DNA of 64,000 bases from Syntrophomonadaceae bacterium (lineage in GTDB: Bacteria > Bacillota > Syntrophomonadia > Syntrophomonadales > Syntrophomonadaceae): positions 1 through 64,000 of the forward strand of contig JAAYJK010000050.1 of the NCBI GenBank assembly GCA_012522955.1. Reading direction: 5' to 3'. The translations under genes and the position numbers were made by a program. Of this stretch, positions 1 through 64,000 are shown piece by piece (position 1 is the stretch's first letter; each line of letters begins with the position of its first letter). Under the pieces are notes generated by a model. It worked only from the letters and a program-made list of their open reading frames with translations. It had not been told where the DNA came from and made no database searches.

Positions 1-469
1 GGAGGTTAACAAAGTAGCTATTCCGCCTCTGCCCACCCGCTTGGAAATGCTGCAGGGAGGAAAGGTGCAGGCAGCTATTTTGCCGGAACCTCTGGCTGGA
101 TTAGCTGTGATAAATGGCGCCATAGTGCTGGGTAGTACTTATGAGATGGGCCAAAAAGCAGGAGCCATTGCCTTCACCGAACAAGTATTGCAAGATCATC
201 CAGAGGAGCTTCAGGCCATCTTCAGGGCTTATAATAAAGCTGTAGCCTACCTGAACATAGAAGCTACTGACGCTGATCTGGACTTTATTATTCAAGAGCA
301 GGGTTTCCCGGCTGAGATAAAAGATTCTATTCAGCTTCCTGAATATGGGGTGGCCACTCCGCCCGATAAACTGGTTTTCATGGATGTGGTGAAGTGGATG
401 CAGGAAAAAGACCTGATTAAGGAAGCTTATGCCTACCAAGATTTGGTGGATGAGACTGTTTTGAGGTAA
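1..469 (+). CDS. ABC transporter substrate-binding protein, C-terminal part (5' end outside window)
   Basis: The reading frame is open from base 2 to a TAA at 467-469, so the gene starts before the window. About 155 residues are visible. They resemble the C-terminal lobe of NMT1/SsuA/TauA-type periplasmic-binding proteins, with the typical 'GGKVQAAILPEPLAG' stretch in which one lobe contacts ligand. As the extracytoplasmic receptor it would deliver ligand to the permease encoded two genes downstream. The ATPase gene follows after 6 bases, so the three form one operon. The substrate (sulfonate, nitrate, pyrimidine or another small anion) cannot be told from this fragment. Confidence 0.85.
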   Translation, partial: EVNKVAIPPLPTRLEMLQGGKVQAAILPEPLAGLAVINGAIVLGSTYEMGQKAGAIAFTEQVLQDHPEELQAIFRAYNKAVAYLNIEATDADLDFIIQEQGFPAEIKDSIQLPEYGVATPPDKLVFMDVVKWMQEKDLIKEAYAYQDLVDETVLR

Positions 470-475
470 TGCTTT

Positions 476-1216
476 GTGATTGAAATAAAAGACCTGGTAG
501 TAAAATATCGCCATAAAGAACAAGAGACAGTAGCCTTGGATAGAATAAATCTCCGTATTGCTGCGGGGGATATTTATACTTTTATCGGACCGTCAGGATG
601 TGGTAAATCGACGTTACTCTATGTTCTGTCCGGAATACTCAAAGAATATACTGGAAAGGTGACTATCGATGGACATGGTATTGATCCTAAAACTCAGCGT
701 ATTGGATTAATTCTCCAGAACTATGGACTGCTGCCCTGGCAAAATGTGTATCACAATATTACTCTGGGTATAAGAATAAAAAATGGACAGCAAGTGCTGG
801 ATGATTACGGGCAGTATATTTTAGAGCAATTAGGGATTGAATCCCTTCTGCACAGATATCCCAAGGAATTAAGTGGCGGTCAACAGCAAAGAGTTGCTAT
901 TGCTCGTGCTTTTATCCTACAGCCTGATTTGTTGCTGATGGATGAACCCTTTTCAGCATTGGATGCTATAAATAGAGAAGAATTACAAGACTTGTTTTTA
1001 AGAATATGGAGAGAAAATAATGTTACTACTGCTTTTATTACTCACAGTGTTGATGAAGCCCTGTATTTGGGTAGTAAAATTGTGGTGTTCTCGGCTGCTC
1101 CGGGCAGAATACTGGAAGTAGTGGATAATCCGTGCTTTCGCTTGGATAATTTACGATTTCGGGATGAGTACTATGATATGTGTATGCAGTTGAGAAAAAT
1201 ATTGGACAAAGGATGA
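476..1216 (+). CDS. ABC transporter ATP-binding protein (SsuB/TauB type)
   Basis: A 246-residue nucleotide-binding subunit. Walker A is GPSGCGKST (near residue 38), the signature is LSGGQQQRVAIARA (near 132), and Walker B is LLLMDEPFSALD, followed by a switch histidine in ITHSVDEAL. These place it with the nitrate/sulfonate/taurine importer ATPases. It powers import by dimerising on the inner face of the membrane. It starts at GTG 476, directly after the binding-protein gene, and its stop lies 4 bases before the permease start, so the genes are translationally close. The substrate is not known. Confidence 0.93.
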   Translation: MIEIKDLVVKYRHKEQETVALDRINLRIAAGDIYTFIGPSGCGKSTLLYVLSGILKEYTGKVTIDGHGIDPKTQRIGLILQNYGLLPWQNVYHNITLGIRIKNGQQVLDDYGQYILEQLGIESLLHRYPKELSGGQQQRVAIARAFILQPDLLLMDEPFSALDAINREELQDLFLRIWRENNVTTAFITHSVDEALYLGSKIVVFSAAPGRILEVVDNPCFRLDNLRFRDEYYDMCMQLRKILDKG

Positions 1217-1220
1217 TCTT

Positions 1221-1964
1221 TTGGTGCTGGCAAGTAATAAATGGCAGGGAGCTCTATACAGCTTGGTACTGGTAATAATTATCTGGCAGGTATTGTCCTG
1301 CTTGCTAAAGATACCCATTATACCGTCTCCTGCGACGGTTTTTATAAACATCGTAGATATCTTTAGCAGCAAAGTACAAATCCACCTTCTATATAGTCTG
1401 GGCCGAATTTTGGGAGGAATAGCTCTATCCATATTTATAGGAGTTCCTTTAGGCTTTTTGATGGGGTATTTTGATAAAGTAGATAAGCTATTGTCCCCTC
1501 TGGTTTACTTCACCTATCCAGTTCCAAAAATAGCTTTGCTGCCGATTATAATGCTTCTATTTGGATTGGGTGAAGCTTCCAAATTAATCATGATCGTTTT
1601 GATTGTTATTTTTCAAATAATAATCACTTCCCGAGATGCGGTTAAAGGCATTCCTCCGGAGATATTCCGTTCCCTGCAATCATTAGGAGCCAATCGGCTG
1701 CAGGTCTTTAAGGAAGTGATTATTCCTGCTTCCATGGCCGATGTTTTAACTGCCACCCGACTGGCCTTGGGTACAGCGGTTTCCATTCTGTTTTTCACTG
1801 AGACTTTTGGTACCCAGTATGGCATGGGCTATTTTATTATGGACGCCTGGATGCGGGTAAACTATCTGGATATGTATGCTGGCATAGTAATCTTGAGCCT
1901 AATGGGTTTTCTCTTGTTCACCATAATCGACCTTCAGGAAAGACGTATCAGCAGCTGGAGATGA
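1221..1964 (+). CDS. ABC transporter permease (SsuC/TauC type)
   Basis: A 247-residue inner-membrane protein with about six hydrophobic segments. It carries the binding-protein-dependent transport EAA-type loop around 'SLGANRLQVFKEVIIPAS' (near residue 152), which docks onto the ATPase. The start is taken as TTG 1221, with GTG 1224 equally possible; the ribosome site is weak, as expected for a coupled last gene. With the two genes before it, it makes a complete importer. No riboswitch or regulator for the operon lies inside the window, so substrate prediction would need the upstream sequence. Confidence 0.9.
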   Translation: MVLASNKWQGALYSLVLVIIIWQVLSCLLKIPIIPSPATVFINIVDIFSSKVQIHLLYSLGRILGGIALSIFIGVPLGFLMGYFDKVDKLLSPLVYFTYPVPKIALLPIIMLLFGLGEASKLIMIVLIVIFQIIITSRDAVKGIPPEIFRSLQSLGANRLQVFKEVIIPASMADVLTATRLALGTAVSILFFTETFGTQYGMGYFIMDAWMRVNYLDMYAGIVILSLMGFLLFTIIDLQERRISSWR

Positions 1965-2213
1965 CGAATCTCTAGATCCACCTGCAGACCGAAAACAAAG
2001 CCCAGGATTACTAATGATTTTATCTTTAAACATGTCCAGCAAATGCAACAATCAAGAGCCGGGAGGTTCAGAAAACCCTTTTTGCAAGGGGTAACATTGT
2101 GTACGGTTTACCGGGCAGGGGGTTACAACGTTGTATACTTTGCGGATACAGTTGTTTAGTGGTAAGATTAATATTAACAGCCGTAAAAAGAACAAAAAAG
2201 ACAAGTTTGGAAA
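1965..2213. other. Intergenic region with a 12-bp palindrome
   Basis: No credible reading frame. TACAACGTTGTA at 2124-2135 is a perfect 12-bp palindrome and may be an operator or chance. The short hairpin AACCC-TTTTTGC-AAGGGGTT near 2077-2094 could end the ABC operon but lacks a T-run. Confidence 0.35.
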
Positions 2214-2248
2214 AAAGATAAAAAAGAAACCCGCAATGATCCTGCGGG
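2214..2248 (-). terminator. Intrinsic terminator of the AAA ATPase gene
   Basis: On the minus strand CCCGCA (arm) - GGATCAT - TGCGGG (2230-2248) is followed by TTTCTTTTTT. It lies about 65 bases past the stop of the minus-strand gene at 2313. Confidence 0.75.
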
Positions 2249-2312
2249 CTTAAAAAGATATAAGAGTAATTAATTGAAGGAGTATATTAGTAACTAGTTA
2301 ATTATGGGATGG

Positions 2313-3467
2313 TTAACTAGTTAAAGCTTTTTCCGTGTTTAGAGGTTCCATATCTTTGAGCGTACGGCCCTGCTGCTTATCCTGGGGCCGATTTTTGAAG
2401 CGCAAAATGCCTTCCCCTTGGCCTTCAGTGTCGTTTATTACTTGCAGCAGAGTGTCGCTATCTACCCGATGCTTAAGGGCCAGTGGAATTACCCGGTTCA
2501 CATCACTAATCAAAACCTTTCCCCGATCCTGAATTACCGCCTGCAGAAGGGCTGCCTGCTGTATGGCTTCAATAGCCCGAATACTTTCTAGATTATGCTT
2601 AAGGTATAATCTGGCGATGTAGCTGCGTAAAAAGTCTGGCATATAAATACCTTGATATTGTTCAGCCCACTTTATAAGCTGCTGCTTATAGGGTTGTTCA
2701 TCCCATTGATTGCTTATTTTCGCGGTTTTGCCGGCCTTCACTCGGCAGCTATAAGAATTCTCGGCCAGAATCCGGGCTACCGTATCCACTGAATTTGGGC
2801 GTCCCATATAACAAACTAGATCAAAACGGTCAGATAACTGTCTTCTGATGTCCTCCAAAGGCCCTGGATCTTCGTCAGGATTGGAGGCGGCCCATACTGA
2901 AACCTGAACCTTAAGGTCTACTGCCGGCAAGCCAGCCTCTTCTATCTGTAGATGACCAGGCTTGCTTCCCATCACATCCAGTAAGATGTCGGTTATTTCT
3001 GGTGAAGTATCGGCCAGTCTATTTATTTCATCAATAAAGATTATTCCCCGATGAGCCTGAGGTATCAAACCAGGCAGTAAATGGGCCTCAGGGTTGGAAA
3101 TATCCGTTAAACGAGCCAGGTCTATACTGCCCGCTACCGTTCCCAGCTTAGCCGAATGAGAAATCTCTAAAAAAGGCATGGGGATTTCTTCGCTGCCCAG
3201 AGCAGCTATGTCCCTGGCGCTGAGATAGCGATGTTCAGGGCAATGGGGCTGTTCGGGATCACAATTATATATACACCCTTTGATACGGGTAATAGTGGGC
3301 AATATATCCCGAGCCGCACGCATTATAGTAGTTTTGCCGGTTCCGCGTAAACCTTCCGCATGCAAGTGCAAAGGTTCGCCCGCATAGCTGGCAATAACCG
3401 ACATCAATACGCATTGAAAAAGGGATTGATTACCTTCATAACGTTCTATACTAGCAAATGGAATCAT
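2313..3467 (-). CDS. Magnesium-chelatase subunit I-like AAA+ ATPase
   Basis: A 384-residue AAA+ protein. Visible motifs are GLRGTGKTTIMRAA (Walker A), a CxxxxxxCPEH stretch typical of ChlI/BchI-like ATPases, IFIDEINRLAD (Walker B), WAASNPDEDP (sensor 1) and RRQLSDRFDLV (arginine finger region). The start is ATG 3467, because AAAGGAGTGAGCTTG sits just before it; an in-frame ATG at 3548 has no good site and would add 27 unlikely residues. No ChlD or ChlH partner and no tetrapyrrole gene is nearby, so it is probably a MoxR/ChlI-type remodelling ATPase of unknown client rather than a real chelatase subunit. Confidence 0.85.
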   Translation of the reverse strand: MIPFASIERYEGNQSLFQCVLMSVIASYAGEPLHLHAEGLRGTGKTTIMRAARDILPTITRIKGCIYNCDPEQPHCPEHRYLSARDIAALGSEEIPMPFLEISHSAKLGTVAGSIDLARLTDISNPEAHLLPGLIPQAHRGIIFIDEINRLADTSPEITDILLDVMGSKPGHLQIEEAGLPAVDLKVQVSVWAASNPDEDPGPLEDIRRQLSDRFDLVCYMGRPNSVDTVARILAENSYSCRVKAGKTAKISNQWDEQPYKQQLIKWAEQYQGIYMPDFLRSYIARLYLKHNLESIRAIEAIQQAALLQAVIQDRGKVLISDVNRVIPLALKHRVDSDTLLQVINDTEGQGEGILRFKNRPQDKQQGRTLKDMEPLNTEKALTS

Positions 3468-3774
3468 CAAGCTCACTCCTTTACAGGATAGTAAAATAAA
3501 ATTTTCACAAGGCAGTTTATTATCTAACCCCTTAAATATAATATCCATAGTAAAAACACGGGAGGGAATTTAGATATTCTTAAGGGGGAAGAAAAGGCTC
3601 TATTAATGGAATTATTTTTTTAAAGAGTTTAAATATAATTAATGCAATAAGCATGCCATAAACTTGGTAAATGAGAATTAATTTTTATGAAAATTACAAA
3701 ACCCTATGCATAGGTGATTGTAATAGGGTTAACTTACAAGGATGGGAATTCAGTAAAGAATCCATATCGGCTTG
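3468..3774. other. AT-rich divergent intergenic region
   Basis: AT-rich sequence between the start of the minus-strand ATPase gene and the small plus-strand gene at 3900. Promoters for both directions must lie here or just downstream, but I could not fix clear -35/-10 pairs. No reading frame of note. Confidence 0.4.
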
Positions 3775-3816
3775 GTGTAACCTCTAAAGGAATTTAATAG
3801 TGAGAGGAGGTTACAC
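3775..3816. repeat. 10-bp perfect inverted repeat (hairpin)
   Basis: GTGTAACCTC at 3775-3784 is exactly repeated in reverse complement as GAGGTTACAC at 3807-3816, followed by TTTATTT. It lies 84 bases before the small gene at 3900. It may be an operator or leader hairpin; the T-tract is too weak to call a terminator. Confidence 0.5.
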
Positions 3817-3899
3817 TTTATTTAAAGACCCAAAAAGGTTATTATCAGGATAGAATTATTATTGCATAATACAATCATCGATCCAGAAGTTGAAGCGAG

Positions 3900-4235
3900 G
3901 TGTTAATTATTTTTGTTATCAGCGAGTTAGCCCAAAAGTACATTAAGAAAAAAGGTGGCCATGTCATGCTTTATATGCACCTGGTTCTGGCCGGGGGAGG
4001 ATGATGTGGCGGACCGCTGGAAAGCGAGCAGCTCCTGGTCGTTCGACCAGGCTCACCCCCGGATAAAGACAAAGGACAGTTTAAGCACATTATGGTGGAT
4101 GATATTAACCTATGGTATCATGGGTCCGTGAGGGCGGAAAGAGTCGATAAGCCGATTTTGATAGATCTCCGTAAAAGGTTTTTCTTGTCCAACCTGGAAG
4201 TAAAGGGCGCGAAAATTCTGGAAAATGTTATGTAG
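3900..4235 (+). CDS. Probable small selenoprotein with in-frame UGA (Sec-Cys motif)
   Basis: One frame is open from GTG 3900 to TAG 4233-4235 except for a TGA at 4002-4004. Read as Sec, it gives 111 residues with Sec35 followed directly by Cys36 in the context AGGG-U-CGGP. The N-terminal part (ISELAQKYIKKKGGHV) and the C-terminal part (KPILIDLRKRFFLSNLEVKG) both look like real protein, and 76 sense codons follow the TGA. From memory the layout resembles the small clostridial CC/Se-motif (seleno)protein family, where CC replaces UC in some members; function is unknown. The hairpin at 4034-4051 fits a bacterial SECIS, and a terminator follows at 4261. The start is uncertain: GTG 3900 has no separate ribosome site, while AGGTG at 3898-3902 could serve an ATT at 3909. 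The alternative is a Cys-type gene broken by a TGT-to-TGA change. Confidence 0.68.
4034..4051 (+). promoter_or_regulatory. Candidate bacterial SECIS element of the small selenoprotein
   Basis: CCTGGTC-GTTC-GACCAGG is a perfect 7-bp hairpin. Its loop starts 36 bases after the TGA and begins with G. Bacterial SECIS loops are usually about 16-37 bases after UGA with a G in the first loop positions, so this is at the far end of the accepted range. Flanking GAG/CTC could extend the stem across an internal loop. Confidence 0.55.
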
Positions 4236-4260
4236 CTTTATCCATAGGATATAACGATTA

Positions 4261-4294
4261 AAGCCGATTGCTAGTGTTTAGCATCGGCTTTTTA
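4261..4294 (+). terminator. Intrinsic terminator after the small selenoprotein gene
   Basis: AAGCCGAT (4261-4268) pairs with ATCGGCTT (4283-4290), with inner GCTA/TAGC pairing, followed by a T-rich tract. It lies 25 bases after the TAG, which supports 3900-4235 being a transcribed unit. Confidence 0.8.
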
Positions 4295-4407
4295 TCTGGG
4301 CTGTAGGGTTTGGCATTTATTAATCATAGTCTGCTGACCCGGTAGCTCACAGCATAGCGGCAGCTTCCTGTGGGGGTTAACCGAGCTAAGCATGATAAAG
4401 CAAATGT

Positions 4408-6798
4408 TCAGGCTTTAAAAAGCCGCAAACGCAAAGAATTGGACACCACGCTTACAGAACTCAAGGACATAGCCCCAGCAGCTAATATCGGGGACAGGTA
4501 ACCCAGGGCGGCAAATGGCACTCCAATCAGGTTGTAGAAAAAAGCCCAGAACAGGTTTTGTTTAATGTGTTTCATGGTAGTACGGGAAAGCCTTATGGCT
4601 ACCGGTATGCTGCCTAAGTCGGATTTCATCAGGGTAATTTGAGCAGTTTCCATAGCTACATCGGTTCCAGTAGCTACGGCAATTCCAATATCGGCTGCAG
4701 CCAAGGCTGGGGCATCATTGATCCCATCACCTACCATAGCCACATTTTTACCCATTGCTTTTAGATCCTTTATCTTTTGAGCTTTGTCTCCAGGCATTAC
4801 TTCAGCAATAACATGATTTATCATTACTTGCCCGGCTATAGCCCTGGCCGTAAGTAGATTGTCCCCCGTTAACATGTAGACCTCTATACCCATATCCTTG
4901 ATTTCTTTTATTGCTGCCAGGGAGTTCTCTCTCAGGGTATCAGCCAGCCCAATAATGCCCTGCAGCTTACCGTCTATGGCCAAGAGCATAGTAGTCTTGC
5001 CATTTTCGGCCAGTTCGTTGAGGAAAGGGATGCTATGGCCAAGTTCAATCTTATTCCTTTCCATCAAAGGCCGGTTGCCCAGCAAGATGACCTGATCATC
5101 CCAGACTATGCTCAGTCCCAATCCGGCCAGAGCTTTGAAATCTTGTACATCCGGAAGTTCACCCAATTGGCTCTTGGCTTTGCGATATACTGCCTCCCCC
5201 AGAGGGTGTTCTGAATTCTTTTCGGCAATACCAGCTATCCTGATTATCTCTGCTTCACTCAGGTTGCCCACGCTGATGATATCCGTAACTTGTGGCTGGC
5301 CTACAGTAATAGTACCGGTTTTGTCCAAAACCAGAGTATCGATCTTATAGGCTGTCTCCAGGTATTCTCCGCCCTTGATAAAGATTCCGTGTTCAGCTCC
5401 AATACCCGTTCCTACCATAATAGCAGTGGGGGTAGCCAATCCTAAGGCACATGGGCAGGCTATAACCAGTACCGCTACCGAGGAGGTAAAGGCACTGCTT
5501 AGGCCGCCCCCCCACCAATACTGGAGAACAAAGGTGAGCAAAGCAATGCCAATAATAGCGGGGACGAAAACCCCCGAAACCCGGTCAGCGATTTTTTGGA
5601 TGGGGGCCTTGGACCCCTGGGCGTCTTCTACCATTTTAATAATCTGAGACAGAACTGTGTCCTGGCCTATTCGGGTGGCCTTGAATTTGAAGCTGCCGCT
5701 TTTATTAATGGTGGAACCGACTACCAAATCGCCGGGTCCCTTTTCTACCGGCAAACTTTCTCCGGTAAGCATGGATTCATCTACCGCTGACCTGCCTTCC
5801 ATCAATTCTCCATCTACCGGTATCTTTTCTCCCGGACGGATAAGAATAATATCACCAGTTTGCACTTCTTCTATGGGCAAATCTATTTCTCGACCATCCT
5901 TTAAAACTCGTGCGGTTTTTGCTTGCAGTTGGCTAAGAGCCCGAATGGATTCAGTAGTTTTGTTTTTGGCTACTGCCTCCATATATTTTCCGGCCAGGAT
6001 AAGGGTGATAATAAAAGCCGAGGTTTCAAAATACAGGTTATGATGGTGGCCGATAATAAGATTATAAACACTGAAAAAGTAAGCAGCCGAGGTACCCATG
6101 GCTACTAGTACATCCATATTGCTGCCTCCGCTGCGCAAAGCCAGAAAAGCGTTTTTATAAAAGCGATAACCTACCCCGAATTGGACCGGGGTAACCAATA
6201 AGCACTGAAAATAGGCATGGTTTAACCAGCCGGCTTCCATACCCAGCAACATAAGAAACATTCCCAGTATCAATGGGAAACTCAGAATTATGGATACTAT
6301 CAATACTCGACGCAGACTTCGGATTTCTTTGACTTCCGGATGGTCTAAGGCCGGAGTGGCCTCGGTTTGGATTTGGGCTGAGTAACCCAGGGCTTCGATA
6401 GCGGCGGTAATATCCCGGGAGCTGGTTCGGGTAGGATCATAATCCAGCAGGGCTTTATTGGTCGAGAGGTTTACGTTGGCATTAACTATACCGTCCCTGC
6501 TTTGTAGTTTTTTTTCGATTCGAGTTGAACAGGCGGCACAGGACATTCCACTGATGTCCAGTTTAAGAGTTTTCAGCTCCGGCTTTTCTGCTTGGGCGGA
6601 AAAGCCTAGTCTCTCTATATGTTCAATCAAGGTATTCATATTAATTAGATCCGGATCATAATTCAGGGCGGCCTGTTCGGTTAGCAAGTTGACCCGGGCT
6701 GATTGTACCCCTTCAACCTTGGAAAGACGGTTCTCAATCCGGGTCGCACAAGCAGCACAGGACATTCCTTGGATATTGAGTTCAGCCTTTTCTATCAT
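4408..6798 (-). CDS. copA: Copper-translocating P1B-type ATPase
   Basis: A 796-residue membrane pump that exports Cu(I) at the cost of ATP. Two N-terminal heavy-metal domains each carry GMSCAAC (near residues 11 and 84). They are followed by about eight membrane segments, the actuator TGES motif, the CPC ion-binding motif in [13 protein letters not shown], the phosphorylated aspartate in DKTGTIT, the HP motif (SEHPLGEAV) and [10 protein letters not shown]. The C-terminal membrane pair keeps the [16 protein letters not shown] signature of copper exporters. AAGGTGATTATAT precedes ATG 6798. No CsoR/CopY regulator or CopZ chaperone gene is adjacent. Length is normal. Confidence 0.96.
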
Positions 6799-7052
6799 AT
6801 ATAATCACCTTAAAATGCTCGGATTGGGAGCGGATTTAGATACTAATTATGTTTAATTATAGCTATTTCTCCTACAATAATATACTACCCGGATTCTTAT
6901 TGTTGATTCCCCTGCGAAAACCCCAACAAAACTAGGTTGGATCCATAAATATTTAGGAGCCATTTGATGCAGCATGATAGCAACACCCTGCGAAGCCGAG
7001 CGACGGATATCAATGCATCCAAACCCGCGATATATTACTTTTTGCAGTGGAA

Positions 7053-9248
7053 TCATTGTTTAAAACAAACGAAAAAAGTGGTTCCAGAAGAAGAACTGTC
7101 GATATGGATTTGGGCATTATGCCTATCCGCAATACTAAAGCATACTGAAAGGCCTAAGCCAGTACCATGCTCTTTGGTAGTAAGGAAGGGGGTTCCCACC
7201 TTATCCAGAACCTCCGCCGGTATCCCACAACCCTGGTCCTTAACTTCAAGCACAATATGGCCATCCTGGGTATAGGTTTTTATGCTGACGGTTTGTTGGG
7301 GCTCTATGGCATCAATGGCGTTGCGGACCAGATTCAAGAGCAACTGGCGTATCTCTTTGGGATCCAGCAGCTGATCTGGGATATCTCCTAGCTGTAATTC
7401 TATGAATTTATCATGAGCCAGAGCATCGGCTTGCATTAGTACACTGAGGCTCTCAATAATATGGTTTATATTACCTGGCTCCAACTGCAGCTTTATGTTG
7501 GGAGCCAGGGAAAGAAATTCTGAAATAATGGAATCTGCCCGATCCAGTTCGTCTATCATTAAGTTAAAATATTCTTCATCCTTCCGGTATTCAGGCTTGT
7601 TTTTCAATATTTGCAGAAAACCGCGTACGGTAGTCATGGGATTTCTGGTTTCATGACTAATGCTGGCAGCCATTTGTCCAATAAGATGCAGGCAATCTAA
7701 ACGGGCCAATTCTTCCTGCATTTGAACTCTCTGGCTAATATCAATTATGGAATTTAACAAACAGGGGAGGCCATTAATAGTAATAACTTCTGAGGACATT
7801 AGGCCGGTACGTGATTCTCCGTTCCGGGTGAGAAAAGGCGTTTCATAGTTTTGGATAGGTATGCCTCGCAGTATCATGTCTCTAATGGCTTGGAGGTCCT
7901 CATCCCGGCACCACAAATTAATGTCTTTACAGCTTTTCCCTATCACTTCCTCTCGACTGTAGCCAGTCTGGGAACAGAACATCTCGTTAACGTCCAGATA
8001 TATCCAATCTTCCAGGGTGGTAATGGCCATGATACTGGGGCTGCAATGAAAGGCCCGGTAGAATTTTTCTTCAGACAGGCGCAAAGACTCCTGGGCCTTT
8101 TTTTGTTCGGTAATATCTTTGGTTATGAGGGCAATTTGTCCTAATTCCAGGTATATTATGCAGATGGCAATAGTTTTCTGCCAAGACTCTATATATGTTT
8201 CGATATGCACCGATGTCCGGGCTGATGCTACCTTGTCCAGGTATTTATTCAACTTTTCATACAATTCCGGCAGTGCCTTTTCCAGCTTTTGCCCGATTAA
8301 GACCCCCTGCTGATGCCCAACTAGGTTGGCAAAAGCTGGATTAACGTCCAGGCATTGATACTCCGGGTGGCCCTTATCTGAACGGGATATCTTATATAGG
8401 CAGAATCCTTCATCTATAGTATTGAATAAGGAGCGGTAGCGATGATCACTCAAGTGGAGGGCTTCTTCGGTCTGGCTATGTCTTCTCATTTCAGCTTGGA
8501 GCATTTCATTTAAGATATGCCAGGTTTGCTTGGGCTCCGCTACCTCTTGGTCAAAGAAATAATGAGTTGGAATAGGAGATTCAGGACTGGAATCAGTGGG
8601 ACTTTTTTGAACTTCATTCCGCTCAATGGCCTGAGTGGCTCCGGAACAATTAAAGTAGGTACATTGGTGAGTGCGGCACAGGTCTACCACTTCGGCAGCC
8701 GAGCAGGCATCCAGGGCGTAGGAACACATGGCAATTATCTTATAATCCTGAATTATTTTATCGAAGCGGGTTTCATAGTTTTGAAAATCATTCCAGTACT
8801 TGGTTTGCATCCAGGTGTTATGGCTGCTAATACGCAGCCCTTTATATCCTCGGGCTAAAGCCTGGTTAAGGTAGGTGAAGCAATGGTGGGCAGCATCATC
8901 CAGCCTCAGTTTTCCTTTACCCAGATACCATTCTTTGCTGCTTAGAAACACTAGCTGTCCTCTTTGGGAGTACTGCTCAAACTCTGGGACCGCCTTTTTC
9001 AAAGCCATTTGAGTTTGCTGTAGAAAAAGGGATTCGGAAGTTAAACAAATGCAGAACTCGTGATTCTCCAACCCTGCTTGTATATATGGGACCAGGATAT
9101 TCAATAAATCTTGTTTCTGTTGATATAATAGACAAATATGACTGCCCCAATGCAAGTGCCGGAAATTATCTGGCATTTTTCCGCCAGAAGCACTAGACGA
9201 AACTAGACCATATGTCCTATTACGTTCATCATTATTGAGGAATAGCAC
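7053..9248 (-). CDS. MEDS-PAS sensor histidine kinase
   Basis: A cytoplasmic kinase of 731 residues when started at GTG 9248, which has GGAGGATAATTTA in front; the longer frame to 9329 has no such site. The N-terminal block (about residues 25-190, with HWGSHICLLY) matches the MEDS domain first described in DcmR-like sensors. Two PAS domains follow (about 265-380 and 395-510), then a HisKA domain with SISHETRNPMTTVRG and an HATPase domain with NLVRNAID, KDQGCGIP and GTGLGLSVC. No membrane segment is seen. The histidine-box style is that of the sporulation kinases that feed Spo0F/Spo0A. No response regulator is nearby, so it is an orphan. Two relatives lie at 11372 and 22598. Confidence 0.88.
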   Translation of the reverse strand: MLFLNNDERNRTYGLVSSSASGGKMPDNFRHLHWGSHICLLYQQKQDLLNILVPYIQAGLENHEFCICLTSESLFLQQTQMALKKAVPEFEQYSQRGQLVFLSSKEWYLGKGKLRLDDAAHHCFTYLNQALARGYKGLRISSHNTWMQTKYWNDFQNYETRFDKIIQDYKIIAMCSYALDACSAAEVVDLCRTHQCTYFNCSGATQAIERNEVQKSPTDSSPESPIPTHYFFDQEVAEPKQTWHILNEMLQAEMRRHSQTEEALHLSDHRYRSLFNTIDEGFCLYKISRSDKGHPEYQCLDVNPAFANLVGHQQGVLIGQKLEKALPELYEKLNKYLDKVASARTSVHIETYIESWQKTIAICIIYLELGQIALITKDITEQKKAQESLRLSEEKFYRAFHCSPSIMAITTLEDWIYLDVNEMFCSQTGYSREEVIGKSCKDINLWCRDEDLQAIRDMILRGIPIQNYETPFLTRNGESRTGLMSSEVITINGLPCLLNSIIDISQRVQMQEELARLDCLHLIGQMAASISHETRNPMTTVRGFLQILKNKPEYRKDEEYFNLMIDELDRADSIISEFLSLAPNIKLQLEPGNINHIIESLSVLMQADALAHDKFIELQLGDIPDQLLDPKEIRQLLLNLVRNAIDAIEPQQTVSIKTYTQDGHIVLEVKDQGCGIPAEVLDKVGTPFLTTKEHGTGLGLSVCFSIADRHNAQIHIDSSSSGTTFFVCFKQ

Positions 9249-9366
9249 TAAATTATCCTCCTTCAGTCTGATGTATCTATTATAATATATCGGTACCATA
9301 ATAGTAATAATTTCGGAAAAAATATCCATATTAATGAAAAGAAGTAAAAAGAATTAGCTGACCAGA

Positions 9367-11214
9367 TTATTTCTTTTTATTACGAGGGGGCTTTTTCTTG
9401 GCCTGTAGAGGACCGGCTGAACGATGAGCCGTACTTTTTATTAAGGCCTTGGGGGAGGAACCGATTAGGTCGCTGCGTCCACATTTTGTCAAAGCTTCCA
9501 GTGCCAGGCTGTGGTTATCCGGATGGCGGTGTTGCAATAAGGCTCGTTGAGCCTTCCTTTCCCAGCTGCTGTTGGGTAAATACAGGGGACGGTGGTTTAA
9601 AGGGTTTAGACCCGTGTAATACATGGAAGTAGATATAGTCATAGGGGTAGGAGTAAAATTTTGCACCTGTTCCGGATAGTATTGCAGATGATCTCTTACA
9701 AACTCTGCTAGTTCTACTGTTTCCTTCAGTCCGCAGCCTGGATGGGCGGAAATAAAATAGGGAATAAGGTATTGCTTTTTCCCCAGCTTGTGATTAATGG
9801 TCTGGAATTGTTGCAAGAACTCTTTATATTTGTTCCCGCCGGGCTTGCCCATTAATTTGGTCACAGTCGGAGCTATATGTTCGGGAGCCACCTTAAGCTG
9901 TCCGCCCACATGATATCGGCAGAGCTCATCTAAGTATTTTCCTCCGCTGTCTTCCAAAACCAAATCATACCGTACTCCAGATGCAACTCTTATATGCTTA
10001 ATCCCTGGAATTTGACGCATCTTGGACCATAGTTCAACTGAAGGGCTATGATCGGTATCCAGGTTTTTGCATACCCGAGGGAAAAGACAGCTCTTTTTCT
10101 GGCACTGTCGGCACTGCTCCCAATTTCGTCCCGACAAGCCATACATATTGGCCGATGGTCCTCCCAGATCCGGAATAACACCTTTAAAATCCGGATGACT
10201 AAGCAAGGATTGGGCTTCTTGAACTATAGAAGCAACACTGCGGCTTTGGATGAATTTCCCTTGATGCAATCCGATGGAACAGAAATGGCAGCCGCCAAAG
10301 CATCCCCGATGAGTAAGCAGGGAGAATTGAACTGCTGTTAACGCTGGAATACCGCCGGCCTTTTCATATGTAGGGTGATAGGAACGGAGAAAGGGCAGCT
10401 GGTATATGGCATCCAGTTTTTCTGTGTCTAGGGGAATTGCTGGAGCATTGACTATCACCAATCGGTTACCATGGGGCTGAACCAGAGGGGGAGAGGAATA
10501 GGGGGAGGTATGGGCATACAACTGGGCAGTCATGCGGCTAAAGGATTCCTTATTGTTTTTAACTTCTTCGAAAGATGGCAGATTAAGAGCATTAGCAGGA
10601 GAGGTATAGTCAATATAGGCGGTGCCCGGAACATCCTTGATCTCTTGGCATGATTGACCTTCCCGCATCCTGCGGGCAATTTCCAGTAAGATGTACTCAC
10701 CCATACCATATACAAGTAGATCAGCCCGGCTATCCAGCAATATTGACCGTCTCACACTATGGGACCAATAATCGTAATGGGCCAAGCGCCTTAAGCTGGC
10801 TTCTATGCCACCGATGATAATTGCTGAACCGGGAAAAGCTTCCCGTATTCGATTGCTATACACGGTAAGGGCTCTATCTGGGCGGTAACCAGCTTTTCCG
10901 GCCGGGGAATAAACATCTTCCCGGCGTTTCTTTTTATCTGCGGTGTAATGAGAAACCATGCTGTCCAGATTGCCGGAACTCAACCCAAAAAACAAGCGGG
11001 GTACTCCCAGCTTTCTAAAATCTTCGGTGCTTTTCCAATCCGGTTGAGCTATAATGCCCACTCTATAACCATAGGACTCCAGGAACCGACCTAAAAGAGC
11101 AGAAGCCCAGGCCGGATGATCCACATAGGCGTCACCGCTGATCAGTATTATATCCAATTGATCCCAACCCCGTTTATTCAAGTCATCCTGGCTTATCGGC
11201 AGAAATTGCACCAT
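9367..11214 (-). CDS. YgiQ-family radical SAM protein
   Basis: A 615-residue protein matching the YgiQ/UPF0313 family. It has an N-terminal B12-binding-like region (DIILISGDAYVDHPAWASAL), the central radical SAM cluster motif in THRGCFGGCHFCSIGLHQG (CxxxCxxC), family blocks such as GVRYDLVLEDSGGKY and VAPEH, and a basic C-terminal tail. Its reaction is not established. GGAAAGGGTGTT precedes ATG 11214. The lysine-rich end is usual for the family. It stands between two histidine-kinase genes with no clear functional link. Confidence 0.93.
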   Translation of the reverse strand: MVQFLPISQDDLNKRGWDQLDIILISGDAYVDHPAWASALLGRFLESYGYRVGIIAQPDWKSTEDFRKLGVPRLFFGLSSGNLDSMVSHYTADKKKRREDVYSPAGKAGYRPDRALTVYSNRIREAFPGSAIIIGGIEASLRRLAHYDYWSHSVRRSILLDSRADLLVYGMGEYILLEIARRMREGQSCQEIKDVPGTAYIDYTSPANALNLPSFEEVKNNKESFSRMTAQLYAHTSPYSSPPLVQPHGNRLVIVNAPAIPLDTEKLDAIYQLPFLRSYHPTYEKAGGIPALTAVQFSLLTHRGCFGGCHFCSIGLHQGKFIQSRSVASIVQEAQSLLSHPDFKGVIPDLGGPSANMYGLSGRNWEQCRQCQKKSCLFPRVCKNLDTDHSPSVELWSKMRQIPGIKHIRVASGVRYDLVLEDSGGKYLDELCRYHVGGQLKVAPEHIAPTVTKLMGKPGGNKYKEFLQQFQTINHKLGKKQYLIPYFISAHPGCGLKETVELAEFVRDHLQYYPEQVQNFTPTPMTISTSMYYTGLNPLNHRPLYLPNSSWERKAQRALLQHRHPDNHSLALEALTKCGRSDLIGSSPKALIKSTAHRSAGPLQAKKKPPRNKKK

Positions 11215-11371
11215 AACACCCTTTCCAATCCAAATCTATTAATTAGTATACCTTAATTTAAGCCTTGAATGTGGAATAAGGCTGCTTGCCAATGCGTTTG
11301 CTATTAAAGAGCAGTATTAATAAAGCACAAAGAAGAAGTTGGAGCCAGGTCAAGGAGAGCAAGGCCTGTCA

Positions 11372-13273
11372 TTATTGGTGAGTTGGCTGGAAGCGAACTA
11401 GGAAAGTGGTGCCAAGGGGATTGGTTTGAACATCTATGGTGGCATTATGACGGCTGGCAATCCCATAACATATGGGCAGACCCAGTCCGGTGCCTAGATC
11501 TTTGGTAGTTAAAAAGGGTGTTCCCAAGCGGGGTATTATATCCTGATCAATGCCTTGGCCCTGATCGGAAACTGCCAAAATAATGTCCGGGCCTTCACTA
11601 TAAGTTTTGATAGTAACCGTTCCACCAGCTTCCATAGCTTCCAAACCATTGCGGGCCAAGTTTAGTATAAGCTGTCTGATCTCCTTGTTATCTAACAACA
11701 AGGGGTGAACCTGGCCCAGTTCCAGCTGAATGTTTTTATCATGAGAAATTGCATCCACCTGGATTAAGGGATAGAGGGCTTCTATGATCTGGTTGAGATT
11801 GGAGGTTTCTAGTTCCACCGCTTTATTTCTGGCCAGCAGCAGGAATTCGGTTATTATTGAGTTCCCCCGGTCGATTTCTTCGATCATCAATTCAAAAACT
11901 TCTCGATAAGGTGTACAAGTTTTTTCACAAATCAAGAATTGAAGATAACCCCGAACTGTAGTCATCGGGTTTCGTATTTCGTGACCAATTCCGGCCGCTA
12001 TTTGTCCTACCAGATTAAGCCTATCCAATTGTAGCATTTCTTCTTCCAGTTTCTTTCTATCCGTGATATCAGTTATCATAGCCAGGTATCCAATATAGTG
12101 GCCGTCATGATCCTTGACATTGGTGATGGAATATATCCCCCAGAAGGAATGTCCAGCCCGGGTTTTAAGTTTGATATCACATTCTACCTGATCTTCACTG
12201 TGTATATGGTTGAGTATAGCATCGGTCAGCTGCAGGTCGGTCTCTTTTATCAGTTCCAGCAAAGACATACGTTGCAGTTCATCTACTCCATATCCCAACA
12301 TATCCGCAATCTTGGAATTGGCCAATTCAATGGCATTATCTTCATTGACAACCAAAATACCTTCATTGGCAGTCTCCACAATGCGTCTATATTTTTCCTC
12401 ACTATTCTTTAGAGCCAGTTCAACTTTCTGGCGTTCGGTTATATCGCGGAGGCATTCTACTGCTCCTATGGTACTACCTTGGCTATCGTATAGAGGGACA
12501 GCGGTAGATCTGATAAAGGCTCCGGATTCACCTAATGCGGGACAGAAGTTCTCTCCAATTAAAACATCGCCTTTTCTTTGGATGTAAGAATAATCCTGTT
12601 CCCATTCTTCTTGAGGGTTAAGTACCAAATCAACTAATAGGGGGCGGCGATAGCCATAAAAAGGAAGAGCATATTCATAATTACTCTTACCGGCTATATC
12701 CTGTGCTTTAATACCAGTAATATCTTCTGCCGCTTTATTCCAAACCATAAGCTGGCCTTGCTTATCAACTACCATGGTTGGGTCGGGCAGCGAATCTAAA
12801 ATTTCAGACATCTGATTTTGGGTTTCTAACAGGGCTGGCTGAGGCAGTTTACTACTAATATCCTGGATAAGAAAAATCAACCCTTGTTTTTGTCCCCAAG
12901 TATTATTAAGCAGGCTGACTGACATTTCAACCTGAATCTGATGGCCATCCTTGTTGATATGGAGGTTTTGGCCTTGCCAGTAGCCTAGAGTATTCAGCTC
13001 CTGATGGGCCTGGGCAAAATCAGCAGGTTTAATCCAGCTATACGTTTGGATCTCATCCAGGCGGCGACCGATAACTTCAGCCTGGCTGTACTTGTATAAA
13101 TCTTCAGCCCGTTTATTCCACAGAATAATTCGATCCTGCTTATCCAATGCCACCACTACCTGGTTAAGCTGGGCCAAAAGGTTAAGTTGAACTTTTAGTT
13201 CTTCAGCTGCCTTAGATGTAGACCTAAGCAGAGAGTTGCTTAAAGAACCGACTATTTTTTGCGGATCTTTCAT
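11372..13273 (-). CDS. Triple-PAS sensor histidine kinase
   Basis: A soluble kinase of 633 residues started at ATG 13273, which has AAGGGTGGGTTT in front (a TTG at 13294 would add seven residues). Three PAS/PAC units lie at about 30-140, 150-275 and 285-405. HisKA follows with GIGHEIRNPMTTVRG and HATPase with NLARNGLEAM, SDQGQGID and GTGLGLPIC. It closely parallels the kinase at 7053 in its transmitter half. It is encoded divergently from the sigma-54 activator at 13523 and shares the AT-rich promoter region with it. No response regulator is adjacent, so a phosphorelay to Spo0F-like proteins is possible but inferred. Confidence 0.9.
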   Translation of the reverse strand: MKDPQKIVGSLSNSLLRSTSKAAEELKVQLNLLAQLNQVVVALDKQDRIILWNKRAEDLYKYSQAEVIGRRLDEIQTYSWIKPADFAQAHQELNTLGYWQGQNLHINKDGHQIQVEMSVSLLNNTWGQKQGLIFLIQDISSKLPQPALLETQNQMSEILDSLPDPTMVVDKQGQLMVWNKAAEDITGIKAQDIAGKSNYEYALPFYGYRRPLLVDLVLNPQEEWEQDYSYIQRKGDVLIGENFCPALGESGAFIRSTAVPLYDSQGSTIGAVECLRDITERQKVELALKNSEEKYRRIVETANEGILVVNEDNAIELANSKIADMLGYGVDELQRMSLLELIKETDLQLTDAILNHIHSEDQVECDIKLKTRAGHSFWGIYSITNVKDHDGHYIGYLAMITDITDRKKLEEEMLQLDRLNLVGQIAAGIGHEIRNPMTTVRGYLQFLICEKTCTPYREVFELMIEEIDRGNSIITEFLLLARNKAVELETSNLNQIIEALYPLIQVDAISHDKNIQLELGQVHPLLLDNKEIRQLILNLARNGLEAMEAGGTVTIKTYSEGPDIILAVSDQGQGIDQDIIPRLGTPFLTTKDLGTGLGLPICYGIASRHNATIDVQTNPLGTTFLVRFQPTHQ

Positions 13274-13368
13274 AAACCCACCCTTGTTTATCAATTTACC
13301 TGTATTTTAACATGGTCAAAAGGGATTGCTTGGGGAAAATACACGTATTTTGTCAACATAATAAAAAT

Positions 13369-13396
13369 AATTAATAAAATTTGATATTTATTAATT
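13369..13396. repeat. AT-rich 10-bp inverted repeat in divergent promoter region
   Basis: AATTAATAAA (13369-13378) and TTTATTAATT (13387-13396) form a perfect dyad with an 8-bp spacer. It lies between the divergent kinase and sigma-54 activator genes. It may be an operator, but such AT-only dyads also arise by chance. Confidence 0.35.
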
Positions 13397-13522
13397 ATAG
13401 GTATAGGAGAACTGCCAATAAGGAATGCGCCCTGGTCCCTTTATGATTATAATTAAAGAGGAGAAGCTATTAAGAAAACTGCCATTCAATTGAAATTAAC
13501 AGCCGGGAGCAGGTGAGATAAA

Positions 13523-15556
13523 GTGGAAGTAGAAAGCAGCAATAGTCATCAAAATATAGCCAGAGCCTGGCAAATATTTATAGACCAGGGGCATTTGGAT
13601 TTATCCCAGGTGCGCAGTGAAATAGCCCAATCTTGGTGTCGTAGTAAACAGGCTGGAGTTGATCCTATTTCCCTCAATAAACCCAAAAGAATCAATAAAA
13701 CAAGTTTAAATGAGCGGCGACAGCATAAAAAAGATTTAGTGGATGTAGCTTTGCCTGTCATGCAGAGCTTATATGAATTTGTTGACGGAACCGGATTTGT
13801 AGTGATCCTGGCGGACAATGAAGGCTATATACTGGAAATACTGGGTGCCAGTGATACCATTAAGGAAGGCAAAAAAATAAATTTACTTATAGGCAGCCGA
13901 TGGTCCGAAGAAGTGGCAGGAACTAATGGGGTGGGAACCGCCTTGGAGTTACGGGCTCCCATACAGGTATCCGGGGCTGAACATTACTGCCAGATGGTAC
14001 ATGAATGGACCTGCTCCGCTGCCCCTGTTTTCGATCACCATCGTAAGCTGGTAGGAGTCTTGCAGCTTTCAGGTCCTTCATCCGCCAGCCATCAGCATAC
14101 CCTGGGCATGGTAGTAGCAGCGGTGGCCGCTATGGAAGAACAAATGCATATACAAGAGCAAAACCGCGAATTAATGCTGGTAAACCATCGTTTGCACAGT
14201 ATTTTTCATACCATGTCAGAAGGGGTAGTGATCATAGATCGTCAGGGGCGAATAGAACAGCTTAATCCCAGGGCGGAAGGTATCTTTAAAAGGCCGGTCC
14301 ATGATTTGCAGGGAGTCTATATAGCAGACATTTTTAAAGACACACCGGGGATAAAAGAAATGCTTGCCTCAGGAACACCTTGCTCTGATATTGAAATACA
14401 GCTTAGCTGGGATGGACGTCAAATACATTGCTTGGCTTCCGGCAAGGCCATCCGGGATGACCGGGGTGAGTTAAACGGGGGAGTGATCTTATTAAGCCCC
14501 ATAACCAAAATCAAGAACCTGGTTAATCGTTTTAGTGGAGCTACAGCCAGATTTACCTTTGATGACATTATCGGGAGCAGCCCGGGAATGGTGGAAGCCA
14601 TTAGAATTGCTCGTCTGGCTGCTTTGAACGATAATAATGTAATCTTGCAGGGGGAAAGCGGCACCGGTAAAGAGGTTTTTGCCCAGGCTATTCACAACCA
14701 CAGTGGGCGCTGCAATGGTCCCTTTGTGGCTCTCAACTGTGCTGCTATTCCCCGGGAATTATTGGGCAGCGAATTGTTTGGATATGTAGAGGGAGCATTT
14801 ACCGGCGCTCATCGCGGCGGGAGGCCAGGAAAATTTGAACTGGCCAGTGGGGGTACCTTATTCCTGGACGAGATAGGAGATATGACTTTTGGTAAGCAAG
14901 GAACTCTTTTAAGGGCTATTCAAGAGAAGGCAGTAATCAGAATTGGCGATAATCGAGTAATACCAGTGGATGTTCGTATCATTTGTGCCAGCAATAAGAA
15001 CCTGCAGCAAGCAGTTGAAAGGGGTGGGTTTAGGCGCGATCTGTTTTATAGGCTTAATGTATTGAAAATTAATCTTCCCCCGCTGCGGGAGCATTTGGAA
15101 GATGTGCCCCAGCTATTTGATTATTTCGCCAGACAGATTTGTCAGCGTCAGGGAGTGGAAATCGAGGACATAGAGCCCGATATTATAAAGGTATTGGTTA
15201 ATTATCATTGGCCCGGAAATGTACGAGAGCTGGAAAACGTAGTAGAGAGAATGGTATGTATGGCTCAGGGCAAGAGTCTAAAATATAAAGACCTGCCTGC
15301 CGAAGTATCCGGGCCAGCCAGAATGCAGGGGGAGCCCATCCCGTACAGCCCTGAATTGGACTCAGCAGCTCCTGGCCAATCTGACCTGCAATCAGAAAGA
15401 GAAAGAATGCGAGAAGCCAGAAAAAGACAAGAAAAGCAGGAGATGATAGCCACTGTGGCTCGTTGTGGAGGCAATATCAGCCAGATAGCCAGGGAGATGG
15501 GAGTTTCTCGCAATACTGTATATAGGAAAATGAAACAATATGGAATACTGAAATAA
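13523..15556 (+). CDS. Sigma-54-dependent transcriptional activator (GAF-PAS-AAA-Fis, AcoR-like)
   Basis: A 677-residue enhancer-binding protein. The N-terminal part (about 60-215) is a GAF-type ligand domain with GTNGVGTALELR and the WTCSAAPVF block seen in AcoR relatives. A PAS domain follows (about 225-330, MSEGVVIIDRQGRIEQLNP). The AAA+ domain (about 350-590) has GESGTGKE (Walker A), GAFTGA (sigma-54 contact) and LFLDEIGD (Walker B). The C-terminal Fis-type helix-turn-helix is GNISQIAREMGVSRNTVYRK. It would bind upstream DNA and open sigma-54 promoters by ATP hydrolysis. The only good -24/-12 site seen in this window lies 170 bases downstream, in front of the AOR operon, its likely target; an aldehyde or related compound is a plausible effector. 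GTG start after GGGAGCAGGTGAGATAAA. Confidence 0.94.
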   Translation: MEVESSNSHQNIARAWQIFIDQGHLDLSQVRSEIAQSWCRSKQAGVDPISLNKPKRINKTSLNERRQHKKDLVDVALPVMQSLYEFVDGTGFVVILADNEGYILEILGASDTIKEGKKINLLIGSRWSEEVAGTNGVGTALELRAPIQVSGAEHYCQMVHEWTCSAAPVFDHHRKLVGVLQLSGPSSASHQHTLGMVVAAVAAMEEQMHIQEQNRELMLVNHRLHSIFHTMSEGVVIIDRQGRIEQLNPRAEGIFKRPVHDLQGVYIADIFKDTPGIKEMLASGTPCSDIEIQLSWDGRQIHCLASGKAIRDDRGELNGGVILLSPITKIKNLVNRFSGATARFTFDDIIGSSPGMVEAIRIARLAALNDNNVILQGESGTGKEVFAQAIHNHSGRCNGPFVALNCAAIPRELLGSELFGYVEGAFTGAHRGGRPGKFELASGGTLFLDEIGDMTFGKQGTLLRAIQEKAVIRIGDNRVIPVDVRIICASNKNLQQAVERGGFRRDLFYRLNVLKINLPPLREHLEDVPQLFDYFARQICQRQGVEIEDIEPDIIKVLVNYHWPGNVRELENVVERMVCMAQGKSLKYKDLPAEVSGPARMQGEPIPYSPELDSAAPGQSDLQSERERMREARKRQEKQEMIATVARCGGNISQIAREMGVSRNTVYRKMKQYGILK

Positions 15557-15689
15557 TGGGCTTAATGCTGTAACATAGCCGTTAACTTATTGCACATTAG
15601 CTTAACACCTGTGTAACACTATTTTGAACAAAAAGGCATAAGTATTTCAGTAGATTTACCGATTGATATCAATATTAGCTAGTAATCCT

Positions 15690-15711
15690 GCGGCAGTAGC
15701 CGCTTTTTTTT
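15690..15711 (+). terminator. Intrinsic terminator of the sigma-54 activator gene
   Basis: GCGGC-AGTA-GCCGC (15690-15703) followed by eight T residues. It separates the activator gene from the AOR operon, which therefore needs its own promoter. Confidence 0.85.
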
Positions 15712-15725
15712 GTGGAGTTATAAGG

Positions 15726-15742
15726 TTGGTATGGAAATTGCT
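15726..15742 (+). promoter_or_regulatory. Sigma-54 (-24/-12) promoter of the AOR operon
   Basis: TTGGTATGGAAATTGCT matches the YTGGCACGRNNNTTGCW consensus except at two positions. The invariant GG (15728-15729) and GC (15740-15741) are separated by exactly 10 bases. It lies about 110 bases before the first gene and just after a terminator, next to a sigma-54 activator gene. A candidate activator site, GTGTAACAC near 15611-15619, lies about 110 bases upstream but is weak. Confidence 0.78.
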
Positions 15743-15806
15743 TGAATATGTATATATAGAAGATATTGTGTAAGATGAGGTAGTTTTTGCAGTCCGAACG
15801 AAAGGC

Positions 15807-15851
15807 AAGGAGGTGAATAACTGGTTTCAAATTTATTGAAACCAGGCAGGT
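15807..15851 (+). promoter_or_regulatory. Shine-Dalgarno, hairpin and start-codon arrangement of the AOR operon leader
   Basis: A strong AAGGAGGTG (15807-15815) lies 38 bases before the ATG, too far to work directly. Between them CTGGTTTCAA-ATTTA-TTGAAACCAG (15821-15845) is a perfect 10-bp hairpin. If folded, it leaves about 13 unpaired bases between GGAGG and ATG 15852, a workable spacing. Confidence 0.6.
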
Positions 15852-16331
15852 ATGCACAAAGAATTAATTGTTCAGCCCGAGAAATGTACAGGGTGCCGGA
15901 CCTGTGAGTTGATCTGTTCTTTTGTCCATGTACAGGAATTTGATCCCACACGCTCTCGGATTAATGTTTTTAACTTCGAAAAAGTTGGATTTTCAGTTCC
16001 GATAGTCTGTCAGCAGTGCAGTGTGGCAGCTTGTATGGAGGTATGTCCGGTGGGGGCCATAAGTAGAAGTGATATAACCGGGGCACTGGAAGTCAACCAT
16101 GATAAGTGTTTAAGATGCAAGATGTGTACTATTGCCTGTCCCTTTGGCGCCACCATCTATGATCCCATCAAGGATATTATAGCCAAGTGTGATCTGGGCA
16201 AGGGCGATCCCATGTGTGTCAAGCTCTGCCCCTCAGGAGCTTTGACTTATCAGGAACCTACACAGGCAAATGTTAACAAGCGCAAAGCATATGCTGCTAA
16301 ATTTAAAGCAGTTTATGAGGAGGTGGGCTAA
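15852..16331 (+). CDS. Four-cluster ferredoxin-type iron-sulfur subunit of the AOR complex
   Basis: A 159-residue electron-transfer protein of the HycB/DmsB type. Four cysteine groups are visible: CTGCRTCELIC, CQQCSVAACMEVCP, CLRCKMCTIACP and a final group with KCD and CVKLCP. Together they could hold four [4Fe-4S] clusters. No signal peptide is present, so it acts in the cytoplasm. It ends 3 bases before the AOR gene and most likely passes electrons between the AOR catalytic subunit and the NADH-linked subunits downstream. The start is ATG 15852; its usual ribosome site is displaced by a hairpin (see the leader entry). Confidence 0.92.
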   Translation: MHKELIVQPEKCTGCRTCELICSFVHVQEFDPTRSRINVFNFEKVGFSVPIVCQQCSVAACMEVCPVGAISRSDITGALEVNHDKCLRCKMCTIACPFGATIYDPIKDIIAKCDLGKGDPMCVKLCPSGALTYQEPTQANVNKRKAYAAKFKAVYEEVG

Positions 16332-16334
16332 ACC

Positions 16335-18143
16335 ATGTACGGATGGACAGGTAAAATTGCAAGAATTAATCTAAGTGATGGCAGCATCAAAACTGAATCC
16401 CTAAAGATGAGCGATATGAAAGACTATATAGGGGCTCGGGGGCTGGGAACAAAATTGTTCTTTGATGAAGTTGATCCGGGTATAGATCCATTGAGTTCGG
16501 ATAACAAGATAATATTCCTAGCCGGGCCCTTAACCGGGACCATAGCTTCCTCAGGAGGCAGATACAATGTGGTAACCAAAGGGGTTCTAAATGGCACCAT
16601 TGCTGCCTCCAATTCCGGCGGTAGTTTTGGTCCAGAGATCAAATATGCTGGCTATGATGGATTTATTATTGAAGGTAAGGCCAAAGAGCCGGCTTATCTG
16701 TGGGTGAATAATGATCAAGTAGAGATCCGGGATGCTTCCGAATTATGGGGTAAAAATACTGTCGAAACTACAGACCTGGTAAAAGCGGCCACAGATGATG
16801 AAGCGAAAGTAGCCTGCATTGGACCCGCCGGCGAAAACCTGGTTAAATTTGCCTGCGTTATGAATGAATACAATCGAGCCGCAGGCCGTTCCGGGGCAGG
16901 AGCAGTAATGGGGTCTAAAAATCTTAAGGCTATAGCCGTACGAGGAACTAAAGGTATAAGGGTAGCTGATAACAAGCGCTTTTTAAAGGCTATTATGGAT
17001 GCCCGGGCTAAACTGAAGGCTCACCCGGTAACTGGGGAAGGATTGAAGGCCTATGGAACCAATATCCTGGTTAATATTCTGAATGAACACGGTGGACTTC
17101 CGGTAAAGAATTTTAGCGAAGCTGCTATCTTTTCCGGGGCGGAAAAAATATCAGGTGAATATCAGGCCGAGAAATATCTGGTCCGGAATAAAGGTTGTTT
17201 TGGATGTTCCATAGGTTGTGGCCGGGTAACCAGAATAAAACAGGGTAAATACCAGGGCTTGGGTGAGGGGCCGGAGTACGAGGCAACCTGGGCCATGGGA
17301 GCCAACCTGGACCTGGATAATTTCGAGGCTATTTCTAAGGCCAATTTCCTCTGCAACGAACTGGGATTAGATCCTATTACCATGGGTGGTACATTAAGCT
17401 GTGCAGTGGAGATGTCGGTAAAGGGACTTATTCCCCGGGAAGATACCGATATGGAATTGCAATGGTCTGATCCCGATCTGCTAGTGGAAATGGTCAAAAA
17501 GACTGCCTATCGGGATGGATTTGGTAATTGCTTGGCGGAAGGTTCTTATCGTTTGGCAGAAAGTTATGGACACCCTGAGTTTTCAATGACTTCTAAAAAA
17601 CAGGAACTTCCGGCCTATGACCCCCGGGGGCAGCAGGGAATCGGTCTGAATTATGCTACCTCGAATCGGGGAGGATGCCATGTCAGAGGTTATATGACTT
17701 CACCTGAGGTGTTGGGAATACCGGTGGTGGTTGATCCTGATGCAACTGAAGGAAAACCCGAACTCCTTAAACTGTTCCAGGATTTAACTGCTTTAATTGA
17801 CTCGGCTGGATTATGCCTGTTTATTACTTTTGCTCTGGGTCTGCCGGAAATTGCAGAACAGTTGCGGGCGGCTACCGGGGTGGAGTTAAGTGATGAGGAA
17901 TTTCTACAGGCCGGGGAAAGGATTTGGAATCTAGAACGTCTGTTTAACCTTAAGGCTGGCTTTAGTAAAAAGGATGACGTTGTGCCCAGGAGGCTACTGG
18001 AAGAGCCTATGCTCGCCGGACCACATAAGGGCCGGGTGCTAGAACTTGATAAGATGTTGCCTGTATATTATGAATTGCGAGGATGGGATGAAAATGGGAT
18101 ACCAACGGGAGAAAAACTGGCTCTCTTGGGCATATCCCGATAG
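16335..18143 (+). CDS. Aldehyde ferredoxin oxidoreductase (tungsten-pterin family)
   Basis: A 602-residue member of the AOR family, which binds a tungsten bis-pterin cofactor and one [4Fe-4S] cluster. It interconverts aldehydes and carboxylic acids. The N-terminal pterin-binding block ([17 protein letters not shown], then [14 protein letters not shown]) is clear. AGPLTGT and the CFGCSIGC cluster cysteines (near residue 292) follow, with a further family block around [21 protein letters not shown]. The length is normal. It differs from classic ferredoxin-only AORs in that NADH-dehydrogenase-like genes lie in the same operon, so NAD(H) is the probable electron partner, alone or with ferredoxin. 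The substrate range is not predictable from sequence. Confidence 0.94.
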
Positions 18144-18149
18144 AAAAAC

Positions 18150-18186
18150 AGGCTGCCGGCCACTCCGCCAGAGGGGTAGGCAGCCT
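18150..18186 (+). terminator. Intra-operon hairpin, possible partial terminator
   Basis: AGGCTGCC (18150-18157) pairs with GGCAGCCT (18179-18186), followed by ATTTT and then the next ribosome site. Placed between the AOR gene and the NuoE-like gene, it may reduce downstream expression or stabilise the upstream mRNA. Confidence 0.5.
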
Positions 18187-18205
18187 ATTTTAAGGAGGAA
18201 TCTCC

Positions 18206-18697
18206 ATGGCCGATGAGGTAATACATGCAGACAATGAAATACGGAATATTATCCAGGCCTACCCCCCGGAAAAGCGTTTTATTCTAGCCGTGATGCAGGA
18301 TGTGCAAAAATCCTGCAACTACCTGCCGAAAGAAGCATTGCTGGGTATTGCCGAATATGTTGGGGTACCTTTTAGTCGGGTTTATTCTTTGGCTACTTTC
18401 TATAAGGCTTTTAGCTTAACCCCTAAAGGACGATATAACATTAAAGTGTGTGATGGTACCGCCTGTCATATAAAGGGTTCCCCGGTCTTAATTGACCAAA
18501 TACAAAACAGCCTGGGTATAGGCCCTGGTGAAACCACAGCTGATGAAATTTTTTCACTGGAAACTGTTAACTGCCTGGGGGCCTGTGCCATTGCTCCGGT
18601 GATGATGGTAAATGATAAAGTACATCCCAAAGTAAGCTCATCTGCCATCCTGGAAATTATAAAAGGATACAGGAAGGAGGCAGATCATGAGGAATAA
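18206..18697 (+). CDS. NuoE-like [2Fe-2S] subunit of the AOR operon
   Basis: A 163-residue thioredoxin-like ferredoxin of the NuoE/HndA/HydC type. The four cluster ligands are in CDGTAC and, about 40 residues later, CLGAC. The preceding helical part (PPEKRFILAVMQDVQKSCNYLP) is typical. It would relay electrons to or from the flavin subunit. AAGGAGGAATCTCC precedes ATG 18206, and the gene overlaps the next by 11 bases, so translation is coupled. Confidence 0.93.
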   Translation: MADEVIHADNEIRNIIQAYPPEKRFILAVMQDVQKSCNYLPKEALLGIAEYVGVPFSRVYSLATFYKAFSLTPKGRYNIKVCDGTACHIKGSPVLIDQIQNSLGIGPGETTADEIFSLETVNCLGACAIAPVMMVNDKVHPKVSSSAILEIIKGYRKEADHEE

Positions 18698-20504
18698 GCA
18701 AAATGAAGTCCGGCAGGTAATGGTCTGCTGTGGTACCGGATGCCAAGCCAGTGGCAGCAAGCAGGTTTTGGAGGCCTTTATCACTCAGCTCCAGTCTCTG
18801 GAGGGGGTGGAGGCAGTAGCCTCAACCAAGGCTACCGGATGTAATGGCTGGTGTGAACAAGGGCCGTTGGTAAAGATCCTGCCGGACGATATAACCTATT
18901 GTCTGGTTAAAGTTAAGGATGTACCGGTAATAATTGAAAAAACCATTTTGGGGCATGGAATAGTGGAAAGACTGCTTTACCGAGATCCCATCAGCAAAAA
19001 TAGAGTACAATCTCATCATCAGTTGGATTTTTACCGTAAACAAAAGAAAGTTGCCTTGCGCAATATCGGTGAGATTGATCCAGCTTCCATTGCCGACTAT
19101 ATGGCCCGGGACGGTTACCAGGCTTTTAAAAAAGCAATTACTATGAGTGCTCAAGAAATTGTTGATGAAATAATTAATTCCGGTCTGAGAGGCCGGGGAG
19201 GCGGAGGATATCCTACCGGCTTAAAATGGAAGAGCTGTTTACAGCAAGAAGAAAAGCAGCGCTATATCATATGTAACGGCGATGAAGGAGATCCTGGGGC
19301 TTTTATGGATCGCAGCATTATGGAAGGGGATCCTCATACCGTGATCGAGGGTATGCTGATCTGTGCCATGGCTCTGGGAGCATCAAAGGGCTATATATAT
19401 GTGCGGGATGAATATGACCTAGCCGTTAAGAATCTAACTCGAGCTATACAGGATGCCCGGGAGCATTCGCTGCTGGGTGATAAAATTATGGGCCGGGAGT
19501 TTTCTTTTCACATTGAGTTGGTTAGAGGTGGAGGAGCTTTTGTTTGCGGGGAGGAAACTGCATTGCTGGCATCTATTGAAGGTAATGTAGGTGAACCCTG
19601 GGACAAGTATTATTTTCCCAGTGAAAAAGGTTTATGGGGTTATCCCACTGTAATCAATAACGTAGAGACTTGGGCTAATATTCCAGTGATTATAGGACAG
19701 GGAGCTCAGGACTTTGCCCAAATTGGTACTGAAAATAGTAAAGGAACCAAAGTATTTTCGCTAGTGGGCAAAGTGATCAATACCGGTCTGGTTGAAGTGC
19801 CCATGGGTACGACTTTAAGAGAAATAATATTTGAAATTGGCGGCGGAATTATAAATGGCCGTAAATTTAAGGCCGTTCAAACCGGGGGCCCTTCCGGAGG
19901 CTGTATACCAGCTGAATTGCTGGACTTAAAGCTGGACTTTGATTCACTTCATGAGGCCGGGTCCATGATGGGTTCAGGTGGTCTGATAGTGATGGATGAG
20001 CGTACCTGTATGGTAGAAGTAGCGCGTTATTATTTGAACTTCCTGGCTGGTGAATCCTGCGGCAAATGTGTGCCCTGTCGGGAAGGAATTCGTCATATGC
20101 TGGAAATATTGACCAGGATATGTGAAGGCCGGGGAAGAACAGGAGATCTGGAATTACTGGAGGAACTGGCAGAGACAGTACAGGAAGCTTCCCTTTGCGG
20201 GCTGGGTAAAACCGCCCCTAATCCGGTTTTATCAACTATCAGGTATTTCCGGGCTGAATACCTGGACCACATCGAGAATCGTTTCTGCCCGGCCGGGATT
20301 TGTCGTAATTTAACCCGCTTTTCCATTGATCCGGAAAAATGCACTGGGTGTGGTCTGTGTAAGAAGAATTGTCCAGCTAATTGCATATCAGGAGAAAGAA
20401 AAGAAGTTCATACTATCGATCCTCAAGGGTGTATCAAGTGTGGTTCATGTATTGACACCTGCAAGTTTAATGCGGTTTTAGTTCAGCAGGAGGTGGGATT
20501 ATGA
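18687..20504 (+). CDS. NuoF-like NADH/FMN-binding iron-sulfur subunit with added Fe-S domains
   Basis: A 605-residue protein of the HydB/HndC type. It has an N-terminal thioredoxin-like [2Fe-2S] domain (CCGTGC, later CNGWC). The flavin and NADH site follows (GLRGRGGGGYPTGLKW, CNGDEGDPGAF), then an SLBB domain and the N3-type cluster ESCGKCVPCREG. Two extra C-terminal [4Fe-4S] motifs (CTGCGLCKKNCP, CIKCGSCIDTC) complete it. This long form occurs in electron-bifurcating hydrogenases and similar complexes, so the AOR operon may encode a bifurcating or confurcating enzyme. It overlaps the following gene by 4 bases. Confidence 0.94.
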   Translation: MRNKQNEVRQVMVCCGTGCQASGSKQVLEAFITQLQSLEGVEAVASTKATGCNGWCEQGPLVKILPDDITYCLVKVKDVPVIIEKTILGHGIVERLLYRDPISKNRVQSHHQLDFYRKQKKVALRNIGEIDPASIADYMARDGYQAFKKAITMSAQEIVDEIINSGLRGRGGGGYPTGLKWKSCLQQEEKQRYIICNGDEGDPGAFMDRSIMEGDPHTVIEGMLICAMALGASKGYIYVRDEYDLAVKNLTRAIQDAREHSLLGDKIMGREFSFHIELVRGGGAFVCGEETALLASIEGNVGEPWDKYYFPSEKGLWGYPTVINNVETWANIPVIIGQGAQDFAQIGTENSKGTKVFSLVGKVINTGLVEVPMGTTLREIIFEIGGGIINGRKFKAVQTGGPSGGCIPAELLDLKLDFDSLHEAGSMMGSGGLIVMDERTCMVEVARYYLNFLAGESCGKCVPCREGIRHMLEILTRICEGRGRTGDLELLEELAETVQEASLCGLGKTAPNPVLSTIRYFRAEYLDHIENRFCPAGICRNLTRFSIDPEKCTGCGLCKKNCPANCISGERKEVHTIDPQGCIKCGSCIDTCKFNAVLVQQEVGL

Positions 20505-21235
20505 TTATAATCATCGATAATCAGGAGGTTCAGGTCAGCTACGGGGATACTATTCTTGATGCCGCTCAGAGAGCTAAAATTCATATTCCCACCCTTTGTC
20601 ATCACCAAGCTTTTGCAGGACAGGGAAGATGCAGACTCTGCTTGGTAGAGGTAACCGAGCAGGGCCGGAAGAGAATAGTTGCTTCCTGCACTTATCCCAT
20701 CACCAGAGAAATAACAGTCTGCACTTCTACCCCCAGAATAGAGAAGATGAGGAAGAACCTAGTGATGTTCCTGTATAAACAAGCTCCAGCCAGTAAGTTA
20801 TTACAGTCCATGTATAGAGATTATGAGTGCCAGGACAATTCTTTACCGGAGAATGCGGGGGAGAAGTGCATGCTCTGCAATCTCTGTGTTTTGGCCTGTG
20901 AAGAGATGGGCAGCAGTGCTATTTCCTTAATTATGCGGGGAACCGAAAAGAAGGTGGCCACACCTTACAATGAAGCCTCTTTAGATTGTCTGGGGTGTGG
21001 GGCCTGCGCGGCCATATGCCCTACCCAAGCTATTGAGCTTACAGAAAGGGATGGATACCGAACCATTTGGAATAAGGAATTCAAACTGGTAAACTGCCAG
21101 AATTGTGGTCAGCCCTATGCCACCCAGGAGCAGCTGGCTTATATTGAATCCCGGGGACCTGACAATGAGATGCTTCACTGTTGCCTAAGTTGCCGGCAGA
21201 AGATGACTGCTCAGAAAATCAAGATTTTCACTTAA
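20501..21235 (+). CDS. NuoG/HoxU-like iron-sulfur subunit
   Basis: A 244-residue protein with an N-terminal [2Fe-2S] ferredoxin domain (CHHQAFAGQGRCRLCLVEV, then SCTYP) and two [4Fe-4S] motifs (CMLCNLCVLACEEM and CLGCGACAAICP). A cysteine-rich C-terminal tail follows (CQNCGQP, CCLSCRQ). It lacks the molybdopterin domain of NuoG or FdhA, so it is an electron-wire subunit. Start ATG 20501 lies within the end of the NuoF-like gene. It would connect the flavin module with the ferredoxin subunit and AOR. Confidence 0.9.
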   Translation: MIIIIDNQEVQVSYGDTILDAAQRAKIHIPTLCHHQAFAGQGRCRLCLVEVTEQGRKRIVASCTYPITREITVCTSTPRIEKMRKNLVMFLYKQAPASKLLQSMYRDYECQDNSLPENAGEKCMLCNLCVLACEEMGSSAISLIMRGTEKKVATPYNEASLDCLGCGACAAICPTQAIELTERDGYRTIWNKEFKLVNCQNCGQPYATQEQLAYIESRGPDNEMLHCCLSCRQKMTAQKIKIFT

Positions 21236-21265
21236 GATGGAGTATAAGGCTGGGGGTGTATAAGA

Positions 21266-21496
21266 GTGTTAGTTACAGTCAAACTATTTGCTTACTTAAG
21301 GGAGGGACGTTTTAAAGTCCGGGTTCTGGAGTTGGCCGATGATCATACTGTGAGGCAAGTGTTGCAGGATCTATCCATATCAGAAAAAGAAATGAAAATC
21401 GGGATAATCATGATAAATGGTAAGCGGGCAAGCTTTGAAAGTCATTTGGGGGATGGTGACACTTTGGCCATCTTTCCACCCCTGGCCGGTGGTTGA
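21266..21496 (+). CDS. MoaD/ThiS-family sulfur carrier protein
   Basis: A 76-residue ubiquitin-like protein. It begins with VTVKLFAYLREG and ends in the diagnostic PPLAGG, whose C-terminal Gly-Gly is adenylated and thiocarboxylated. It starts at GTG 21266. The next gene, 1 base further, encodes a ThiF/MoeB-like activating enzyme. Placed at the end of an AOR operon, the pair probably supplies sulfur for the dithiolene of the tungsten pterin cofactor. Confidence 0.92.
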   Translation: MLVTVKLFAYLREGRFKVRVLELADDHTVRQVLQDLSISEKEMKIGIIMINGKRASFESHLGDGDTLAIFPPLAGG

Positions 21497-21497
21497 A

Positions 21498-22310
21498 ATG
21501 GAAAAGAAATTGCAGGAATTAATCAAGGATCAGTTTAAGGGTTTATCCTTGACCCAAAAAGATGAAATGAAGCTGGCGGCCAGTAGCGGATGCTCCTTAT
21601 TGGAAGTTCAGGCAGTAGCTATGGACCTGGGGGTGGTTCCATTGCGTTATCAGCGCAATCTGGAATCTCTCACCCTGGCTGAACAGCGGCGGCTTTTACA
21701 ATCCCGGGTGACGGTTGTGGGCTGCGGTGGCCTGGGTGGTTTAGTGCTAGAAGAGCTGGCCCGCATAGGGGTAGGTCAGATAAGTGCCTGGGATTATGAC
21801 TGTTTTGAGGAACACAACCTTAATCGCCAGTTTATGTCTCAGGCCGATATTATTGGCTTTTCCAAGGTGGAGGCAGCGGCTCATCGGGTTCATAGTGTAA
21901 ATCCCGGTATAGTTTTTAATGGAATAAAACGAAAGTTTACTGCAGATGAAGGCAGAGAATCTTTGCAGGATCAACAGGTGGTGGTAGATGCCCTGGATAG
22001 TGCCCAGGCTCGTCTGGGTTTGAGTCAGGCCTGCAGGGATCAGGGTATCCCCCTGGTGCATGGAGCAGTTAATGGTTGGTATGGGCAGGTAGCTACCCAA
22101 TTCCCTGGGGATTTCACCATAGAGCAGCTGTACCTTGGTAGGACCCCAGGTGAGGAAGACCAGAGTGCATTGGTTTTTGCAGCTGCCATGGTGGCCAGCT
22201 GGCAGGTATCTGAGGTAATTAAAATAATACTCAATAAAGGTAATTTCTTGCGGCAAAAAATTATGCTGATAGATATGCTGAGCCTGAGCCTGGATATTAT
22301 TGATTTTTAG
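21498..22310 (+). CDS. MoeB/ThiF-like adenylyltransferase
   Basis: A 270-residue E1-like enzyme that adenylates the C-terminus of the MoaD-like carrier encoded just before it. The nucleotide motif GCGGLGGLVLEELARIGVG is near residue 74, followed by DYDCFEEHNLNRQ with the conserved Asn-Arg-Gln and by VDALDSAQARL. The CxxC zinc pairs of canonical MoeB are not obvious, as in several shorter AOR-linked family members. An N-terminal extension of about 55 residues precedes the fold. ATG 21498 is chosen because it directly follows the MoaD stop. It is the last gene of the AOR operon. Confidence 0.9.
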   Translation: MEKKLQELIKDQFKGLSLTQKDEMKLAASSGCSLLEVQAVAMDLGVVPLRYQRNLESLTLAEQRRLLQSRVTVVGCGGLGGLVLEELARIGVGQISAWDYDCFEEHNLNRQFMSQADIIGFSKVEAAAHRVHSVNPGIVFNGIKRKFTADEGRESLQDQQVVVDALDSAQARLGLSQACRDQGIPLVHGAVNGWYGQVATQFPGDFTIEQLYLGRTPGEEDQSALVFAAAMVASWQVSEVIKIILNKGNFLRQKIMLIDMLSLSLDIIDF

Positions 22311-22474
22311 TTTTATTTGCTTTTAGCACTGGGTGGAAATTATAGGGGAAATAACTGGCAGTATCGCTGGTGTTTCTCCTATTTTGTTTTTGGTTTGGGC
22401 AGCAATAAAACATGACCTTTCTTAATGCCTAGCAGCTTAAAGTCGAATAATTAGCGAAAAAAGTGGGAGTCATG

Positions 22475-22489
22475 TGACAAAGAGTGTCA
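22475..22489. promoter_or_regulatory. TGACA-N5-TGTCA dyad upstream of PAS kinase
   Basis: A perfect 5-bp inverted repeat with a 5-bp spacer, about 70 bases upstream of the Rex/Crp-like box. It may be a second operator; the binding protein is unknown. Confidence 0.35.
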
Positions 22490-22544
22490 AATTTCCCAAA
22501 GGTTATTCGCGAACTTTTGTCAAAATCATACAGAACATTAGTTA

Positions 22545-22562
22545 TTGTGAGTCTTGTCACAA
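22545..22562. promoter_or_regulatory. Rex- or Crp/Fnr-type operator upstream of PAS kinase
   Basis: TTGTGAGTCTTGTCACAA is a perfect TTGTGA-N6-TCACAA palindrome. The same outer half-sites are used by Rex (TTGTGAA-N4-TTCACAA) and by Crp/Fnr proteins (TGTGA-N6-TCACA). It ends 35 bases before the kinase ATG, where it would block or modulate the promoter. A rex gene is at 59464. Confidence 0.6.
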
Positions 22563-22597
22563 GCCAGTTGTAGTTAATTCTTGAGTTTGAGGTATAT

Positions 22598-24085
22598 ATG
22601 CTAGCAAAAAAAGGGATGGTCAAGCAAATTAATAACGAGCACGAATTGAGCTGGGAGATGGAACGAGTCCTTAAGGAGTCGGAAACTTATTATCGGACTA
22701 TATTTGAGACCACTGGAACCGCCATGATGATATATAGATACGATATGACGGTTATCCTGGTTAACAGCGAGTTTGAAAAATTGTCCGGCTATCCAAGGGA
22801 AGAGATTGAACATAAATTGAAGTGGACCCAATTCATCCATGAAGATGATTTGGATAAAATGATAACTTACCATTTCAAAAGGCAGGTTGATAGCAAATCA
22901 GTGCCGGACAGCTATGAGTTTCGTCTCCGGGACCGCTGGGGCCAGATAAAAAATATCTTCCTTACTGTGGCTCTTATTTGGGAGAATCAGGCAGTTGTAG
23001 TTTCATTCATGGATATTACCGAAAGAAAAAGGATGGAGCAGGCCTTGCTGCAGTCAGAACGGAAATATCTGTCCATGCTAAATACCTGTCCCAATGAGAT
23101 AGCTATAACAACTATTGAAGAAGGCAGGTTTATTGACGTTAATCAGCAAACCTGTAAAACCCTGGGTCGAAACCATAACGAAATTGTGGGACATACTTCA
23201 AAGGAACTGGGATTATGGGTGAATCCACACGATAGGGCAGAACTGGTAGAGATGCTCAAGCAGACCGGTTCGGTGAGAAACCGGGAGTATGTCATGCAGC
23301 CCTATAACGGCAGGGAACTAATAGCTCTGGTCTCAGCCGAGATTTGGGATTTCGAGGGCACTCAGTGCATGATTGTCATTATCAATGATATTACTGAAAA
23401 GAAGAAGATGGAGAACGAACTGGCCCGCTTGGAGCAACTTAATCTGATAGGGGAAATGGCAGCAAGCATAGGTCACGAAGTGCGCAACCCCATGACTACT
23501 GTGCGAGGTTTCTTGCAGCTGCTAAAGGACAAACCGCAGTTTGAATTATTTAGCGAATATTTTAATTTAATGATTGAGGAGCTTGATTGTGCCAACCATA
23601 TTATTACAGAGTTTTTGAGTATGGCTAGTCACAAAAACGTAGATTTAAAGCTCAGCAACCTGAATGCTATCATCCTCACCGCAGTGCCATTGATCAGGGC
23701 AGATGCAGCAGATCAGAACAAAGACCTGGAGCTTGAGCTTAATACCATAGGAGAATTGATGCTGGATGAAAAGGAAATTTGTAAATTATTAAGCAATCTG
23801 ATTAGAAACGCTTTGGAGTCCATGGATGCCGGGAAGAAGGTTTTAATAAAAACTTATGGGAAAGATAATAAGGTAATCCTGGCGGTAAAGGATCAGGGCA
23901 GTGGTATACCAAAAGATCTAATTAATAAAATAGGTGTTCCCTTTTTTACTACCAAGGAAAAGGGAAACGGTTTGGGATTAGCGGTTAGTTATAGTATAGC
24001 AGCCCGGCACCAGGCCAGTATCCAACTAGAAACCAGCCCCAGTGGTACCACCTTTTTTGTCTCTTTTCCATTGCCTACAGCTTAA
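22598..24085 (+). CDS. Two-PAS sensor histidine kinase
   Basis: A 495-residue soluble kinase with two PAS/PAC units (about residues 25-145 and 150-270). A HisKA domain follows with GEMAASIGHEVRNPMTTVRG, then HATPase with NLIRNALESM, KDQGSGIP and GNGLGLAVS. The transmitter half is strikingly similar to those at 7053 and 11372. No membrane segment and no neighbouring response regulator are present. GAGGTATAT precedes ATG 22598. The upstream Rex/Crp-like operator suggests that its expression follows redox state or a Crp-type signal. Confidence 0.91.
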   Translation: MLAKKGMVKQINNEHELSWEMERVLKESETYYRTIFETTGTAMMIYRYDMTVILVNSEFEKLSGYPREEIEHKLKWTQFIHEDDLDKMITYHFKRQVDSKSVPDSYEFRLRDRWGQIKNIFLTVALIWENQAVVVSFMDITERKRMEQALLQSERKYLSMLNTCPNEIAITTIEEGRFIDVNQQTCKTLGRNHNEIVGHTSKELGLWVNPHDRAELVEMLKQTGSVRNREYVMQPYNGRELIALVSAEIWDFEGTQCMIVIINDITEKKKMENELARLEQLNLIGEMAASIGHEVRNPMTTVRGFLQLLKDKPQFELFSEYFNLMIEELDCANHIITEFLSMASHKNVDLKLSNLNAIILTAVPLIRADAADQNKDLELELNTIGELMLDEKEICKLLSNLIRNALESMDAGKKVLIKTYGKDNKVILAVKDQGSGIPKDLINKIGVPFFTTKEKGNGLGLAVSYSIAARHQASIQLETSPSGTTFFVSFPLPTA

Positions 24086-24104
24086 TTCGAGCCAGACATG
24101 GGGG

Positions 24105-24277
24105 CTGGCCGTTTGGGTTTCGAGTCCAAAAATCTCCTGTTTTGATATGGAAGAACCTATTTCATCTGGCAGAACTTTAAGCAGGTTCTGCAGCAGTTCC
24201 ACATCTTTTCCTTCACTACCTTTTTCTAAAATACGGCTTCCCAGAATAATGTTATTCAATAAAATTATCCCTCCCAT
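24105..24277 (-). pseudogene. 5' fragment of a peptidoglycan-binding domain gene
   Basis: Starting at ATG 24277 on the minus strand, the first 55 or so residues match a PG_binding_1 domain (LEKGSEGKDVELLQNLLKVL, then IFGLETQTA). After that the similarity stops and the frame runs meaninglessly into the 3' end of the kinase gene, ending at 24026. The domain normally continues with a helix beginning like AVKxFQ. It is therefore a 3'-truncated remnant. A complementary 5'-truncated piece lies at 39089. Confidence 0.6.
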
Positions 24278-24774
24278 ACCATTGTTTTTTTGGATAGCGG
24301 ATCATTTACGACAAAAATAGGGATTAAACTATAAAGACATAGTACGTTAACGAAACGATTTGTACAAAATTTTACAAAGTTAATTAATTAAAGATCTAAT
24401 TATAGAGTATGTAATAGTAAAAAATCTGTTATTAATTATATGAAAAAATTATATGTTAGGGTTTTTGAAATCAAGCGTGTACCTCATTTGGATTACTTCA
24501 GGCAAGATGAAAATGCTTTAGATTTTGCAGCAGCAGGCAGAAGCAGATATGAAAAAATCTCTTCTGTCGAAAAAGCAATAATGTTGAAATGCAACGAAAT
24601 ATCAAAAGTTAAGTCTAAAATGATGATTTTTTTCACAAATGTTATACAATAAGTTTAGTGAAATGGACAGGTGTTGCTGGTTGATACAACAATATAGAAG
24701 GGAGGGCAGGATCTGCAACTGGTGTTTTCAGCAATAATCTGACTAATTATGATTAGGGGAGAGTGAAGATAAGG
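24278..24774. other. Intergenic region before focA, with a doubtful 70-codon frame
   Basis: AT-rich sequence that must contain the focA promoter. A frame of 70 codons runs from 24440 to 24652 on the plus strand; it has no Shine-Dalgarno sequence and no recognisable domain, so I do not call it a gene. A GG-N9-GC arrangement near 24662-24680 resembles a sigma-54 site but has the wrong spacing. Confidence 0.4.
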
Positions 24775-25650
24775 ATGAACTTTTTATCACCTGCAGAAAT
24801 AGGGGTAGCAGCGTGTAATGCTGGTAAAGCCAAAACAGAAATGCCATTTGCCAAACTCTTTATGTTGGGGATACTGGCCGGTGTTTATATCGGTTTCGGA
24901 GCCAACCTGGCCACCAAGATAGGTTCCATGGAAGCTGCTGGCACAGCAGGCGGCCAATTCCTGTTTGGTGCAACCTTCTCAATCGGATTGATGATGGTTG
25001 TTATTGCCGGATCAGAACTGTTTACTGGTAACAACATGGCTTGCTTTATTTCTGCTATGAATGGACAGGCTAAATGGGGTGGACTGCTGTATAACTGGGT
25101 TGTAGTATGGACTGCCAATTTCGTAGGTTCTGTTTTATTAGTTTATATTATTTTTTACGGTGGATACTGGGGTAGTGAAGCCGCACTGGCCGATCAAGGC
25201 ATAAAAGCCCTGGCCATTGCCAAAGGTAAAATGTCCTTAACCTGGAGTGCTGTATTTTTCCGGGCCATCTGCTGTAACTGGCTGGTTTGTTTGGCTGTAT
25301 GGATGGCTTTTGCAGCCAAGGATATTGTAGGAAAAATATTCGCTATATTTTTCCCCATCATGGGCTTCGTTTCCAGCGGATTTGAGCATTGTGTTGCTAA
25401 CATGTTTTTCATTCCCATGGGAATTACTATTGCGAATGCAGCCCCTGAGGCTGTTGCAGCTCAATACAGCATGTCAGTGGCAGATGTAGCAACGTTTTTC
25501 AGTTACGGTAACTTCCTAACCGCCAATTTGATTCCTGCTACCCTGGGGAATATAGTAGGCGGTGCGTTGTTTGTGGGCGGTGTTTATTATTACATCTATA
25601 TGAAGAAATCGGCTCCGGCCGCTCAAGCTGAGAAGGCGGTTAAAGGCTAA
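24775..25650 (+). CDS. focA: Formate/nitrite-family channel, probable formate transporter
   Basis: A 291-residue membrane protein with about six transmembrane segments in the FNT fold. It begins MNFLSPAEIG and carries the family blocks GFGANLATKIG (N-terminal repeat) and GFEHCVANMFFIP (second repeat, containing the conserved central histidine). FNT channels pass formate, often with a proton. Adjacent NAD-linked formate dehydrogenases point to formate as the substrate, exporting formate to partners or importing it. ATG 24775 is preferred over GTG 24763, because AGGGGAG lies directly against the GTG. No gene lies between it and the FDH operon, but a large hairpin at 25700 separates them. Confidence 0.92.
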   Translation: MNFLSPAEIGVAACNAGKAKTEMPFAKLFMLGILAGVYIGFGANLATKIGSMEAAGTAGGQFLFGATFSIGLMMVVIAGSELFTGNNMACFISAMNGQAKWGGLLYNWVVVWTANFVGSVLLVYIIFYGGYWGSEAALADQGIKALAIAKGKMSLTWSAVFFRAICCNWLVCLAVWMAFAAKDIVGKIFAIFFPIMGFVSSGFEHCVANMFFIPMGITIANAAPEAVAAQYSMSVADVATFFSYGNFLTANLIPATLGNIVGGALFVGGVYYYIYMKKSAPAAQAEKAVKG

Positions 25651-25699
25651 AAAGCATTAGCACTTTATCCCATAATAAGAGTATCAAGAATATTAAAAA

Positions 25700-25756
25700 C
25701 CCGCGGTATGATTTATTCAAGCAGTCAGTTTTGATTGAATTTAAATCAGCCGCGGG
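25700..25756. terminator. Long imperfect hairpin between focA and FDH operon
   Basis: CCCGCGG (25700-25706) pairs with CCGCGGG (25750-25756). Inner TGATTTA/TAAATCA and TTCAA/TTGAA pairs extend it to about 19 bp. Read on the minus strand it is followed directly by TTTTTAATATT, a good terminator. On the plus strand a T-run comes only 14 bases later. It may end focA transcripts or stop antisense reads. Confidence 0.55.
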
Positions 25757-25828
25757 TATGTGCGTATAGTTTTTTACTGATGGAATGAACGCCTTCGGGC
25801 AGATATAATCTCGAAAGGAGGGTGTGAA

Positions 25829-26275
25829 GTGGCCAACTATATGGATATCATTGCTAGCTGTAAAGACAAACCCGGCGGGATAATTGAAGCTTATCATGCA
25901 ATTCAAAAGGAGTACAATTATATCCCGGAAGAGGCTCTCAAGGAAGCCGCCCGAGCATTTAAAGTATCGGAAGCTCAAGCTTTTGGAGTAGCCACCTTTT
26001 ATTCTTATCTTTCAGTGGAAAAAAGAGGCAAATACATCATTCGTATGTGCGAAAGCGCTCCCTGTCATGTAGCTGGAGCTGATGAAGTACTTAAAGCCCT
26101 GGAGGCTTCTCTGGGCATTAAGGTAGGGGAAACAACTGCTGATGGAAAGTTTACCTTGGAATTAACTGAATGTGTAGGTCAATGCCAGGCTACTCCGGTA
26201 TTAACCATTAACAGTGAACCAATATTTGGTATTAAACCGGAAATGGTACCTGAAATACTGGCTAAATGCAAATAA
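25829..26275 (+). CDS. NuoE-like [2Fe-2S] subunit of formate dehydrogenase 1
   Basis: A 148-residue NuoE/HndA-type protein. Cluster ligands are in CESAPC and CVGQC, and the N-terminal helical part (KDKPGGIIEAYHAIQKEYNYIP) is typical. Start GTG 25829 follows AAAGGAGGGTGTGAA. It carries electrons between FMN in the next subunit and other clusters of the complex. It has the same length as, and clear similarity to, the protein encoded at 31761 on the minus strand. Confidence 0.94.
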   Translation: MANYMDIIASCKDKPGGIIEAYHAIQKEYNYIPEEALKEAARAFKVSEAQAFGVATFYSYLSVEKRGKYIIRMCESAPCHVAGADEVLKALEASLGIKVGETTADGKFTLELTECVGQCQATPVLTINSEPIFGIKPEMVPEILAKCK

Positions 26276-26296
26276 GTCAAGAAGGGAGGGGAAGTT

Positions 26297-27517
26297 GTGG
26301 CCCAAGAATATAGAGTTTTACTGGAATATGCCGATAAGATTAATCCTGAAAGCGCATCCGACTATATCAAAGTAGGCGGATATAAAGGTCTGGAGAAAGC
26401 ACGCAGCATGAATCCCAAGGATTTAACCGAAGAAGTTAAGAAATCCGGACTTAGAGGCCGAGGCGGGGCAGGATTTAATGCCGGTATGAAATGGAGTTTT
26501 GTACCCCAGTACCCTGAAACCAAGTATGTGGTATGTAATCTGGATGAAGGGGAACCGGGAACCTATAAAGATAGAATAATATGTCAGAAAAATGCCCAGG
26601 CCCTTCTAGAAGGAATGGCTATATGCGGGTATGCAATCGGTTCCAACCAAGGATATATATATTGTAGAGGAGAATATCCCTTTGTGGTGGAACTGCTTAA
26701 GAATGCGATTGGGAATGCAAAAGAATCAGGTGCTTTAGGAGAATTCAATATAGAGGTTCGTATGGGAGCAGGCGCCTATGTATGCGGCGAAGAAACCGCT
26801 CTTATTGAGTCCATAGAAGGGCACCGTGGAGAGCCAAGATTTAAGCCCCCGTTTCCAGGTGTAGAAGGATTGTGGCGTATGCCTACGGTGGTTAATAACG
26901 TAGAAACCTTTGCCTGTTTGCCTTTTATTCTCACCAAGGGTGCAGAATGGTTTGCCGGCATCGGAGCCAAGAGTTACCCTGGAACCAAGGTGCTTACACT
27001 TACCGGTGATATTGAAAATGCCACTTATTTTGAAGTGCCCACTGACTACCTGCTCAGAGACGTAATATATGAACTGGGCGGCGGAGTCAAAGGGGGCAAA
27101 AAACTTAAAGCGGTACAGGTAGGCGGTACTTCGGGAGCCTTTATTCCCCCGCAGAACCTGGATACCCCCATAGATTTTGATTCCATGGGTGCTATTGGAG
27201 CTGCATTAGGCTCCGGAGCAGTATTCGTTATGGATGAGACTCGGGACATTGTGGATATTGTCAACCGTATTGCCAAGTTTTTCGAGCATGAATCCTGCGG
27301 TCAGTGTACCCCCTGTAGGGAAGGCACCTTCCACTGCAAAGAGATTATGGAAAAAATCAATAACGGGAGAGGAAGCTTGAAGGATATCGAGAACCTTAAA
27401 GTACTGACCAGGGTTATGGTTAAAGCCTCATTATGTGGACTGGGTCAGGCAGCTCCGATTCCTATCACTTCAACTCTGACCCACTTTGAATATGAATACT
27501 TAAGAAAACTGATGTAG
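26297..27517 (+). CDS. NuoF-like NADH/FMN subunit of formate dehydrogenase 1
   Basis: A 406-residue diaphorase subunit. The FMN/NAD site is in GLRGRGGAGFNAGMKW and CNLDEGEPGTYKDR. Further blocks are GAYVCGEETALIESIEG, an SLBB domain, and the C-terminal [4Fe-4S] motif ESCGQCTPCREGT. It is shorter than the AOR-operon NuoF because it lacks both the N-terminal thioredoxin domain and the C-terminal ferredoxin domain. It would exchange electrons with NAD(H) for formate production or oxidation. GTG start after GAAGGGAGGGGAAGTT; the FdhA gene follows after 17 bases. Confidence 0.95.
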   Translation: MAQEYRVLLEYADKINPESASDYIKVGGYKGLEKARSMNPKDLTEEVKKSGLRGRGGAGFNAGMKWSFVPQYPETKYVVCNLDEGEPGTYKDRIICQKNAQALLEGMAICGYAIGSNQGYIYCRGEYPFVVELLKNAIGNAKESGALGEFNIEVRMGAGAYVCGEETALIESIEGHRGEPRFKPPFPGVEGLWRMPTVVNNVETFACLPFILTKGAEWFAGIGAKSYPGTKVLTLTGDIENATYFEVPTDYLLRDVIYELGGGVKGGKKLKAVQVGGTSGAFIPPQNLDTPIDFDSMGAIGAALGSGAVFVMDETRDIVDIVNRIAKFFEHESCGQCTPCREGTFHCKEIMEKINNGRGSLKDIENLKVLTRVMVKASLCGLGQAAPIPITSTLTHFEYEYLRKLM

Positions 27518-27534
27518 GAAGGGAGGGAGACGAA

Positions 27535-30234
27535 TTGGATATTAAATTAACTATAGATGGTAAAGAAGTGGTGGTGCCTCAAGGTACTATGTTGATAGAT
27601 GCATGCCGTCAGGCGGGTGCTGATATACCCACCTTTTGTTATGACCCTGATTTGAAATTAGCCGGTTCCTGCCGGATGTGCGTGGTACAGCCCAAGGGAT
27701 GGCGCAATTTGGTGGCAAGCTGTGTGACTCCCGCCCAAAACGGCATGGTTATTGAAACCGACAGCCCTGATGTCATCGAATCTAGGAAAGTAGTTTTGGA
27801 ACTGATGCTGTCCAGACATAAACTTACCTGCCACACCTGTGAAAAAGACGGAGAATGCAATCTGCAAGATTATTGCTATCGTTATGGGGTTACCGAGTCT
27901 CGCTTTGATGGAAAAGTGCATAATTTATTCAAGGATGACTCTAATCCCTTTATTGAAAGGGATTATGATAAATGCATAATGTGCACCCGTTGCGTAAGGG
28001 CCTGTGATGAAATTACCGGCGCTCGAGCCATCAACATCATGGACCGTGGGCATCATGCCAAGATTTCCACTGCCTTTGATGGGGAATTGGTTGATTCTCC
28101 CTGTGTATTCTGCGGGCAGTGTATAATGGTATGCCCGGTAGGGGCTTTGACCAGCAAGATAGCAGCTGGCAAAGGAAAAGCGGCGCAGAACGATAAAGTC
28201 TTAACCACCTGTACCTATTGCGGCACCGGATGCACCTTGGAACTCAATGTTAAAAACGACAAGATTGTGGGCGTTACTTCCAATCGTGATCCGGAATTAA
28301 GCCCGGTCAACCGGGGAGCCCTCTGTGTTAAAGGTCGGTTTGGCTGGGATTTCGTAAATTCTCCGGAAAGACTTACTACTCCGTTGATTAAAGAAAATGG
28401 GGAATTCCGTGAAGCGTCCTGGGATGAAGCCCTGGGTCTGGCAGCTGAGAAAATTAAAGGAATAAAAGAGCAGTATGGACCGGATTCCTTATCCATGTTC
28501 TCATCCGCTCGGATCACCAACGAAGAAAACTATCTGGCCCAGAAACTCATGAGAGCAGCGATTGGATCCAATAACGTGGACCATTGCGCCCGTCTCTGAC
28601 ACTCCGTTACTGTCGCCGGTCTGGGGGCAGCATTCGGAAGTGGCGCAATGACCAATTCCATAAATGAACTGGAAAGCGATGCCAAGTGCATTTTCCTGAT
28701 AGGAACCAATACCACTGAAAATCATCCAGTCATCGGCTATAAAATACGGCAAAACGTGTTAAAAAATGGGGCCAAACTGATCGTAGCCGACCCGCGCAAA
28801 ATTGAACTGGCTGAACTGGCCGATGTTTATATTCCTTTCAAACCAGGTACTGACGTAGCTCTCTTTAATGGCATGATGAATGTTATTATCAATGAGGGTC
28901 TGGCTGACAGTAAATTTATCGAGAACAGGACCGAAGGATATGAAGCTATGGCTGAAATAGTAGCCAAGTATCCACCGGAAGTAGCTGCTGAAATATGTGG
29001 AGTAGATGCTGAAGACATCATTAAGGCAGCCCGCCTTTATGCTGAATCAGAAGCCTCTTCCGTATGCTATGCCATGGGTCTTACCCAGCACAGCACCGGA
29101 ACCGATAATGTCAAGAGCTGCTGTAACCTGGCTCTCTTAACCGGTAACCTGGGTAAACCTGGAACCGGGGTAAACCCCCTGCGGGGACAAAATAACGTGC
29201 AAGGCGCCTGTGATATGGGAGCCCTGCCGGTAGTCTTTACTGCTTATCAGAATGTTACTAACGATGAGGCCCGGGCAAAATTTGAAAAAGCCTGGGGAGT
29301 AACTCTTTCTGGAATCAATGGTCTTACCCTGACCAAGACAATTAATAAGGCCTACGAAGGCGAAATCAAAGGATTGATAGTAATAGGCGAAAATCCCATG
29401 GTCAGTGACCCGGATCTGCACCATGTGGAAGAAGCCCTGGAGAAGCTGGATTTACTCCTGGTTCAGGATATATTCCTTACTGAGACCGCCAAGAAAGCCG
29501 ATATAGTTCTGCCCGGAGTAAGCTTTGCTGAAAAAGATGGAACCTTCAGTAATACTGAAAGAAGAGTGCAAAGAGTACGTAAAGCTATCAGCAATGTAGG
29601 AGATGCCAGACAGGATTGGGAGATCCTGTGTGATCTATCCACCCGTCTGGGTTATCCCATGTCCTATAATACACCGGAAGAGATATTCGAAGAAATAAGG
29701 ACTCTGACCCCCTCCTATGCTGGCATTAGCTATGCCCGCCTGGAAGGAGAGGGTCTGCCCTGGCCTTGTCCCACTGAAGATCATCCGGGAACCCCAATTC
29801 TCCATAAAGAGAAATTCAACCGGGGCCTGGGATTGTTCCATGCCATTGAATATATTGAACCGGCAGAACTTCCCGACGATGAGTACCCAATCATCCTGAC
29901 TACCGGCCGCAGCTTATATCACTATCACACTGGAACCATGACCAGAAAAGCCAGTGGCCTGGATGAGTTTATGCCCAGCAACGTGGTGCAGATCAGTTCT
30001 CCTCTAGCTAAAGCTAATAATATCGTGGACGGAGAAAAGATTCGTGTTACTACCCGCCGGGGAAGTATTGAACTTGAAGCTGAGGTTATTGATGGCATAC
30101 GTGAGAATGTAATATTCACCTATTTCCATTTCGCCGAAACGGCTGCCAATTACCTGACCAATGCCAGTGTTTTGGACCCGGTAGCAGGAATACCTGAGTA
30201 CAAGGTATCTGCCGCTCGGATAGAAAAAATATAA
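27535..30234 (+). CDS. fdhA: Formate dehydrogenase 1 catalytic subunit, selenocysteine-containing
   Basis: Read through TGA 28597-28599 as Sec355, the protein has 899 residues. In order: a [2Fe-2S] domain (CxxxxxxxxxxCRMC, then SC), a NuoG-type His-Cys cluster (HKLTCHTCEKDGEC), two [4Fe-4S] motifs (CIMCTRCVRACDE, CVFCGQCIMVCP), a further cluster CTYCGTGC, and the Mo/W-bis-MGD domain. Sec lies in HCARL-U-HSVTVAGL, exactly where formate dehydrogenases carry the metal-ligating Cys or Sec. The SECIS hairpin is at 28610. Start TTG 27535 follows GGGAGGGAGACGAA. A standard gene caller would split it into 27535-28599 and 28648-30234. With the NuoE and NuoF subunits it forms a cytoplasmic NAD-linked, possibly ferredoxin-confurcating, enzyme. 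Confidence 0.96.
28610..28630 (+). promoter_or_regulatory. Bacterial SECIS element in fdhA1
   Basis: Ten bases after TGA, CTGTCGCC (28610-28617) pairs with GGGGGCAG (28623-28630, one mismatch and one G-U) around the loop GGTCT. The loop matches that of the E. coli fdhF SECIS as I recall it and that of the second fdhA here. It recruits SelB with Sec-tRNA. Confidence 0.88.
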
Positions 30235-30261
30235 TTTTAGTAGATTAAGCCCATAAAAGTG

Positions 30262-30292
30262 AGTAGACCGCGAAAGCGGTCTACTTTTATTT
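30262..30292 (+). terminator. Intrinsic terminator of FDH operon 1
   Basis: AGTAGACCGC-GAAA-GCGGTCTACT (30262-30285) is a perfect 10-bp stem with a GAAA tetraloop, followed by TTTATTT. Confidence 0.92.
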
Positions 30293-30421
30293 CAGCGCCA
30301 TTGAGCATTGACGCCGCTACGTTCTGTTCGGCAGTATGAATATAATCCAGGCCCAAGGCTTAAACAACCCTGATTCAGGTCCATAAAAGCTGGGTTTTAA
30401 GATTCATATAACAGCGGAAAT

Positions 30422-30455
30422 GAATAAGCTGGGTAAAAAACTACCCAGCTTATTC
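30422..30455. terminator. Stable hairpin after NuoF2 (probable operon end)
   Basis: GAATAAGCTGGGTA (30422-30435) is perfectly complementary to 30442-30455 (14 bp, loop AAAAAC). It lies 58 bases beyond the stop of the minus-strand NuoF2 gene. The T-tract is poor, so it may act as an RNA 3'-end stabiliser or a weak terminator. Confidence 0.6.
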
Positions 30456-30513
30456 GGGCGTGAGGTTTATTTAAGGAGGAAGTGCTAGTGCATCTTATCC
30501 TTAATAAACAATC

Positions 30514-31734
30514 TTATAGCTTATCAGTGTACTCCGAACGAAAATGCTGTAAGGTAGTAAGTACAGGGCTGGGAGCTGCCTGACCCAGACCACAGAGGCA
30601 AGCTTTGCTCATTACGGTCCCCAACCGGCCAAGCAAGTCCAGGTCGGTGGCAGAGCCCAGTCCATTATTGATTTTGTCCACAATTTCGTGCATCCTTTTG
30701 GTACCTTCCCGACAGGGTGAACACTTGCCACAGGATTCATGTTCGAAAAATTTGGTGATGCGATTGGTAACATCAACAATATCCCGGGTTTCATCCATGA
30801 CGAATACCGCCCCGGATCCCAGGGTAGCTCCAATAGCGGCCATGGAATCAAAGTCAATGAGGGTATCCAGAAGGCTTTTTGGAATAAAGCCTCCCGAAGT
30901 ACCACCTATCTGTACCGCTTTAAACTTTTTGCCCTCAGGGATTCCGCCCCCAAAATCAAAAATAAGCTGACGGATGGTAGTATCAGTAGGTACTTCAATA
31001 AAAGTACGCTTGACTATATCACCAGTCAGAGTCATCAGCTTAGTACCAGGATAAGACTTGCTTCCTATACCGGCATACCAATCCGCGCCTTTTTCCAGTA
31101 TGTGCGGAATATTGGCAAAGGTTTCCACGTTATTGACAATGGTGGGTTTACCCCATAAGCCTATTACCGGTGGAAATGGCGGTTTGAAACGAGGTTCTCC
31201 TCTATGTCCTTCAATAGATTCAATAAGAGCACTCTCTTCCCCACATACGTAAGCCCCAGCTCCCATACGAACCTCAATGTTAAAACCCCCCAGCACTCCC
31301 TGCTCTTTAGCCTGCTGGATAGCGGTATTAAGTTTTTCTACTACATAAGGATATTCACCCCGGCAGTAGATATAACCTTGATCGGAACCAATAGCATAAC
31401 CGCAAATGGCCATACCTTCCAGAATACTCTGGGGGTCATTTTCCATGATTAAACGATCTTTGTAAGTACCAGGTTCTCCTTCGTCAGCATTACAGATTAC
31501 ATATTTCTGATCAGAAACAGCGGAATAAGAGAAATTCCATTTCATTCCGGCATTAAAGCCAGCTCCGCCCCGACCTCTGAGTCCTGATTTTTTGACCTCT
31601 TCGATCAAGTCTTTTTGACTCATAGAACGTGCTTTATCCAAACTCTTATAACCGCCGGCATTAAGATAATCATCAATGTTTAAGGGATCGATTTTACCAT
31701 AATTGCGCATCAGGATGCGCATTTCCTCGGCCAT
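30514..31734 (-). CDS. NuoF-like NADH/FMN subunit of formate dehydrogenase 2
   Basis: A 406-residue diaphorase subunit, the same length as and clearly paralogous to the one at 26297. It shows GLRGRGGAGFNAGMKW, CNADEGEPGTYKDR, GAYVCGEESALIESIEG and ESCGKCSPCREGT. GGAAAGGAGGGAAAATA precedes ATG 31734. It is the last gene of the minus-strand formate dehydrogenase operon, after NuoE2. The unusual gene order (FdhA first, NuoF last, cofactor genes between) differs from operon 1. Confidence 0.95.
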   Translation of the reverse strand: MAEEMRILMRNYGKIDPLNIDDYLNAGGYKSLDKARSMSQKDLIEEVKKSGLRGRGGAGFNAGMKWNFSYSAVSDQKYVICNADEGEPGTYKDRLIMENDPQSILEGMAICGYAIGSDQGYIYCRGEYPYVVEKLNTAIQQAKEQGVLGGFNIEVRMGAGAYVCGEESALIESIEGHRGEPRFKPPFPPVIGLWGKPTIVNNVETFANIPHILEKGADWYAGIGSKSYPGTKLMTLTGDIVKRTFIEVPTDTTIRQLIFDFGGGIPEGKKFKAVQIGGTSGGFIPKSLLDTLIDFDSMAAIGATLGSGAVFVMDETRDIVDVTNRITKFFEHESCGKCSPCREGTKRMHEIVDKINNGLGSATDLDLLGRLGTVMSKACLCGLGQAAPSPVLTTLQHFRSEYTDKL

Positions 31735-31760
31735 TATTTTCCCTCCTTTCTGTGGTTCTT

Positions 31761-32207
31761 CTATTTACATTCACTTAAAATGGCACTTATTTTTTCCGGA
31801 TATAAATCACCATATGGTTTGCTGTTAATGGTAATTACCGGAGTTGCCTGGCATTGTCCTACACACTCAGTTAATTCCAGGGTAAATTTGCTATCAGCAG
31901 TGGTTTCGCCGGCCTTAATGCCCAGACAAGATTCCAGAGTTTTTAGTATCTGATCGGCTCCCGCCACATGGCAGGGGGCGCTTTCACACATACGAATTAT
32001 ATACTTGCCTCTTTTGCCTATCTTGAAGTAGGAGTAAAAGCTGGCTACCCCGTAGGCTTTGGCCTTGGGGATGTCAAATACCTGGGCTGCGACTTCAATA
32101 GCTTCCTCCGGTATATAGTTATACTCTTTTTGCAGAGCATGATAAGATTCAATAAGTCCTCCGGGTAGATTTTTGTATTTGCTGACTATTTCCCTATAGT
32201 CTGCCAT
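31761..32207 (-). CDS. NuoE-like [2Fe-2S] subunit of formate dehydrogenase 2
   Basis: 148 residues, the paralogue of the product at 25829, with CESAPC and CVGQC as cluster ligands and the same N-terminal helices (KNLPGGLIESYHALQKEYNYIP). GGAGGTGAATGAATA precedes ATG 32207. It follows moeA by 39 bases in the same operon. Confidence 0.94.
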   Translation of the reverse strand: MADYREIVSKYKNLPGGLIESYHALQKEYNYIPEEAIEVAAQVFDIPKAKAYGVASFYSYFKIGKRGKYIIRMCESAPCHVAGADQILKTLESCLGIKAGETTADSKFTLELTECVGQCQATPVITINSKPYGDLYPEKISAILSECK

Positions 32208-32246
32208 TATTCATTCACCTCCAGTATATTAGTCTTAGTCCCACAT

Positions 32247-33470
32247 TTAAGTATATTGACCTTCATCAGCTGACAGCAGTAAAACAGTAACTTCTGAACC
32301 CTTTTCCAAAGGGGAATGTCCAGGCGGCATACTGATCAACGCATTACAGCCCAAGAGTGATTTAAGCATACTGGGTTTTTGACCTGGCAATACCGTAACC
32401 TGCCAACCCTGGGTCCCCAATTGGGCCCGGCCTCTGACCAGACGATGAGAGCGAGCGGCTTTATTAAAACTGTTAGTACATCTGGCCCGTACCTGAAGGG
32501 GCAGCGCAGGCAGACCCTGCAGGTAACGCAGAGCGGGCGCTACAAAAAGGTTAAACCCTACTGCACAAGCGGCTGGATTTCCGGACAGAGCGAATACCGG
32601 TTCTGATTCGTATAAAGCCAGCCCATTATGACTTCCCGGTTGAATATCAGTACCCCAGTAAATCATTCTGGCTCCGGCGGACTCCAGCAGCTCTTGAGCT
32701 TCACTGCGGTGTCCGGCATAAGTTCCTCCGCTTAGTATTATCAGGTCAGTCTGGAATGCTAAATGCTTAAGACAGTTGATTAGTATTTGGGGTTCAAGTT
32801 CAGAAGCCCACAGCTGTCCCACTACTGAACCGCCCTCCTGCTTGATCAGGGCCGACAGAAAAGGGAGATTGCTGTCTCTGACTTGACCTGGTTGTGGAAT
32901 TTGCTTATGGGACACTACATTTTTGCTCAGGGAACACAGGGCAACTCGTGGTTGCTGATATACCAGCAATTCCTCATAACCATAAGCTGCCAGTAAAGCA
33001 ATATGACCGGCATTGAGACGGGTTTTAATACCCATTAAGCCTTCTCCCTGCTGGTAATCTTCTCCGGCCCCCTTTATGTTACTGCCGGGCTGGACGTCTT
33101 CCAGGACTTGTATCTTGCCGTTTTTTCGCTGCACTTTTTCGTGCATGATTACTGAGCGGGTTCCTGCAGGCAGATCAGCACCGGTATAAACACCTGCTGC
33201 CTGTCCGCTGCTAATTTCCATGGGGTGGTAGTTGCCCGGGGATAAACTGCCTTTTAGTGTGAAACAAGTATTGGCCTGGGCGGTACCATCTCCCAAAGCA
33301 TAACCATCAACTGCCGACTGGGGGCCAGACGGCAGATCTTGGGCTGCCACTATTTCCTCAGCCAAAACTCTACCAACAGCCTGCAGCAGGGACACCCTTT
33401 CCGCAGGGAGTTCATATATATTTTCAAGAATTAATTGTTGTGCTGTTTCCAGACTAAGGTCATGTTTCAT
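32247..33470 (-). CDS. moeA: Molybdopterin molybdenumtransferase MoeA
   Basis: A 407-residue cytoplasmic enzyme that inserts molybdate (or tungstate) into adenylylated molybdopterin. It has the N-terminal MoeA domain (AVGRVLAEEIVAAQDLP, then SAVDGYAL), the central MPT-binding domain (LIILSGGTYAG, FALSGNPAACAVGFNLFVAP) and a C-terminal beta domain. The usual TGDEL block reads CSLSKN here, a departure that also occurs in other clostridial MoeA-like proteins. It sits inside the FDH2 operon, so cofactor synthesis and apoenzyme are co-expressed under the upstream Moco-type riboswitches. Confidence 0.9.
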   Translation of the reverse strand: MKHDLSLETAQQLILENIYELPAERVSLLQAVGRVLAEEIVAAQDLPSGPQSAVDGYALGDGTAQANTCFTLKGSLSPGNYHPMEISSGQAAGVYTGADLPAGTRSVIMHEKVQRKNGKIQVLEDVQPGSNIKGAGEDYQQGEGLMGIKTRLNAGHIALLAAYGYEELLVYQQPRVALCSLSKNVVSHKQIPQPGQVRDSNLPFLSALIKQEGGSVVGQLWASELEPQILINCLKHLAFQTDLIILSGGTYAGHRSEAQELLESAGARMIYWGTDIQPGSHNGLALYESEPVFALSGNPAACAVGFNLFVAPALRYLQGLPALPLQVRARCTNSFNKAARSHRLVRGRAQLGTQGWQVTVLPGQKPSMLKSLLGCNALISMPPGHSPLEKGSEVTVLLLSADEGQYT

Positions 33471-33488
33471 AATTCATCTTGCCTCTAT

Positions 33489-34517
33489 TTATATACTTGA
33501 CTTGCCAAAAGGACAAAGGGGATAATGACAGATTTTACATTCTTCACAAAGTCCGCCATGTCCAAGGGCTACAATATCTCTTCGACTAATGACATCAGCG
33601 CAGAATAGACGTGGAAGAAGAAGATCCAAGGTAGTTCTGCGGCTGAAAAGAGCTCCTCCCGGTACTCCACAAATGGGTACGGTTCCCTGGTAGGCCAACA
33701 TAAATTGTGATCCAGGTAATACCGGGGCTCCATAGAAAACCACTTCAGCACCGGAGCGCTTGATCCCTGATGGAGTTGCATCATCCGGATCCACTGACAT
33801 ACCTCCGGTAACCAGTATCAGCTGGGCTCCTTCCGATATGCAGTTTTGAATTTCCCGAGCTATTAAATCGGCGTTATCCGGTACAGTTACCTGGCTCATC
33901 CATCGGCCGCCAAAGGGAATTATTTTACGACGGATGATTTTACCAAAACCATCTTTGATCAAACCGTTATTTACCTCAGAGCCGGTAGTAATCACCGCTA
34001 CCCAAAGAGCTTGATAAGGTTTGATGGTAATAAGCGGTTGAGGCTCACAGCATAATCTCTCTGCTTCCTTGAGCACTGCAGCATCAATGGCTACCGGGAC
34101 TATTCTGGTACCTGCAACAGCCTGATCTTGAGCGACTGAGCGGTTGTTGTGCAGGGTAGCGAATATTATATTATCAATATTATTTACCCAGTTGAGCTGT
34201 TCCGTTGCCACCTTTAATACCCCGTCCCATCTAGCTTTCAGATTAACCCGCCCTTGAGCCGGAGGGTTAAAATATAGGCCAGAACCAGCGGCGGCCTGGG
34301 CCAGGCGCAAGGCACCTTCATCTTCATGGACCAGGTTATCGTCTGGTTCCCAAACCATGATATGCTTTTTGCCCAGATTCAAAAACTGAGGGATATCTTC
34401 GGCCTTTATAATATGTCCCCTGCGAAAGGCACAGTATTTTTCCCGCTCGGGCACGATTTTGGTTATATCGTGACCCAGGGTTAAACCTATAGCATCCTCT
34501 ACCGGAACTCTACGCAT
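33489..34517 (-). CDS. Molybdopterin-binding (MoaB/MoeA-like) protein with C-terminal cysteine cluster
   Basis: A 342-residue protein. The C-terminal half is an MPT-binding domain: ITTGSEVNNGLIKDGFG, LILVTGGMSVDPDDATPSG and CGVPGGALF. The N-terminal 150 residues resemble the start of MoeA-like proteins (VEDAIGLTLGHDITKI) without its full domain set. The end carries a four-cysteine cluster (CEECKICHYPLC) that could bind Zn or an Fe-S cluster. Proteins of this architecture accompany Mo/W enzymes in clostridia; the exact reaction is not known. ATG 34517 lies 4 bases after the FdhA2 stop, so translation is coupled. Confidence 0.85.
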   Translation of the reverse strand: MRRVPVEDAIGLTLGHDITKIVPEREKYCAFRRGHIIKAEDIPQFLNLGKKHIMVWEPDDNLVHEDEGALRLAQAAAGSGLYFNPPAQGRVNLKARWDGVLKVATEQLNWVNNIDNIIFATLHNNRSVAQDQAVAGTRIVPVAIDAAVLKEAERLCCEPQPLITIKPYQALWVAVITTGSEVNNGLIKDGFGKIIRRKIIPFGGRWMSQVTVPDNADLIAREIQNCISEGAQLILVTGGMSVDPDDATPSGIKRSGAEVVFYGAPVLPGSQFMLAYQGTVPICGVPGGALFSRRTTLDLLLPRLFCADVISRRDIVALGHGGLCEECKICHYPLCPFGKSSI

Positions 34518-34521
34518 GATT

Positions 34522-37215
34522 TTACTCCTCTATCTTTTCTATTCTCACTGCACATACCTTGTATTCACCAGTTCCAGTGATGGGATCCAGGTGATGGCTG
34601 GTCAATTCATTGGTGGGGGTGGCGGTATGATGGAATGACATCCAAATCATACCCGGCATTACCCGATCCGTTACTTTAACTTCACTGCTTACCTGACCTC
34701 GGCGAGAGGTGACTATTACCCGACTGCCAGTTTGTATGCCCATTTTCTCTGCATCCACCGGATTGATTTCCGCTTTTTCCCGATCCCACATGCTGTTAAT
34801 GCCCATGGAATAGGGGGTGGTAACATTATAATGGTACAAGACGCGACCAGTAGAAAGCAGGAAAGGATATTCTTCATCCGGGATCTCACCTGGCGGTATA
34901 TGATCCGAGGGTTGGAAACTTCCCAATCCCCGGGTAAATTTGCCGGCATGCAGGAAGGGGGTACCCGGATGATCCATACTGGGACAGGGCCAGTGCAGTC
35001 CAACTTTATCTATGCGCTCATAGTTGATACCAGTCATCGAAGGAGACAGGGCTGCCATTTCATCCCAGATCTGCCCGGGATGATCGTATTCCATGGGGTA
35101 ACCCAGGCAGGTTGACATTTGACAGATGGTCTGCCAATTAGCCTGACCAGGCAGTGGTTCAATGGCTTTACGTACTCGCTGTACCCTGCGCTCAGTACTG
35201 GTAAAAGTGCCATCACATTCAGCGAAACTGGCAGCAGGCAGTATTACATCAGCAAATTCGGCGGTTTCGGTAAGAAACAGTTCCTGAACCACCAGGAATT
35301 CCAGATTATCTAGGGCTTCTTTAATGTGATTGGCATTGGGATCAGTTAGAACCGGGTTTTCGCCCAGGATATACATGGCTTTTACCTTGCCTTCATGGGC
35401 GGCTTCAAACATCTCCGGTATCTTTAAGCCTATATTGGCGGGCAGGGAGGCCCCCCAAGCCTGCTCAAACTTACTCCTGATATCATCATTGTTAACGGCC
35501 TGATAAGCCGGGAATACGTTGGGCAGGGCTCCCATATCGCAGGCTCCCTGTACGTTATTCTGACCACGAATAGGACATACTCCGGTACCGGGGCGGCCTA
35601 CATGTCCGGTAAGCATAGCCAGGTTGGCGATGCTCATAACATTGCGAGTACCGCAGATATGTTCAGTTATGCCCAGGGTATAGAATATCATGGCCTTATC
35701 AGTAGTGGCGTACAGCCGGGCTACGGTGTACAGATCTTCTACGCTGATACCGGTTAGCTCAGCTACGTATTCGGGGTTATAGGCTGCTACCGTTTCTTTA
35801 AGGGCTTCATAGTTTTCCGTGCGTTCGGCAACAAATTCCTTATCTTCCAGTCCTTCCTTGATAATGATATGCATCATGCCGTTTAATAGAGGTATATCAG
35901 TACCCGGATTATGTCTTATCCAGTAGTCGGCATCGTCTACCAGGTCAATGCGGCGAGGGTCGCAGACGATCATTTTACAAGCCTTGCGAGCGGCCTGACG
36001 CATCTTATAGCCGATAACCGGATGTGCTTCAGTGGTATTGGTTCCGACCAAGAGCATTAGTTCTGCTTCATTAACAATGTCATTGATGGGATTAGTCATT
36101 GCGCCGCTGCCAAAAGTGGTGGCCAGACCGGCCACGGTAGGCGCATGTCAAGTGCGGGCGCAATGGTCTACGTTGTTGGTGCCCATATAAGCCCGGGTTA
36201 ATTTTTGTACCAGATAGTTTTCTTCATTGGTACAACGGGCTGAACTTAGAGCCGCGAAACTATCGGGGCCATACTCATCTTTGATGGCATTAAATTTCTG
36301 GGCTATAAGGTCTAAAGCTTCATTCCAGCTGGCTGCTTCAAATTGTCCATTTTTCTTGATCAAGGGAGTAGTGAGGCGCTTCTCATTGTAGATAAAATCC
36401 CAGCCAAAGCGGCCTTTTACACAAAGGCTGCGTCCATTGACGGGACTGTCTGGATTAGAGAGCACTCCTATTACCTGGCCATTCTTAACTGCCAGATCAA
36501 AATTACAGCCGGTACCGCAGAAGGGACAGGTAGTCCTAACCCGCTCGATTTCCCAGCGACGACCTTGGCCAGCCATGGTTTTTTCTGTTAGGGCGCCGGT
36601 AGGACAAACGGCTACGCATTGTCCGCAAAAGACGCAATCCGATTCGGCATAGTCTACATCCCCGGCGGTAGTAGCTTTGCGATGGAATCCCCGATAGAGA
36701 TAGGACAGGTTGTCCTGGCCGGTCATTTCTTCACAGGCTCTTACACAAGCTCCACATAGAATACATTTGTTCAGGTCACGGATGATAAAGGGGTTGCTGT
36801 CATCGCACTTGTAGTTGTGTTTTTCGCCACCAGCAAAGGGACTCTCCTTCACCCCATACTGGTAACAATAATCCGCCAGTTTGCATTCGCCCAGCTTGTC
36901 GCAGGTCATGCAATCAAGTGGATGATTAGCAACTAATAGCTCCAAAATAGTGCGACGTGCTTCAATTACGGCCGGCGATTCAGTAAAGACTTCCATGCCA
37001 GGCATAACCGGGGTCACACATGAGGCGGGCAGAAGACGATTGCCTTTTACTTCTACCACACATAGGCGGCAAGCACCCAGAGCGCTCAGATCTGGATCAT
37101 AACAAAGACGGGGTATCTCTATCCCGGCTAGATCAGCCGCCTGCATAACGGTACTTCCCGTTGGAGCCGCTACCTCCTTCCCATTGATGTATAGATTCAC
37201 CATCTCCACCAACAT
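34522..37215 (-). CDS. fdhA: Formate dehydrogenase 2 catalytic subunit, selenocysteine-containing
   Basis: 897 residues when TGA 36150-36148 is read as Sec356 in HCART-U-HAPTVAGL. The domain order equals that of the protein at 27535: [2Fe-2S] (GACRLCVVEV), His-Cys cluster (HPLDCMTCDKLGEC), two [4Fe-4S] motifs (CILCGACVRACEEM, CVFCGQCVAVCP), CPFCGTGC, then the Mo/W-bis-MGD catalytic domain. A perfect SECIS follows the TGA. Start ATG 37215 has GGAAAGGAGTGA; ATG 37203 is an internal alternative. Gene callers would split it into 36148-37215 and a frame ending at 34522. Expression is preceded by two riboswitch-terminator units. With NuoE2 and NuoF2 it makes a second NAD-linked formate dehydrogenase. 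Confidence 0.96.
36119..36135 (-). promoter_or_regulatory. Bacterial SECIS element in fdhA2
   Basis: On the minus strand GTGGCC-GGTCT-GGCCAC is a perfect 6-bp hairpin 12 bases after the TGA. The loop GGTCT is identical to that in fdhA1. Confidence 0.92.
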
Positions 37216-37249
37216 TCACTCCTTTCCAAAAAATACATTGATTAGGCAT

Positions 37250-37275
37250 AAAAAAACCTCCTATATAATAGGAGG
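37250..37275 (-). terminator. Terminator of riboswitch unit B (expression platform)
   Basis: Minus strand: CCTCCTAT-TAT-ATAGGAGG followed by seven T residues, ending 35 bases before the FdhA2 start. Its CTCCT arm is complementary to the AGGAG at the 3' end of aptamer B, giving a possible antiterminator. Confidence 0.85.
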
Positions 37276-37420
37276 ATGGCCTTCGATATCACGAAAATCA
37301 TGAGTTTCTTAATCAAATGCGCGCTCCCCCCTGTTCCTTGAGTGATTACGGTATAAGTAAGTAATCCACAACCGAACCAAGCTGCAGGTATCACTAACGT
37401 AATCATTTCACAGGCCCATG

Positions 37421-37531
37421 ACTCCTTTCCAAGTAAGGGAGGCAAACCCGTTTCCAGATTTACCGTACCGGCTCTTAACCGTGTCGGCTAAGTCACCTTG
37501 ACCGAAGTTTTAGGTGAAGTAGCTTTGGAGC
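37421..37531 (-). ncRNA. Moco/Tuco-riboswitch-like aptamer B
   Basis: The minus-strand RNA has 5' GCUCC (37531-37527) able to pair with GGAG at its 3' end. The conserved core runs CUGGAAACGGGUUUGCCUCC, then UUGGAAAGGAGU (37432-37421). The core and closing stem agree with my recollection of the molybdenum/tungsten cofactor (Moco/Tuco) RNA motif. The intervening part contains a CACCT/AGGTG hairpin. It lies upstream of a molybdenum- or tungsten-dependent FDH and moeA, with a terminator between. Identification is by eye; a covariance-model search would settle it. Confidence 0.68.
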
Positions 37532-37578
37532 AAAGCTTTTGAAAAAAGTATTCAATTATGCTCTTTTCAGGTCTTATA

Positions 37579-37610
37579 GTCTATGCTAAACTTTATTACT
37601 CAGCATAGAC
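37579..37610. repeat. 9-bp hairpin between the two riboswitch units
   Basis: GTCTATGCT (37579-37587) and AGCATAGAC (37602-37610) are perfect inverted repeats directly after terminator A in the minus direction. The role is unknown; it may insulate the two units or mark a processing site. Confidence 0.5.
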
Positions 37611-37644
37611 AAATAAAAGGCCTCCTGTTGAAACAGGAGGCCTT
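37611..37644 (-). terminator. Terminator of riboswitch unit A (expression platform)
   Basis: Minus strand: AAGGCCTCCTG-TTTCAA-CAGGAGGCCTT (perfect 11-bp stem, 37617-37644) followed by TTATTT. It lies downstream of aptamer A and upstream of aptamer B. Confidence 0.88.
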
Positions 37645-37702
37645 GCTAACTGCAACCCATAGCTACAATGTGCTTTACTAGCATATTGGCAGCTAAAACT
37701 GT

Positions 37703-37795
37703 ACTCCTTTCCAAACACGGGAGGCAAAACCGTTTCCAGTTCCACCCACAGGCTTTAACATCATGGCTGATGCTTTAGACATCAAAGCTCGGAGA
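37703..37795 (-). ncRNA. Moco/Tuco-riboswitch-like aptamer A
   Basis: The minus-strand RNA starts with CUCC (37794-37791), contains a GATG/CATC hairpin, the core CUGGAAACGGUUUUGCCUCC, and UUGGAAAGGAGU (37714-37703) closing the outer stem. The core is almost identical to aptamer B, while the 5' domain differs. It lies 117 bases after the fdhD stop and is followed by its own terminator. Confidence 0.68.
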
Positions 37796-37911
37796 AAAAT
37801 ATTCTATTACATTCTTTTAATTCGACACAGCTTTAAATTTACCTGCCAAAATTACTAAAATTTTTTTATAAAATCTTACTGAATGGTGGTCGTTATGTAT
37901 GAAATTATTCT

Positions 37912-38658
37912 TTATACTACAATCCGCTGAGGGTGGGAATAAATATTGAAGCGCTGGCCCCGAGCAAATCCCACTACGCTTATTCCCATCCTTTCTGCCC
38001 AATGAACCGATTCCAGGGTGGGAGCAGAGCGGGATACTAATAAGGGAATTTCATTCGATACCGCCTTGGCCATTATCTCCCGGGTTATTCTTCCGCTTAG
38101 AACCAAGCATTTATCCCTTAAAGGTATTTTTTGCAGATATGCATGGCCTACCACTTTGTCAAATGCATTGTGACGGCCGATGTCTTCGTAACGCAGCAAA
38201 ATGGAATTGCTATCGGCCAGAGCAGCACTGTGCACCCCACCGGTAAGTTTAAAAGTATAGGAATGATGTTCCAATTCCTGGACCAGTTTTAAAAGATGTT
38301 CGGCCCGAAATTGTACTGCCCCATCCGGATCAATTGACCGGGTTTTCTTCTCCATCTTCAACGCTACCCCTTCAGCCCCGTTTACTTCCGGCGAAGGCTC
38401 ACAGGTACTTAAATCAATTTGGCCTGGAGAATATTTAAGGGATACCAGTCGGCTATTAACTCCAATTATCCCTTCGCTCAGCAGGTAGCCCACAGCCAGT
38501 TCTGGCTCGGCTCCGGGAGAAGCCAGGAGGGTAGTAATATAGAATTGATTTAAATAAACGGCCAATTCTGTTTCGTTTACCATAAAAACATCAGTGGTTA
38601 TTATTTTACCATCATATAAATGGACATTGGTCGGACGATAGAGATGGTTGGCCTTCAT
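37912..38658 (-). CDS. fdhD: FdhD sulfur-transfer protein for formate dehydrogenase
   Basis: A 248-residue FdhD-family protein, needed to make formate dehydrogenase active by passing sulfur from a cysteine desulfurase to the Mo/W cofactor. Family blocks visible: ELAVGYLLSEGII, LTGGVHSAAL, YEDIGRHNAFDKVVG, SGRITREIMAKA and FARGQRFNIYS. ATG 38658 is chosen because GGGGGA lies before it; TTG 38676 is the upstream alternative. The CxxC loop, which supplies the sulfur-carrying cysteines in E. coli FdhD, is absent: the corresponding stretch reads EKKTRSIDPDG and only one nearby Cys (STCEPSP) is seen. It stands directly upstream of the FDH2 leader on the same strand. Confidence 0.9.
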   Translation of the reverse strand: MKANHLYRPTNVHLYDGKIITTDVFMVNETELAVYLNQFYITTLLASPGAEPELAVGYLLSEGIIGVNSRLVSLKYSPGQIDLSTCEPSPEVNGAEGVALKMEKKTRSIDPDGAVQFRAEHLLKLVQELEHHSYTFKLTGGVHSAALADSNSILLRYEDIGRHNAFDKVVGHAYLQKIPLRDKCLVLSGRITREIMAKAVSNEIPLLVSRSAPTLESVHWAERMGISVVGFARGQRFNIYSHPQRIVV

Positions 38659-38866
38659 TGCATTTCCCCCTAACAATCATTGCCCTCATTATGGTTTTCT
38701 TTAAGCCTTTGAGGTAATCCTGCTTAGGCAGAAAAGTTAGATTTATGAAATTTGAATGGGTAGAAGGGATATCTTGCATCAGAACCGCCCGAAAAGAGCC
38801 GCCAAAGGCCACAATCCTAAAATAAAATCCGCCTTAATCATTATTTTTGGTAAGTGTCAATATGAA
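38659..38866. other. Intergenic region upstream of fdhD
   Basis: No supported gene. It must contain the fdhD promoter on the minus strand; no clear -35/-10 pair was identified by eye. Confidence 0.35.
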
Positions 38867-39060
38867 TTAATGAGGAACACCTTCATGGGGATGAAGGATT
38901 GGTTTAGTGCCAGGGTTAGGTTCCCATAGGCAGAAATCAATTTTTTCCAGCAATATCGGCTCTTTAGGCGAATATTTACCGGGGAGCCAAGCCCAGGCAC
39001 TCTTTTTGATTTCCCCAATTCTTTAACCAATTCGGCAGCTGTCGCTGCCCTTTCGGTCAT
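38867..39060 (-). pseudogene. Unidentified frameshifted gene remnant
   Basis: On the minus strand one frame (from ATG 39060, MTERAATAAELVKELG) looks protein-like, then the adjacent frame continues plausibly (IKKSAWAWLPGKYSPKEP, ending in PILHPHEGVPH) to TAA 38869-38867. The switch suggests an old gene end broken by a frameshift. I do not recognise the family. It overlaps the upstream edge of the peptidoglycan-binding fragment on the other strand. Confidence 0.3.
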
Positions 39061-39088
39061 GGGAGGTAAATTGGAAAGGAGAACTCCG

Positions 39089-39352
39089 GTGGGAACCCCG
39101 GTGACCATTATAGGTAAAGCCTATAATAAGCGTAGTTTGAAAAATGGTGATCTGGGCAGTGATGTACTGGAGATACAGAAAATGTTAAAGAAACTTAAAT
39201 TGTATCGGGCCAAGCTGGATGGTGAATATGGATCTTACACCGAACAAGCGGTACGAAATTTTCAAAAGCAGCAATCTCTCCTTGCTGATGGCATGGTTGG
39301 CTCAGCTACCTTGACAGCTTTACAGAAAGCCTATGCCCAAACCTTTAAATAA
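39089..39352 (+). pseudogene. 3' fragment of a peptidoglycan-binding (L,D-transpeptidase-type) gene
   Basis: 87 codons from GTG 39089, which has GGAAAGGAG seven bases before it, so it may still be translated; an in-frame ATG at 39059 lacks such a site. The product begins GTPVTIIG, a sequence typical of the very end of the YkuD L,D-transpeptidase domain. A PG_binding_1 domain follows (LKNGDLGSDVLEIQKMLKKL, YGSYTEQAVRNFQ, DGMVGSATLTAL). The catalytic HxGC-type region is absent and the upstream frame has a TAG at 38927. It reads as a 5'-truncated gene, possibly reused as a small cell-wall-binding protein. Confidence 0.6.
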
Positions 39353-39573
39353 AAGGGAAGTATTTAAGAGGGTTAGGATGCAATAATGAAAGCATGCAAA
39401 ATAATAATTTAGATAAATACAGGAAATTATAATTAAATATGGAATTGTAATCTATAGCATTGCTTACATCATTATTAGGGAGATAGATGCCTTAATAAAC
39501 TATCCTGTTTAAAAACTGTGGTTAGCAGACAGAGCATCTCTCCCTGGATTAAACATAATCTTTCTGCAGGAGG

Positions 39574-40704
39574 ATGATATACATTAATTTAAAAATAAAC
39601 AGGGATTTAATTATACTAATGAGCTATGCCGCAGTACTGATTCTCCTAGTGCTAAACTTCAGCCCTATTGTTAAAGCTTTGGCTTGGTTCCTTTCCCTAC
39701 TTAAACCATTGTGGATAGGAATAGCACTTGCCTTTATTTTGCACAAACCTTGCATTTCAATTGAAAGATATCTCAAAAAAACGATTTTAGCCAAGAGCAA
39801 TCCGGTTTTAATCCGAAGCCTGGCTATAGTTAAGACCTATTTTCTAGCTTTAATGCTTTTGCTGATCCTAATTCTCTTTGTAGTACCCCAGTTAATTGAT
39901 AGCATTCACTTATTCTCGTCCAATCTGGGCAGCTACCTGGATAATATACAGAGCTTGATAAACCGGGGTGCTGCTCTGATAGAAGTGAATGATGTTGACT
40001 TATCAGTAATGATTAGTCAGGTTTTTGAATCAATAAGTAAGTTGACTAATAACTGGGGCGGTCTTTTATCCGGGATTATTGGTATTACTGCCGGAGTGTT
40101 CGGCTTTTTAGCCAACTTCCTCATTGCCCTTATTTTCTCAGTCTATCTGCTGGCAGGCTACGAAAGAATCCTGGATAACCTTAAATCAGTGTGTTGGACC
40201 TATTTGCCCAGCAGGACTTGTGAAAAGATAGTCTACATTTATCGGGTGATTACAGATACCTTTGATAAGTATGTCTATGGCCAGCTGCTGGAGGCCGTAA
40301 TTCTAGGCACCTTGTGTTTTATAGGGATGCTTGTTTTCAAGTTCGAATACCCCTTAATGATCAGCACTCTGATCGGCGTTACTGCCTTACTGCCTCTGGT
40401 GGGAGCCTATATAGGTGGATCCATTGCCTTTTTGGCATTGCTTATGATTTCGCCGCCCCAGGCTTTATGGTTCATGGTTTTCCTGGTCATCTTACAGCAG
40501 ATCGAAGGCAATATCATCTATCCCCGAGTGGTTGGTAACAGCTTGGGCTTGCCTGGTATCTGGGTACTGCTGGCCGCCATTGTGGGAGCCGGAGTGGCAG
40601 GTCCTCTGGGCATCCTGCTCGGTGTACCTACGGCTGCAGTTCTATATATTTTATTGAAAAACGATGTCAAAGGGAAAAGCAGCCCGGGAAATATAAATTG
40701 TTGA
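39574..40704 (+). CDS. AI-2E family (YtvI/PerM-type) membrane transporter
   Basis: About 370 residues with some eight transmembrane segments and a soluble loop (about residues 110-150) before the family core. The C-terminal block (GSIAFLALLMISPPQALW, then IYPRVVGNSLGLPGIWVLLA) is diagnostic for the AI-2E/UPF0118 family. Reported roles for relatives include autoinducer-2 export and Na+/H+ antiport; the role here is unknown. The exact start is unclear: AGGAGG lies directly against ATG 39574, so initiation may be a few codons downstream at a non-standard codon. Confidence 0.9.
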   Translation: MIYINLKINRDLIILMSYAAVLILLVLNFSPIVKALAWFLSLLKPLWIGIALAFILHKPCISIERYLKKTILAKSNPVLIRSLAIVKTYFLALMLLLILILFVVPQLIDSIHLFSSNLGSYLDNIQSLINRGAALIEVNDVDLSVMISQVFESISKLTNNWGGLLSGIIGITAGVFGFLANFLIALIFSVYLLAGYERILDNLKSVCWTYLPSRTCEKIVYIYRVITDTFDKYVYGQLLEAVILGTLCFIGMLVFKFEYPLMISTLIGVTALLPLVGAYIGGSIAFLALLMISPPQALWFMVFLVILQQIEGNIIYPRVVGNSLGLPGIWVLLAAIVGAGVAGPLGILLGVPTAAVLYILLKNDVKGKSSPGNINC

Positions 40705-40941
40705 GTACATGGAATTCCTGTAAGTAATTATATTCCCAGCCCATGCAGTCTTTAATTGGCCATATGGCCACTGATGTCATGGTAGCGCACCAGATTGTTC
40801 TGGATACTACATTTAAGGCATCAGAAGGCTTGGCTAATAATACGTTGAAGCTCAACGTTGACATATTTTAATAGATGCTATCCTTTACTTAACCAAGGAA
40901 CTGCTGCTTATGCAACGGCGGTAGGTCCCGAAATTAGGGTT
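40705..40941. other. Intergenic region, possible short gene remnant
   Basis: A 40-codon plus-strand frame ending at 40869 (containing SLIGHMATDVMVAHQIVLD) looks protein-like but has no start signal or recognised family. No other feature seen. Confidence 0.3.
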
Positions 40942-40969
40942 AAACCGCCTTGCTTAGGCGGTTTATTGT
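40942..40969 (+). terminator. Intrinsic terminator
   Basis: AAACCGCC (40942-40949) pairs with GGCGGTTT (40957-40964), followed by ATTGTTT. It ends transcription from the AI-2E-family gene side. Confidence 0.75.
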
Positions 40970-41030
40970 TTCCTGTACATGATGCACAGAGAAATAATCC
41001 CCAGGATTACAAAGCAGAATTGAAAAAATC

Positions 41031-41057
41031 AAAAAAACCACGGGGAATCCCGTGGTT
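41031..41057 (-). terminator. Intrinsic terminator of tRNA-Pro
   Basis: Minus strand: AACCACGGG-ATTC-CCCGTGGTT followed by TTTTT, 13 bases past the tRNA CCA end. Confidence 0.9.
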
Positions 41058-41070
41058 ACTTGCTTATTAA

Positions 41071-41147
41071 TGGTCGGGGCGACAGGATTTGAACCTGCGG
41101 CCTTCTGATCCCAAATCAGACGCGCTACCAAGCTGCGCCACGCCCCG
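41071..41147 (-). tRNA. tRNA-Pro (anticodon TGG)
   Basis: 77 bases including an encoded CCA. The acceptor stem CGGGGCG pairs with CGCCCCG. The anticodon loop is TTTGGGA with anticodon TGG. The D-loop GGTAGC and T-arm GGTTCAAATCC are standard. It has its own promoter and terminator, so it is a single-gene unit. Confidence 0.97.
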
Positions 41148-41156
41148 AACTTAATC

Positions 41157-41186
41157 ATAATACCATCTGCAGCGCAAATATGTCAA
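41157..41186 (-). promoter_or_regulatory. Sigma-A promoter of tRNA-Pro
   Basis: Minus strand TTGACA (41186-41181), 18-bp spacer, TATTAT (41162-41157). The -10 box lies 9 bases before the tRNA 5' end. Confidence 0.8.
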
Positions 41187-41499
41187 TTCATTAAAAGATA
41201 TGGCAGGCTGTACACCCAGCCAAACACTAATCTTAGCTATAGTTTGCCTTATCTCCCCAGTAAAGCTTCCTTATTAATGCAGTAAATATAGGTGGGTATA
41301 GTTTTATTTATACTATCCTGAGTTACCGTCAACAAGTTTGAAAAACAGACAATGAGACGGGCGGTTTAGTGAATATAGTGGTTTAAATGGCCGAAATATT
41401 GGGATAAAAGCAATAAAAAAATGACAAAAAATGGAAGGATATACGGATGTGGATGTGGAAGTTAATTAAATGAAAATATACTTCAAGGGTGTGATATAT
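41187..41499. other. Intergenic region before the TPR gene
   Basis: AT-rich, no gene or strong repeat. The TPR gene promoter is presumably here but no clear hexamers were identified. Confidence 0.35.
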
Positions 41500-42693
41500 A
41501 TGGATAATGAGGCCAATTCAAGTATTTCCTGGCAAGCTGCTCTGGATCATATGCAGGAGCAGGATTTAAGCAGGGCCCTGGAGATTCTGCTAGAAATGGT
41601 AGGTTATGAACCCGACAATATTGCTTTGATTAATCTGCTGGCTGATTGCTATTATTATCTGGGTGAATTTGATCGGGCTAAAGCCTGCTGGGATGAGGTT
41701 TTAAGGCTTAATCCAGCCAACCAGGAGGCCAAGGCTAAGTTGGGCCGCTATAGAACTCCCTCTTTTCAATCCTGGTTAAAACGCTATAAACAAGCTTTGT
41801 ACAATATTGAGCAGAAAAACTACGAATTAGCTTTGAGAATCCTTCGTGATTTAATGGAAGAAAACGATGGCTTTGTAAGTGTGTATCAGTTTTTAGGTTT
41901 ATGTTACATGGCTCAATCCGAATTTGAGCAAGCTCGCCTGGTTTGGGACAAAGGCTTGAGCAGAGATAGAGGTAATGAAACTCTAGCCGACTACCTTCAG
42001 ATGACCACAGAATCCCAGCCGGCGCCGGAACTGGCCCCGACGGGTCCAGAGGAATTGGTGAATAATAGAAAAAACCGAGCTTTTTCGGGGCTACGTTTAG
42101 CCAGCGCTTTGCTGGTTACTATCTGCCTTTTGTTGGTGATTAAAATGACTGGTGGACCAGAATTGGGCAGTAGGAGTAATGAAACCCCGCCTGTGGCCCA
42201 GAATGAAGCAGTCCGCACCGAGAGTACGCTTAGCTCGGAAAGAGATGAAACTCCGGTTTTTTCTGAGGGTCTTTTGTCCAGCGAAAGCAGCCAAGGCGGG
42301 GCAGAATACGATTCGGAACGGGAAAGCAGCTATTATCTTCAAGGTTTCAAAGCCTATAAAGAAGGTAATTTTAAGCAGGCGGAAAACAACCTAAAAGTTG
42401 TAGTAGCTATGGAATCCCAGAGTTATCTGAATCGGGAAGCCCTGTATTATCTGGCTCGGTCCTGCTATCTACAAAAGGACTATGGGGCAGCAGAGCAATA
42501 CTATCTTCAGTACTTGGAGCAGTTTCCGGATACCAATTACTATGATGACAGCTTGTTTTATCTGGGGGTAGTTTATCATTCTATCGGTCAGAAGGAAAAG
42601 GCTATTGCGGCTATGAAAGAAATGGAGAGAGTCTCGCCTAATTGTGGATACGAATCTTCAGATCTGTTTAAAAGCATAATGAACAATTCATAA
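41500..42693 (+). CDS. TPR-repeat protein with one membrane segment
   Basis: 397 residues from ATG 41500, which has AAGGGTGTGATATAT in front (an in-frame ATG at 41470 has none). Three or four TPR units lie in the N-terminal 180 residues (LINLLADCYYYLGEFDRAK and similar). One hydrophobic segment follows at about 205-223 (ASALLVTICLLLVIKM), then an acidic, serine-rich linker. More TPRs resembling YbgF/outer-membrane lipoprotein repeats are at the C-terminus (YYLARSCYLQKDYGAAEQYY). The N-terminal repeats would be cytoplasmic and the C-terminal ones outside. It is probably a scaffold for an envelope complex; partners unknown. Confidence 0.8.
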   Translation: MDNEANSSISWQAALDHMQEQDLSRALEILLEMVGYEPDNIALINLLADCYYYLGEFDRAKACWDEVLRLNPANQEAKAKLGRYRTPSFQSWLKRYKQALYNIEQKNYELALRILRDLMEENDGFVSVYQFLGLCYMAQSEFEQARLVWDKGLSRDRGNETLADYLQMTTESQPAPELAPTGPEELVNNRKNRAFSGLRLASALLVTICLLLVIKMTGGPELGSRSNETPPVAQNEAVRTESTLSSERDETPVFSEGLLSSESSQGGAEYDSERESSYYLQGFKAYKEGNFKQAENNLKVVVAMESQSYLNREALYYLARSCYLQKDYGAAEQYYLQYLEQFPDTNYYDDSLFYLGVVYHSIGQKEKAIAAMKEMERVSPNCGYESSDLFKSIMNNS

Positions 42694-42726
42694 ACACTTA
42701 AGCTCACCCAACAAGTACTATCATTT

Positions 42727-42775
42727 TGCCTGGGCTGGGGAGATCTGGCCCAGGCATCTATTTTCCTTTTAACAG
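42727..42775 (+). terminator. Intrinsic terminator of the TPR gene
   Basis: TGCCTGGGC (42727-42735) pairs with GCCCAGGCA (42748-42756), followed by a T-rich stretch. Confidence 0.8.
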
Positions 42776-42835
42776 CTATAAGGACGCATGGTTATCATTT
42801 TCTCCGAAAAAAATCAATTCTTTTTGCTGGAAGGC

Positions 42836-42865
42836 TTGACTTCAGTAGGGATTATTATTTATTCT
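42836..42865 (+). promoter_or_regulatory. Probable sigma-A promoter of tRNA-Gly
   Basis: TTGACT (42836-42841), 18-bp spacer, TATTCT (42860-42865), 21 bases before the tRNA. Confidence 0.6.
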
Positions 42866-42886
42866 ATTACAAGAAGCAGATTGTAG

Positions 42887-42961
42887 GCGGAAGTGGCTCA
42901 GTGGTAGAGCATCGCCTTGCCAAGGCGAGGGTCGAGAGTTCGAATCTCTTCTTCCGCTCCA
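42887..42961 (+). tRNA. tRNA-Gly (anticodon GCC)
   Basis: 75 bases including CCA. The acceptor GCGGAAG pairs with CTTCCGC. The anticodon stem-loop CGCCT-TGCC-AAGGCG carries GCC. The T-arm is GAGAGTTCGAATCTC. Confidence 0.97.
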
Positions 42962-42972
42962 TAAAAATTGTG

Positions 42973-43004
42973 CCTCGGCAACTGCCGGGGTGTTGTATTT
43001 TTTG
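42973..43004 (+). terminator. Intrinsic terminator of tRNA-Gly
   Basis: CCTCGGC-AACT-GCCGGGG stem followed by TGTTGTATTTTTT. Confidence 0.75.
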
Positions 43005-43109
43005 TGAAAGTAGGGTAAATTCTTTAAAGGGCTTTGTGGGCCAATTTCAGGATTTCAGTGATTGCATTAATCATAGAAGAACTTTAAATGAGGTTAGGAG
43101 GAAGCGTAG

Positions 43110-44456
43110 ATGAACGCGAGGGTATCAAAAATCGATAATGGCGAAGCTTTCCTGGAAATAGAAGTAGCTGCAGATAAACTGGAGGAAGGCATGCAATTTG
43201 CCTATCGTACAGTGGTTAAAAAAGTCACAGTACCTGGATTCAGAAAGGGCAAAGTGCCTCGTCCGTTGTTAGAAGCATATTACGGCAAAGAAGTTCTGTA
43301 TGAGGACGCCTTGGAGCATATCATTCCCGAGGTATACGATGGGGCCGTAAAAGCTTTGGAAATAAAGGTTATGGGGCAGCCTGAATTCGATTTTGACCTG
43401 GAGACCATTGAAAATGATGAGCAACCATTTGTGATAAAGGCTACGGTAGCAATTGAACCAGAGATAATCTTGGGTCAAACCGAAGGACTGGAGATTAAGG
43501 TGCCTGATTTCCCAGTTAGCGACGAAATGGTTGAAAAAAGGTTAGATGAAATGCGCTCATCTTATGCTCAATTGGTAGACAAAACCGAGCCCAGCGAGAT
43601 GGGAGATACTGTGCTCCTAGATTTCGAGGGTTTTACAGATGGAGTGCCTTTTGACGGAGGGAAGGGAGAGGATTACCAGCTAGTGCTGGGTTCCAACACC
43701 TTTATTCCTGGCTTTGAGGAACAGCTGACCGGATTAAAGGCCGGGGATGAAAAAGAGGTTGAAGTTAACTTTCCGGACGATTATCAAGCCGAAGATTTAG
43801 CGGGGCAAGCTGCTATATTTAAAGTTTCGATAAAGAGCGTTCAGTGCAAGCAGATGAGGGAACTGAATGACGAATTTGCCCAGGAAGTAAGCGAATGTGA
43901 AAGCCTGGATGAACTCAGGGAAGATATAAGGAAAAACCTATTAGAAGCCAGTGAAGCCAGACGCCAGGATGTTATACGGCAAGCAGCACTTGATAAAGCT
44001 ATGGAAACCACCCCGGTAGTATTGGCGGAGTCAGCAATTAAAGCCCAGGCTATTAATATGGCCCAACAACTGGAGCAGCGCCTTATGTCTCAGGGGATAT
44101 CTTTGGAACAATACTTAACTATTACCAACAGTAACGTAGAAATGCTCATAAATTCCATTATGCCCGATGCTGAAAGGCAACTTAAAACCAACTTCATCTT
44201 AGAAAAATTGATCTATGAAAAAGGTATAGAGATTAATGATGAAGAATTAAATATATATATTAATGATATGGCTGTAAGAACAGGAATGGAAGTTGAAGAG
44301 GTTCGGAAGAACGTGGAAGGAATGGAAGACAACATTCGTAACAACCTGAAAATGGACAAAGCAGTAGACTATTTGGTAGAGCATGCTGTAGTGAGCATTG
44401 AGGAAAAAGAAGAAGCGGAAGCCCAAGGCGAAGCTGAGGAAAGCGTCGCAGAATAA
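43110..44456 (+). CDS. tig: Trigger factor, ribosome-bound chaperone and prolyl isomerase
   Basis: 448 residues. The N-terminal ribosome-binding domain has the signature VTVPGFRKGKVPRPLLE (near residue 40). The central FKBP-type PPIase domain (about 155-240) shows GDTVLLDFEGFTDGVPFDGG and FIPGFEEQLTGLKAGDE. A long helical C-terminal chaperone domain with an acidic tail follows. It meets nascent chains at the ribosome exit. AGGTTAGGAGGAAGCGTAG precedes ATG 43110. It is followed by clpP and clpX, the usual Firmicutes order. Confidence 0.98.
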   Translation: MNARVSKIDNGEAFLEIEVAADKLEEGMQFAYRTVVKKVTVPGFRKGKVPRPLLEAYYGKEVLYEDALEHIIPEVYDGAVKALEIKVMGQPEFDFDLETIENDEQPFVIKATVAIEPEIILGQTEGLEIKVPDFPVSDEMVEKRLDEMRSSYAQLVDKTEPSEMGDTVLLDFEGFTDGVPFDGGKGEDYQLVLGSNTFIPGFEEQLTGLKAGDEKEVEVNFPDDYQAEDLAGQAAIFKVSIKSVQCKQMRELNDEFAQEVSECESLDELREDIRKNLLEASEARRQDVIRQAALDKAMETTPVVLAESAIKAQAINMAQQLEQRLMSQGISLEQYLTITNSNVEMLINSIMPDAERQLKTNFILEKLIYEKGIEINDEELNIYINDMAVRTGMEVEEVRKNVEGMEDNIRNNLKMDKAVDYLVEHAVVSIEEKEEAEAQGEAEESVAE

Positions 44457-44530
44457 TTGGATCCGTACCATAAACAACTAAGAATTTACCCGGGATGCAA
44501 GCTAAAATAAAACTAAAAGAGGTGAAAGAT

Positions 44531-45136
44531 ATGTCTTATTTGGTACCTATGGTAGTAGAGCAGACCAACCGGGGAGAGAGATCGTATGATATATACTCTC
44601 GCTTGTTAAAAGATAGGATAATATTCTTGGGCAGCGCCATTGATGATACTGTAGCCAATTTGGTAATTGCTCAGCTATTGTTTTTGGAAGCTGAAGATCC
44701 AGATAAGGACATTGCCTTATATATTAACAGCCCAGGAGGTTCAATCAGTGCTGGCATGGCTATATATGACACCATGCAGCATATCAAGGCTGATGTATCA
44801 ACTATATGTGTTGGATTGGCTGCAAGCATGGGAGCTTTCTTGCTGGCAGCTGGGGAAAAAGGGAAGCGTTATGCCTTACCTAATGCAGAAATAATGATTC
44901 ATCAACCCAGTGGCGGAACTCAGGGTCAAGCTACGGATATTGAGATTCACGCTAAAAGAATTATTAGAATGAGAGAAGCCTTGAACCGAATTCTAGTAGA
45001 TAGAACCGGTCAATCCTTGGAGAAAATAGAGCAGGATACGGAAAGAGATTACTTCATGACCGCCCAAGACGCGGTAGAGTATGGAATTATTGATGAGGTA
45101 ATGCTTAGGTCAAGGGGATTCGGCAAGAAGAAATAG
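44531..45136 (+). CDS. clpP: ATP-dependent Clp protease proteolytic subunit
   Basis: 201 residues from ATG 44531 (AAAGAGGTGAAAGAT in front). The catalytic Ser is in [11 protein letters not shown], His in MIHQPSGG, and Asp in the following helix region. [17 protein letters not shown] supplies the oxyanion loop. Fourteen subunits form the barrel that degrades substrates fed by ClpX, encoded 25 bases downstream. Confidence 0.98.
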
Positions 45137-45161
45137 TGCTACCTGGAAGAGGGGTGGATAT

Positions 45162-46412
45162 ATGCATAAATACGGAGATGATAAAGGACAATTAAAATGC
45201 TCGTTTTGCGGCAAGACTCAGGATCAGGTTAAGAAATTAGTTGCAGGTCCGGGTGTTTATATTTGTGATGAATGCATTGAACTCTGCAATGAAATAATCG
45301 AAGAAGAACTGGCTGAAGATTTAGGTTTGGAACTGGGGGATATCCCCAAGCCTTTGGAGATTAGAGAAACCTTGGATGACTATGTTATCGGCCAGGATCG
45401 AGCCAAAAAATCATTGGCAGTAGCTGTGTACAATCACTATAAAAGAATAAATCTGGGTATGAAATTGGATGACGTAGAATTGCAGAAAAGCAATATTATG
45501 ATGCTGGGCCCCACTGGTAGCGGTAAAACACTGCTGGCTCAAACCCTAGCCCGGATATTGAATGTGCCTTTCGCCATAGCCGATGCTACATCTCTTACTG
45601 AGGCTGGCTATGTAGGAGAAGATGTAGAAAACATTCTTCTTAAACTCATACAGGCCGCCGATTATGATATTGAAAAGGCCGAGAAGGGCATTGTCTATAT
45701 TGATGAAATTGATAAGATAGCTCGTAAGACAGACAATCCCAGCATAACCCGTGATGTATCCGGGGAAGGGGTACAACAGGCCTTGCTGAAAATATTGGAA
45801 GGTACAGTAGCCAGCGTGCCTCCCCAGGGGGGGCGCAAGCATCCTCATCAAGAGTTTATCCAGATCGATACCAGCAATATTCTTTTTATCTGCGGTGGAG
45901 CCTTTGAGGGTATCGATAAAATAATACAAGACCGTATCGGGCAAAAAGTTATGGGTTTTGGAGCCGATATTAAAGCCAAAGAAGAAAAGAAAATCGGTGA
46001 AATCCTGGAAATGATTTTGCCCCAGGATCTGCTGCGCTATGGACTGATCCCTGAATTTGTAGGCCGGGTACCGATCATAGTGACCCTGGACGCTTTGGAT
46101 AAGGTGACTTTGGTTAAAATATTGATCGAACCAAGAAACGCTCTGGTCAAACAATACAAGAAATTATTGGAGCTGGATGGGGTAGATCTGGAGTTTACTG
46201 ATGACGCTCTCGATGCCATCGCCGAAGAAGCCTTGCGAAGAAATACCGGGGCTCGCGGTCTAAGGGCTATAATTGAAGACGTGATGCTGGAAGTCATGTA
46301 TGAGGTACCTTCCCGAATTGATATTACCAAGGTATTGGTAACTCGGGAGGTAATTGCTAAAAAAGAAAAGCCCCTGCTGGTAACCGTGGATGCCAGAAGA
46401 AAAGTAAACTGA
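45162..46412 (+). CDS. clpX: ClpX AAA+ unfoldase
   Basis: 416 residues. An N-terminal zinc-binding domain ([19 protein letters not shown]) precedes the AAA+ module with [15 protein letters not shown] (Walker A), [12 protein letters not shown] (Walker B), the RKHPHQ pore region and the IGF-type ClpP loop ([15 protein letters not shown]). It unfolds tagged substrates and passes them to ClpP. Length and motifs are complete. Confidence 0.98.
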
Positions 46413-46517
46413 TTAAATAGCTCCATTAGCTGCTAGCACAGCTAATGCTTCAAAAGCTATCTGTGTGTAGCATTAATAGTACAAATTGATGTTAGGTAAG
46501 GAAGATGGATGACCGGC
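46413..46517. other. Intergenic region after clpX
   Basis: Contains a weak repeat (TAGCTCCATTAGCTGCTAGC) just past the clpX stop; nothing else seen. Confidence 0.3.
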
Positions 46518-46542
46518 AAAGGCAGTGGAAACTGCCTTTTTT
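46518..46542 (+). terminator. Intrinsic terminator, copy 1 of two similar
   Basis: AAAGGCAGT-GGAA-ACTGCC followed by six T residues. A close copy (AAAGGCAGT-GAAA-ACTGTC plus T-run) stands at 46848-46873. Confidence 0.85.
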
Positions 46543-46560
46543 GGTTTATGGGACAAAAAC

Positions 46561-46584
46561 CTGGACCATGGGCTGGACCATGGG
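46561..46584. repeat. Two tandem copies of a 12-bp repeat
   Basis: CTGGACCATGGG occurs twice in direct tandem (46561-46572 and 46573-46584). Role unknown. Confidence 0.7.
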
Positions 46585-46673
46585 AATGAAGAGCGTTAAC
46601 AATCAAAACCTCCTCAGTTTGATACTGATGCAGGTTTCGACGAGCGCCAAACCAAGTAAAAGGAGGAGGTCCA

Positions 46674-46811
46674 TTGGACCAAAGAAGCTTAATTGTGAAG
46701 TTGGGACGGTATAATCATAATATTGATTCGAAAACAGCGAAGAAAACAATATAGCGGATTGAAATTGCAGTTGTAGGCCGGCATAAGACTGTTTAGGAAC
46801 TTATTCGCTAA
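46674..46811 (+). pseudogene. Short gene remnant with two in-frame TAG codons
   Basis: AAAGGAGGAGG with ideal spacing precedes TTG 46674. The frame gives 26 residues (LIVKLGRYNHNIDSKTAKK) to TAG 46752. It stays protein-like (IEIAVVGRHKTV) to a second TAG at 46794 and then ends at TAA 46809-46811. Both TAG could derive from CAG (Gln) by one change. No known family recognised. It could instead be a genuine 26-residue peptide. Confidence 0.35.
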
Positions 46812-46847
46812 GATCTTTAGATTATTCAAGGTGTTTATAGCTATGGA

Positions 46848-46873
46848 AAAGGCAGTGAAAACTGTCTTTTTTT
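46848..46873 (+). terminator. Intrinsic terminator, copy 2
   Basis: AAAGGCAGT-GAAA-ACTGTC followed by seven T residues; about 140 bases before lonB. Confidence 0.85.
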
Positions 46874-47011
46874 ACTGTCCATATTACCTTATTCAACTGA
46901 TCCAGCCGGGAATAATATAAAAAAGCGGCTTGGTATTTAGGCTTTATTAAGGTCGCTTATGAATGAATACCAAGAAGCTTGGTAGCAGCTGTAGAGAAAG
47001 GAATAAGCAAA

Positions 47012-48640
47012 ATGAATAGTCTTTTTATGGATTACGGCCCGATGCTATATATGGTACAATTATTTTTCGCTATAGTAATTGGGATTTATTTTTGGAATCT
47101 TCTAAAGTCCCAGCAGAATAAAAAACACGGTTTGGTAAAAGAATCAGAAAAAGAAAACGGCAAATTGAAGGAAATGCGTAATGTAAGGTTGACTGAACCA
47201 CTATCCAGTTTGACTCGTCCCGCTGACCTGAAGGATGTAGTTGGGCAGGAGGAGGGGATAGATTTATTGCGGGCTGCCCTTTGCGGCCCCAATCCCCAGC
47301 ACGTAATTATTTATGGTCCACCTGGGGTAGGTAAAACTGCAGCGGCCAGACTGGTCCTGGAGGAAGCCCGCAGGAAGGCTATATCTCCTTTTCCTGCTGA
47401 TGCAAAATTTGTAGAGATAGATGCTTCCATAACTCGTTTCGATGAAAGGAATATTGCTGATCCTCTGATTGGATCAGTACATGACCCTATTTATCAAGGA
47501 GCTGGGTCCATGGGATCGGCTGGAATACCACAGCCCAAGCCAGGGGCTTGTACCAAAGCCCATGGGGGAGTACTCTTTATTGATGAAATAGGGGAGTTGC
47601 ATCCCATGCAGATGAATAAACTGTTGAAAGTTCTGGAGGATCGTAAAGTACTGCTGGAAAGTGCATATTATTATGAAAATGATAGAAATATTCCTGCCCA
47701 TATCCATGATATATTTCAAAATGGTTTGCCGGCTGATTTTCGTCTAGTTGGTGCCACTACCAGAATGCCGGCTGAATTGTCACCGCCCTTAAGATCCCGG
47801 TGTATGGAGGTGTTTTTCAAACCACTGGAAAAGGAAGATATCCAAAGAATTGTCATCAATGCCGTAGATAAAGTAGGCATAGAGGTAGATGGAGGTGCAG
47901 TGGGAGAAATTGTGAAATATGCCGGTAATGGACGGGAAGCGGTTAATATTGTTCAGTTGGCAGCAGGGATAACCCAGGTGGAGAGCTCGTGTCGGATCAC
48001 TCTGGAGACGGTGGAAAAGGTTTTAAACAATGGTCGCTTTTCTCCCCGGACAGAAGTTCGACCTGGAATTGAACCGGCCATAGGAGTAGTGAATGGTCTG
48101 GCGGTGCATGGGGCCAATGTGGGTGTGCTGATTGAGGTGGAAGCTAAAGCCATACCTGTGGATAAAGGAAGTGGAAGCTGGACCGTAACAGGAGTTATTG
48201 ATCAAGAAGAAGTAGGGGGAGAAGGAAGAAAGCTGATCCGCAAGAGCATGGCACGGGGAGCAGTGGAAAATGTGCTTACGGTTTTACGTTCTGAGTATGG
48301 CCTGGCCACTTTGGATTATGACTTGCACCTGAATTTCCCGGGAGGAACCCCGGTAGATGGACCTTCTGCCGGAGTAAGCATTGCAACAGCTATTTATTCA
48401 GCTATCAGTCAAAGGCCGGTATATCACCTATTGGCCATGACTGGAGAAATCTCGGTTCACGGTAAAGTAAAGGGGGTGGGGGGAGTAATGAGTAAAGTGG
48501 ATGCCGCCAGGAAGGCAGGGATTAAGAAAGTTGTAATACCCTCGGACAACTGGTTAAGCATATTTGAAAACCTGGCTGATATTGAAGTGATAGCGGTAAA
48601 TAATCTTGGGCAGGTGTTGGATATAGCATTTGTTCAATAG
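47012..48640 (+). CDS. lonB: LonB-type ATP-dependent protease
   Basis: 542 residues, close to Bacillus LonB in length. One N-terminal membrane segment (about residues 7-25, MLYMVQLFFAIVIGIYFW) anchors it. The AAA+ module has [14 protein letters not shown] and VLFIDEIGELHP. The protease domain has the catalytic Ser in DGPSAGVSIATA and Lys in GGVMSKVDAARKAG. In Bacillus LonB is forespore-expressed, which fits a sporulating lineage. ATG 47012 follows AGAAAGGAATAAGCAAA; an in-frame start at 46979 has no ribosome site. Confidence 0.94.
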   Translation: MNSLFMDYGPMLYMVQLFFAIVIGIYFWNLLKSQQNKKHGLVKESEKENGKLKEMRNVRLTEPLSSLTRPADLKDVVGQEEGIDLLRAALCGPNPQHVIIYGPPGVGKTAAARLVLEEARRKAISPFPADAKFVEIDASITRFDERNIADPLIGSVHDPIYQGAGSMGSAGIPQPKPGACTKAHGGVLFIDEIGELHPMQMNKLLKVLEDRKVLLESAYYYENDRNIPAHIHDIFQNGLPADFRLVGATTRMPAELSPPLRSRCMEVFFKPLEKEDIQRIVINAVDKVGIEVDGGAVGEIVKYAGNGREAVNIVQLAAGITQVESSCRITLETVEKVLNNGRFSPRTEVRPGIEPAIGVVNGLAVHGANVGVLIEVEAKAIPVDKGSGSWTVTGVIDQEEVGGEGRKLIRKSMARGAVENVLTVLRSEYGLATLDYDLHLNFPGGTPVDGPSAGVSIATAIYSAISQRPVYHLLAMTGEISVHGKVKGVGGVMSKVDAARKAGIKKVVIPSDNWLSIFENLADIEVIAVNNLGQVLDIAFVQ

Positions 48641-48643
48641 GGC

Positions 48644-48674
48644 TTGACAAATAATATATAATCAATAATATAAT
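48644..48674 (+). promoter_or_regulatory. Candidate sigma-A promoter of lon
   Basis: TTGACA (48644-48649) and TATAAT (48669-48674) are both perfect hexamers, with a 19-bp spacer; a near-match TAATAT at 48666 gives 16. It begins just after the lonB stop. Confidence 0.6.
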
Positions 48675-48797
48675 TTGATAGCATATATTGGCGATATTTA
48701 TTATACTAAACCAGGATTTATGGATGACTGCAGTCCTTCTAACCTTGCCTTTAGGCTCAGTCATATAGTAGAATTAATTTGCCTGGGAGGTGTTTTT

Positions 48798-51140
48798 TTG
48801 CAGTCAAATGATGAAATATTAAGAGTAATACCCATGCTCCCATTAAGAGGAATGCTGGTTTTTCCATATACCGTTATTCATCTTGATGTAGGCCGAAAAA
48901 AATCCATTAATGCCATAGAAGAAGCTATGTTAGAGAATAAAGAGATATTTCTGGCTACCCAAAAAGAAGCCCAAGATGATGATCCGGAAGAAACAGACAT
49001 TTATCAAGTAGGAACGGTAGCCGAGATCAGGCAGATATTAAAGATGCCCGGTGGAACCATGCGGGTTCTGGTTGAGGGTCTGCATCGAGCTGAAATACGG
49101 AGTTACGTAGCTCACGATCCTTATATGCAGGTACAGATCGAAGAATTTAAGGATGACACCAAAGAAAAACCGGTCGAACTGGAAGCATTGATGAGGACTC
49201 TGGTTTCCCAATTTGAACAATATGTAAGAGTAAGTAAGAAGGTACCGCCGGAAACGGTAGTTACAGTGGTATCTATAGAAGAACCGGGTCGCTTAGCGGA
49301 TGTGGTGGCATCTCATCTGTCCTTGAGGATTCACGAGAAGCAAAAGATACTGGAGGCCCGGGATATATCCCAGCGGCTGGAATTTATGTGTGATATTCTG
49401 GCCAAGGAAATGGAAGTGCTGGAACTAGAACGAAAAATTAATATCCGGGTGCGCAAACAGATGGAAAAAACCCAGAAAGAGTATTATCTGCGGGAGCAGA
49501 TGAAAGCTATCCAGAAGGAACTGGGAGAGAAGGACGAACGGACCGCTGAGGTGGAAGAACTCAGAGAACGGATAGAAGAGGCCAAACTGCCCAAAGATGC
49601 TCATGAAAAGGCCTATAAGGAATTGGAAAGGCTGGAGAAGATGCCGCCTATGGTAGCCGAAGCGGTGGTGGTTAGAAATTATTTGGATTGGATGCTTTCC
49701 TTGCCCTGGTCAGCTGAAACCAAGGATAGACTTGATTTGAAAGCAGCCGAAGCCATTTTGGAAGAAGATCATTATGGACTGGAGAAACCCAAAGAGAGAA
49801 TATTGGAATATCTGGCCATACGTAAACTGGCTAAGAAGATGAAAGGACCCATTTTATGCCTGGTAGGGCCGCCTGGAGTTGGAAAAACTTCTTTGGGGAA
49901 GTCTATCGCCAGATCCCTGGGTCGCAAATTTGTACGAATGTCCTTGGGGGGAATCCGTGATGAAGCCGAAATTAGGGGACATCGCAGAACCTATGTAGGA
50001 TCTATGCCGGGTCGGGTATTGCAGGGCATGAAGCAGGCCGGTTCCAGGAATCCTATATTTCTTCTGGATGAAATCGACAAGATGACTATGGATTTTAGAG
50101 GCGACCCTGCTTCAGCTTTGTTAGAGGTCTTGGATCCGGAACAAAATTTTTCCTTTAGTGATCACTATCTGGAAATACCTTTTGATCTGTCCAAGGTAAT
50201 GTTCATAACCACGGCTAATTCAATCTACAATATACCCCGACCCTTGTTAGACCGAATGGAACTTATAGAAATAAGCAGTTATACCGAAGAGGATAAAGTG
50301 CATATTGCCAAGGATTATTTGGTACCCAAGCAAGTTAAGGAGCATGGATTGAAGCCCAAGAACATTAGCTTTTCGGAAGGTGCTATCAGGAAAACAATTC
50401 GCAATTATACTCGGGAAGCTGGAGTAAGAAACCTGGAAAGAGAAATTGCTTCCATGTGCCGCAAGGTAGCCAGGCAGGTAGTGGAGAACAGGAATGTCCA
50501 GGTTAATGTTACTGCCGCCATGGTGGCACGGTATTTGGGCAAAGAACGATACCGCTATGGGGTAGCCGAAAGTGAAAACCAGATTGGGGTAGCTACTGGT
50601 TTGGCCTGGACTGAGACTGGTGGCGATATACTGGCCATTGAGGTAGCTTTATACAAAGGCCAGGGCAAGCTGATTTTAACCGGAAAACTGGGTGATGTTA
50701 TGAAAGAATCAGCCCGAGCTGCTTTGACCTATGTGAGATCCAGAGCCGAAGAGTTAGGTATTTCTCAGCAGACCTTGGATGAAAGCGATATACATCTGCA
50801 TGTCCCTGAAGGAGCCATTCCTAAAGATGGCCCTTCGGCGGGTATAACCATTGCCAGCGCCCTTGCTTCAGCTTTGGCAGGCCACCCGGTGCGCAGTGAT
50901 ATAGCTATGACTGGTGAAATAACCCTAAGAGGGCGGGTCCTTCCTATTGGGGGAGTAAAAGAAAAAATCCTGGCAGCTCATAGGGCTGGGATTAAGATGG
51001 TTTTGCTGCCGGAGGACAATAAAAAGGACATTGAGGATATACCAGCTGCTGTGAGGAAGAAAATGCAATTCCAGATTGTTTCTCACATGGATCAGGTACT
51101 GGAACTTGCCCTGGATAAAAATGAGGGGACTTTAAATTAA
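48798..51140 (+). CDS. lon: ATP-dependent protease La (Lon)
   Basis: 780 residues from TTG 48798, preceded by GGGAGGTG; the longer frame from 48675 runs through the promoter and is rejected. It has the N-terminal LAN substrate domain ([20 protein letters not shown]), a coiled-coil region (about 190-300), the AAA+ module with [19 protein letters not shown] and [11 protein letters not shown], and a protease domain with Ser in [14 protein letters not shown] and Lys in [14 protein letters not shown]. It degrades misfolded and regulatory proteins in the cytoplasm. Confidence 0.97.
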
Positions 51141-51177
51141 ATAAGCAAATTGGCAGTTCATACTATACCATTGGTGT

Positions 51178-51259
51178 TACCAGCATTATAATTGGTCCCG
51201 TTGTCTAATGGGTCTTAGGAAGAAGCCCATGAATCTGTACCATTACCTTAATGCTGGTA
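51178..51259. repeat. Distant 11-bp inverted repeat between lon and engB
   Basis: TACCAGCATTA (51178-51188) and TAATGCTGGTA (51249-51259) are exact inverse copies 60 bases apart. Further partial copies (CCAGTATAATACTGG near 51315) follow. No known leader RNA recognised. Confidence 0.45.
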
Positions 51260-51422
51260 TTACTTGTATCATGTTTAAAGCCTGCCTTAATAAGGGTAAT
51301 CCGGGCTTTGATACCCAGTATAATACTGGCTGGGAAGTAATACAGGTATAGTAGAGGCTGGACTTACACCCAGTGCATCGTTGGTAGATAAGTACGAAGA
51401 TTGGTAAATAAGGTAGGCTATA

Positions 51423-52025
51423 ATGATTATTAAGCAGGCGGAATTTAAGGGAGTGTTTGTGGATCTTAAACTGCTTCCGGATGAGGAACGACCGGAAATA
51501 GCCCTGGTGGGCAGGTCCAATGTAGGGAAATCATCTTTGATCAATAAATTAAGCAACCGTAAGAAGCTGGCCAAGTCCAGTTCTACTCCGGGCAAGACCA
51601 GAACGATAAATTACTACCTGATTAATGAACAATGGTATATGGTAGATCTGCCTGGCTATGGTTATGCCAAAGTTTCCAAGCAGGAAAGAGCCAAATGGGG
51701 TAAGATGATCGAATCATATCTAAGCCAGCGCCAGCAGTTAAAAGGGGTTTTGCATATCCTGGACATAAGGCATCCACCTTCCAGTGACGATATAGTGATG
51801 AAAGAGTGGCTTAGTCATCATCAAATACCGGTTTTAATTGTGGCCACCAAGGCGGATAAAATATCTCGGGGAGCCAGGGCTCGCAACTTGGCAGTGATCA
51901 GAAAAGAATTAAAGCTGCCAGTGGACTTGCTGCCCCTCTGCTTTTCAGCTGAGACCGGGGAAGGCATAGAGGAGATAAAAGCTGCTCTGCAAGAAATATT
52001 GAAGTATAACTCGGAACCGGACTGA
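51423..52025 (+). CDS. engB: Ribosome-assembly GTPase EngB/YsxC
   Basis: A 200-residue GTPase needed for late 50S subunit assembly. G1 GRSNVGKSSLINKL, switch I STPGKTRTINYY, G3 DLPGYGYAKV, G4 TKAD and G5 CFSAETG are all present. Position directly after lon is the Firmicutes norm. Confidence 0.97.
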   Translation: MIIKQAEFKGVFVDLKLLPDEERPEIALVGRSNVGKSSLINKLSNRKKLAKSSSTPGKTRTINYYLINEQWYMVDLPGYGYAKVSKQERAKWGKMIESYLSQRQQLKGVLHILDIRHPPSSDDIVMKEWLSHHQIPVLIVATKADKISRGARARNLAVIRKELKLPVDLLPLCFSAETGEGIEEIKAALQEILKYNSEPD

Positions 52026-52053
52026 ACAGCGGTGCCCGGCGGAAAATATTAAT

Positions 52054-52079
52054 AAGCCCGGCCCTGGCTGGTCGGGCTT
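52054..52079. terminator. Bidirectional hairpin between convergent genes
   Basis: AAGCCCG (52054-52060) pairs with CGGGCTT (52073-52079), flanked by ATATT on both sides. It serves the convergent engB and SEC-C genes. Confidence 0.65.
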
Positions 52080-52098
52080 AAAATATTCATCACCCAGC

Positions 52099-53361
52099 TT
52101 AGCCCTTGAGGCATCTTAATTTAATATATTCCAAGACTTCTTTTTCTGCCTCCATAACCGTAGTGTCCAGATAAGAATTTAACCTGTCAATGATCTTTTC
52201 TGCTCCTCCCTCTTGTTGCAAAAGCTCTGCTGGAGTCTGGCCGTTAAAATCCCCATGGGGAGTGTGCAGCCAATTTTCACATTCTCGGTCTTTTAAAACC
52301 AGGAACCACAATTCAGCGTATTCAGGAGTGGGCGGGGCTGACAACAACAGGCTGTTTATTACCTGTACCGGATGGTCTGGGAGTATGGTGTCCACAAAGT
52401 TGGCATGCCTATAAACCTCCTCCAGCACATCAGCAGCAGATAATAGCAGCTTATCCCTAATAATAAGGCGGGAATAACCGGCTACTTCTTCCTTGGCCTT
52501 GAACCAGTAGTAACCCGAGGTTTGGTGATGCAGGGTGTATTCAGAACTCTGTTCCAGTTGCTGTAATAGCAGATCTCTTTCTTCTGGCTGGAGGACCCAG
52601 ATACGTATATCGTTTAAGTTTAGCAGCATCTTCTGAGCGGCATGATCAAATATTCCATAGATGATTTCTCCATGATGTTTCAGTAAATAAGGTATATCCT
52701 GATCCCTTAATTCCTTCCAATATTTAAAGTGTTCGTGAATAAAATCTTCCTGTAAAAGATTATTTTCCAACATTAAAACCATACCGGAGAAGAGCTTGGC
52801 TGCCGGCATAGAGATTATTCTCCCCAACATGATCATTTCCGGATCTTCCTCTTCAATTAGCAGGGGTTCCTTTATTATCACCTGATGCTCGGTGCCCAGT
52901 AAAATATCCTGTATTTTTAGGGTGGTTCCAATGGCCCCCTTTAGTTTGTAAACGGATAAATAGGATCGATTAAAAGCCTGTGTGCATTCCAACACAGCCT
53001 CTTCCATATAGGCAGCATTTTCAGCTAAATATCGCTCTCCCATGCTCATACCTTGCTCATCCCTGAAGTCGAACCATAACCAGTCTGAGAAAATGGATTC
53101 ATGTGGCTCAGGGATGGTCTTTTTAACAGCAAAACGGGTAAAGCGGGACTTAATCGACTGACGATATTTTTTTGCTTCAGTGACAAAATAACGCTCCAGT
53201 TTCACCTTGGCTGAGGTAGCCAGCTGATTATAATGGGAAAAAGGATCTTCGTATATGGAGGTTATTTCTCCCCAACGTCCGCAGCAATTCTTGAATTTCT
53301 TACCGCTGCCGCAAGGACAAGGATCATTGCGGCCTATTTTCAATTTTTTGGCCAATTCCAT
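52099..53361 (-). CDS. SEC-C zinc-motif protein of unknown function
   Basis: 420 residues from ATG 53361 (AGGGGGAAT in front; the longer frame to 53445 has no site). The N-terminus carries a SEC-C zinc motif, [18 protein letters not shown], as found at the C-terminus of SecA. The rest has no domain I recognise beyond an alpha-rich composition; a C-terminal block [13 protein letters not shown] resembles a short motif seen in other SEC-C proteins. It may be a nucleic-acid- or protein-binding adaptor. It stands alone, convergent with engB and divergent from valS. Confidence 0.75.
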
Positions 53362-53688
53362 ATTCCCCCTAAAGAATCTTTCTCTGTTTATAAAGGTTAC
53401 TACAATATGGAGCCAAAATACAGAATTTATTCGGATTACTTGCATTAGCAGGTGATATTTAAGTACAATTTAGAATGTATAATAGGCATTATTTAGATAG
53501 TATTGGCATTAATGCTTTAGCGATCTTAAACCAGACACTGCAGGTATTAACAGGCTATCTTTAGTCAGTCCGCGAAGGGGATGACAGCGGTAGCAGGTAT
53601 AAGTCTGGCAGGCATTGGCTATTAATCTAGTGTTAACTGGGATAGTATAGTTAAGATTTATGTATAGATATTTTAAGGAGGTTATCGG
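53362..53688. other. Divergent intergenic region upstream of valS
   Basis: Checked for a T-box leader, common before valS in Firmicutes: no GGTGG-type T-box core followed by a terminator was found. A few short dyads are seen (GGCATTAATGCT near 53507). AAGGAGGTTATCGG precedes ATG 53689. Confidence 0.5.
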
Positions 53689-56343
53689 ATGGGTACCGTA
53701 AATAATCTGCCCACAGTGTATGATCCGGCCCAGGTGGAGGGTAAATGGTATGAATACTGGAAGAACCGGGGCTGCTTTACCCCCGAACCTGATGAAAACC
53801 CAAAAATGTTCTCCATTGTAATGCCTCCGCCCAATGTAACTGGAGCATTGCATTTGGGTCATGCTTTGGACAACACCATCCAGGATATCCTGACCCGCTG
53901 GCACCGCATGCAGGGCTACAATACCCTGTGGTTGCCCGGAACTGACCATGCCGGAATAGCCACTCAGGCTCGGGTGGAAGAATCCCTGGCCCAGCAAGGC
54001 TTAAGCAAACATGATTTGGGACGGGAAAAGTTTTTGGATAAAGTCTGGGAGTGGAAGCATTTATATGGCAATACTATTACTGATCAGCTCAGTCTTTTGG
54101 GTTCCTCCTGTGATTGGAGCCGGGAGCGCTTTACCATGGATGAGGGATGTTCCAAAGCGGTAAGAGAGGTATTTGTCAAGCTCTACGAAAAGGGGTTAAT
54201 ATATCGGGGCAATTATCTGGTCAACTGGTGTCCCAAATGCCACACTGCTATTTCAGATATTGAAGTAGAACATGAAAACCATGCCGGTCATTTATGGCAT
54301 ATCAAGTACCCTATTATAGATTCTGATGAATTTCTGGTGGTAGCTACCACCAGACCTGAGACCATGCTGGGTGACACTGGAGTAGCGGTTCATCCTGACG
54401 ATAAGAGGTACCATCACTTGCTGGGGAAAATGGTAAGCTTGCCGTTAATGAATAGGACTATTCCCATATTTGCCGACAGCTATGTGGATGAGGAATTCGG
54501 CACCGGAGCGGTTAAGGTTACTCCAGCCCATGACCCCAATGATTTTGAAATGGGATCAAGGCATGGGCTGGAGCAGATAGCAGTAATGGACAATAATGGC
54601 TATATGAACGAAAATGCCGGTCCCTATCAGGGGTTGAGCCGGGAGGAGGCCCGGGTTAAAATATTGCGGGATTTGGAAAAGATGGGGCTCTTGCTTGAAA
54701 TAAGTGAGCACAGTCATGCAGTGGGTCACTGTCAGCGCTGTGCTACCATAATTGAACCCATGATATCAATGCAATGGTTTGTGAAAATGAAGCCTTTAGC
54801 CGAACCGGCCATAGAGAAAGTACTGAATGGGGAAATTAGATTTATACCGGAAAGATTTACCCACATATATATAAATTGGATGGAAAATATTCGGGATTGG
54901 TGTATTTCCCGGCAGTTGTGGTGGGGACACCGAATTCCAGTCTGGTATTGCCAGGATTGTGGTGAAATGATTTGCAGTATAAATGACCCTGAACGATGCA
55001 CTGCCTGTGAGTCCAGCAATGTGATTCAGGACGAAGATGTGCTGGATACCTGGTTCAGCAGTGCTCTGTGGCCTTTCTCTACCCTGGGATGGCCCGATAT
55101 TACCAGGGATCTGGAATATTATTATCCTACCAGTGTTCTGGTTACCGGCAGGGATATTATCTTCTTCTGGGTAGCCCGGATGATTTTCTCGGGTATCGAG
55201 CAGACCGGACAGGTGCCCTTCCACGAAGTCAACATTCATGGTCTGATTTTGGATGGTCAGGGCCGGAAAATGAGCAAATCCCTGGGTAATGGTATTGACC
55301 CGATTGAAGTAATTAACCGTTATGGGGCTGACACCCTGCGTTTTTCCATGATTACCGGAGTAACTCCCGGCAATGATGTGCGTTTTAATTGGGAGAAGGT
55401 TGAGAACAGCCGTAACTTTGCCAATAAAATATGGAATGCTTCTCGCTTTGTTTTGATGAATTTTAAGGATTATCAGCCTATTATTGTAGAGAAAGAAGAA
55501 CTGCAACTGGTAGATTGGTGGATCTTATCCCGTCTAAATATGATGATACAGCAGATCAGTGAGCGCCTGCAAAAATATGATTTGGGCGAAGCAGCCCGAG
55601 AGCTGTATGAATTCATCTGGGATGAATTCTGCGACTGGTATATCGAATTAGCCAAACCCAGATTATTTAACCCACGGGACCAGCGGGAGAAGTTATTGGT
55701 GCAAAATCTTCTGAATCAGGTCTTGCAGAGCATTTTGAGAACCCTTCATCCATTTATGCCTTTTATTACTGAGGAAATTTATCAAAGCCTGCCTGGCCAT
55801 AGTGAGACTATTATGATGGACAAATGGCCAGAGGCTGATCAGCAACAGATATGGCCGGCAGCAGTAGAAAATATGAAGGAAATAATGAATGCTATCAGAT
55901 TGGTGCGCAATATAAGGTCGGAATTCAACATAGCGCCCGGGTCTCCGATTAAGGCTGTGATGCAAATACCTGACCCTGCTCTAAGACAGGTATTTGCCAG
56001 CAATCAGGCCTACCTTTTGCAGATGGCCAACCTGAGCCAATTGGAGTTGATGGAAAAACTGGACGGTATGCAGGAACAGGCAGTTTCAGCTGTAAGTTCC
56101 CGTATGGAAATATATGTTCCCCTGGAAGGGGTTATCGATATTGAAAAAGAAGTAGCCCGTCTCAATAAAGAGCTGAAAAGCGTGGACTCGGATCTGAGCA
56201 AGGCTGAAGCCAAGCTGCAGAACCAGTCGTTTTTGGATCGGGCACCCCAGGCAGTAATTGATAAGGAGAAATTTAAAGTCGAAGAGGCAAAAAGCAAGAA
56301 AGAGGGTATATTACAACGGTTGCGGATATTCAGCGAGCAATAG
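53689..56343 (+). CDS. valS: Valyl-tRNA synthetase
   Basis: 884 residues, class I synthetase charging tRNA-Val. HIGH-type motif in PPPNVTGALHLGHALDN (near residue 45), KMSKS-type motif in GRKMSKSLGNG (near 527), an editing domain between them (TTRPETMLGDTGVAVHP), zinc-finger cysteines, the anticodon-binding domain, and a C-terminal coiled coil (about 815-880). Its last bases overlap the probable true start region of folC. Confidence 0.98.
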   Translation: MGTVNNLPTVYDPAQVEGKWYEYWKNRGCFTPEPDENPKMFSIVMPPPNVTGALHLGHALDNTIQDILTRWHRMQGYNTLWLPGTDHAGIATQARVEESLAQQGLSKHDLGREKFLDKVWEWKHLYGNTITDQLSLLGSSCDWSRERFTMDEGCSKAVREVFVKLYEKGLIYRGNYLVNWCPKCHTAISDIEVEHENHAGHLWHIKYPIIDSDEFLVVATTRPETMLGDTGVAVHPDDKRYHHLLGKMVSLPLMNRTIPIFADSYVDEEFGTGAVKVTPAHDPNDFEMGSRHGLEQIAVMDNNGYMNENAGPYQGLSREEARVKILRDLEKMGLLLEISEHSHAVGHCQRCATIIEPMISMQWFVKMKPLAEPAIEKVLNGEIRFIPERFTHIYINWMENIRDWCISRQLWWGHRIPVWYCQDCGEMICSINDPERCTACESSNVIQDEDVLDTWFSSALWPFSTLGWPDITRDLEYYYPTSVLVTGRDIIFFWVARMIFSGIEQTGQVPFHEVNIHGLILDGQGRKMSKSLGNGIDPIEVINRYGADTLRFSMITGVTPGNDVRFNWEKVENSRNFANKIWNASRFVLMNFKDYQPIIVEKEELQLVDWWILSRLNMMIQQISERLQKYDLGEAARELYEFIWDEFCDWYIELAKPRLFNPRDQREKLLVQNLLNQVLQSILRTLHPFMPFITEEIYQSLPGHSETIMMDKWPEADQQQIWPAAVENMKEIMNAIRLVRNIRSEFNIAPGSPIKAVMQIPDPALRQVFASNQAYLLQMANLSQLELMEKLDGMQEQAVSAVSSRMEIYVPLEGVIDIEKEVARLNKELKSVDSDLSKAEAKLQNQSFLDRAPQAVIDKEKFKVEEAKSKKEGILQRLRIFSEQ

Positions 56344-56351
56344 CTGAACAA

Positions 56352-57623
56352 TTGCAGAAACTTAATACCTTTGGCAGTAAACCGGGTTTGAGCAGGATCA
56401 GCAGATTACTGGAGTTGATGGGAAACCCGGAAAAGGATTTGAAAATGGTCCATGTGGGTGGTACCAATGGCAAAGGATCGGTTACCTGTATGATTGCCTC
56501 CTTGCTTAGTGCAGCCGGCTATAGGGTTGGACATTTTTCCTCCCCGCACCTTCATTCCTATACCGAACGATTTACCATCGATGGCCAGGAAATACAGCCC
56601 GAACACTTTAAAGCCTACCTGGATGATATTGAAGGCCGGATAGATCTGATGGCAAGAGCGGGAGAAGAGCATCCAACTGAATTTGAGATAATGACCGCTT
56701 TGGCTTTCCAGTATTTTAAGGATAGTCAGGTGGATCTGGCGGTAATAGAAGTTGGATTGGGTGGAATCTATGACTCCACCAATGTTATCACTCCATTGGT
56801 ATCAGTAATAAGCAGCATTGACTATGACCATACAGAAGTTCTGGGTTCCACTCTGGCAGAAATTGCCCAAAACAAGGCCGGTATCATTAAAGCTGGAATA
56901 CCGGTGGTAATTGGACCAATGCCGGAAGAGGCACGGAAGGTAATCCAGTCCCGTACCCAATCCCTCAAGGCACCCTGCTTTAATCTGGATAGTATTAAGA
57001 TTATCCCGACGGGGAGACCGGGAATTGAGGGACAGGAGATAGAGATTGATCTGGATGGACAGAGGATGGAAGGGGTGCAGCTGGGACTTGCAGGCAATTA
57101 TCAATTGGAAAACCTGCGTTTAGCCTTGGGGGCTATTATTATTTTGAAAGAGTCTAGGTTTATCCTGACTCCCATGGTTTTGCGTGACAGTTTAAGGAAT
57201 CTCCAGATTCCCGGGCGACTGGAAGTGCTAAGCCAGCATCCCATGGTAATCGTTGATGTCGGTCATAACCCCCAGGCGGCCAGAGCTCTTGCGGAATCTT
57301 TAAGCAGCATCCTGGGAGCTCGCAAGAAAATCCTGCTTTGCGGCTATCTGGATGATAAGGATGCCGGGAAAGCCTTGGCCTATTTAGGAGAGAATACCAG
57401 CCGCTGTATAGTGAGCAGGCCGGAAAGTGATCGGGCCACCAAGTGGGATAGAGTTGCTGAGGAATGGAATAAAACATATCCGGAAATCCAATGCTATGTA
57501 CAGGAGGATATTGGCAAAGCAGTAAGATTAGGGATTCAGCTCCTAGATAAGGAAGAATATCTTTTAATAACCGGTTCTTTCTATTTACTGGATAGAGCAA
57601 GGCGCCAGTTTACGATTGCTTAA
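56352..57623 (+). CDS. folC: Folylpolyglutamate synthase / dihydrofolate synthase
   Basis: At least 423 residues. Mur-ligase-type fold: FGSKPGLSRISRLLELMGNP, P-loop VGGTNGKGSVTCMI, the FSSPHLHSYTERF block, and the C-terminal domain with VDVGHNPQAARALAESL. It adds glutamates to folates and may also make dihydrofolate. TTG 56352 is the first standard start, but family similarity extends upstream in frame (TTVADIQRAIAEQLQKLNTF) into the end of valS. A non-standard start such as ATT 56310, behind GAGGG, is therefore possible. Confidence 0.93.
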   Translation: MQKLNTFGSKPGLSRISRLLELMGNPEKDLKMVHVGGTNGKGSVTCMIASLLSAAGYRVGHFSSPHLHSYTERFTIDGQEIQPEHFKAYLDDIEGRIDLMARAGEEHPTEFEIMTALAFQYFKDSQVDLAVIEVGLGGIYDSTNVITPLVSVISSIDYDHTEVLGSTLAEIAQNKAGIIKAGIPVVIGPMPEEARKVIQSRTQSLKAPCFNLDSIKIIPTGRPGIEGQEIEIDLDGQRMEGVQLGLAGNYQLENLRLALGAIIILKESRFILTPMVLRDSLRNLQIPGRLEVLSQHPMVIVDVGHNPQAARALAESLSSILGARKKILLCGYLDDKDAGKALAYLGENTSRCIVSRPESDRATKWDRVAEEWNKTYPEIQCYVQEDIGKAVRLGIQLLDKEEYLLITGSFYLLDRARRQFTIA

Positions 57624-57654
57624 GGCTTTGTTAACAAATTATTAACAAAGCCTT
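57622..57654. promoter_or_regulatory. Pho-box-like repeat overlapping a 13-bp hairpin
   Basis: TTAACA (57631-57636) and TTAACA (57642-57647) are separated by 5 bases, the spacing of PhoP boxes. TATAAT at 57669-57674 follows 21 bases later. The same bases lie within a perfect inverted repeat (57622-57634 with 57642-57654) that may terminate folC. Confidence 0.5.
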
Positions 57655-57717
57655 AATATTATTATTGTTATAATTTTAATAAGTGATAGTACGGGTGTAA
57701 AATGAGGAGGTGTCAGT

Positions 57718-58350
57718 GTGGTTTTTAAACTAAAGCCACGTAATGACCTATTTTTTGCTTACTTTGACCAGTTAGCGGATGCTATAGTAGATGCAGCTAG
57801 TTTGTTACTTCAATTCATTGAACAGCCAGGAGATTCTTCCCAAAAACTGGAATCCATTAACCGAGTTGAAGAAAGAGGAGACAATCTTCTGTCTGAGGTA
57901 ATGGTTCAGATTAACAGTTCATTTGTAACCCCTTTTGATCGGGAAGATATACTGCAATTAGCCCGAGGCTTGAATTCCATTGTGGATCATACTCAGGGTA
58001 CCATGGAGAAAATTGTTATTTATAAAGCTGGACGACCCAAGGAAATATATATATTAAAACTAGCCCAGGTATTGGAAGAAGCAGCTGAGGAAATAAAAGC
58101 TGCAGTGTCCAAGCTGTCGGATATTAGGAATTTACACCAGGAAGTAGTGGAAGCCAGCGAAAGGATTAGGAATTATGAACATGAGGGCGACTACCTGTAT
58201 AGGGCAGGGATTGCCCTTCTTTTCGAGAATACTGAAAACGTGGTGGATATCATAAAATGGAAAGAAATATATGAGCATTTGGAGACTACTCTGGATTATT
58301 GTGAAGACGTCAGCAATATTATAAAGGGAATCGCAGTCAAATATGTTTAG
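57718..58350 (+). CDS. DUF47 PhoU-like phosphate-transport regulator
   Basis: A 210-residue, all-helical DUF47/PhoU-family protein (KLKPRNDLFFAYFDQLADAI, GDNLLSEVMVQINSSFVTPFDREDI, YEHLETTLDYCEDVSNIIKG). Such proteins pair with Pit permeases and are thought to gate them. GTG 57718 follows ATGAGGAGGTGTCA. It overlaps the permease gene by 8 bases. Confidence 0.93.
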   Translation: MVFKLKPRNDLFFAYFDQLADAIVDAASLLLQFIEQPGDSSQKLESINRVEERGDNLLSEVMVQINSSFVTPFDREDILQLARGLNSIVDHTQGTMEKIVIYKAGRPKEIYILKLAQVLEEAAEEIKAAVSKLSDIRNLHQEVVEASERIRNYEHEGDYLYRAGIALLFENTENVVDIIKWKEIYEHLETTLDYCEDVSNIIKGIAVKYV

Positions 58351-59341
58351 TCTAGCTTTAATAGCCATAGTAGTATTTCTAGCGCTGGTCTTCGATTTCA
58401 TTAATGGATTTCATGATACGGCTAATGCCATAGCTACCTCCGTTTCTACCAAAGCTCTGTCGCCTCGTAATGCCATATTGATTGCAGCCAGTTTAAATTT
58501 TGCAGGGGCCTTGAGTGGAACTGCAGTGGCCGCTACCATTGGCAAGAACATAGTAGCACCTGAATTGGTAACTCCAGCGGTAATTATTGCAGCATTAATA
58601 GGAGCTATATTCTGGAACCTGTTTACCTGGTATTATGGTATTCCCAGCAGTTCTTCCCACGCCTTGATTGGAGGCCTGGCCGGAGCAGTCATAGCCGGTT
58701 TTGGTTTTCAAGCCGTTCTCTGGCAGGGGTTTTTGAAAATACTGGTGGGATTAATTCTGGCTCCCATTATCGGTGGTTTGATGGGAAGCCTAGTGATGAC
58801 CATCCTCTTCTGGGTTTTCAAGCCCGCTGCTCCTTCCAAAATTAACAATAGCTTTCGCAAACTGCAAATGGTATCCGCTTGTATGGCCTCTTTTGCTCAC
58901 GGCTCCAATGATGCCCAAAAGTCTATGGGTATAATAACCATGGTGCTGGTAGGCGGAGGTCTGCTAACTGTTTTTGAAGTTCCTCTGTGGGTTAAAATAG
59001 GCTGTGCAGCATCTATGGGTTTGGGTACCGCAGTAGGAGGTTGGAAAATAATTAAGACCATGGGTGGGAAAATCTTCCGTATAGAGCCTATCAATGGTTT
59101 TGCAGCCGATTTTAGTTCTTCCCTGGTTATTTACTCCGCCAGTTTACTGGGGGCACCGGTCAGTACTACACATGTGGTATCATCATCCATTATGGGAGTA
59201 GGGGCCGTTAAAAGACTTAAGGGAGTTAGATGGAATATAGCCCGCCAGATTGTTATAGCCTGGTTTGTAACCATTCCCTCCGCGGCCATAGTTTCCATTT
59301 TGACTTACAATTTAGTTCAAATAGTGGATCTATTGTTTTAA
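58343..59341 (+). CDS. Low-affinity inorganic phosphate transporter, Pit family
   Basis: 332 residues and about nine membrane segments. Both halves carry the PiT signature: FDFINGFHDTANAIATSV and FAHGSNDAQKSMGII. GIPSSSSHALIGGL and GAPVSTTHVVSSSIMG are the paired helix motifs. It symports phosphate with a cation. Coupled to the DUF47 gene, which probably regulates it. Confidence 0.95.
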   Translation: MFSLALIAIVVFLALVFDFINGFHDTANAIATSVSTKALSPRNAILIAASLNFAGALSGTAVAATIGKNIVAPELVTPAVIIAALIGAIFWNLFTWYYGIPSSSSHALIGGLAGAVIAGFGFQAVLWQGFLKILVGLILAPIIGGLMGSLVMTILFWVFKPAAPSKINNSFRKLQMVSACMASFAHGSNDAQKSMGIITMVLVGGGLLTVFEVPLWVKIGCAASMGLGTAVGGWKIIKTMGGKIFRIEPINGFAADFSSSLVIYSASLLGAPVSTTHVVSSSIMGVGAVKRLKGVRWNIARQIVIAWFVTIPSAAIVSILTYNLVQIVDLLF

Positions 59342-59463
59342 ATTCCGGCAATTTCTAAGAAAACAGGTTTTTTTATGTCCGTTTTTATGTACAATAGTAA
59401 TAATAGTTATTAAGTGCACCTTGTAACAATATGACTAATATATTGCCGTGAAGGGGTGGGACA

Positions 59464-60093
59464 TTGAAAGCATTTAAAATACCTGAAGCAACTGTACAGA
59501 GACTTTCCATTTATTCCAGATATCTTCATCAGCTGATGGGGGAGGGTGAAGACACTGTTTCCTCCGGACAAATAGCCCGTGGGGTAGGAGTAAGTTCAGC
59601 CCAGGTCAGAAAAGATTTAGCTTACTTTGGGGAATTCGGCACCCGGGGAGTAGGCTACAAGGTTGATGAGTTATATGGTTATTTGATGGAAATTTTAGGT
59701 CTGGACCACGAATGGAATGTTATTATAGTAGGAGCAGGTAAATTGGGATCTGCTTTAGCGCTCTATCAAGGTTTTCGGGAACGAGGTTTTGTGGTGAAGT
59801 CCATTCTGGACGTAGCCGAAAATAAAATAGGCAGCACACTGGGACAGCTAGAAGTAGAATCTCTGGACATGTTGAAAAAACGGGTAAAAGATTATGATGT
59901 ACATGTAGGGGTGGTTACGGTTCCGGCCCAAGAAGCTCAAAAGGTTACCGATGAAATGGTGGATGCAGGAGTTAAAGCAATTTTAAACTTCTCTCCGCGA
60001 GTGCTTAAAGTTCCCCATGATGTAGTGCTTAGGAATGTGGATCTGTCAGTTAATTTAGAGGTTTTGAGCTTTAATATGGTTCAAAATAAATAA
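59464..60093 (+). CDS. rex: Redox-sensing transcriptional repressor Rex
   Basis: 209 residues. The N-terminal winged helix (IPEATVQRLSIYSRYLHQL, VSSAQVRKDLAYFGEFGTRG) binds DNA. The Rossmann domain (VIIVGAGKLGSALALYQGF) senses the NADH/NAD+ ratio and NADH releases the repressor. It starts at TTG 59464 after AAGGGGTGGGACA. It could regulate the fermentation and formate genes of this genome; one matching operator-like site is at 22545. Confidence 0.97.
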   Translation: MKAFKIPEATVQRLSIYSRYLHQLMGEGEDTVSSGQIARGVGVSSAQVRKDLAYFGEFGTRGVGYKVDELYGYLMEILGLDHEWNVIIVGAGKLGSALALYQGFRERGFVVKSILDVAENKIGSTLGQLEVESLDMLKKRVKDYDVHVGVVTVPAQEAQKVTDEMVDAGVKAILNFSPRVLKVPHDVVLRNVDLSVNLEVLSFNMVQNK

Positions 60094-60143
60094 GTCAAGC
60101 TGGGAGAAATGACTAATTACTAGTCTTGATTATGAAATAGCTT

Positions 60144-60176
60144 GGAGAATACCTGAGAGGGGAATTCTCCTTTTTT
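60144..60176 (+). terminator. Intrinsic terminator of rex
   Basis: GGAGAAT (60144-60150) pairs with ATTCTCC (60164-60170), followed by six T residues. Confidence 0.88.
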
Positions 60177-60243
60177 GACTAACTTGTGTTTAAGGTATAG
60201 TAATGCTAAACTTGAACAAATAAAGGCTGGTGGAGGGAGATAA

Positions 60244-60507
60244 TTGAGTAAATCGCGTACCTATCCAGGCTGGCAGATTTTCATTCTGTTACTGGTACTA
60301 GGTGGGATTATTGGTGGGTGGATAGGAGACGCCACCCAAACGATATGGCCAGCCGCCAACTTGTGGGCATCGACTCGAAGTGTTGGCATACCGGATTTTA
60401 GCCTGGATCTGGGCGTCCTCGATTTTTCATTTGGATTCATGATACATTTAAATTTGTTTACCATTATTGGTTTTGTAGCTGCGTATATGGTATATAAAAG
60501 ATTGTAA
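60244..60507 (+). CDS. DUF4321 small membrane protein
   Basis: 87 residues with two hydrophobic segments (about 11-30 and 65-84) around a short outside loop. It matches the DUF4321 family, found next to maf-radC-mre genes in clostridia; function unknown. TTG 60244 follows TGGAGGGAGATAA. Confidence 0.85.
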   Translation: MSKSRTYPGWQIFILLLVLGGIIGGWIGDATQTIWPAANLWASTRSVGIPDFSLDLGVLDFSFGFMIHLNLFTIIGFVAAYMVYKRL

Positions 60508-60523
60508 GATATGGAGACTGGCT

Positions 60524-61105
60524 TTGAAAAGGATCATTCTTGCTTCCCAATCCCCCAGGCGTAAAAGTCTTTTGGAACAATTGGATATTCACTTTGAATG
60601 CTGTCCGGCTAATATCGATGAAGAATTCCAGCCGGGAGAAACAGCGCGGGAGGCAGCAAGAAGAATTGCCTGGAATAAAGCAGAAGATGTTCGAAAAAAA
60701 GCAAAAAATGCCTTGATTATTGCAGCTGATACCATGGTAGTATGTAATGGAGAGATCTTAGGCAAACCTGATGATGTTAGGGATGCTTTTTGTAAGCTTT
60801 CCAAGCTTAGAGGACGAGAACATGAAGTGATAACTGCCGTATGTGTAATGGATGCTGAAAGCGGCCTATGTGAAGTTCAGGATGAAATTACCAGAGTTTG
60901 GTTTCGAGATGTAAAAGATGAGGAAATAAGAGCTTACATAATGACCGGAGAACCAATGGATAAAGCAGGAGCATATGGTATACAGGGACTGGGAGCGGTA
61001 TTCATTGACCGGATTGAAGGATGTTACTTCAATGTGGTTGGATTACCATTAAAGAATCTGTATTCAATGCTCCAAAGGCAGGGGGTAAGACTGCTGGAGA
61101 GGTGA
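60524..61105 (+). CDS. maf: Maf-family nucleotide pyrophosphatase
   Basis: 193 residues. Family motifs are LASQSPRRKSLLEQL at the start, ADTMVVCNGEILGKP and GAYGIQGLGAVFIDRIEGC. Maf proteins hydrolyse non-canonical or methylated NTPs and affect septum formation in Bacillus. TTG start at 60524. Its TGA overlaps the GTG of radC (GTGA). Confidence 0.94.
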   Translation: MKRIILASQSPRRKSLLEQLDIHFECCPANIDEEFQPGETAREAARRIAWNKAEDVRKKAKNALIIAADTMVVCNGEILGKPDDVRDAFCKLSKLRGREHEVITAVCVMDAESGLCEVQDEITRVWFRDVKDEEIRAYIMTGEPMDKAGAYGIQGLGAVFIDRIEGCYFNVVGLPLKNLYSMLQRQGVRLLER

Positions 61106-61797
61106 AAGCTCTGAGTTTCTATCATACAGGCATTAAAGATATGCCAGAAAACATGCGGCCCCGAGAAAAGTTGATGCTAAGAGGCGAAAAAAATCTGGAG
61201 GATGCTGAACTGCTAGCTATCATATTGGGACAGGGTACCCGTGAGCTCAGCGCCCTGGAGTTAGCTCGTTTATTAATAATTAAATATAAATCCTTGCGGA
61301 ACCTGAAAGACGCTAGTCTCGAGGAACTGCTGGAGGAAAAAGGCATTGGTCCGGCCAAGGCAGTTAGTCTTAAAGCAGCCATAGAGATAGGACGGCGTAT
61401 GGCCCAGGATAGCGATTTGAAAATCCCCATAAAATCTCCTGAAGACGTTAAGAATATGGTTATGGAAGAGATGCGTTATTTTGACCGCGAGCATTTTCGA
61501 GTAATATATCTGGATCGCAAAGGAGGATTACTGGAAATGCAGGACATATCCGTAGGAGGTCTGCATAGTTCCATAGTCCATCCCCGGGAGGTATTCAAGT
61601 TGGCAGTGAAAAAAAGTGCCGCCTCTTTGATATTAGTCCATAATCATCCCAGCGGCGACCCTACTCCCAGTCAGGAGGACATCGAGATAAGCCGACGATT
61701 GATTGAAGCCGGTAATCTAATGGGAATATCAGTGCTGGACCATATTATTATAGGTGATAATAGATACTGCAGTCTTAAATCAAAAGGCTTAATCTAA
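61102..61797 (+). CDS. radC: RadC-family JAB/MPN-domain protein
   Basis: 231 residues from GTG 61102, which overlaps the maf stop as GTGA, with GGAGA just upstream. This is closer to family length than the longer frame from 61021. An N-terminal helix-hairpin-helix region ([18 protein letters not shown]) precedes the MPN domain with the metal-site motif [14 protein letters not shown]. Function is debated; despite the name it is not a proven repair enzyme. Confidence 0.94.
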
Positions 61798-61819
61798 TAG
61801 TTTAAGGGGGCAAAATATT

Positions 61820-62836
61820 TTGGTTTTTGGAAAAGACTTGGGAATAGACCTGGGTACGGCTAATACTCTGGTACATGTGAGAGGAAAAGGAATAGTATTA
61901 AGGGAACCCTCGGTAGTAGCTATAGAAATTGACAGTGGCAAAGTATTAGCGGTTGGGGAGGAAGCCAAGCAGATGATTGGCAGAACCCCTAGTAATATAG
62001 TGGCTATAAGACCGATGAAGGATGGGGTAATTGCTGATTATGACGTTACCCTGGCAATGATAAAATACTTTATTACTCGGGCTATAGGGCAGAAGAATCC
62101 TTTTGCCCGGCCTCGGGTAATTGTAAGCATACCAACCGGGTGTACTACCGTGGAGGAACGGGCAGTAAGAGAAGCTAGTATTGCCGGAGGAGCTAAAGAG
62201 GCTTATCTGATTGAGGAACCTATGGCTGCAGCTATAGGTGCAGGTATGCCAGTGCACGAACCCACTGGGAATATGATAGTCGATATAGGCGGCGGGACCA
62301 CCGAGGTGGCAGTGATATCTTTAGGGGGCATAGTTACCTCCCGTTCCATAAGGGTAGCTGGAGATGATATGGATGAGGCTATCATAAGTCATCTTAGAAA
62401 GAACTATAATCTTTTAATTGGAGAGAGGACTGCCGAAGCAATAAAGATGTTGATTGGCTCGGCCATTTGGGAAGGGGACGAAGGGTTCTATGAGGTGAGG
62501 GGAAGAGATCTGGTTAGCGGCTTGCCCAAGACTATACAGGTCTCATCCACTGAAGTGCAAAAAGCTCTTAATGAAACGGTAGAGCAAATTATTGACGGAA
62601 TTAAAATATGCCTGGAAAAAACCCCCCCGGAGCTGGCTGCGGACATTATGGATCGAGGAATTGTAATGGCTGGAGGCGGTGCCCTGCTAAAAGGATTGGA
62701 TAAACTGATCAGCAGTGAGACTCATATGCCGGTTTACGTTTGCGAGGAGCCCCTGTTAGCAGTGGCCCTGGGTACTGGTAAAGTATTGGAGAATATCGAT
62801 ATACTTAAAAAGGTGTTGATAACACCAAAAAAATAG
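61820..62836 (+). CDS. mreB: Rod-shape protein MreB
   Basis: A 338-residue bacterial actin that guides sidewall synthesis beneath the membrane. Phosphate-1 [11 protein letters not shown], connect-1, phosphate-2 [14 protein letters not shown] and adenosine motif [11 protein letters not shown] are all present. TTG 61820 follows TTAAGGGGGCAAAATATT. First gene of mreBCD. Confidence 0.98.
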
Positions 62837-62857
62837 ATCTTATTTGGGTGAAGAGCT

Positions 62858-63736
62858 TTGAGAAAGTTTATTAAAAATAAATATTTATGGCTGGTTCTTA
62901 TAGTATTTATAGGAACCCTATGGCTTATAAATAACACTTCGTCAGAAAGGAATAATATCACTTTATTAGAAAAGATGTTAAGGGATGCCTATACCCCGCT
63001 GCAAAGCGGGGTAGTCGAGTTTAAAGAGAATTTAGGCTCAGTGAATGCTTTTTTTGCCAGTAAACAGCAGATGCAACAGCAAATAGACAGTCTGGAAGCA
63101 GAGAACCAACAGTTGATTATGGCAAACCAGATATTAAGAGAAGATAAAATGGAGCTGCGCAGGTTAAGAAGCCTCTTGGGGTTTCAGGATATCAGTCTGG
63201 ATAAGTATCAAATGGTAGGGGCCCGGGTAATTGCTCGTAGTCCCAATAACTGGTATCGCAATATGGTCATTGACAAAGGTTCAGATAGTGGTATTAAGAA
63301 GGGTATGGCCGTCATCAGTCCCCAGGGATTGGTGGGAAGGGTAGCTAGTGTAAGCCGGGACTCAGCTCACGTGGATTTAATTATCCATCGGGAGATAGCA
63401 GTAGGTGCTATTATACAGGAAAACCGCGAGACTCAAGGTATTGTTGAAGGTTTGGGCAACAACAACAGCTTGCGTATGGTCAACATACCCTATTATTCAA
63501 CTATCAAAGCGGGGAATAATATTGTAACCTCCGGGCTATCGGAGTCATACCCCAAGGGCCTTGACATTGGCAGGGTAAAGGAAGTTGAGCTGCAACCAGA
63601 TGGAATACTGTTGTCGGCACTGGTAGAACCTTCAGTTGATTTCGATAAACTGGAAGAAGTGCTGGTGATAGTAAATTATAAGCCCGAGCTTTTATTGAAT
63701 GATGAAGTCAATACTGATGAAGAAATTGGAGGATAA
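62858..63736 (+). CDS. mreC: Rod-shape protein MreC
   Basis: 292 residues. One membrane segment (about 8-24) is followed by a coiled coil (about 65-105, rich in Gln and Glu) and two beta domains outside the membrane (PNNWYRNMVIDKGSDSGIKK, GLVGRVASVS). It scaffolds the elongation machinery with MreB and MreD. TTG start. Confidence 0.95.
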   Translation: MRKFIKNKYLWLVLIVFIGTLWLINNTSSERNNITLLEKMLRDAYTPLQSGVVEFKENLGSVNAFFASKQQMQQQIDSLEAENQQLIMANQILREDKMELRRLRSLLGFQDISLDKYQMVGARVIARSPNNWYRNMVIDKGSDSGIKKGMAVISPQGLVGRVASVSRDSAHVDLIIHREIAVGAIIQENRETQGIVEGLGNNNSLRMVNIPYYSTIKAGNNIVTSGLSESYPKGLDIGRVKEVELQPDGILLSALVEPSVDFDKLEEVLVIVNYKPELLLNDEVNTDEEIGG

Positions 63737-63742
63737 AATATT

Positions 63743-64000
63743 TTGCGGTATTTTATACTATGCTTTCTACCTTTTATAGCAATTTTTTTGGAATCGACAT
63801 TCTTCAGGGCTTACAGCTTATTTGGTACTGTGCCAGATCTGGTTTTAATATTCGTAGTTTTCTATTCCTTTCTCCATGGAGACAACAAAGGTGCAGTTTA
63901 CGGTTTTTTGTGCGGTCTATTGGAAGACTTGTATATGGGGCGGTTTATTGGGGTAAATGCTTTATCCAAAGGGATAACCGGCTTTATTATTGGACGACTC
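63743..64000 (+). CDS. mreD: Rod-shape protein MreD, N-terminal part (runs off window)
   Basis: 86 codons from TTG 63743, behind TTGGAGGATAAAATAT, to the window end with no stop. The product is hydrophobic (YFILCFLPFIAIFLESTFF, VPDLVLIFVVFYSF), with GFLCGLLEDLYMGRFIGVNA typical of MreD membrane segments. It follows mreC by 6 bases. Confidence 0.9.
   Translation, partial: MRYFILCFLPFIAIFLESTFFRAYSLFGTVPDLVLIFVVFYSFLHGDNKGAVYGFLCGLLEDLYMGRFIGVNALSKGITGFIIGRL

Follow-up and report, generated by a model that had tools for sequence, protein, structure and literature searches.

A predicted CC/Se-motif selenoprotein gene in a Syntrophomonadaceae genome and the probable kinship of its family with HesB/IscA proteins

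The window, a 64,000-nucleotide stretch of contig JAAYJK010000050.1 from a Syntrophomonadaceae bacterium, contains a gene (positions 3909 to 4235, forward strand) that, judged by comparison with its homologues, very probably forms a monocistronic unit and encodes a small cytosolic selenoprotein of the CC/Se-motif family (NF041239). The gene itself was previously overlooked and is new; the family appears as a predicted selenoprotein in Table 1 of a review (PMC13188914), so this kind of protein is already known. Our best explanation as a whole combines the selenoprotein identity with a HesB/IscA kinship and an inferred soft-ligand role, and we put its probability at roughly 0.85. With the window gene, this predicted family of unassigned function gains one more member, and the wider comparison makes this family testable: it ties it to HesB/IscA with selenocysteine (Sec) at the first cluster-ligand position, and it points the Cys forms to arsenic and the Sec-Sec forms to aldehyde:ferredoxin oxidoreductase.

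The frame from 3900 to 4235 (forward strand) has a single in-frame TGA at 4002-4004, directly followed by TGT, and is open on both sides, with 34 codons before the TGA and 76 after it. All of this had been described in an earlier sequence-only reading and was confirmed. That reading's coding frame turned out to belong to a real gene, but openness around a TGA is in itself no evidence: about 30 TGA-interrupted open frames arise by chance in the window. The case for the gene therefore rests on comparison, and it exceeds chance because homology, dN/dS values and SECIS conservation together rule out a chance open frame.

Read from GTG 3900 and with Cys in place of Sec, the window protein scores 41.1 bits against NF041239.1 (NCBIfam "CC/Se motif family (seleno)protein", Moor_selen_rel), for which the curated cut-off is 40 bits; the family that the sequence-only reading had named was the right one. 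The match is borderline, as the matched stretch scored 35.3 in the genome scan, and the relation is backed by the relatives and by a broader model built in this analysis. A Pfam search with the window protein alone gave no match. The window gene is the only NF041239 copy in its own genome. The family is present in 27 of 101 relatives' genomes, with a patchy distribution among Syntrophomonadaceae, and in 90 of 398 genomes of the phylum, and most copies have one in-frame TGA. The plasmid and viral collections searched for the family contained no relative.

The nearest homologue (L009), from a Syntrophomonadaceae metagenome-assembled genome (apparently G004, of the same genus), is 75% identical. 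Between the two genes, dN/dS is 0.15/0.52 overall (range about 0.26-0.37), and the NG86 values are 0.26 before the UGA and 0.30 after it, the pattern of a frame held by purifying selection both upstream and downstream of the UGA. In the tree, the window gene groups with L009, L026, L027 and L019, all Sec-encoding and from Syntrophomonadaceae, and the UGA-UGU pair is kept in the first three of these. We ran the homologue check that the sequence-only reading had proposed and found that the glycine-rich C/U column, which holds UGA in the window, has either UGA or Cys in almost every homologue, and that most non-Sec members have CC. Sec/Cys changes are recurrent on the tree, with at least five forced. 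Unrelated residues at the UGA position and disrupted copies in close relatives, which that reading had named as evidence against the gene, do not occur in the orthologue group. There are exceptions: the distant members L038, L082 and L083 have no Cys at the UGA position, the Cys-type Syntrophomonadaceae members L022 and L028 have CxxxC, and in the congener G002 the gene is reduced to its downstream part, which a deletion has fused to upstream sequence (remnant L203, G002:C17:56897-57091). Since this congener has lost the 5' half with the UGA, the gene is dispensable.

That loss, the patchy distribution and the many chance frames in the window would all suit a reading in which translation really ends at the UGA and the frame is either a pseudogene in decay or open by chance. 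The comparative sequence data already refute this reading and leave it hardly any probability: the UGA is kept in many homologues, dN/dS is well below 1 on both sides of it, and the SECIS hairpin carries compensatory changes.

The start was previously placed at GTG 3900, which is likely wrong because this GTG overlaps a Shine-Dalgarno sequence, GAGGTG (3897-3902, forward strand; identified by alignment with relatives), and is out of frame in L009. Orthologues start with M-F at a fixed spacing from the Shine-Dalgarno sequence; the window and L009 have ATT-TTT at this place after GAGGTG, and the ATT at 3909 lines up with the ATG, GTG and TTG starts of relatives. The alignment suggests that translation probably starts at this non-canonical AUU, which would give 108 codons with a TAG stop at 4233-4235; the gene's coordinates are based on the NF041239 match, the homologues, dN/dS and the start alignment. 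The UGA (Sec) and UGU (Cys) codons at 4002-4007 (forward strand) correspond to Sec32-Cys33 counted from the AUU, or to Sec35-Cys36 counted from GTG 3900. A probable AUU start together with an internal UGA illustrates why annotation pipelines overlook such genes.

The intrinsic terminator that the sequence-only reading saw closing the unit is real: a terminator-like hairpin with a T-run lies at about 4260-4292 (forward strand; z -5.4) and is kept in L009 with a paired change. Upstream of the gene is a perfect 10-bp palindrome, GTGTAACCTC...GAGGTTACAC (3775-3816, forward strand), the right half of which is also found in L009; it may be a regulator site or an attenuator. An Rfam search of the gene region returned nothing significant.

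The predicted SECIS element is a perfect 7-bp hairpin at 4034-4051 (forward strand; CCTGGTC-GTTC-GACCAGG, in RNA CCUGGUC-GUUC-GACCAGG), whose loop, GUUC, lies 36 nt downstream of the UGA and begins with G. The published bacterial SECIS model has a loop of 3-9 nt, a stem of 4-16 bp, a distance of 16-37 nt from the UGA, and a G within the first two loop positions (PMC13188914). The hairpin, which had been picked out correctly from the sequence alone, fits this model. It is more stable than all of 200 synonymous recodings (z -3.24), and the mean hairpin energy at the same codons is -8.6 kcal/mol in Sec members versus -3.9 kcal/mol in Cys members (p = 5e-8). Across 14 distinct same-register sequences, 97 of 98 stem pairs are preserved, most positions show several types of pair, and none of 5,000 sets of shuffled arms matched this conservation; restricted to the six sequences from Syntrophomonadaceae, the test gives a weaker result (152 of 5,000). 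A Leu/Pro swap between the window (LVVRP) and L027 (PVVRL) preserves the stem. The whole 61-nt UGA region does not fold with unusual stability (z -0.11), whereas the hairpin itself does. A hairpin closer to the UGA (loop GGAA, distance 14 nt) was rejected as the SECIS, as its distance is below the 16-37 nt of the model and the family's conserved SECIS codons hold the +36 hairpin instead. Where the SECIS would lie, the Cys-type member L028 still has a hairpin, which may be a fossil.

The host genome encodes tRNA-Sec and SelB (377 bits), which bears out the Sec machinery that had been presumed from two other UGA genes in the window. These two are FdhA-like by motif, with UGA at 28597 (plus strand) and 36150 (minus strand) within NVDHCAR-x-U-H. 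Two Moco riboswitches are located at 37406-37806 (minus strand), and elsewhere the genome encodes a HesB-like selenoprotein with one UGA (L138, G000:C113:3868-4095).

Profile comparisons indicate that the NF041239 family is very likely a divergent relative of the HesB/IscA (A-type carrier) proteins. When the profile of 50 family members (A1) was aligned by hhalign with that of 26 HesB/IscA proteins (A2), the score was 60.3 and the probability 97%; the controls reached at most 15.6 in 100 column shuffles and 24.7 for the reversed profile, and among 30 neighbour families the highest-scoring unrelated one reached 22.0 (cluster 3 in that comparison is the NF041239 family itself). With only four canonical IscA-type proteins as the target, A1 scored 36.0, with shuffles at 21.1 or below. 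Weak PF01521 matches occur in 15 of the 50 members (best 8.8e-5) and NF038090 (IscA_HesB_Se) matches in six. The Sec column aligns with the Sec of HesB and with the first cluster-ligand Cys of IscA, in the glycine-rich loop. A direct match of A1 to solved structures was discarded as a chance match (E 0.51). AlphaFold run with two sequences gave a pLDDT of about 41.5, too poor for a structure search, so the fold kinship rests on the profile alignment.

The C-terminal CxC of these carriers is absent: the window tail contains no Cys, and the last 30 amino acids are without Cys in 96 of 102 members. For this reason, the window family is not classed among the A-type carriers, and the window protein would not be a normal Fe-S carrier. 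A variant A-type carrier that handles Fe-S clusters or metals, with the two Sec-Cys pairs of a dimer holding a [2Fe-2S] cluster, would agree with the profile kinship and with Sec at the first ligand position; it is unlikely, given that the CxC ligands are missing and that no isc or suf neighbours were seen in the family neighbourhoods examined.

We tentatively propose, at somewhat less than even odds, that the family functions in soft-ligand binding. The ligand bound by the Sec-Cys pair would be persulfide sulfur or else a thiophilic metal or metalloid, for instance As(III), Cu(I) or Hg(II), and Sec would raise the affinity and reactivity of the site. Two such pairs would perhaps face each other in a dimer, and the protein would hold the bound ligand or pass it on.

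The gene neighbourhoods bear on this proposal. ArsA, Acr3 or ArsP genes lie within 3 kb of 10 of 36 Cys members versus 1 of 46 Sec members (Fisher p 9e-4, an optimistic value because the ars-linked Cys proteins are paralogues, partly from one clade, and some share a locus). Cys paralogues, mostly with CC, are found in or beside arsenic operons (ArsR, ArsA, Acr3, ArsP) at L079, L080, L086, L105, L123, L171 and L173; the operon at L105 reads arsA-arsA-CC-acr3. Several family copies occur in one region of G170. The Cys paralogues near ArsA, Acr3 and ArsP, including L105, speak for a soft-ligand role, and the position of the window gene outside any ars operon speaks against it.

The window gene stands alone. 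The sequence-only reading had placed it between AAA ATPase and copA genes, which is correct for the window, but these neighbours are common only to the nearest relative, L009. There, as in the window, copA is convergent (161 nt downstream in L009 and 179 nt in the window), an arrangement that could suggest a part in copper homeostasis with the adjoining copA. We regard such a part as very improbable, as copA is on the opposite strand, and a copA partnership was rejected because the adjacency is not conserved in G001, G003 or other orthologues.

The same gene and fold could instead use the Sec-Cys pair as a redox centre, in which Sec would attack a peroxide, disulfide or persulfide, the adjoining Cys would resolve the intermediate to a selenenylsulfide, whose reduction would then fall to a thioredoxin or CoA-thiol system. 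This is a credible reading with perhaps a one-in-three standing. In a set of 70 members with a single Sec, the Cys closest to it is found at -3 (20), +1 (19), +3 (8), -2 (6), -1 (4), +4 (1) or +5 (1), and the resulting spectrum of UC, CxxU, UxxC and CU is typical of thiol/selenol redox sites. The position of the partner Cys is not fixed, however, and 11 of the 70 have no Cys near Sec, so a Sec-Cys pair is not essential family-wide. CoA-disulfide-reductase/rhodanese-type genes adjoin the Sec members L107, L113, L118 and L121 (L109 has a shorter homologue), and DsbD/CcdA-type genes adjoin L095, L100, L109 and L119; such neighbours favour redox, but the window gene has neither type. The HesB/IscA kinship points to ligand binding, and Cys forms recur beside ArsA and Acr3. 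Weighing the arsenic contexts against the CoA-disulfide-reductase and DsbD contexts, we lean to soft-ligand binding.

A sister clade has two UGA codons in tandem. TGATGA occurs at the same place in eleven loci (L067-L077; for example, L072:3019-3261 and, on the minus strand, L070:2974-3213), ten of which form one clade with a support of 100/89, and the SECIS loop lies 21 nt after the second UGA. The clade has a strong SECIS hairpin and shows purifying selection on either side of the UGA-UGA. An aldehyde:ferredoxin oxidoreductase-family gene is located just upstream in eight of the eleven loci, and a gene with an [Fe] hydrogenase C-terminal-type domain lies downstream of or overlaps the same stretch in seven. 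A literature search on the tandem UGA-UGA clade found no paper, a faint hint that it is unreported. A conserved tandem UGA-UGA on one SECIS would be a useful natural case for testing how Sec is inserted at consecutive codons.

Taken jointly, these comparisons suggest a HesB/IscA-related family in which a soft-ligand site of Sec or Cys takes up the first ligand position and its partner residue is mobile (UC, CU, CxxU, UxxC, CC, UU), in which one clade has a genuine Sec-Sec dipeptide served by one SECIS and mostly found in aldehyde:ferredoxin oxidoreductase operons, and in which the Cys forms are arsenic-binding partners of ArsA and Acr3. We consider this combined picture an even bet.

Compared with NF041239, the window protein has a full-length match above the cut-off and Sec at the C/U column, but it has an insert of about four residues after Sec, which moves the SECIS loop from +23 to +36, UC where the review gives CxxU, and a probable AUU start. 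The HesB-like selenoproteins (TIGR01911/NF038090, e.g., L138) share the order of elements, their Sec aligns with that of the family, and their UxGP motif resembles GGU-C-GGP in the window. In contrast to them, the window protein is without the C-terminal Cys cluster, has Cys directly after Sec, and alone gives no TIGR01911 match. The IscA/SufA A-type carriers (PF01521; PDB: 1r94, 1s98, 1x0g, 2d2a) are kin by profile, with their first ligand Cys in the glycine-rich loop at the position of Sec in the window family; the window protein differs by its missing CxC tail and by having no single-sequence Pfam match. ArsD-type As(III) metallochaperones are small proteins with a vicinal chalcogen pair. 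The window family may be likened to them by analogy, as it is likewise small with such a pair, and, although the window gene is outside an ars operon, Cys paralogues such as that of L105 adjoin arsA and acr3.
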